Positions 1-22,474 of a DNA stretch of 22,474 bases are shown here, one piece after another. Made by a program: the position numbers and the translations under genes. Every line of letters begins with the position of its first letter. The first letter of the stretch is position 1. The stretch is from a virus: positions 1-22,474 of the IMG/VR virus record IMGVR_UViG_3300047202_000032; one strand, given 5' to 3'. Under the pieces are notes generated by a model. That model searched no databases. It was not told the DNA's origin and was given only the letters and a program-made list of their open reading frames with translations.

Positions 1-747
1 TGGCTCTGCACTATTAAGGTCTCCGCCACAGGCAAGGCCCAGAGAATCAATGAATATAATTGAAGCGCGGTATTCACCCATAGCGCCCTTAATCTGCTCC
101 AAGTCATCAGCCAGTGGTAAAGAACAGCGCCGGTAATAGATTTCATAGGGTGCCTCAAAACCGTGCCCTCGTTGGATGCAAGATAACTGCCAACTAATGA
201 CAGACTTATCTGTTTCCCAGTCCAACCACAAAACATTTTCTGGTTTATCAGGGCAGGGCAGTTTACCGGGATTATCTATCCAGCTAATTGTCACTATCGA
301 GGCAAGAGCAAGGGCGAAGGTTGTTTTAGCGGCTCCAGGTTCGCCAAAGATGACGTTTGGTTGATTGCGTAAAATGAAAGGATCGATTAGATATTCAGGT
401 GGCGATACATCCGTCCCCTCGGCACCGAGTATGACCACCGGCTCTCCCCTGCGGATTTCCTCAAGCAATTTAACGCATAACTGCTCAAGTATAATTGCCC
501 ACTCAATGCCGGGTGTAGATTGTACCAGTTCCCGCACTAACCTGGCTCTCGGCTCTGAGGCGGTAAAGGATAAGGTTGTCTGTTTGACATGGGGATGCTC
601 CCGCCCTGAAGCGTTACAGCGAATATTAATCTCCCCATTAGTGCTCACTTTAGTTTCTCTTATACGACTGACAATTATCTCTACTGAATCATCCGCCCAT
701 GTGAACTTATATCCGCCTACAATCCGCTCAATGATGGGTTTACTCAT
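1..747 (-). CDS. RepA-like AAA ATPase / DnaB-type helicase-like protein (C-terminally truncated by window)
   Basis: Translating the minus strand from ATG at 747 gives 249 uninterrupted codons running off the left edge. Residues about 135-143 read GEPGAAKTT, a Walker A P-loop. LWLDWETD follows at about 173-180 and a Walker B strand, IIFIDSLG, at about 230-237. This layout (N-terminal region of about 120 residues, then a RecA-fold core with LWLDWE and IxxIDSLG) matches the AAA_25/RepA-like ATPase family, which phages and plasmids use as a replicative helicase or initiator-associated ATPase. The start overlaps the upstream stop as TAATG, so it is probably translationally coupled. The last visible residues are GGDLNSAEP. 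It is the only replication ATPase in the window, so a role in phage DNA replication is inferred. A DNA-repair or recombination (RadA/Sak4-like) ATPase is the alternative. Confidence 0.8.
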   Translation of the reverse strand, partial: MSKPIIERIVGGYKFTWADDSVEIIVSRIRETKVSTNGEINIRCNASGREHPHVKQTTLSFTASEPRARLVRELVQSTPGIEWAIILEQLCVKLLEEIRRGEPVVILGAEGTDVSPPEYLIDPFILRNQPNVIFGEPGAAKTTFALALASIVTISWIDNPGKLPCPDKPENVLWLDWETDKSVISWQLSCIQRGHGFEAPYEIYYRRCSLPLADDLEQIKGAMGEYRASIIFIDSLGLACGGDLNSAEP

Positions 748-965
748 TATAGTTCAATGCCTTTCCGTATCGGCAACGGCTTATTGTCTATCACTTTTTT
801 AGGTTGAATAAGAATTACTGCCGGCATATCAAGGGTCTGTTTTGGGATTAGTTCCCCCGACTTGTCGGGGTGATAATGTCTCTCATACCAATCATTCATT
901 TCTTGCTCATAATGTTCTCGCTGCGCCATTCGATAGGCAATTTCTTGATGCCAGCTTCTAACCAT
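747..965 (-). CDS. Hypothetical protein, 72 aa
   Basis: A small ORF between the DUF5659-like gene (1-nt TGATG overlap) and the AAA ATPase (1-nt TAATG overlap), so clearly part of the same transcript. The N-terminal half is rich in charged and aromatic residues (QREHYEQEMNDWYERHYH) and probably helical. The C-terminal half is basic and proline-containing. I do not recognise a family. The codons for HPDKSGEL contain a perfect GC-rich palindrome (see 855-870), which looks inserted into the reading frame. Coding status rests on the coupled start and stop; function unknown. Confidence 0.6.
   Translation of the reverse strand: MVRSWHQEIAYRMAQREHYEQEMNDWYERHYHPDKSGELIPKQTLDMPAVILIQPKKVIDNKPLPIRKGIEL
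855..870. repeat. 16-bp GC-rich hairpin (CCCCGA-CTTG-TCGGGG) inside a coding region
   Basis: Perfect 6-bp arms with a 4-nt CTTG loop, far more GC-rich than the surrounding gene. It lies in frame in the 72-aa ORF, where it encodes part of HPDKSGEL. Short palindromes of this kind are often dispersed repeats in bacterial genomes. This is the only copy I see here. Confidence 0.5.
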
Positions 966-1204
966 CAGCCCTTGCCCTCCAGTTTATCGCGCAGGATATT
1001 GCGGGCATCCTCGTACCGTTTGATAAATAGCCCTTCATCGCGCATCCAGCCGGCGAGAACTTCATCAGGTGGATTTTCAAAGACAAAGAGAGCCTTGTCG
1101 CTGTTTGGCGACCATTCGATATAGAGAAATGGAATATCTTTGGCGTAGAGATACGCGGCTTGATTGAGGTTTGGGGTTTTATACTTGCTGTTTTCTGTCA
1201 TCAT
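965..1204 (-). CDS. DUF5659-like small phage protein
   Basis: 79 aa. A polar N-terminus leads into NLNQAAYLYAKDIPFLYIEW, then a strand-rich middle (DKALFVFENPPDEVLAGW) and a C-terminal helix with RYEDARNILRDKL. This two-layer pattern (an L-x-x-A-A-Y-L-x-A-K-like start, a F-x-F-x-x-P strand, then a helix) resembles DUF5659, a phage/MGE family of unknown function. The start ATG at 1204 sits 7 nt after AAGGAT; a second ATG at 1201 is equally possible. A sigma70-like promoter (1275-1247) lies just upstream, so this gene may head a transcript running into the 72-aa gene and the ATPase. Family match is from memory. Confidence 0.6.
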   Translation of the reverse strand: MMTENSKYKTPNLNQAAYLYAKDIPFLYIEWSPNSDKALFVFENPPDEVLAGWMRDEGLFIKRYEDARNILRDKLEGKG

Positions 1205-1246
1205 CTCGCTTATCCTTACTTTCTATCATCATACTCATCATCCATT

Positions 1247-1275
1247 ATGGTAAACCTTTTAATGAGAATTGTCAA
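1247..1275 (-). promoter_or_regulatory. Candidate sigma70-type promoter for the 1204-to-1 gene block
   Basis: On the minus strand a perfect -35 hexamer TTGACA (1275-1270) is followed after 17 nt by TACCAT (1252-1247), a 4/6 match to the -10 consensus, then AATGG. It lies between the methyltransferase stop and the ATG at 1204. No experimental evidence; the -10 is imperfect. Confidence 0.45.
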
Positions 1276-1309
1276 ACAGTATTTTCTGATGATTCTCAAT
1301 CCATGCCAC
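1259..1309 (-). pseudogene. 16-aa ORF resembling the first residues of a phage replisome-organiser protein
   Basis: GTG at 1309 follows a GAGGAG site (spacing about 6) and opens a peptide, AWIENHQKILFDNSH, that stops after 16 codons. Phage DnaD/replisome-organiser proteins often begin with W-I-E-x-H-Q, so this could be the surviving 5' end of a lost replication gene, cut where the candidate promoter now lies. It is too short to prove. It may equally be chance or a leader peptide. Confidence 0.25.
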
Positions 1310-1322
1310 GGTTAAACTCCTC

Positions 1323-1994
1323 TCATAAATCCATTACTGATTGTCGCAGGCGTTTGACCGACAATTCACAATATTTTTCCTCGATCTCAATTCCGATAGA
1401 TTTTCTTCCTGTTTCCTTGCAAGCTAATAGCGTGGTACCGCTACCAACAAATGGATCACAAATAATTTCTCCTTCATAGGTATAATGTGAGACTAGCCAT
1501 TTCATTGTTCGGAGAGGCCTGAAACAAGGGTGAGTATTGATAGAATCTCGCTTTCTCAAAGATACAGAGTAGGTTTCCGATTGTAGTATTCCGGTACCCC
1601 CGGCATATTCTCGAGCTCGAGGGGTACCGAATATGTACGCTACATCAGCACCGTAAAGAACATGACCTCTATAAGCGGGGGGCACGCGCCTCAACCAACA
1701 AGTAAGAAGATAAGACCAATCGTCTGGCACTGTTAATAAAAATCTCGGGTCCGTATCGCAACCAAGTATTATGATCAGCCGGTCAGATAATCTGTGGAAG
1801 TGTTGGGCAGCTTCTTTGAAAATTGGGGTGATATCATATTGTCGGCCCGGGTTGGACTTCTCTTCAGTCCCGGGCCATGGTGGGTCTGTGATTATTGCTG
1901 ATACTTCAACCTCGAGCTCGGGTAATATCTCGCGGCAATCACCGCAGTAAAGTGTCACCCATTCATCCTGATAATAAGGTCTTGGTAAAGTCAC
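1323..1994 (-). CDS. Orphan DNA methyltransferase, beta class (probably N6-adenine)
   Basis: 223 aa. Motif IV TDPPW is at residues about 36-40, near the N-terminus. SAM-binding motif I, DPFVGSGTT, is near the C-terminus (about 180-188), followed by GIEIEEKYCELSVKRL. This order (catalytic motif before SAM motif) is that of the beta group. NTHPCFRPLRTMKWLV at about 153-168 fits the motif X-type HP-x-x-x-P-L element ahead of motif I. DPPW favours N6-adenine over N4-cytosine. The start is GTG at 1994 with AGGTGAGG 6-7 nt upstream. No restriction endonuclease lies nearby, so it probably protects phage DNA from host restriction or regulates phage genes. The gene holds two strong inverted repeats rich in restriction-type palindromes (1593-1628, 1844-1876). 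Recognition sequence cannot be read from sequence alone. Confidence 0.9.
   Translation of the reverse strand: MTLPRPYYQDEWVTLYCGDCREILPELEVEVSAIITDPPWPGTEEKSNPGRQYDITPIFKEAAQHFHRLSDRLIIILGCDTDPRFLLTVPDDWSYLLTCWLRRVPPAYRGHVLYGADVAYIFGTPRAREYAGGTGILQSETYSVSLRKRDSINTHPCFRPLRTMKWLVSHYTYEGEIICDPFVGSGTTLLACKETGRKSIGIEIEEKYCELSVKRLRQSVMDL
1593..1628. repeat. Inverted repeat with internal 12-bp palindrome inside the methyltransferase gene
   Basis: GGTACCCC (1593-1600) pairs with GGGGTACC (1621-1628). The spacer ends in the perfect palindrome CTCGAGCTCGAG (1610-1621). The outer flanks ATTC and GAAT extend the symmetry with one mismatch. A 10-nt piece, CTCGAGCTCG, recurs at 1911-1920 in the same gene. 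Confidence 0.6.
1844..1876. repeat. GGCCCGGG...CCCGGGCC inverted repeat inside the methyltransferase gene
   Basis: GGCCCGGG (1844-1851) and CCCGGGCC (1869-1876) are exact 8-bp inverted arms 17 nt apart. An alternative inner stem, GGACT/AGTCC (1854-1858 and 1866-1870), overlaps the right arm, so two mutually exclusive folds are possible. Confidence 0.5.
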
Positions 1995-2051
1995 AGTAAC
2001 CTCACCTTTTCAGCGCCTTCAAAATACAGTCCGGCGCCCACTTTTATATCT

Positions 2052-2288
2052 CTACGCTCCCCGATTCAATGGGAACTCTTGACAACGGATTCTGCCCCCC
2101 AAATCAACCGCCGTAGCATAAGCGATTACTATATCTCCCTCTGACCCTTGAATATTATGATGGTCAGCCCATAATTTAGCGGCTTTTTTAATATTGCTGA
2201 TTCCACCGTGAGCTACGATAATTCTGTCCCTACTCTCAGCACTAGAATTACCAAACTTCTCTTGCATAATATCAATGACATCTTTCAT
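2052..2288 (-). CDS. Hypothetical protein, 78 aa
   Basis: Starts ATG at 2288 after a GGGAGAGG site and overlaps the stop of the 52-aa upstream gene as ATGA, so coupled translation is likely. The N-terminus (MKDVIDIMQEKFGN) is helical, the middle has IIVAHGGISNIKKAAKLWADHH, which could be a small helix-loop-helix, and the tail has DIVIAYATAVDLGGRIRCQEFP. I recognise no family. It precedes the methyltransferase by 57 nt, which contain one GTGGGCG element but no further convincing gene. Confidence 0.6.
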   Translation of the reverse strand: MKDVIDIMQEKFGNSSAESRDRIIVAHGGISNIKKAAKLWADHHNIQGSEGDIVIAYATAVDLGGRIRCQEFPLNRGA

Positions 2289-2443
2289 TGCCTCTCCCTA
2301 ATTTCCTCAGGTACATATTGGAGTTGTATTTTCAAGTCTTTATCTGTGCTGATTGCTTGCATCATCAGGATTGACAGAACTAACTTGGCATTCTCAACTT
2401 CGGTCTTACCATTCTGGATTTCCCGCAGGTTAATGTCTATCAT
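2285..2443 (-). CDS. Small hypothetical protein, 52 aa
   Basis: ATG at 2443 opens a 52-codon frame (MIDINLREIQNGKTEVENAK..., ending EEIRERQ). It ends in a TGA that overlaps the next gene's ATG (ATGA), and it overlaps the preceding gene by 14 nt. The composition is typical of a helical acidic/basic small phage protein with a hydrophobic VLSILMMQA stretch. The ribosome site is weak (GCGGGG about 12 nt upstream), so coupling to the upstream gene is the probable start mechanism. No family recognised. Confidence 0.6.
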   Translation of the reverse strand: MIDINLREIQNGKTEVENAKLVLSILMMQAISTDKDLKIQLQYVPEEIRERQ

Positions 2444-2702
2444 TTAATATATACCCCGCTTCTTTCAAATTATGAATCATCTGGTCTATATGAATACTTA
2501 AATCAAATTTATTAGGACATCCTTCTAATTCAAATTGTCTAATCGCCTTATGCAAAGTCCTAGCGAGAATCTGCCGGGATGTAGGGAGTGGGTTTATTTT
2601 AATTTCAGTTTTTTTAGTACGGAGTGAAGGCAATAGTATACCCTTTGCCTGTAAATCCAGAACTTCCTTGTGTGACAAGATTAAATCATTTAGATTAACC
2701 AT
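2430..2702 (-). CDS. Hypothetical protein, 90 aa
   Basis: ATG at 2702 sits just after GGTGAGAG. The protein starts with a helix (NLNDLILSHKEVLDLQAKG), continues with a basic KKTEIKINP linker, then a helical half with RQILARTLHKAIRQFELEG and DLSIHIDQMIHNLKEAGYIL. It is all-alpha in appearance with no cysteine pairs or membrane segment. No family recognised. It sits in the row of small early genes downstream of the annealing-protein gene. Confidence 0.6.
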   Translation of the reverse strand: MVNLNDLILSHKEVLDLQAKGILLPSLRTKKTEIKINPLPTSRQILARTLHKAIRQFELEGCPNKFDLSIHIDQMIHNLKEAGYILNDRH

Positions 2703-2747
2703 CTCTCACCTTCCTGAAACTTGCCTCGAACATATCGAAAGCCATAT

Positions 2748-3002
2748 TTAATACTGTTTTCTAATATCCTCCATTTCCGGTCTTACCCAGCCTCTTTCCT
2801 TTGCCATCTCATCAAAGTGCTGGTCAATTAGTTTGAGGATTTGGTCAGTTACTTTAAGACAAGTTTTTACAGACTGGTTGGAAAGTTCGTCAATCTCCTC
2901 TTGGCTTAAAGAACTAGCCTGTTCTGTCAAAAGCCTTCGCCTTGTCTCTATCGGCAAACCCAAAAACTCTTTTCGGGTAATCCTAACTTTATATGTTCTC
3001 AT
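2748..3002 (-). CDS. Hypothetical protein, 84 aa
   Basis: Preceded by GAGGAGGTAAAGAA-ATG, a near-perfect ribosome site, so a confident coding call. Highly charged: a basic N-terminus (TYKVRITRKEFLGLPIETRRRLL) then an acidic helix, EEIDELSNQ, and a C-terminal helix KVTDQILKLIDQHFDEMAKERGW. Probably a helical bundle or small dimeric protein. Not recognised. It lies about 130 nt downstream of the putative annealing protein. Confidence 0.65.
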   Translation of the reverse strand: MRTYKVRITRKEFLGLPIETRRRLLTEQASSLSQEEIDELSNQSVKTCLKVTDQILKLIDQHFDEMAKERGWVRPEMEDIRKQY

Positions 3003-3026
3003 TTCTTTACCTCCTCATCTGCCTAC

Positions 3027-3113
3027 TTAACGGCTGGCTCGGTAAGTGGAACAGTCAACGCAGTCCTTTACACCGATGCTCCAGAGTATACTTCCTGCTC
3101 TAAAGACTTTCAT
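3027..3113 (-). CDS. Possible 28-aa peptide with CxxC
   Basis: The 132-nt gap between the annealing-protein gene and the 84-aa gene holds a 28-codon frame starting at ATG 3113 (or the adjacent upstream GTG). GGCTGGTG is an imperfect ribosome site. The peptide includes VKDCVDCSTYRASR, where a CxxC pair could bind metal. Nothing else in this gap looks coding. The short length makes this tentative. Confidence 0.3.
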   Translation of the reverse strand: MKVFRAGSILWSIGVKDCVDCSTYRASR

Positions 3114-3134
3114 CACACCAGCCGATAAGCCTAT

Positions 3135-4007
3135 TTAATCCCAACCTTGCATATTCTTTATTTCGCCATACGCTTTCTTAATAATTTCCGGCTTATCAGG
3201 TATATCCTTCATCTCTTTATATGGCTGATTCGTTTCTTGATTAGTTATCCAACTTGCTATCTGGTCAACACCTGCTTTAATTTTGTGGCTAAACACCCAT
3301 GTTAAAAGTCCTTGCTTTGTTGTCAGCTCACCATTGGTAGGCTTTTCCTGTTTGGTGGCTTCCTTGCCCACTACAGGCTGTTGCGTAGGTTGTTCCTCAT
3401 TGCACCATTCCACAGGATTCGTTCCATCAATCGGATGTGCATAAGTCTTCATCTTAGCAGACTTAAAGAATTTGGCGTTATGTTTTTCACACCAATGTTC
3501 TTTCTGCTTTTCTGTCGCAGGTTTATCATCGGAAGATTCGCCGGTGATTTCTTCTGCGAGTGTTGGTTCAAAACCCGCTAGGATAGCAACGTAACTGTAA
3601 TTCATCCGGTATGCTTTACTCGTAGCGAATGTCTGAGCCGCGCTTTTGCAGGCTTTGTCCTTTGCATCGCCCTCCTTGCCTTTGCAGGCGTTTTCGGTGA
3701 AATAACAGGACATTATGGCGGACCCGACAATCTGCTCATCTTTTATAAGATTGACTTTGGCGTCATAGCCGACAGTTTTCTCATCTCTGAATATGGGGTT
3801 AATCCAATCGGTCACTGCATGAACACGATTGAAAGCTCCGATAGTTTCCCACGCTTCGACCTGGAGATACTTTTTGCCTGATATTGTCTGGTAGCAATGT
3901 GTTTGTTCCACGATGTTCATTAAGAGTTTTGCTTGAACTGTGGCATTGGCTATTACCTCATCTGGCGTTAGTGAAATAGTTGTATTTTCTCGAACCTGTA
4001 ATGTCAT
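3135..4007 (-). CDS. Putative single-strand DNA-annealing recombination protein (Erf/Rad52-like) with zinc-binding tail
   Basis: 290 aa, starting after AGGAGGGAAATAA-ATG. Residues about 40-155 carry the signature of a phage family: GKKYLQVEAWETIGAF, then a TDW...YDAKVNLI strand pair, then KSAAQTFATSKAYR and AILAGFEPTLAEEI. Proteins with EAW-x-T-x-G and S-x-A-Q-T-x-A-x-S-K-A-x-R sit in phage recombination cassettes and resemble Erf/Rad52-type annealing proteins. A second module at about 170-205 has HWCEKH (C173, H176), H191 and C202, spaced like a small Zn-binding domain. About 85 residues at the C-terminus are unassigned. The upstream gene encodes a coiled-coil protein often paired with such annealases. 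No exonuclease partner is visible. A general DNA-binding role is the alternative. Confidence 0.5.
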   Translation of the reverse strand: MTLQVRENTTISLTPDEVIANATVQAKLLMNIVEQTHCYQTISGKKYLQVEAWETIGAFNRVHAVTDWINPIFRDEKTVGYDAKVNLIKDEQIVGSAIMSCYFTENACKGKEGDAKDKACKSAAQTFATSKAYRMNYSYVAILAGFEPTLAEEITGESSDDKPATEKQKEHWCEKHNAKFFKSAKMKTYAHPIDGTNPVEWCNEEQPTQQPVVGKEATKQEKPTNGELTTKQGLLTWVFSHKIKAGVDQIASWITNQETNQPYKEMKDIPDKPEIIKKAYGEIKNMQGWD

Positions 4008-4041
4008 TTATTTCCCTCCTAGCCTGTTTTCAGGCTGTTAT

Positions 4042-4686
4042 TTACCCTTTCGCTTTTACGATAAGCGTATCTTCACTGAAAATATGAATACCTGGAATCT
4101 CGCGGACCCCGGCTTTGATCACACGGGTCAATCGGGCACCATCCACCATCAGATATTCCACCGGCACTTTCGTAATATCCTCAATAACCCACTTCCAGAT
4201 TTTCATTGTGCCAATACTGCCCATATCGGTATTGACTTTTTTCTGAACATCAATTACTTCAACGAGATTGACGGGTTCGGAGATTTCGCCATTCCAGTGT
4301 AGTGCCGCTTCTTTTTGTGCCGCCTCCAAACGTAGACGGTTGATTTCCTCCTGTTCTGCTCGTATGCGTGCCTGTTCTTGCATATAGGCTGATACTTTAT
4401 CTCGCGTAACCTTGTCAGCCTGCTCAATCGGTAGCATCAAGTTTTTGTATGCCTCATTGATTTCTTTGACAGGAAGAGATAGAAGAAGATAATCCTTGCG
4501 TTTCCCTTCCATAGCCTTTTTGAGTTTAGCAATAATGCTGAGGTCATTGATGGCTAGTTTTGTATCCTCTGCCGTAGCGATAACCCTAGCATTGGCATAA
4601 TCCAGAAGTTTAAGGGCTTCGGCATAGAAATTCATTACTTCGACATCTGCCTGCGGATTGACTTTAATTAGTGTATTTTGTTCCAT
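4042..4686 (-). CDS. Coiled-coil phage protein of the recombination cassette
   Basis: 214 aa, with AAGGAG ahead of ATG 4686. Residues about 15-130 are strongly helical. A continuous coiled-coil-like run (VTRDKVSAYMQEQARIRAEQ and onward) sits at about 90-130. The C-terminal 70 residues form a compact strand-rich domain: MKIWKWVIEDITKVPVEYLM, then RLTRVIKAGVREIPGI and a final FSEDTLIVKA. The ending with V-P-x-E-Y-L...I-x-x-G-x-R-x-I-P-G-I is recurrent in phage proteins encoded beside ssDNA-annealing or RecT-type genes. It is 35 nt upstream of the annealing protein, which supports a shared role in recombination or replication. Biochemical function unknown. Confidence 0.6.
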   Translation of the reverse strand: MEQNTLIKVNPQADVEVMNFYAEALKLLDYANARVIATAEDTKLAINDLSIIAKLKKAMEGKRKDYLLLSLPVKEINEAYKNLMLPIEQADKVTRDKVSAYMQEQARIRAEQEEINRLRLEAAQKEAALHWNGEISEPVNLVEVIDVQKKVNTDMGSIGTMKIWKWVIEDITKVPVEYLMVDGARLTRVIKAGVREIPGIHIFSEDTLIVKAKG

Positions 4687-4696
4687 TTTTCTCCTT

Positions 4697-4849
4697 TTAA
4701 TTCCTTACTAGTGCCAACTTGCAGGCCCAATCTATCTCGTCTGGTTTATAATCTATGGTCGGTAATATCCCGATAACCAGAAATACCTGTTCGGCTTTCC
4801 CGGCAATGACAAAACCCTGTTTCAGCATCTCTCTTATAAGTTCGTTCAT
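4697..4849 (-). CDS. Small hypothetical protein, 50 aa
   Basis: ATG at 4849 overlaps the upstream TGA (ATGA) and the frame runs 50 codons to TAA, directly followed by the AAGGAG of the next gene. The sequence begins MNELIREMLKQGFVIAGKAE, then a hydrophobic QVFLVIGILPTIDY and acidic DEIDWACKLA. It fills the 155-nt space between two firm genes with perfect gene-to-gene spacing, so it is likely real. Not recognised. Confidence 0.6.
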   Translation of the reverse strand: MNELIREMLKQGFVIAGKAEQVFLVIGILPTIDYKPDEIDWACKLALVRN

Positions 4850-5070
4850 TTAGCCATCCTCGTGGCTTCTACCAGCCGGTCTATGATTTGCTCGGTTGCA
4901 GCGCCATTATCCATCAATTCTTCCATCATCTTCATGTTCTTCTCAAAGGCGTTCAGACAGTCGTCGAAACCGGCTGAATAACCTACCTGCCAGATTCGAT
5001 GCGGCGTGCTTCTTATTTCGATACCACTTGATTCATCTATAATCATTTCTGGAAAGGGATTTTTATTCAT
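4846..5070 (-). CDS. Hypothetical protein, 74 aa
   Basis: Starts ATG 5070 behind GAGAGGTTAAAGAGA. The protein has an N-terminal extended part (PFPEMIIDESSGIEIRSTPH) then helices GYSAGFDDCLNAFEKNMKMM and TEQIIDRLVEATRMAK. Acidic overall, no membrane segment. No family recognised. Its stop is coupled to the 50-aa gene. Between it and the gene at 5109 lies one copy (inverted) of the 14-nt element AATAGTGGGCGGGT. Confidence 0.6.
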   Translation of the reverse strand: MNKNPFPEMIIDESSGIEIRSTPHRIWQVGYSAGFDDCLNAFEKNMKMMEELMDNGAATEQIIDRLVEATRMAK

Positions 5071-5108
5071 TCTCTTTAACCTCTCAATAGTGGGCGGGTA
5101 TATTTTAT

Positions 5109-5465
5109 TTATTCCTTTTGTTCTTTGCGCTGGAATGGGATTATACCCAATGCCTTGCGGGTTTCCGCACCTTTCTTACCGCCTTCTGACCGGCGCTTCC
5201 TTTTGATACGGTACTCTTGGCTATAGATTGCTTCGCATACTTTTTGGGGTACTATTCTCTGTCCGCCATCTTTATCAATGACCTGTAGAAATATCGCTAC
5301 ACTGTCATTGGTTTTAATGGTTTCGACAATCCAAGATGCCATCGGTAAGAATGACCAACCTTCAGTTGTGATGGTTTTATTCTTCCTCTGGAATCCTGGC
5401 GCTCCCCATAATGACTCTCTAACATGCTCCCACTTGTCTTGCTTTGAGTTTTCGTTACTGGTCAT
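5109..5465 (-). CDS. Hypothetical DNA-binding-like basic protein, 118 aa
   Basis: ATG 5465 is preceded by AAAGGAAGGAAGTA, a good ribosome site. The N-terminal half has aromatic strand segments (WSFLPMASWIVETIKTND, SVAIFLQVID). A helical piece, QRIVPQKVCEAIYSQEYRIK, leads into a strongly basic KRKRRSEGGKKGAETRKALG tail that could contact nucleic acid. It lies directly downstream of the repeat-bearing region 5514-5644, so it could be an origin- or operator-binding protein, but that is inference from position and charge. No family recognised. Confidence 0.6.
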   Translation of the reverse strand: MTSNENSKQDKWEHVRESLWGAPGFQRKNKTITTEGWSFLPMASWIVETIKTNDSVAIFLQVIDKDGGQRIVPQKVCEAIYSQEYRIKRKRRSEGGKKGAETRKALGIIPFQRKEQKE

Positions 5466-5513
5466 TACTTCCTTCCTTTATCACGCCCACGAATTAAGGT
5501 ACTAGATAGGGTT

Positions 5514-5644
5514 GTATTCACTTCCAGCTATCACGTATTCACTAGACTTGACTTTGGGGAGTTTCCGCCATTCAATTCTAGTCTACGTATTCACTGTGTT
5601 GCCGTGTGTCCGTGTGATGTATTGCGCTTGAGTTTGTACTCACT
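5514..5644. repeat. Iteron-like direct repeats (GTATTCACT x3 plus GTACTCACT) in a 253-nt gene-free stretch
   Basis: The plus strand carries GTATTCACT at 5514-5522, 5535-5543 and 5587-5595, and a one-mismatch copy, GTACTCACT, at 5636-5644. All are in the same orientation, 21, 52 and 49 nt apart. ACTAGAC/GTCTA-type short repeats lie beside three of them. GTGAGC repeats follow at about 5687-5705, then an AT-rich run (5706-5722). No ORF over 9 codons starts here on the minus strand. The arrangement fits an origin or a multi-site operator. Confidence 0.5.
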
Positions 5645-5718
5645 CTAGTAGACTCATTCCGTATGACATATAATCAGAGCTTATGAGTGAGCGTGAGCGT
5701 GAATGTATTATCAATAAT

Positions 5719-5916
5719 TTATAGTGGCGGGATGGTATCTAGATTACACGCCTTCATAAACTTTTGGAAGTCAAAATTAGGATTATCGCCAATCATATAA
5801 TCTGCAAGGTCTTGTGCAATTTGCCACACTACCGTTTTGACTTGGAATGTATCTTGTGGGGAATGATGCTTCTCAAGAATTTTCGCAATTACCTTGTAAT
5901 CTTTTCTGGTTAACAT
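5719..5916 (-). CDS. Hypothetical phage protein, 65 aa
   Basis: I choose ATG 5916 because AGGAAGG lies 8 nt upstream. An upstream in-frame GTG (5937) lacks a proper site. The sequence MLTRKDYKVIAKILEKHH...AQDLADYMIGDNPNFDFQKFMKAC matches a pattern common in phages and bacteria: R-K-D-Y-x-x-I-A-x-I near the start and L-A-D-Y-x...D-N-P-x-F-D-x-x-x-F-x-x-A-C at the end. That family has no known function that I can name. The leader before it shares a GTGGGCG-GTGA-AAAGGAAGG block with the leader of the gene at 5465. Confidence 0.65.
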   Translation of the reverse strand: MLTRKDYKVIAKILEKHHSPQDTFQVKTVVWQIAQDLADYMIGDNPNFDFQKFMKACNLDTIPPL

Positions 5917-5969
5917 CTCTGTTACCTTCCTTTTCACCCGCCCACTATTCAGTTGTTAAGGTGCTAATC

Positions 5970-6054
5970 AGGGGGACTGGCTCCGGTTCACCACGCCCCG
6001 CACCAGTGGTCACTCTGGCGCAGCCGATGGTTGACCAGGGACACCAGTCCCCCT
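5970..6054 (-). ncRNA. Long GC-rich inverted repeat; candidate structured RNA or terminator
   Basis: AGGGGGACTGG (5970-5980) and CCAGTCCCCCT (6044-6054) are exact 11-bp inverted arms around 63 nt. The interior can form further stems, for example TGGTCA/TGACCA on the minus strand. It lies right after the stop at 6058 and before the gene starting at 5916. There is no T-run after it in either direction, so it is not a classic rho-independent terminator. It is more GC-rich than its surroundings. Function unknown. Confidence 0.4.
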
Positions 6055-6057
6055 CTG

Positions 6058-6219
6058 CTAACTAGAAGTTCCTCCTTTCTCCTTACATTCAGGTAATTTC
6101 TCACCGGGATTAGGCTCTTTAGATGCTATCTGCCAAGTGCAGAATCCATTGATTCTATAAGCATAATGAGCTTCAATACAGACTTTACAGACTATTGATT
6201 GACTGATTTGAGTGGTCAT
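6058..6219 (-). CDS. Small Cys-containing hypothetical protein, 53 aa
   Basis: Start ATG 6219 is chosen over the ATG at 6240 because GGAAG is 8 nt upstream and because the preceding gene's TGA overlaps it (ATGA). The protein starts MTTQISQSIVCKVCIEAHYA and has CxxC, then single cysteines in INGFCTW and LPECKEK, so four cysteines that could bind zinc. It ends in a polar GGTSS tail. It is the third of three consecutive tiny Cys-rich genes. No named family. Confidence 0.6.
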   Translation of the reverse strand: MTTQISQSIVCKVCIEAHYAYRINGFCTWQIASKEPNPGEKLPECKEKGGTSS

Positions 6220-6323
6220 ATACCCAACTTCCTTTGACATTTACCACAAATAGTCGCTAATGCTCCCGCTGCTTCAAAAGTTTCCCCGCAATGTTGGCAT
6301 TTCACCTTGTAAATTATTTTCAT
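6216..6323 (-). CDS. Tiny zinc-ribbon protein, 35 aa
   Basis: ATG 6323 directly follows the upstream TAA (TAA-ATG). The 35-codon product begins MKIIYKVKCQHCGETFEAAG and continues with ICGKCQRKLGI, two CxxC knuckles 14 residues apart: a textbook single zinc ribbon. Its TGA overlaps the next ATG. Short stand-alone zinc ribbons of this kind are common in phage early regions, where their partners (DNA, RNA or host proteins) are mostly unknown. Confidence 0.65.
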   Translation of the reverse strand: MKIIYKVKCQHCGETFEAAGALATICGKCQRKLGI

Positions 6324-6524
6324 TTACATTCTCCCCTGCATCTGTGCGTTTAGATGTCTACCGGCAATAATTTCTAAAGCCCTCTCAGAACACGCCTTAC
6401 GGTCGGTACAGAGGGTATAACCGTCCTGAAGGGATAAATCCCTATCATTCCCACAATGAGAGCATTTTTCTTGAATGATTTGAAGTGGCGGATAACTACT
6501 CACGAATGCCTGTAGAACTTCCAT
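6324..6524 (-). CDS. Small zinc-finger-like protein, 66 aa
   Basis: AAGGAG four nt before ATG 6524 fixes the start. Cysteines at residues 21, 24, 39 and 45 (KCSHCGNDRDLSL...GYTLCTDRKACSE) suggest a C4 zinc-binding fold. The C-terminus is a helix, RALEIIAGRHLN. It overlaps the upstream HTH gene by 29 nt and is immediately followed by the 35-aa zinc ribbon. Function unknown. Confidence 0.65.
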   Translation of the reverse strand: MEVLQAFVSSYPPLQIIQEKCSHCGNDRDLSLQDGYTLCTDRKACSERALEIIAGRHLNAQMQGRM

Positions 6525-6762
6525 GATTCTCCTTTGCCTTCTGCATCATCTGGATGATTTGTCCTATTTGTTTTCTTGACATCGGGTGAGGTTTTTTGTT
6601 ATATCGGCTTGTGACCAGAATCTGCCGGGCGATTTCTGACTTCTTCATACCCGCTTCATAGAGTGCAAAGATAGCCTTATTGCGGGATGTCGTACCACAG
6701 AGTTCTTGGATTCGCTCACTCATTGGTTTAGTATTTGCGTCTGTTACCATTGGGTTTTTCAT
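6496..6762 (-). CDS. Small helix-turn-helix-like protein, 88 aa
   Basis: The middle reads NKAIFALYEAGMKKSEIARQ-I and later SRKQIGQIIQMMQKAKE. The A-L-Y-E-A-G-M-K-K-S-E-I-A-R-Q segment is a standard helix-turn-helix pattern (helix, glycine turn, S-E-I-A recognition-side helix). A phage regulatory or DNA-binding role is inferred. The start is ambiguous: ATG 6762 lacks a spaced ribosome site, while ATG 6750 (fifth residue) has AAAGGA about 10 nt upstream. It overlaps the membrane-protein gene by 35 nt. Confidence 0.6.
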   Translation of the reverse strand: MKNPMVTDANTKPMSERIQELCGTTSRNKAIFALYEAGMKKSEIARQILVTSRYNKKPHPMSRKQIGQIIQMMQKAKENHGSSTGIRE

Positions 6763-6976
6763 CCTTTACTATCTTGCTGATTTTTTCATACCACGTTTTT
6801 TGGGGAATTTCAACTTTAATTGCTCCGGCGATTGCTATGATGGCTAACCCTGGAAAGGCAAAACCTAGAAAAGCCCATATCACAGTATCTCGACCTTTTT
6901 GTTCTGCCAACCATGCGCTAAAGCAAATATTGGCGATCCATAAAATGGTTGCGTATAAAATTAACCATCCACTCAT
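6728..6976 (-). CDS. Small two-helix membrane protein, 82 aa
   Basis: Two hydrophobic segments: residues about 4-22 (WLILYATILWIANICFSAW) and 33-52 (IWAFLGFAFPGLAIIAIAG), separated by AEQKGRD. A basic cytoplasmic-type tail (KISKIVKDEKPNGNRRKY) follows. The topology is typical of W-L-A-x-x-K-G-R...W-x-x-L-G-x-x-x-P small membrane proteins that occur widely in bacteria and phages without assigned function. Placed in the early block, it might act at the host membrane (for example superinfection immunity), but that is only a guess. The start overlaps the upstream TGA. Confidence 0.65.
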   Translation of the reverse strand: MSGWLILYATILWIANICFSAWLAEQKGRDTVIWAFLGFAFPGLAIIAIAGAIKVEIPQKTWYEKISKIVKDEKPNGNRRKY

Positions 6977-7128
6977 CTTCCTGTCTCCTTCCTCAGAATC
7001 TGCAACACCCGGATATGGCTGATATGAAAGATTTTACCTATTGCCCTGATTGTCATATCAGGATGTTCGGCGCGGAACTGTTGAAGTCTTTTGTTTCTGT
7101 CCTTTTTATCTCTTAATGTGTATCTCAT
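6973..7128 (-). CDS. Small helix-turn-helix protein, 51 aa; first early gene
   Basis: ATG 7128, with AAGG 7 nt upstream, opens 51 codons ending in a TGA that overlaps the next ATG. After a basic start (MRYTLRDKKDRNKRLQQF) comes HPDMTIRAIGKIFHISHIRV-LQIL, which fits a helix-turn-helix (T-I-R-A-I-G-K-I-F, turn H-I-S, recognition helix H-I-R-V-L-Q-I-L), as in small HTH/sigma70-region-4-like proteins. As first gene after the promoter-like site 7163-7135 it is a candidate early regulator. Confidence 0.65.
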   Translation of the reverse strand: MRYTLRDKKDRNKRLQQFRAEHPDMTIRAIGKIFHISHIRVLQILRKETGR

Positions 7129-7134
7129 ACCAAA

Positions 7135-7163
7135 ACCTTACCATACTATTAAACATTTGTCAA
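7135..7163 (-). promoter_or_regulatory. Candidate promoter for the early region
   Basis: Minus strand TTGACA (7163-7158) is a perfect -35, followed after 17 nt by TAAGGT (7140-7135), a weak -10. It is located between the late-operon terminator (7228-7253) and the first small early gene at 7128. If this -10 is used, transcription would start close to the ATG, giving a very short leader. Confidence 0.4.
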
Positions 7164-7227
7164 GTTTCCTTCACGCCTAACAATTAAGGAACTGAAAATT
7201 TATTTTGATTCTATAAACAACGAAGAA

Positions 7228-7253
7228 ACCCCCTCGTTTTTATCCGAGGGGGT
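7228..7253 (-). terminator. Rho-independent terminator at the end of the late (structural) block
   Basis: A perfect 9-bp stem, ACCCCCTCG (7228-7236) and CGAGGGGGT (7245-7253), with an 8-nt loop. On the minus strand the stem is followed by TTTCTTCGTTGTTT, an imperfect U-rich tail. A second small hairpin, GAAGCC/GGCTTC, lies just before it (about 7269-7287). Position between the last late gene and the early promoter-like site fits. Confidence 0.75.
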
Positions 7254-7320
7254 AGATTATCATTGCCGAAGCCTTTTGATGGCTTCCTGATGGATTACAG
7301 AGAGTTGAGTAGTGTTCTCA

Positions 7321-7548
7321 TCATGTTACCAATGCCCATATTCCAGTACCGAGGATACTAGTGCCAGTAAGAAAAGCAACCAGTATCCAGAAATTACGAT
7401 TTAACTTTGCATAATTATTTTCTAGTGTCTGAACCCTTCGCATCATACCGCCTTGACCATCAATGCCAATTAGGGCATCATGCAACTGGCGAATATCATC
7501 ATGTGATTCCCTTATTAAATTTTCTAATTCTTTAGTGAATTCAGCCAT
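7321..7548 (-). CDS. Coiled-coil plus single-TM protein, holin-accessory (XhlA-like) candidate
   Basis: 75 aa. The N-terminal 50 residues form a heptad-like helix (FTKELENLIRESHDDIRQLH ... VQTLENNYAKLNRN), interrupted by GIDGQGGMM. A C-terminal membrane helix (FWILVAFLTGTSILGTGIWAL) follows. This layout resembles XhlA-type hemolysin/holin accessory proteins found after tail genes. It is adjacent (stop TAA, then ATG) to another small membrane protein. No endolysin is in the window, so the lysis role is an inference from topology and position. A virion-associated membrane protein is the alternative. Confidence 0.5.
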   Translation of the reverse strand: MAEFTKELENLIRESHDDIRQLHDALIGIDGQGGMMRRVQTLENNYAKLNRNFWILVAFLTGTSILGTGIWALVT

Positions 7549-7749
7549 TTACTTGCTCTCTCCATCTTTAGGCGGAGTACGTCTGTAATAAAATTGAATA
7601 ATGAGAGTCCATGTAACAAGCAATCCGCCATTAACCTCAGTAGGGAATGATAATTTATTGGCTCCTTGTAATGCCCACATAAGGGGTATTAGGATAATCA
7701 AAATCAAAGCCAGAAAATCATTGAAATTTTGCGGTAAGAACTTACTCAT
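7549..7749 (-). CDS. Small two-TM membrane protein, holin candidate
   Basis: 66 aa, with AAGGAG and good spacing ahead of ATG 7749. Two membrane segments, about 11-27 (FLALILIILIPLMWALQ) and 41-55 (GGLLVTWTLIIQFYY), are followed by a charged RRTPPKDGESK tail. Size, two helices and charged C-terminus fit a small holin, and position after the tail genes agrees. Similar V-x-G-x-L-V...I-x-F-Y-Y/F-R-R-x-P endings occur in many uncharacterised phage membrane proteins, so a definite holin call would be too strong. Confidence 0.5.
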   Translation of the reverse strand: MSKFLPQNFNDFLALILIILIPLMWALQGANKLSFPTEVNGGLLVTWTLIIQFYYRRTPPKDGESK

Positions 7750-7763
7750 GTTAGTAACTCCTT

Positions 7764-7868
7764 TTAGTCCTTCAATTTACGGGTAATCGTGACCTCAGCT
7801 CCCATAACCGTGATTGAATCACCCACTTTTTTGTAAGTCGGTAAACCTGTAGTAAATACAATCGCCAT
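7764..7868 (-). CDS. Small hypothetical protein, 34 aa
   Basis: ATG 7868 overlaps the tail-tip stop as TAATG and the frame runs 34 codons, ending 15 nt before the next start with AAGGAG directly after the stop. The sequence has short strands: MAIVFTTGLPTYKKVGDSIT, VMGAEVTITRKL. It may be a tiny beta-rich virion piece or part of the tail tip. Exact gene-to-gene spacing is the main argument for coding. Confidence 0.5.
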   Translation of the reverse strand: MAIVFTTGLPTYKKVGDSITVMGAEVTITRKLKD

Positions 7869-10231
7869 TATAATTCAACTCCGATAATAATTCGAGGGGT
7901 AGCTCCACCCGTAAGTCCGACAATATCCTGTTTATTATCAATTTGTTCAATCGAATCTATGTCATTACTGACTCGGATTCCTAAAGGACACATGCCACCG
8001 ATACACGTCAGAACGTAAGCTAATCCGTCTGCGTTTAACTCAAAATAGTTATATTCGCCTTCTGTTGTTTCTGAATTCGCGATAGAACCTAAAATTGTCG
8101 TGCTATCGTGTAAGACATGATAATCCGTAGCGATTAATGGTTGACTAACGCCTGCACCAGAAACAACATCAATATCATAATCAACTGCCGGTGAAGATTT
8201 GGCGGCACAATAATAACCGAACAGCACGCTTTTAACTGCCGATGCAGAAATAGAAGTCAAATCGAACCAAAATACAATACGTTCAATTTCAAAAGTTGAT
8301 GGGTCCTTTTTCCAGTTCGAGGCATAATGGGTTGTTGCATCAGGTCTAGTTCCATCACCAGACGCGGCGTTTTGAACAGCGTTATAATCATACGCTGGAC
8401 CTTCCTTATAAACGCTATCTGTATGGCTCGCTTCGATAATTCTATATTGGTTTACATCCCAGAGTTGCCATCTGACAATGTATAAATCTTCTTCACGCGA
8501 CCAATCTTCTTCAATGCCCTCAATATGGTATTCTCTGTTTATCAAAGCAGGATTTTGTGTGCTGTTTAGAACAACTTTAATTCTGATTGAAATTCCATAG
8601 CCTAATACTTTTGGATAGAGGTCATCTGGACCAGCATCGGGATAAATCACTAGAGAATCTACTCTGAGTATGGAATCCGAAAAACGCTTCGTGAAAATAT
8701 AGGCGAGGTAAAAAGCATTCTGGTCTTCGGCAATCAAAGAATCCCTGCGTTCTAATGCACAAACGCCTTGCGTTGATTGTAAAGTTGAATCCCGAACAAT
8801 TTGCTCGGTGATTCCCGTCCCGGCGATGCGCACTTCATTGTAAATAAAATCATCATCATCAACTAATTGTGGTTCAATATATTTGCTGTCAGTGCCGGCA
8901 TCTGTAAAGGTTGCCAGTGGTGTATTATAAGGCGGTTTTTGTCTAGATTCCGCGTCCTGAAAAACAATATCTCCATTACCGTCTTGAAATATAATGCCGT
9001 TTTCCGCTTCAGCGACCTTCTGTAACATTTCAAGCGCGTTCATACGGTCTGAGACTTGCTGAGGATTATACGCGATAACATCTACTGTACCGCCATCAGA
9101 ATAACGCATACCTGCCGGCCAGTTGATAGAGTTCAATACCGATGTAAAACGATTCGCTGATACCTGTTCGATGTAGGGACCATCAAGAGGAATACGTGCC
9201 AAACGCTTGAATATATCTACACAGTTCAGTTCAACAATGGGATTATAACCGCCTCCGCTAAGCCAACTATGATTAAAGGATTCTACAACTCCATAAAAAC
9301 GGCGATAAGTCGTGCCGTTGTAAATAACATTATAACGTATTGGTGTCCATGGTTTAACGACTTCCTTACCAGCAGCAACATAGAATGTGCCGGCGGTATT
9401 ATTTCGCCACCAGTTGCCATCATCATTATTTAACGTAAAAGTCGCTGTCCCTGCCTCAATTCTATCTAATTGATGTTTTCTACCGCGTTTGATTTTGACA
9501 TTCATCAAATCAGAACTAATATCCGTCCATGTGAGTGCAGTACGGTCTGTAAAAATGGATTGGTTAAATGCAAGTTCAAGGATTTTCTCACCATTTTGAG
9601 GCATGGGAAAGGCTACAACTACCGCGCACCATGTCGATGAGGAATGTGTTGCTGTCATTGTTGTTGATGCAGGGGGACTAATTACACTATTTGTATCCCA
9701 TATTGCCAGACATCCATATCCCGTTATGGGACAAGAATCAATATATCTTGTAGTATAATTTGTTGATGTGAAATCGGGATAACCCCAACACGCTGCAAAT
9801 ATCCAATCATTATCTAGTAACGGTGTAACAGACACGCTTGGCGAACCAATAAGAGATCCAGTCCCACCTGAAACATCCTTTAATGAGGGTTGTCCCACGC
9901 GATAGCCGGAATATGAACAGGCACTAGCTCTGGCGACAGTAGCGTGGTCAATCATCGTTACTACGATATTATGAGTACCAACGGAGGGATTTTCTAACCC
10001 GAAAATATCCACTCGCCAATAAGCGCTGTCCGCCGAGGCAGTTTGAATAAGGATCATTAGGACACCATTATATTTTACATTGCCGACGCCAGTTACTTCC
10101 CCAGCATGGTATGCCCCAACCGCTACCAATAAAAAATTAGCCGAAGCGCCGCAGGTATGTGCCCATGTCAAACTTGAACAAGGGTCGGTTCCTTCTGCAC
10201 TATGTGATTTTGCGTCAAAGGCTATAGTCAT
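7868..10231 (-). CDS. Large multi-domain tail-tip/baseplate and receptor-binding protein
   Basis: 787 aa, three apparent parts. Residues 1-210 are strand-rich (ANFLLVAVGAYHAGEVTGVG, YWRVDIFGLENPSVGTHNIV, ending CAVVVAFP), like beta-sandwich adhesion domains in phage tail proteins. Residues about 215-600 look like the tail-hub core: EAGTATFTLNNDDGNWWRNN, FYGVVESFNH, IVELNCVDIFKRLARI, then ALEMLQKVAEAENGIIFQDG and REYHIEGIEEDWSR. These are typical of distal-tail/hub proteins. Residues about 605-787 form a further beta-sandwich (DSVYKEGPAYDYNAVQNAA ... RIVFWFDLTSISASAVKSVL), like DNRLRE/CBM-type adhesion modules. It is the only sizeable gene between the tape measure and the membrane proteins, so it probably combines the Dit, hub and receptor-binding functions. 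The start overlaps the tape-measure TGA. Confidence 0.75.
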   Translation of the reverse strand: MTIAFDAKSHSAEGTDPCSSLTWAHTCGASANFLLVAVGAYHAGEVTGVGNVKYNGVLMILIQTASADSAYWRVDIFGLENPSVGTHNIVVTMIDHATVARASACSYSGYRVGQPSLKDVSGGTGSLIGSPSVSVTPLLDNDWIFAACWGYPDFTSTNYTTRYIDSCPITGYGCLAIWDTNSVISPPASTTMTATHSSSTWCAVVVAFPMPQNGEKILELAFNQSIFTDRTALTWTDISSDLMNVKIKRGRKHQLDRIEAGTATFTLNNDDGNWWRNNTAGTFYVAAGKEVVKPWTPIRYNVIYNGTTYRRFYGVVESFNHSWLSGGGYNPIVELNCVDIFKRLARIPLDGPYIEQVSANRFTSVLNSINWPAGMRYSDGGTVDVIAYNPQQVSDRMNALEMLQKVAEAENGIIFQDGNGDIVFQDAESRQKPPYNTPLATFTDAGTDSKYIEPQLVDDDDFIYNEVRIAGTGITEQIVRDSTLQSTQGVCALERRDSLIAEDQNAFYLAYIFTKRFSDSILRVDSLVIYPDAGPDDLYPKVLGYGISIRIKVVLNSTQNPALINREYHIEGIEEDWSREEDLYIVRWQLWDVNQYRIIEASHTDSVYKEGPAYDYNAVQNAASGDGTRPDATTHYASNWKKDPSTFEIERIVFWFDLTSISASAVKSVLFGYYCAAKSSPAVDYDIDVVSGAGVSQPLIATDYHVLHDSTTILGSIANSETTEGEYNYFELNADGLAYVLTCIGGMCPLGIRVSNDIDSIEQIDNKQDIVGLTGGATPRIIIGVEL

Positions 10232-10779
10232 CTAATCCCACTCGTACCATTTCGATTCTGGTCGGCAATAATATTAGTTCGTACCACGCCAGATACCTTT
10301 TTACCGTCAATGAAATTATTAATTATCACTGGAGAAACTTTTGATTTTGATGTAGTTGTTTCAGCTACTTTTTTGTTTGTGGCTGATATAGAAACTCCAG
10401 CAACGGCAACAGCGCCAGCAAGTGCTGCCCAACCCCAGGGACCAGAAAGAGCTTTAGTTATCATTTGCCAAGTGGCGAGAGTTCGGAGAGCATTAACCAT
10501 TTTCCCGATGGCTGCGATGAATTGAAAAGAGGAACCGATAGCGGTAGCGATTGCGCCGACCGTCATCATCATATTGCCTACGGTTTGCCCTAACGCCGAA
10601 TTGGATTGTTTCAGGGCAAATCCCATTGCAAGAAATGATGTACCGAGATAAGTAATGCCATAACCCAACTGCCGGACAGCGGCCATATTTGTACGCAGGG
10701 AAGTATTGACCTTTTTCAGTGTAGGGGTAAATTGGTCATTCGCTTTTATGATGACTGATAATTCACCTATTGACGCCAT
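10228..10779 (-). CDS. Very short tail tape measure-like protein
   Basis: ATG 10779 is chosen because GGAAGGAAG precedes it; an in-frame GTG at 10794 lies inside that site. The 183-aa product starts MASIGELSVIIKANDQFTPT and continues LKKVNTSLRTNMAAVRQLGYG, the usual tape-measure opening, then has long hydrophobic helices (about 40-125, e.g. GNMMMTVGAIATAIGSSFQF, PWGWAALAGAVAVAGVSI). It ends VIINNFIDGKKVSGVVRTNI, like tape-measure C-termini. Position between the chaperone GT frameshift gene and the tail tip fits. Most siphovirus tape measures exceed 600 aa. By the roughly 1.5 angstrom-per-residue rule this one would set a tail of only about 27 nm. No frame continues it on either side. Confidence 0.7.
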   Translation of the reverse strand: MASIGELSVIIKANDQFTPTLKKVNTSLRTNMAAVRQLGYGITYLGTSFLAMGFALKQSNSALGQTVGNMMMTVGAIATAIGSSFQFIAAIGKMVNALRTLATWQMITKALSGPWGWAALAGAVAVAGVSISATNKKVAETTTSKSKVSPVIINNFIDGKKVSGVVRTNIIADQNRNGTSGIR

Positions 10780-11391
10780 ACTCTTCCTTCCCACCCATTT
10801 GAGTATTTATCAAGCGGGCGATTAATGCCATCTGGTCGGCTGTTTGTAGAGATGATATTTCGCTTGAAGGCATAAATTCTTTAGGTTGGAATTCCTTACC
10901 TGAAAGCCCTGATGCTATTACGGATGCTATCAAAGCTGCCCTCCAGTTCAACCATTCCTGCTCTTCATCCCATCTATCTCGTAGTGCCTTAAATTCTCGT
11001 GGTGTTAAGTACCAGAAAGAAATTTCGGGATATTTGAGATTGTAGATCGCGAAGCTCCAGAGTTCGAGCCAGTTAATTCCTCTGTTGCTAAAGGGACTGT
11101 TTCAGGTTTAACCTCCGGCATTGAATTAAGGATACCCTCCATCAATTTCTCAGCCAGCTCTTCATTGCTGATAGGTTTTATAAGTTCTTCGATGGATTCT
11201 ATTTTTAGGGTTTCATCTTCCCACATCAAGCAAACCCATACGAGAGCCAGCATTTCTTTAGGAGTTAAATCTTCGAGATTGCCTTTTGTAATATCCGCTC
11301 CCGTCAATTCCTGAAATTCCCTGATACCGCGAAAGGTCAATTTAATATGGCGCTCTTTATCCAAATTGATTTTGGTAACTTTGAAATCCAT
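10763..11391 (-). CDS. Tail assembly chaperone GT fusion made by -1 ribosomal frameshift
   Basis: Frame 0 runs from ATG 11391 to Leu101 (TTA, 11091-11089). After a -1 shift on C CCT TTA the reading continues AGC AAC AGA ... to TGA at 10763, giving about 209 aa. The T part reads INWLELWSFAIYNLKYPEIS, FWYLTPREFKALRDRWDEEQ, EWLNWRAALIASVIASGLSG, ending KEEYGVNR. It is open with no stop across the overlap, has no convincing start of its own, and its L-T-P-R-E-F element is typical of the C-terminal chaperone half. Siphoviruses make G and GT from one mRNA to coat the tape measure during tail assembly, and the tape measure follows here, with the fusion's end overlapping it. The shift itself is inferred from sequence. 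Confidence 0.8.
11005..11391 (-). CDS. Tail assembly chaperone G (unshifted product)
   Basis: 128 aa, with AAAGGAG ahead of ATG 11391. The N-terminal strand-rich part (FKVTKINLDKERHIKLTFRG) leads to a helical core, REFQELTGADITKGNLEDLT, PKEMLALVWVCLMWEDETL, and acidic helices EELIKPISNEELAEKLMEGI. After the slippery site the zero frame adds a low-complexity Ser/Gly tail and stops at 11005, as expected for a frame that is only a by-product of the overlap. Lies between the tail tube gene and the tape measure, the standard position. Confidence 0.85.
   Translation of the reverse strand: MDFKVTKINLDKERHIKLTFRGIREFQELTGADITKGNLEDLTPKEMLALVWVCLMWEDETLKIESIEELIKPISNEELAEKLMEGILNSMPEVKPETVPLATEELTGSNSGASRSTISNIPKFLSGT
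11089..11095 (-). promoter_or_regulatory. -1 frameshift slippery heptamer CCCTTTA
   Basis: Minus-strand C CCT TTA fits X XXY YYZ exactly in the G reading frame: P-site CCT slips to CCC and A-site TTA to TTT. Shifting -1 enters the only open frame that encodes the T domain. About 85 nt of zero-frame coding remain downstream. No obvious pseudoknot was traced by eye. Confidence 0.8.
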
Positions 11392-11400
11392 TATGCTCCT

Positions 11401-11823
11401 TTATGCAGCACTCGACCATGCCGGTACTGTGGACGCAATAATTTTACCTTTGATTGTGATAAAACCTTCAGGCGTTATATCGCCGGTACCTATGGAAATA
11501 TACCCCGTTCCAGTCCACGTGCAGGTGCCAAGAGAAGTCGGAAAGGTTATAATCCATGCCCTATTTGTTCTAGAGGCTGCATCCGCAAAAGCAGCCATTA
11601 ATCCTGCCGTATCTGTGGTGTCAAGAACGCCCTCAAAAGTTACCTCTGGGGCTTTAATTAATCCCACTTTCACAACTTGATAAGCGGAAGCGGCATCAAA
11701 GGTTGAAACATCTACTCGCTCTAATTCAAGTATCATTTCTCCAATTTTAGTCAGTTTGGCTATAGGTTGAGCATTCCATTTAAGTGTTGTTCCATACCCA
11801 ATTTGAGTCGTTCCAGTTGCCAT
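11401..11823 (-). CDS. Major tail tube protein
   Basis: 140 aa after an AGGAGGTGAAAC-ATG start. The sequence MATGTTQIGYGTTLKWNAQP, IAKLTKIGEMILELERVDVS, TFDAASAYQVVKVGLIKAPE, VTFEGVLDTTDTAGLMAAF... and GTGYISIGTGDITPEGFITI is the typical single-domain tube fold pattern: E-x-x-x-V-D-V-S-T-F then a glycine-containing strand and a final G-x-I-x-I-x-G-K-I. Positioned after the tail terminator and before the chaperones, as in HK97- and lambda-like tail modules. It polymerises into hexameric rings around the tape measure. Confidence 0.85.
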   Translation of the reverse strand: MATGTTQIGYGTTLKWNAQPIAKLTKIGEMILELERVDVSTFDAASAYQVVKVGLIKAPEVTFEGVLDTTDTAGLMAAFADAASRTNRAWIITFPTSLGTCTWTGTGYISIGTGDITPEGFITIKGKIIASTVPAWSSAA

Positions 11824-11833
11824 GTTTCACCTC

Positions 11834-12232
11834 CTAATAATGGATAATATAATCAATTGCCATCCCATAAATTTGTAATGGCGAATCTTCAAAAGATAAA
11901 TCAATCTCATTTTCAAGAAAACATCCGCCAACCACTATTCCGCCGGTTGCCATCGTGCCTTTAAAACCATTAAATATTGTCTTAATGGCTGTAGCTATAT
12001 CTTTACAACCATCGTAAGTTGTCGCGAAGATTGAAAGTTGAAGTCTAGCAGTAGATTTACCAGAGGCAGCATCGAAATTCGGAGTAAGCGGTATATTTGA
12101 GATGCTATGAATCACAACATAAGGCACAACCGCATCAGGTGGAGCTTTCACATAATAAACACGACTTTTAACCAAGTCTGTTATTGCCGATGTTTCCAGC
12201 ATTTCCTTCTGGAACGCTTCCTCGATTATCAC
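11834..12232 (-). CDS. Tail completion/terminator protein, DUF3168-like
   Basis: 132 aa, GTG start at 12232 sharing GTGA with the previous stop and with AAGGAG 10 nt upstream. It contains SRVYYVKAPPDAVVPYVVIH, then ARLQLSIFATTYDGCKDIAT, AIKTIFNGFKG, and a C-terminal IYGMAIDYIIHY. The pattern (R-V-Y...P-x-x-x-x-x-P-Y-V-V-I...V/L-Q-L-S-I-x-A...A-I-x-x-x-F-x-G) is that of DUF3168 tail completion proteins, which cap the tail tube and join it to the head. Context in the connector block agrees. Confidence 0.8.
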   Translation of the reverse strand: MIIEEAFQKEMLETSAITDLVKSRVYYVKAPPDAVVPYVVIHSISNIPLTPNFDAASGKSTARLQLSIFATTYDGCKDIATAIKTIFNGFKGTMATGGIVVGGCFLENEIDLSFEDSPLQIYGMAIDYIIHY

Positions 12233-12651
12233 GGTGTTGGTGCTCCTTCGATATTGGCTTTTATCTCTTCGGCAATCTCAAGTTTGATAACATCTTTCTC
12301 CGAATCAAAGACAGGTCTAAAAAAAGGATGCGGAGGGACAAACCCAAAACTCTTCCCTTTTCTGCTGAATCTGATGGCGTGTCCGAATTCTACCAGATGA
12401 GCATGGGGAGCTATCCCATAATTAATACCTGCCATTGCCGGCGCATATTTGTCGCCTCTTCGTTGCAGGACTTTAGCAACGATACCACGTTTCAGATTTC
12501 CTGTTTCATCTTGTGGAGCAGCAGTTGAGGCACGTTCTCTTATCATTTCCGCTTTGGATAATAAGATGTTCTCAACGACATCGGGTTCCATCTGCTGAGC
12601 TATCTTTTCGATATTCTCCTCGATTTGTTCTAACCCTTGCACTTCATTCAT
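12229..12651 (-). CDS. HK97 gp10-like head-tail joining protein
   Basis: 140 aa. After an N-terminal helix (LEQIEENIEKIAQQMEPDVV), it reads AEMIRERASTAAPQDETGNL-KRGI, then HLVEFGHAIRF, and FVPPHPFFRPVFDSEKD. The hallmark series A-P-x-x-x-T-G-x-L-x-x-x-I ... H-x-x-x-V-E-F-G ... P-x-P-F-x-R-P matches HK97 gp10/phage joining proteins. It overlaps both neighbours by 4 nt (ATGA and GTGA). Located between the adaptor and DUF3168 genes as in HK97-like operons. Confidence 0.85.
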   Translation of the reverse strand: MNEVQGLEQIEENIEKIAQQMEPDVVENILLSKAEMIRERASTAAPQDETGNLKRGIVAKVLQRRGDKYAPAMAGINYGIAPHAHLVEFGHAIRFSRKGKSFGFVPPHPFFRPVFDSEKDVIKLEIAEEIKANIEGAPTP

Positions 12652-12968
12652 ATCGTGATTTCCTTATAGGTCAAAAGAAGTTCTTTGTTCAATTCATCAC
12701 GGTCGATGATGGCGATAATCTGGAAATATCTTGTGCCATATTTGATTCGCATCAAGGGATTTACGTCTGTGCGGTATCGGATTCGGCATATCCCCTGGAC
12801 TTCGCTGTTTGCCTGCTGCGCCAAAAAGAGTCTGTTCCCAGTCAAAGGTTCGATTGCCGCCCAAATCGTAGCTGTTGTCGCATAAGTATCGATTAGTTCA
12901 TTCATCGAGTTAAGGCTACGGGAGGGCGTTTGCAATTCGATTCTTTGTTTTAATTCACCGGCTCTCAT
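12648..12968 (-). CDS. Head-tail adaptor (Phage_H_T_join/SPP1 gp16-like)
   Basis: I start at ATG 12968, where GGAG lies 6 nt upstream and the start overlaps the connector's TGA; the in-frame TTG at 12980 has no such support. The 106-aa product begins MRAGELKQRIELQTPSRSLN and has YATTATIWAAIEPLTGNRLF, CRIRYRTDVNPLMRIKYGTR and YFQIIAIIDRDELNKELLL. The order M-R-A-G-x-L-x-x-R-I, W-A-x-I-x-P, I-R-Y-R-x-D-x-x-P, M-R-I-x-Y, I is characteristic of the family that forms the stopper ring beneath the connector. Confidence 0.85.
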   Translation of the reverse strand: MRAGELKQRIELQTPSRSLNSMNELIDTYATTATIWAAIEPLTGNRLFLAQQANSEVQGICRIRYRTDVNPLMRIKYGTRYFQIIAIIDRDELNKELLLTYKEITI

Positions 12969-14068
12969 CAAAAACTCCAAATACGATATGGATAGAGTAG
13001 AGCATCAACCGCCATAGGTACATTTTGCAATGCTTTGTCGGTTGTCTCCTCACGGTGCTCATAGAGATGTCCGATAATTAAAAGCATTGCCTGCCTAATT
13101 TCTTGAGGTACGGTTGCCGCAGTATCGCCGTAACCACAAATAAATCTGACATTGACTCCATTAGCAGGTCTTAAGGTCGTTGTTGCCCACGATTTACCCC
13201 AATTTAGATAAATACGTGCGGGATTACTGATAATGTCAACAAAATAATCTCCAGCACTCATTTCCGCCGCTGTATCATCGGTGTCGTAATAGGTAATAAT
13301 CGGCGAAGCGGTCGCTGTTCCCGTTCCTGCGCCAGCACCGGTAGCGGTAAAGACCACGCCGACCGTATTGGCGGAAGCTCCGATAAGGATAAAATTAGTT
13401 GAACCAATAGAGGTTATACGATATTTGGTAGAGGTCACAAAAGCACCCGCCGTCACGGAAGGTTCTTGTAATGGCGGCAAGGGAACTTCCAGATAATCTT
13501 TGACAGGGAATTTATCGAGCCATAAATCCCACGTCTGAGTAATCAAGGCTCTATTTATTATCTGCTCGCAATAACGGCGCGCAGTAGTGATAAGCGCATC
13601 AATTAGCGTATCTTCGGCGGAGGTCGGTTCGCTGGTCACTATGGAGACACCAAAGTCAGCGGTGGCGGTCGCGACTGTAGAAACAACTCTCAAATATTGT
13701 TTTGTACCAGTGTATGCCTTTTCAAAGTTGGCATTGGCAGTTGCAGTATTTACCTGAGTAAATCCACCAGAGGTTACATCTACATAATTGCCGTCTACAT
13801 CGGTATCCGACTCTTGTAGTTTAACGTCTACAGTGCTACCAAGCCCAAATCCAGCCCACTCAAACAACACCAGAGTCTGTTTACCCAGTACATCTACCCC
13901 TGCACCTTTTAATGAATAGGCGGCGGCTTGGATATGGTCACCGGGAAAGATAGACTGTGTACTAGTTATATCATCCGCAAAAGAGCCTGAATCAATGCGA
14001 CAGTGGAGCTTCGCCTCCGTTGCAGTTATCGGTTCAATGGTTGGAGCGGAATATATTTTTAATGCCAT
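12968..14068 (-). CDS. Head-tail connector (gp6/phiE125 gp8-like) with two inserted beta-rich domains
   Basis: 366 aa, about twice the usual size. The family core is split: residues 1-28 (MALKIYSAPTIEPITATEAK LHCRID), about 149-204 (AEDTLIDALITTARRYCEQI, NRALITQTWDLWLDKFP, LPPLQ) and 255-366 (SAGDYFVDIISNPARIYLNW, VRFICGYGDTAATVPQEIRQ, AMLLIIGHLYEHREETT). Insert 1 at about 30-148 is a strand-rich domain (VLFEWAGFGLGSTVDVKLQE ... YTGTKQYLRVVSTV). Insert 2 at about 205-254 is STKYRITSIGSTNFILIGAS ANTVGVVFTATGAGAGTG, a module common in phage tail and surface proteins. These inserts would project from the connector ring. GGAG lies 8 nt before ATG 14068. Confidence 0.85.
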   Translation of the reverse strand: MALKIYSAPTIEPITATEAKLHCRIDSGSFADDITSTQSIFPGDHIQAAAYSLKGAGVDVLGKQTLVLFEWAGFGLGSTVDVKLQESDTDVDGNYVDVTSGGFTQVNTATANANFEKAYTGTKQYLRVVSTVATATADFGVSIVTSEPTSAEDTLIDALITTARRYCEQIINRALITQTWDLWLDKFPVKDYLEVPLPPLQEPSVTAGAFVTSTKYRITSIGSTNFILIGASANTVGVVFTATGAGAGTGTATASPIITYYDTDDTAAEMSAGDYFVDIISNPARIYLNWGKSWATTTLRPANGVNVRFICGYGDTAATVPQEIRQAMLLIIGHLYEHREETTDKALQNVPMAVDALLYPYRIWSF

Positions 14069-14089
14069 GTTTTACACTCCAAATTAGCC

Positions 14090-15019
14090 TCAAGCATTAA
14101 ATAAATGACGTTCTGATTGGTAGATTCCTGCTATTTCTGTGACGGAAAGGGCACAATTGAATAATCTGTGTGACCCCATTCCATCCTTCCAACAAGAAGA
14201 AGCTCCAGCCCAAGCACCAATTCTTAACAATGCTCCACTTGCACCTAAATTCAGTGCGGTAGCATTAATAGGTGTACCAACTGCTATCCCATTCCTTTGG
14301 ATTTGCACGATATGGGAAGTACTTGTAATTGAGTACATAGCATAACCATTGTCCCTCTCATCAATTCCTGCATATGAATAAGCAGCAGCAGATATTTCAA
14401 CAGCGATACTCGTACTTTCCCACCCGAAAGCTATCCAACTAGCAGCCGAACGGTTATTGAAGATACCCCCTTGCGCTCCGACACCTGTTAAGAGGGATAC
14501 CCAACCAATATAAGTAAAGTCAGAATTCCAATCGAACACTACAGCCCCACAAGATATATAATCATTCGTCCCATCAAAACTATTTACCCATAGTCCAGAT
14601 GGGAGTCTTGACCAAGTTGCGCCTATTATCGTGCCGTGATTGTTGTAGCCTGACAAATCTCTAATCGTACTTGATTGGGGGTCTTGTTGCCCTTCCAGAT
14701 AGAGGACACAACTGCCCTTGACGATTTTTAAGACATCCTGATTGGTTAAATGAGTAGTGGCTATAGAACCGTGAGTTCCCCTGACTACCGTAAGAACCGT
14801 AGGATTGGCAGCGTCATTACCTGAAATGGTCATATATTCAGTTTCAATCCTGATAATCGTGCCTATGGGTAGTGTCACAGCCCCCGCGTCCTGAGCATCC
14901 AGCGTAATGTCAGTTTCGATGGCAGTCAGTTCATCATCAGTATCGAATCCAGAATCAGAGAGCGATTTATAGGAGCGTGGCTTGAAGCGAGGCATATAAG
15001 AGGGTCTAGTCGCAATCAT
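14090..15019 (-). CDS. LamG/concanavalin-A-like phage structural protein
   Basis: 309 aa, with GAGG seven nt before ATG 15019. Residues about 35-105 contain TDITLDAQDAGAVTLPIGTI, RIETEYMTISG and LTVVRGTHGSIATTHLTNQD, a small module typical of phage structural proteins. Residues about 115-305 look like a LamG/ConA-type lectin sandwich: DLSGYNNHGTI, FDGTNDYISCG, FTYIGWVSLL, IQRNGIAVG, LRIGAWAG, MGSHRLFNCALSVTEI AGIY. Such domains bind carbohydrates. It sits inside the head-gene block between decoration-like genes and the connector, so a head-surface or neck decoration function is inferred. A misplaced receptor-binding protein is possible. Confidence 0.7.
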   Translation of the reverse strand: MIATRPSYMPRFKPRSYKSLSDSGFDTDDELTAIETDITLDAQDAGAVTLPIGTIIRIETEYMTISGNDAANPTVLTVVRGTHGSIATTHLTNQDVLKIVKGSCVLYLEGQQDPQSSTIRDLSGYNNHGTIIGATWSRLPSGLWVNSFDGTNDYISCGAVVFDWNSDFTYIGWVSLLTGVGAQGGIFNNRSAASWIAFGWESTSIAVEISAAAYSYAGIDERDNGYAMYSITSTSHIVQIQRNGIAVGTPINATALNLGASGALLRIGAWAGASSCWKDGMGSHRLFNCALSVTEIAGIYQSERHLFNA

Positions 15020-15021
15020 TT

Positions 15022-15525
15022 TTAGTCCTCGACTTTATCGCTCACTGTTAATGCTATCGTCATTACTGTTGATGCCTCGTCCACTATCGCATCCCGTGTT
15101 ACAGCCAGAGCATATAATCCTGTATTGCCCGGAGCCGTTTGGAATAATAAGGGAAGATTACCATAAGTATTGTAGTCAATCGTAGATGCACTCATACCGC
15201 CCATATCCTCAAGAGCAATCTGGTCAATCTGTCCCTGGAATGAATAACGGTCAGTTGCCCCTGGACTTGTATTTGCCACATTGTCCCTGAGTTCCATAGT
15301 CGGCGGTTCTTTGAATAGATAGAGGGTTATCCTGGGAGTCAATGCCGTTGTTGTCCAGATGATTGTGCATTTGACTATTTTACCGAAGTCTCCGCCTTTT
15401 TTGACAACATTCGGAAAGTACCAGTATTGATGATTTGTAGCTGTCGTGGAATCACTCATTACATCTTCTGCGGCATAATCTCCAGCCGCGACCAAGAGCT
15501 TATCGACTTTAATAGTCTTTAGCAT
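15022..15525 (-). CDS. Putative head-associated structural protein, 167 aa
   Basis: AGGAGGATAACT-ATG is a strong start. The product is all-beta in appearance: YWYFPNVVKKGGDFGKIVKC, TIIWTTTALTPRITLYLFKE, YGNLPLLFQTAPGNTGLYAL, VMTIALTVSD. It resembles the many single-domain beta proteins encoded downstream of phage capsid genes, but I cannot name a family. A 25-nt hairpin lies just upstream. Coupled closely to the LamG-domain gene. Confidence 0.6.
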   Translation of the reverse strand: MLKTIKVDKLLVAAGDYAAEDVMSDSTTATNHQYWYFPNVVKKGGDFGKIVKCTIIWTTTALTPRITLYLFKEPPTMELRDNVANTSPGATDRYSFQGQIDQIALEDMGGMSASTIDYNTYGNLPLLFQTAPGNTGLYALAVTRDAIVDEASTVMTIALTVSDKVED

Positions 15526-15545
15526 AGTTATCCTCCTGATTTATG

Positions 15546-15570
15546 AGGGAGGGGAAATAATCCCCTCCCT
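15546..15570 (+). terminator. Strong hairpin, terminator-like when read on the plus strand
   Basis: AGGGAGGGGA (15546-15555), loop AATAA, TCCCCTCCCT (15561-15570): a perfect 10-bp stem. On the plus strand ATTTTCTTTTTTA follows, an intrinsic-terminator tail. On the coding (minus) strand there is no U-run, only the ribosome site of the next gene. It might stop antisense transcription, or act as an mRNA stabilising or processing hairpin between two structural genes. Confidence 0.6.
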
Positions 15571-15580
15571 ATTTTCTTTT

Positions 15581-16204
15581 TTAGAGTTGGACTTCTGCCC
15601 AGGTTGCGCCGACATGATAAGTGTTAGTAACATCAGCGCCCATTACGGAAACACCCAGCAAACCGCCTGGAGGCAGAACGATTAAACCGTCCATGCGGGC
15701 ATAGAGTTGATGACCGGGAAGATTAGCAACAACTGTATTATTGCCAGGTCCGACCGGGAACCATCCGGTATCAACCACGTTGGCGCCAGGAGCGGGTAAA
15801 ATGCCAGAACCGGTATAACTTCCGCCTCTTGCCCTTGCTGATACAGGCGTTACTGATGCCGTCTTATTTGCTACTCGTGCATCATTGACCACATAAATCA
15901 ATCCTGCTTGCTGTAGAACAGCAGCATCAGCAACCGCCATTATCGCAAACAAATCGATAATAATCATGGAGAGTCCACCATCACCTGCCGAATTCTGGAG
16001 CGTGAAGATGCTGGCAGTTGTCGGAACAGCAATGACACAGGCAGTTGCTGCTGACTTTGCCCGCCATACCTTATTTGCATTCACGAGATAGGTAAAATCG
16101 GGAAGTCCCTTTACGACATATTGATTGCCGAATTTATCGGCTTGTGTCTCAATAGAACCCCCAAGTCCATCTCTTTCATGTGCTTCTTGAACATAATTAG
16201 CCAT
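15581..16204 (-). CDS. Putative phage structural (head decoration-like) protein, 207 aa
   Basis: 207 aa starting behind AGAAGGGA. The N-terminus has YVQEAHERDGLGGSIETQAD (polar) and then a beta-rich body: KVWRAKSAATACVIAVPTTA, SIFTLQNSAGDGGLSMIIID, GLIYVVNDARVANKT, LPGHQLYARMDGLIVLPPGG, LLGVSVMGADVTNTYHVGAT. The K-V-W-R-A...T-A...P-T-T-A...L-x-N...I-D and P-P-G-G-x-L-G pattern recurs in uncharacterised virion proteins encoded near phage capsid genes. Decoration of the capsid surface is inferred from location; no domain named with certainty. Confidence 0.6.
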   Translation of the reverse strand: MANYVQEAHERDGLGGSIETQADKFGNQYVVKGLPDFTYLVNANKVWRAKSAATACVIAVPTTASIFTLQNSAGDGGLSMIIIDLFAIMAVADAAVLQQAGLIYVVNDARVANKTASVTPVSARARGGSYTGSGILPAPGANVVDTGWFPVGPGNNTVVANLPGHQLYARMDGLIVLPPGGLLGVSVMGADVTNTYHVGATWAEVQL

Positions 16205-16267
16205 TTTTACTTTTTCCCTTCTGACCGCCGCTTAATAGTCTGTCACGGTCTATTTTATTTTTGCGGT

Positions 16268-17218
16268 TTATGCTGCCGCAACAGTTGCCCCGACATCTAT
16301 CGGGAAGTAGAATAAAACCCATTTGAATGTACCGTCTGTAGTTGCATCACAAGTAACTCCGATGCTACCAGTCTGACAAATCTGCGGACATCCTAATTGG
16401 ACAGCACCTTTATGAGCAACAAGAATATCATTCGCTGGTATACCAGTCCATGAAGTCAAATCGCCAATATCACAAGTATCCAAATCAGCATCCGCACAAA
16501 TGTCTGTCACAGGAGATGTTGCCGCTGTCGGCGTTACTGTGTATTTGACATTATTTGCCCCACCTACGGCAACTGTACATTCTCCTATCATGGCGGTTAT
16601 TAAAACTTTACCACCAGCAATATTGTATAAAGCTCCATAAACTGAGGAAGGTAGTGCTGTTGCTGCTTTGTCCACTCGACAACCGAGAATCATATCCCTG
16701 ATTCGCTGTCTGCTCCACTCATCGTAATGTTGAGAAGTTGAAGTCGAGATGGTTGAAGCATAGACATAGGCGCCATCATCAATAGGAACATAAAACATTG
16801 TCCATTTGATATTGCCTGTTCGACTAGCGGCACAAGCGAGATTCAGAGTGCCGATTGGAAGCACAACGGGTTTATCGATTCTTGCACAACCGACATGAGC
16901 AGCTAACATGGCATCCGCAGGAGTCCCGGTAATGGAAAGAATATCCCCAACATCGCAGGTATCAATATCAAGATTGGCACATAAATCGGTAGTACCTGCT
17001 GTTGCTACAGTAGGATATGCCGTGAGCTTTGTATTGTCTGCACCGCCGATTGCCGTTGTCACTTCACCCATGATACCAGTCATTGCAACCCGCCCGCCTG
17101 CTATGGTGAATAGCGTGTGATTGCCTGACTGGGGAAGCGTGGCGGTATCCCTATCCACACGGAAACCAAGCCGCACATCGGCAAGTCTTGACCGAGTATG
17201 CGAATCGTAGTATGGCAT
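16268..17218 (-). CDS. Structural protein with internal tandem domain duplication, 316 aa
   Basis: GAGGAG lies 7 nt ahead of ATG 17218. Residues about 17-150 and 178-311 are clear copies about 161 residues apart: LGFRVDRDTATLPQSG / LGCRVDKAATALPSSV; TIAGGRVAMTGIMGEVTTAI / NIAGGKVLITAMIGECTVAV; CANLDIDTCDVGDILS / CADADLDTCDIGDLTS; KWTMFYVPID / KWVLFYFPID. Conserved cysteines occur in both (C80/C88 and C241/C249; C129/C290). The divergence (roughly half identical) shows an old duplication. Location between capsid and connector genes suggests a decoration or head-surface protein. Half-length homologues acting as multimers are a plausible ancestor; family not recognised. Confidence 0.7.
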   Translation of the reverse strand: MPYYDSHTRSRLADVRLGFRVDRDTATLPQSGNHTLFTIAGGRVAMTGIMGEVTTAIGGADNTKLTAYPTVATAGTTDLCANLDIDTCDVGDILSITGTPADAMLAAHVGCARIDKPVVLPIGTLNLACAASRTGNIKWTMFYVPIDDGAYVYASTISTSTSQHYDEWSRQRIRDMILGCRVDKAATALPSSVYGALYNIAGGKVLITAMIGECTVAVGGANNVKYTVTPTAATSPVTDICADADLDTCDIGDLTSWTGIPANDILVAHKGAVQLGCPQICQTGSIGVTCDATTDGTFKWVLFYFPIDVGATVAAA

Positions 17219-17267
17219 TTATTTTCTCCTCAAGCTGAGTAGTGCCATCAGGTCAGCTCTATTTTAT

Positions 17268-17738
17268 TTACGCTAAAGCGGTATGAAGTGCAGCACCCTG
17301 GTATTTTGGATAAAGAACGGCAACTGCAGCTATGAATTGTTCTGTTGCTGAACCATCGAGTTTTGCAGTTATCCAATCATAGCCATCGGTTAATTCTGCT
17401 GCATCGATTTCCACCACTAGCATCATGTCCTCATAGGTTGCGGCAGTTATAGTCAATGCTGCCGATGTTGTTTCAGTACCGAGAACATCAGCATTTGCCG
17501 CCTTACATATAGCCGCAGTTGCCCTATAAGAGAACGTGATGGCAGCAGCAAGGTCGCCATCTGTGGCGCCTTCGTAGATAGTCAGAATATTGTCTGCCGT
17601 ATTATCTCCGAATAAAAGGATTAGAGTTGCATGACTATAATTTTTCATGCAAAAAGAATCGAATGTCTCTGCACCAGCGCCCGCATCTTCAGGTTGTTGC
17701 AGAGGAACTATTTTGAATTCTTCACAAAGTCTGCTCAT
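17268..17738 (-). CDS. Putative head protein following the capsid gene, 156 aa
   Basis: 156 aa, preceded by GTGGGG about 9 nt upstream and 32 nt after the capsid stop. Predicted strands: ATLILLFGDNTADNILTIYE, AAITFSYRATAAICKAANA, AALTITAATYEDMMLVVEI, FIAAVAVLYPKY. The small alanine-rich beta domain with an acidic N-terminal arm fits a decoration/stabilisation protein, which phages often place directly after the capsid gene. I recognise no family; assignment is positional. Confidence 0.6.
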   Translation of the reverse strand: MSRLCEEFKIVPLQQPEDAGAGAETFDSFCMKNYSHATLILLFGDNTADNILTIYEGATDGDLAAAITFSYRATAAICKAANADVLGTETTSAALTITAATYEDMMLVVEIDAAELTDGYDWITAKLDGSATEQFIAAVAVLYPKYQGAALHTALA

Positions 17739-17770
17739 TTTGTTTTTACCCCACTTTATTTATTTGTTAC

Positions 17771-19054
17771 TTACCGGGCTGCGATACAAATATAAGGACT
17801 CATGTAGAAGGAGCTGGAAGTTCTTTTGTATGGCGTGATTTTGGACTTCAGGATAGGAGCGCCATTTACCCGATAGGTGAACCTGAAGACGCTTTGGTCG
17901 GTCAAGAAAGCCACATGGATCGATTCGGCTGTCTGAATCCCGCTCTTGTCGATGATGATATATTGTGTCGGGTCCATCAGGATTATATCGCCAACATCAC
18001 CCGGGCCAGACGCCTGCTCAACCGCGATTGCTGGGCGTCCTAGAATTGTTCCATCCGTGCCGATTCCACCGGGTTTAAACAGATTGGACATTACGCCGCC
18101 AGTACCAATCGGGAAGGTCAGGAGTTGGAGTTGGTCTTCGAGTTCCTGATTATAAAACCAGTATGCATTTGCTCTTCCGAGACAAGCCTTCCACATTCCG
18201 AGGATATTTGTTGAAGTAACCGTATCGGCTGTTTGTCCGGTATCTTTCGGGACGCTCAGGAGGGCATCACTTTCAAGAATACCCAACATCTGTCCGGCAC
18301 CAGTACCGCGAATCACACCATCGGAAAGTTTAAATCCTATTTCCTCGGAGAATGCTTGGGTAATGACCGCGCCTAATTGTTCAGCATCTTCCAGTAATTC
18401 GGAGGTTGCATAACAAACACCCATGATTTTGTCGAGATTCAGTTCAAACCTGCCGAATTTCGGCGTTTTTGATGTAGTAGAATCTGCCTCTGCTTCCCAA
18501 TAAACCTGTACTCCACCCCATCGCGAACCTGTTGCTCGACTTGTTTCATCGATAGTCTTTAATTTAAGACCATTATTACCAGGACCAACCGGCAATTTAC
18601 GGCATTTATTTGCCACCGCCGAAGTATCATAGGCTGCCTTGAGTAGAGAACCAACTAGTGACTGGTCTACCCAAAATCCGCCCAATGTCGGTACGGCTTC
18701 GTTCAAGCCAGTCGCGGCGCGGGTTTCCATCAGCCGGTTATCAAATCCTCTACCGGTTGCAAATCGGGCTATTGCCTGAAGTTGCTCTCCAATCGACCGC
18801 CATGCAGGTTTATTTTCTGGTTTCGCCTGTGGAGTTGTCGTAATCCCCCGGAGTTCCTCATCGGAAATCCGATTGACTTTCGCGTAGTTGTCCATCCTGG
18901 ATTCGGTAACATCAATCTCGGCATTAATTGCTTCAAATCGTGTTTTTTCATCGGCGGTCATAGCACGATTTTCTTTTTCAGTTTTACTCAGAATGACATT
19001 ACCTTCATCCTTGAGGGCTTTGATTTTAGCCCTGAATTCCAGTATCTTTAGCAT
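17771..19054 (-). CDS. HK97-fold major capsid protein
   Basis: 427 aa, with AAGAGGTGAAAA before ATG 19054. The first 75 or so residues are a charged coiled coil (LKILEFRAKIKALKDEGNVI, EKENRAMTADEKTRFEAINA), the HK97 delta/scaffold domain, normally removed by the prohead protease encoded just upstream. The core begins near ATGLNEAVPTLGGFWVDQSL and contains SRWGGVQVYWEAEADSTTSK-TPKFGRFELNLDKIMGVCYA TSELLEDA, then GTGAGQMLGIL and FLTDQSVFRFTYRVNGAPIL-KSKITPYK at the end, matching HK97 gp5-type coat proteins. Length agrees with coat plus delta domain. The position after the protease agrees. Confidence 0.95.
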   Translation of the reverse strand: MLKILEFRAKIKALKDEGNVILSKTEKENRAMTADEKTRFEAINAEIDVTESRMDNYAKVNRISDEELRGITTTPQAKPENKPAWRSIGEQLQAIARFATGRGFDNRLMETRAATGLNEAVPTLGGFWVDQSLVGSLLKAAYDTSAVANKCRKLPVGPGNNGLKLKTIDETSRATGSRWGGVQVYWEAEADSTTSKTPKFGRFELNLDKIMGVCYATSELLEDAEQLGAVITQAFSEEIGFKLSDGVIRGTGAGQMLGILESDALLSVPKDTGQTADTVTSTNILGMWKACLGRANAYWFYNQELEDQLQLLTFPIGTGGVMSNLFKPGGIGTDGTILGRPAIAVEQASGPGDVGDIILMDPTQYIIIDKSGIQTAESIHVAFLTDQSVFRFTYRVNGAPILKSKITPYKRTSSSFYMSPYICIAAR

Positions 19055-19068
19055 TTTTCACCTCTTAT

Positions 19069-19803
19069 TTATTTTTTGTAACCGTAATTAAGCCTCAATT
19101 TCTCAAGATTGGATTCAGACGGTTTCAACGTCCCCTTCTCATCCTGTTTTTTTAAGGCAGATATATAATCCCTGACCATGACCGTTGTTTGAGGATAGGC
19201 AGGGAAAGTTACTGGAGATACATCATATAGTTTGACTTCTTGGAGAGTCCTGATTGATTCTTTACCCTGGATGTGTTCCCAATTATCTTTGACGACTGTA
19301 AATCCAAAGGACATTTGAGAAATATCGCCGCGCCTGATTGATTCCTGTAAATCTTTCGCCCATGTGGTATTCGGCGGGTCTATTTCGATATAAAGCCCTT
19401 CGTTATCTTCCTTCAATTTAAGTGTGCCTGATTTATTTCTACCTAAAGGATAATTAGCATCATGATTGAAAAGCGCTCTTATATCATCCTGTTTGAGCGA
19501 TTTTTTGAAAGCACCTGGCGCTATTTTCTCTCTGAAATCAAATAACGGTTCGGAAAGTTGATTGAACATAGCGGCATGACCGATTATCTTTGGTTGCTTT
19601 TCTTCCGATAGACGAAATTCTGTCAAAGAAACATTCCTCCGTTCTATCTCAATATCAAGACTATCTTCACCGCGCCATTGTTTGAAACAGACTGCCAAAC
19701 GTTGTTTATTATCGGGGAAATCTTCTTTCATAATGTCATTTCCCATACAACGCTCGATAAATTCATCCTGTTTTTCCCCAGTATTCGGTTTAGGTATTGG
19801 CAT
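19069..19803 (-). CDS. Prohead maturation protease (U35/HK97 gp4-like)
   Basis: I start at ATG 19803, one nt past the portal stop, because AAGGAGG sits 6 nt ahead; an upstream ATG frame from 19830 would place that site inside the gene. The 244-aa protein has GHAAMF (residues 75-80), LFNHD (111-115), DISQMSFGFTV (160-170) and VKLYDVSPVTFPAYPQT (190-206). This H...S order with M-S-F-G-F and V-S-P-V-T-F-P-A-Y is the HK97 prohead protease signature. It carries an N-terminal extension of about 45 residues (MPIPKPNTGEKQDEFIERCM ... DNKQRLAVCFKQW) typical of a subset of phage head proteins. It processes capsid delta domains within the prohead. Confidence 0.9.
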   Translation of the reverse strand: MPIPKPNTGEKQDEFIERCMGNDIMKEDFPDNKQRLAVCFKQWRGEDSLDIEIERRNVSLTEFRLSEEKQPKIIGHAAMFNQLSEPLFDFREKIAPGAFKKSLKQDDIRALFNHDANYPLGRNKSGTLKLKEDNEGLYIEIDPPNTTWAKDLQESIRRGDISQMSFGFTVVKDNWEHIQGKESIRTLQEVKLYDVSPVTFPAYPQTTVMVRDYISALKKQDEKGTLKPSESNLEKLRLNYGYKK

Positions 19804-19804
19804 A

Positions 19805-21220
19805 TTAAGCCTCCTTATGTCCATTACCACCGATAGCGGAGGTAATCTCTTTTTCCATAAAGTTCTTGAAGTCTCTATGATAATCTTCTAACCAAACATC
19901 GAAATTAGCAGGGTCGCGCTTATATGCAGCCAAGACATTCTTTTTATCTCTATCGGCAATTGTCCGGACAACATCCTCAATCTTATTTTGATTTGGTTGC
20001 TGTGGTGCTGGTAATTTTCCAGCTAATTCCATCGGTATCATGTTCTGCTGAACATAATATTTATCAGCACCTTCATCATCGATAGGATTCATATTTTCTT
20101 TTTCTCTGATGTCATTCGGACTAAAGGCACCCATGTAAAAGAGTTCTTTATAGAATGTGGCACGAGCTTGAGAATCACCTCGAAGTAAAGCATCAACCAG
20201 AAATTCAAAAAAGAAAAGATTACGTTCAAATGGTAAAAGTAACTTGCGGTTACACGTCTGTTCCCATCGCACTAACCAAGGTTGCATTGTATAGGTTACA
20301 AATTCGATTGCCTGATGTTCAATGTTGGAGAATGTTGCTCTATCCAGATCACCAATCATATGAGGAGGTATATGTAAAAGTCTCGCTATTTCATCGAGTT
20401 GGAATTTCCGACTTTCAAGGAATTGAGCATTTTCCGGAGGTATACCAGTTTGTTTATAAGTCATACCTTCTTCCAGGATTGCTATCCGGTGTTGATTGGA
20501 AAGTCCCTGATGCATTTCATTCCAAGATTTTCTTAAATTCTCCTGTGCTGGAGCTGATAATTTATTCGGATGTTCGAGCACACCTCCAGGATTCGCACCA
20601 TTCCCGAAAAACCGCGCTCCATATTCCTCCATTGCGAGAGCCATGCCGATGGCTTCTTTCGCCAAATAGATAGAATCATAACCGATAATTCCGTCAAATC
20701 CGAACCCTGGCAAATGCCAAATTCGGTATGCTGGCAATTTGACCGTTTCACCGGTCGGTAATCGATAGGCATAAATCAGTTCTTTGGTTATATCATCACG
20801 ACCGACCTGCATTTTATCAGGACGTAATGGCCATAATGCTTCAGGATAACCATCAGGATTCCATTGGATTTCAGCAAAGGCATTTCCCCATGTAATAACG
20901 TGCCCTTGCATTGTTTCCTTAAATGACATAGCCGACATTTCAGGATTCGGAGCATCATGCAGCAATCTATATAGAATTCTATTTGTAGCGCGTTCTTTGC
21001 CCCGTGGTTCAAGTCTGACATATTCAATTAAAGGCAACTGTCCGATTGTCTCTGAAATCAATCTGACGCCTGCAAAGTAAGGCACACAATTCATTGCGGA
21101 ATTCTGATTTACATTCACGCCAGTCGCCGATGGTCTGCCATTGATGAGCAAATCCATCGCCTTGTCCATATCTGAAAGTGAGAAAAGCCTTAATTCCTTT
21201 TTCGTAAACGGGATTCTCAT
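19805..21220 (-). CDS. Phage portal protein (HK97 gp3-like)
   Basis: 471 aa, starting in ATGA overlap with the terminase stop. Contains PYFAGVRLISETIGQLPLIE, RILYRLLHDAPNPEMSAMSF-KETMQGHVITWGNAFAEI, LWPLRPDKMQV, IWHLPGFGFDGIIGYDSIYL, then EYGARFFGNGANPGGVLEHP, RIAILEEGMTYKQTGI, FQLDEIARLLHIPPHMIGDL. The order and sequences (V-x-x-C/A-V-x-x-I-S...W-G-N-A-F; F-F-x-N-G-A...P-G-G; I-A-R-x-x-x-I-P-P-x-M-I-G) are those of Phage_portal family members, which form the dodecameric DNA channel. The C-terminal 90 residues are acidic/basic and variable. Confidence 0.95.
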   Translation of the reverse strand: MRIPFTKKELRLFSLSDMDKAMDLLINGRPSATGVNVNQNSAMNCVPYFAGVRLISETIGQLPLIEYVRLEPRGKERATNRILYRLLHDAPNPEMSAMSFKETMQGHVITWGNAFAEIQWNPDGYPEALWPLRPDKMQVGRDDITKELIYAYRLPTGETVKLPAYRIWHLPGFGFDGIIGYDSIYLAKEAIGMALAMEEYGARFFGNGANPGGVLEHPNKLSAPAQENLRKSWNEMHQGLSNQHRIAILEEGMTYKQTGIPPENAQFLESRKFQLDEIARLLHIPPHMIGDLDRATFSNIEHQAIEFVTYTMQPWLVRWEQTCNRKLLLPFERNLFFFEFLVDALLRGDSQARATFYKELFYMGAFSPNDIREKENMNPIDDEGADKYYVQQNMIPMELAGKLPAPQQPNQNKIEDVVRTIADRDKKNVLAAYKRDPANFDVWLEDYHRDFKNFMEKEITSAIGGNGHKEA

Positions 21221-22474
21221 ATTACTAAAATTCCCCTTGATTCGTAAATACTGGTATCATCCGCATGGCGAGTCGCTCTGTCCAATGCCATAATAAGCGC
21301 CACCATACCGTCTATTTTCTGTGTTGCTTTAGATTTATCTGGTTTCAGATTGCCCGCCGGGTCTTGAGTCACTACAAGATTATCAGCATTCCAGCGGAGA
21401 ATCGGATTCCCGCCATGTCTTATTTTCTGACTCAATACAAGATTCATCAATTCCTTTGTTGGAGCTGACATTGAAACATAACCTTGTCCGAATGGCACGA
21501 GATGACGACCTGGTACTTTAGCATCAACCACGAATTCATGTTCTTGCATATCGGTTATAAGTTTTTGACTTCCCCAACGGTCGAAGGCGAGTTCCTGAAT
21601 ATTATAGATTTCAGACTGCTCTTTTAAATAATGCAAAATATAATCGTAATCGATTACATTTCCTTCTGTCAGGGTGATATAACCTTCTCGGGCCCATTCC
21701 CGATAAGGAACGCGGTCTTTCCTTTCTATTTCGATTGCTCTATCACCGGGTATCCAGAAATGCATCAGGATATCATAACTGCCATTTTCATCAGGAAAAA
21801 CAAGAGATAAGGCGGTCAGGTCGGTTGTTGCCGCGAGGTCAAGTCCGGCATAACATATTTTGCCTTTCAGATTTTCAGAATCGATTGGCTGATTACAGGC
21901 GTCCCATTTGTCCATAGGTAGCCATCTTTCAACCGAATTGACCCATTGATTAAGATAGAGTCGTCTGAAAGTCATCTCAAGAGCTGGAATTTCCTTTGCC
22001 CTGGCACACAACATTCGCATTTCGTCAATCGACCTGAAAGTATCTAATGCCGGATTACATTTTTTCCAGACATCCTCATCGGTCCAATCGGCATCATCCG
22101 GTGCCGCGTAAATTACGGGTAGAAAAGTGGGGTCTTTTAGGATTCCATCCCGCACTTTACAAGCATAATCGTGAATTTCCCAACCAATAGAATTACGGTC
22201 ATAGCCGGCGGTAGTCATTACGAAAATTAAAGGTTGCCGGCGCGAACCCTGGGAAGTTGTCAGTACATCCCACAACTCGCGGTCTGGCTGTGTATGTAAT
22301 TCGTCAAAGAGAATACCATGAGCATTGATACCGTGTTTTGAATAGGCTTCAGCAGATAAAACCTGATAATAGCTGTTTGTCGAATGGACAACAATTCTTT
22401 TCTGACTATCTATAATTTTAGACCGTTTTGCTAATGCCGGTGCTTGCCTGACCATCGGAGAGGCGGCATTATAA
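21217..22474 (-). CDS. Terminase large subunit (N-terminus outside the window)
   Basis: The frame continues upstream of the first ATG (22455) as YNAASP to the window edge, so this is a partial gene of 418 visible residues; the Walker A ATPase motif lies outside. Visible ATPase part: HGILFDELHTQPDRELWDVL (Walker B with the D-E pair), VMTTAGYDRNSIGWEI (coupling motif). The nuclease half has ICYAGLDLAATTDLTALSLV, AFDRWGSQKL and KIDGMVALIMALDRA (acidic Asp residues D209 region, D in FDRWG and D in KIDG). Family: HK97/T4-type terminase that packages DNA and cuts it. It is directly coupled to the portal gene; the small subunit would lie to the right. Confidence 0.95.
   Translation of the reverse strand, partial: YNAASPMVRQAPALAKRSKIIDSQKRIVVHSTNSYYQVLSAEAYSKHGINAHGILFDELHTQPDRELWDVLTTSQGSRRQPLIFVMTTAGYDRNSIGWEIHDYACKVRDGILKDPTFLPVIYAAPDDADWTDEDVWKKCNPALDTFRSIDEMRMLCARAKEIPALEMTFRRLYLNQWVNSVERWLPMDKWDACNQPIDSENLKGKICYAGLDLAATTDLTALSLVFPDENGSYDILMHFWIPGDRAIEIERKDRVPYREWAREGYITLTEGNVIDYDYILHYLKEQSEIYNIQELAFDRWGSQKLITDMQEHEFVVDAKVPGRHLVPFGQGYVSMSAPTKELMNLVLSQKIRHGGNPILRWNADNLVVTQDPAGNLKPDKSKATQKIDGMVALIMALDRATRHADDTSIYESRGILVI

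Follow-up and report, generated by a model that had tools for sequence, protein, structure and literature searches.

A viral clade with miniature tape-measure proteins and a predicted stub tail

At 22,474 bases, the window is one linear virus contig from IMG/VR that may be incomplete. Its minus strand carries, in order, the large terminase, portal, protease, HK97 capsid, five ORFs without an assigned role, the head-tail adaptor, head closure, a gp10-like protein, the tail terminator, tail tube, chaperone G, T, a 183-aa ORF and a 787-aa ORF (Table 1); the non-virion genes in the window include those for a DNA methyltransferase and an exonuclease-like protein, alongside this phage-type packaging cassette. 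The five ORFs between capsid and adaptor (14090-17738) are likely to encode capsid decoration or head fibres; their sole Pfam match is a LamG domain (14090-15019), and the 316-aa product of one (16268-17218) resembles a tandem duplication of a single domain. The adaptor has a large inserted domain (phrog_5707 at residues 48-148) that is kept in the related contigs L002 and L004. On the 3' side of the tip gene, at 7321-7749, lie two small ORFs with hydrophobic stretches, holin- and XhlA-like by eye and with no family match, and no endolysin was recognised in the families searched.

Table 1. Virion features of the window, in minus-strand order.
Feature	Position	Strand	Evidence or remark
Large terminase, cut by contig end	21217..22473	-	phrog_9, E 5e-138
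Portal	19805..21220	-	phrog_12, E 1e-131
Head maturation protease	19069..19830	-	phrog_80, E 1e-58
HK97-type major capsid protein	17771..19054	-	phrog_10, E 9e-30
Head-tail adaptor, gp6-like, 366 aa, extra internal domain	12968..14068	-	PF05135, phrog_40
Head closure (stopper)	12648..12980	-	PF05521, phrog_25
HK97 gp10-like tail completion or Neck1	12229..12651	-	PF04883, phrog_5
Tail terminator	11834..12232	-	PF11367, phrog_347
Major tail (tube) protein, 140 aa	11401..11823	-	phrog_158, E 7e-9
Tail assembly chaperone G, 128 aa	11005..11391	-	phrog_2115, E 4e-13
Slippery heptamer CCCTTTA, G frame	11089..11095	-	lies shortly after the open -1 frame begins; would give a GT fusion
T part of GT chaperone, -1 frame	10763..11089	-	PF06223 Phage_tail_T, E 9e-6, over cut-off; open frame
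Miniature tape-measure protein, 183 aa	10231..10779	-	full-length relatives in 14 other distinct loci; N-terminus, a hydrophobic helical segment and the C-terminal motif align in order with long tape measures
Tail tip protein, 787 aa	7868..10231	-	phrog_2106/553/5313; Foldseek and VIA-align

The 183-aa ORF runs from an ATG at 10779 to a stop at 10228 and shares an ATGA overlap with the start of the 787-aa ORF (10231-7868); both ORFs had been given at these lengths in the preliminary description of this DNA and are confirmed. Its stop-to-stop frame has only 192 codons, and it is therefore not part of a longer in-frame protein. It sits between the G/GT chaperones and the tip or hub gene, which is the tape-measure protein (TMP) position of a siphovirus tail operon, and an in-frame heptamer, either CCCTTTA or CCCTTTT, is present at the G/T overlap in all eight of the mini-TMP loci examined. 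Tape measures of lambda-like phages are handled by G/GT chaperones, and the presence of the pair here is a further reason to read the gene that follows as a TMP.

Scans with the TMP and the hub identified 15 distinct IMG/VR loci with a TMP of 178-243 aa (median 184): 183 in the window, 184 in L002, 185 in L004, 243 in L007, 181 in L008, 179 in L009, 183 in L010 (L011 is nearly identical), 180 in L012, 182 in L020, 213 in L021, 193 in L022, 212 in L024, 212 in L025 (L026 is nearly identical), 213 in L030 and 178 in L045; L052 and L054, which have no convincing TMP, are omitted from this length comparison. Ten of the 15 fall within 178-193 aa even though identity drops to about 25%, and the ends and the hydrophobic segment are kept even at 25-43% overall identity. 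The relatives are full-length, occupy the same gene position and lie on independent contigs, which excludes the frameshift or assembly error that had been named as a possible cause of the shortness, and for the window and L004 genes the NG86 estimates (dN 0.39, dS 2.5) indicate purifying selection, dS against L002 being saturated. The earlier view that the TMP is complete and has genuine ends is thus borne out, and by these comparisons the 183-aa ORF is a genuine, complete miniature TMP in a canonical siphovirus tail operon. The loci together point to a short ruler as a trait of a whole clade, comprising at least 14 related viruses and the window.

Two further checks proposed beforehand gave divided answers. 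The 183-aa protein alone matched no TMP family in Pfam or PHROGs, and only the mini-TMPs of L025 and L030 have such a match, a weak one (E 0.006 and 5e-4). Homology to tape measures already recognised is seen instead through a profile of the mini-TMPs, which matches long relatives, and all four of the long relatives scanned in PHROGs score as tape measures, down to E 4e-45. Structure prediction supported a tripartite 787-aa protein by fold and gave a poor model of the 183-aa protein (mean pLDDT 48), with helices at 19-58, 62-98, 114-139 and 160-174. Hydrophobic stretches exceed the cut-off in several relatives, but not in the window protein. Weak sequence matches of the TMP profile to coiled coils and receptors in the PDB (E 0.09 and above) were judged to be due to chance.

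No match was obtained by tblastn of four mini-TMPs (window, L007, L008 and L025) against phage records, and scans of genome contigs for a prophage or host recovered no mini-TMP member; they did yield a single relative with a long TMP, from an Acidimicrobiaceae MAG (L053), and a match confined to one motif, which did not convince (L054). A scan with the tail tube protein alone gave no matches. Several members of the clade have features of their own. L002:2694-3551 carries a tandem pair of related genes for the tail tube (products of 141 and 140 aa), as compared to a single gene in the window, and the L002 tube may contain two different subunits. At L009:7898-8890 and L045:3539-4525 the tube protein has its own C-terminal carbohydrate-binding module, from the family to which the hub module belongs (E 1e-20 and 3e-19), and sugar-binding domains may coat the stub tail in these two. 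On the L021 contig (L059:3150-6196) four genes separate the 213-aa mini-TMP from the hub, and a direct TMP-hub junction is therefore not universal in the clade. We also note a 1080-aa ORF near the protease gene at L018:6909-10151, in which NNIISHNC, close to the end, resembles the C-terminus of an intein within a portal or packaging gene, and, in a mini-TMP phage, a TnpB-like ORF (by eye) at L017:18434-19552, upstream of the terminator gene and on the strand opposite to the tail genes.

The 787-aa ORF, the single large one after the TMP, had been described as a tripartite fusion of hub and receptor-binding functions, and profile and fold comparison agree on this. Residues 1-211 match minor tail families by profile, and residues 212-594 have a gp27/VgrG/gp44-like hub fold (Z 9-12 by Foldseek and VIA-align), matching hubs of phages, T6SS and contractile systems (Mu gp44, T4 gp27, VgrG, pyocin and E217), in a core model of moderate pLDDT in which the domain arrangement is not reliable. 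The C-terminal domain, assigned to residues 594-787, matches beta-sandwich carbohydrate-binding modules over its whole length, at residues 592-786 (8wab, Z 15.8; 7vbo, Z 12.6), and this C-terminal module is predicted to bind sugar. The hub profile matched no solved structure among the PDB sequences, that of RcGTA included, the hub being placed by fold comparison only; a match to a Streptomonospora plasmid covers 20% of the hub and was set aside. Between the TMP and the hub we recognised no gene for a separate distal-tail protein (Dit).

Relatives that share the hub core and lie outside the mini-TMP clade have TMPs of 413-1316 aa, which leaves a gap from 243 to 413 aa without any locus. When 33 hub cores were placed in a maximum likelihood tree, a single branch separated the 13 with mini-TMPs from the rest (support 100/100, recovered in 200/200 bootstrap trees); the corresponding support was 99/99 in a previous tree of 11 rows, phiPsal1 and Mae-JY09 among them. 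The long-TMP lineages lie beside the mini clade and, by midpoint rooting only, the root having no independent fix, outside it, so that the simplest history is that the shortening probably happened once. Each of the 11 complete mini-clade hubs has the C-terminal carbohydrate-binding module, as against none of 20 long-TMP hubs; because this distribution follows one branch of the tree, it counts as one correlated change and not as eleven. An N-terminal extension of about 200 residues or more is also usual in the mini clade, with the exception of L009, and the long-TMP hubs mostly begin at the core.

Comparison of a profile of 15 mini-TMPs with long TMPs (L013, L037 and L046) reveals which part is missing. 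The matches form collinear blocks: profile positions ~1-76 fall on the N-terminus, 87-144 on residues ~275-331 and 145-182 on the extreme C-terminus; in L013, for example, positions 2-77, 87-144 and 145-178 match residues 1-76, 275-331 and 382-415. Profile-profile comparison supports the last two blocks (98% and 82% probability), and the N-terminal block has support from sequence-profile matches only. These collinear blocks indicate that the mini-TMP is a tape measure that lacks ~200 central residues and ~50 residues before the tail motif. This C-terminal motif has the variant SPVIINNFIDGKKVSGVVRTNIIADQNRNGTSGIR in the window, and a GSVxTE core with an RNxTSGI end in most of the others.

A full-length tape measure elsewhere in the genome would have told against this interpretation, and none was detected by TMP profile in the window or in relatives of 30-39 kb. 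PF10145 and phrog_9483 have no match in the window or in the mini-TMP contigs tested, although phrog_9483 matches two of the four long relatives included in the scan, and the long central ruler or PhageMin_Tail-type core is absent from these sequences. Among the ORFs listed for the four longest mini-TMP contigs (30.6, 38.9, 31.7 and 33.5 kb) there is no further tape-measure candidate; all of the mini-TMP contigs are linear records, possibly incomplete, and the absence applies to the sequence covered. Such a core is usual in TMPs and is not strictly required, as the accepted RcGTA TMP is of similar size.

Tail length can be estimated by scaling. The lambda TMP has 853 aa. The lambda tail has 32 rings (PMC8718954), which corresponds to ~27 residues per ring. 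In the gene transfer agent of Rhodobacter capsulatus (RcGTA) the TMP, Rcc01694, has ~113 + 83 + 20 residues (~216), and the tail is built of five tube rings plus a distal-tail ring at a 3.83-nm pitch (PMC7296036), or ~36 residues per ring; this tail was called the shortest among the systems compared (PMC8718954). On these two scales 183 residues correspond to five to seven rings, or to four to six tube rings if one ring is the distal-tail equivalent, and from the genes alone we infer a tail of 4-7 rings and 16-29 nm. The stubby tail of about 27 nm predicted earlier, on the assumption that the whole chain is one helix, comes near the upper end of this range. The scaling points to tails in this lineage that are about as short as the shortest known.

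We think it likely that the 183-aa ORF is a working TMP reduced to its ends and that the resulting stub tail has about 4-7 rings (16-29 nm). Such a protein would retain the N-terminal anchor, the hydrophobic helices and the C-terminal tail, without the ~200-residue central ruler of the sister lineages. The chaperones G and GT probably load it onto the hub, after which tube rings would be added one on another along the short helix, with the terminator as the cap that ends growth, and the hydrophobic helices may enter the host membrane. With both adhesion ends (the N-domain and the C-terminal carbohydrate-binding module) carried by the hub, a tube, a ruler and one tip protein would suffice. A bolder proposal, on which we are evenly divided, is that the centre was lost once, in an ancestor from which came a lineage of true phages with a tube of at most five rings, the shortest siphovirus-type tails known and a morphology close to that of podoviruses, and that this loss was linked to the move of receptor binding onto the hub.

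The most serious competitor, which we nevertheless regard as unlikely, is that the small protein is a tail-tip initiator or a membrane-channel protein without ruler function, with tube length set otherwise, for example by self-polymerisation of the tube stopped by the terminator, and with longer or variable tails. It would fit the lack of the central TMP region and of any TMP family score for the 183-aa protein alone, and the SPP1 tube protein can indeed self-polymerise (PMC8718954). However, the gene position, the G/GT frameshift pair and the terminator are all retained, length is held to 178-193 aa in 10 of the 15 loci at identities down to ~25%, and RcGTA has a TMP of like size with a matching short tail.

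We give still less weight to the idea that a normal TMP lies beyond the contigs and that the 183-aa ORF encodes an accessory tail protein; the window is a linear fragment with its terminase cut off, but this ORF occupies the exact TMP position, and neither profiles nor ORF sizes reveal another TMP in four relatives of 30-39 kb that carry both packaging and tail genes. There is only a slight chance that the contigs represent gene-transfer-agent or satellite particles and not phages, as the TMP size and the hub-borne sugar-binding domains might suggest from their resemblance to RcGTA: the phage-type packaging cassette and the methyltransferase and exonuclease-like genes accompany the tail module, the relatives reach 39 kb, and the hub profile has no sequence match to the solved RcGTA structure or to any other. 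Least credible is that the ORF is what remains of a long TMP after breakage or misassembly. Although the sister lineages do have long TMPs, the conserved length refutes it, and 14 other distinct loci have full-length relatives with intact ends, dN being well below dS.

The reading of the 183-aa ORF as a working, reduced TMP makes the clade a natural counterpart of the classical ruler-deletion experiments, in which a minimal ruler has persisted long enough for the sequences to fall to ~25% identity, with the centre as the dispensable part and both ends and the hydrophobic helices as the parts kept. Tail-length control could be studied in it as a small and tractable system, and the link between tube-tailed and short-tailed phages is another question on which it bears. 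There is also a practical aspect for annotation pipelines; most mini-TMPs match no TMP family, and such phages may be scored as having no tail ruler. Compared with the reading of a single sequence, two points are new: a clade is defined by the trait, and the part that the TMP lacks can be named; a TMP of similar size, that of RcGTA with ~216 residues, was already known.

A literature search for a described phage with so short a TMP pointed only to RcGTA. The two systems share a siphovirus-type tube and a short TMP, and no sequence relation between them was found; RcGTA differs in its 113-residue helix, separate distal tail protein and multi-protein baseplate, whereas the window TMP is shorter and is predicted to consist mainly of hydrophobic helices, and one hub protein bears the adhesion domains. 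Lambda has the same G/GT pair with a -1 frameshift, the T domain (PF06223), a TMP that sets tube length, and a tip, but its tail has 32 rings (PMC8718954). Also close are the long-TMP sisters (IMG/VR L013, L014, L028, L031, L032 and L035-L048, with L045 itself counted as mini-TMP), which share the hub core, homologous TMP ends and, mostly, the gene order MTP-G/GT-TMP-hub, and which differ in having TMPs of 413-1195 aa with a tape-measure core and hubs of mostly ~395 aa without the carbohydrate-binding module. The only phage records with a hub match (tblastn, direct or through L014; 26-28% identity) are Pontimonas phage phiPsal1 (MG835450) and Microcystis phage Mae-JY09 (PP395641), whose TMPs have 740 aa and 1554 aa respectively, the latter assigned by position and size, as compared to 183 aa in the window.
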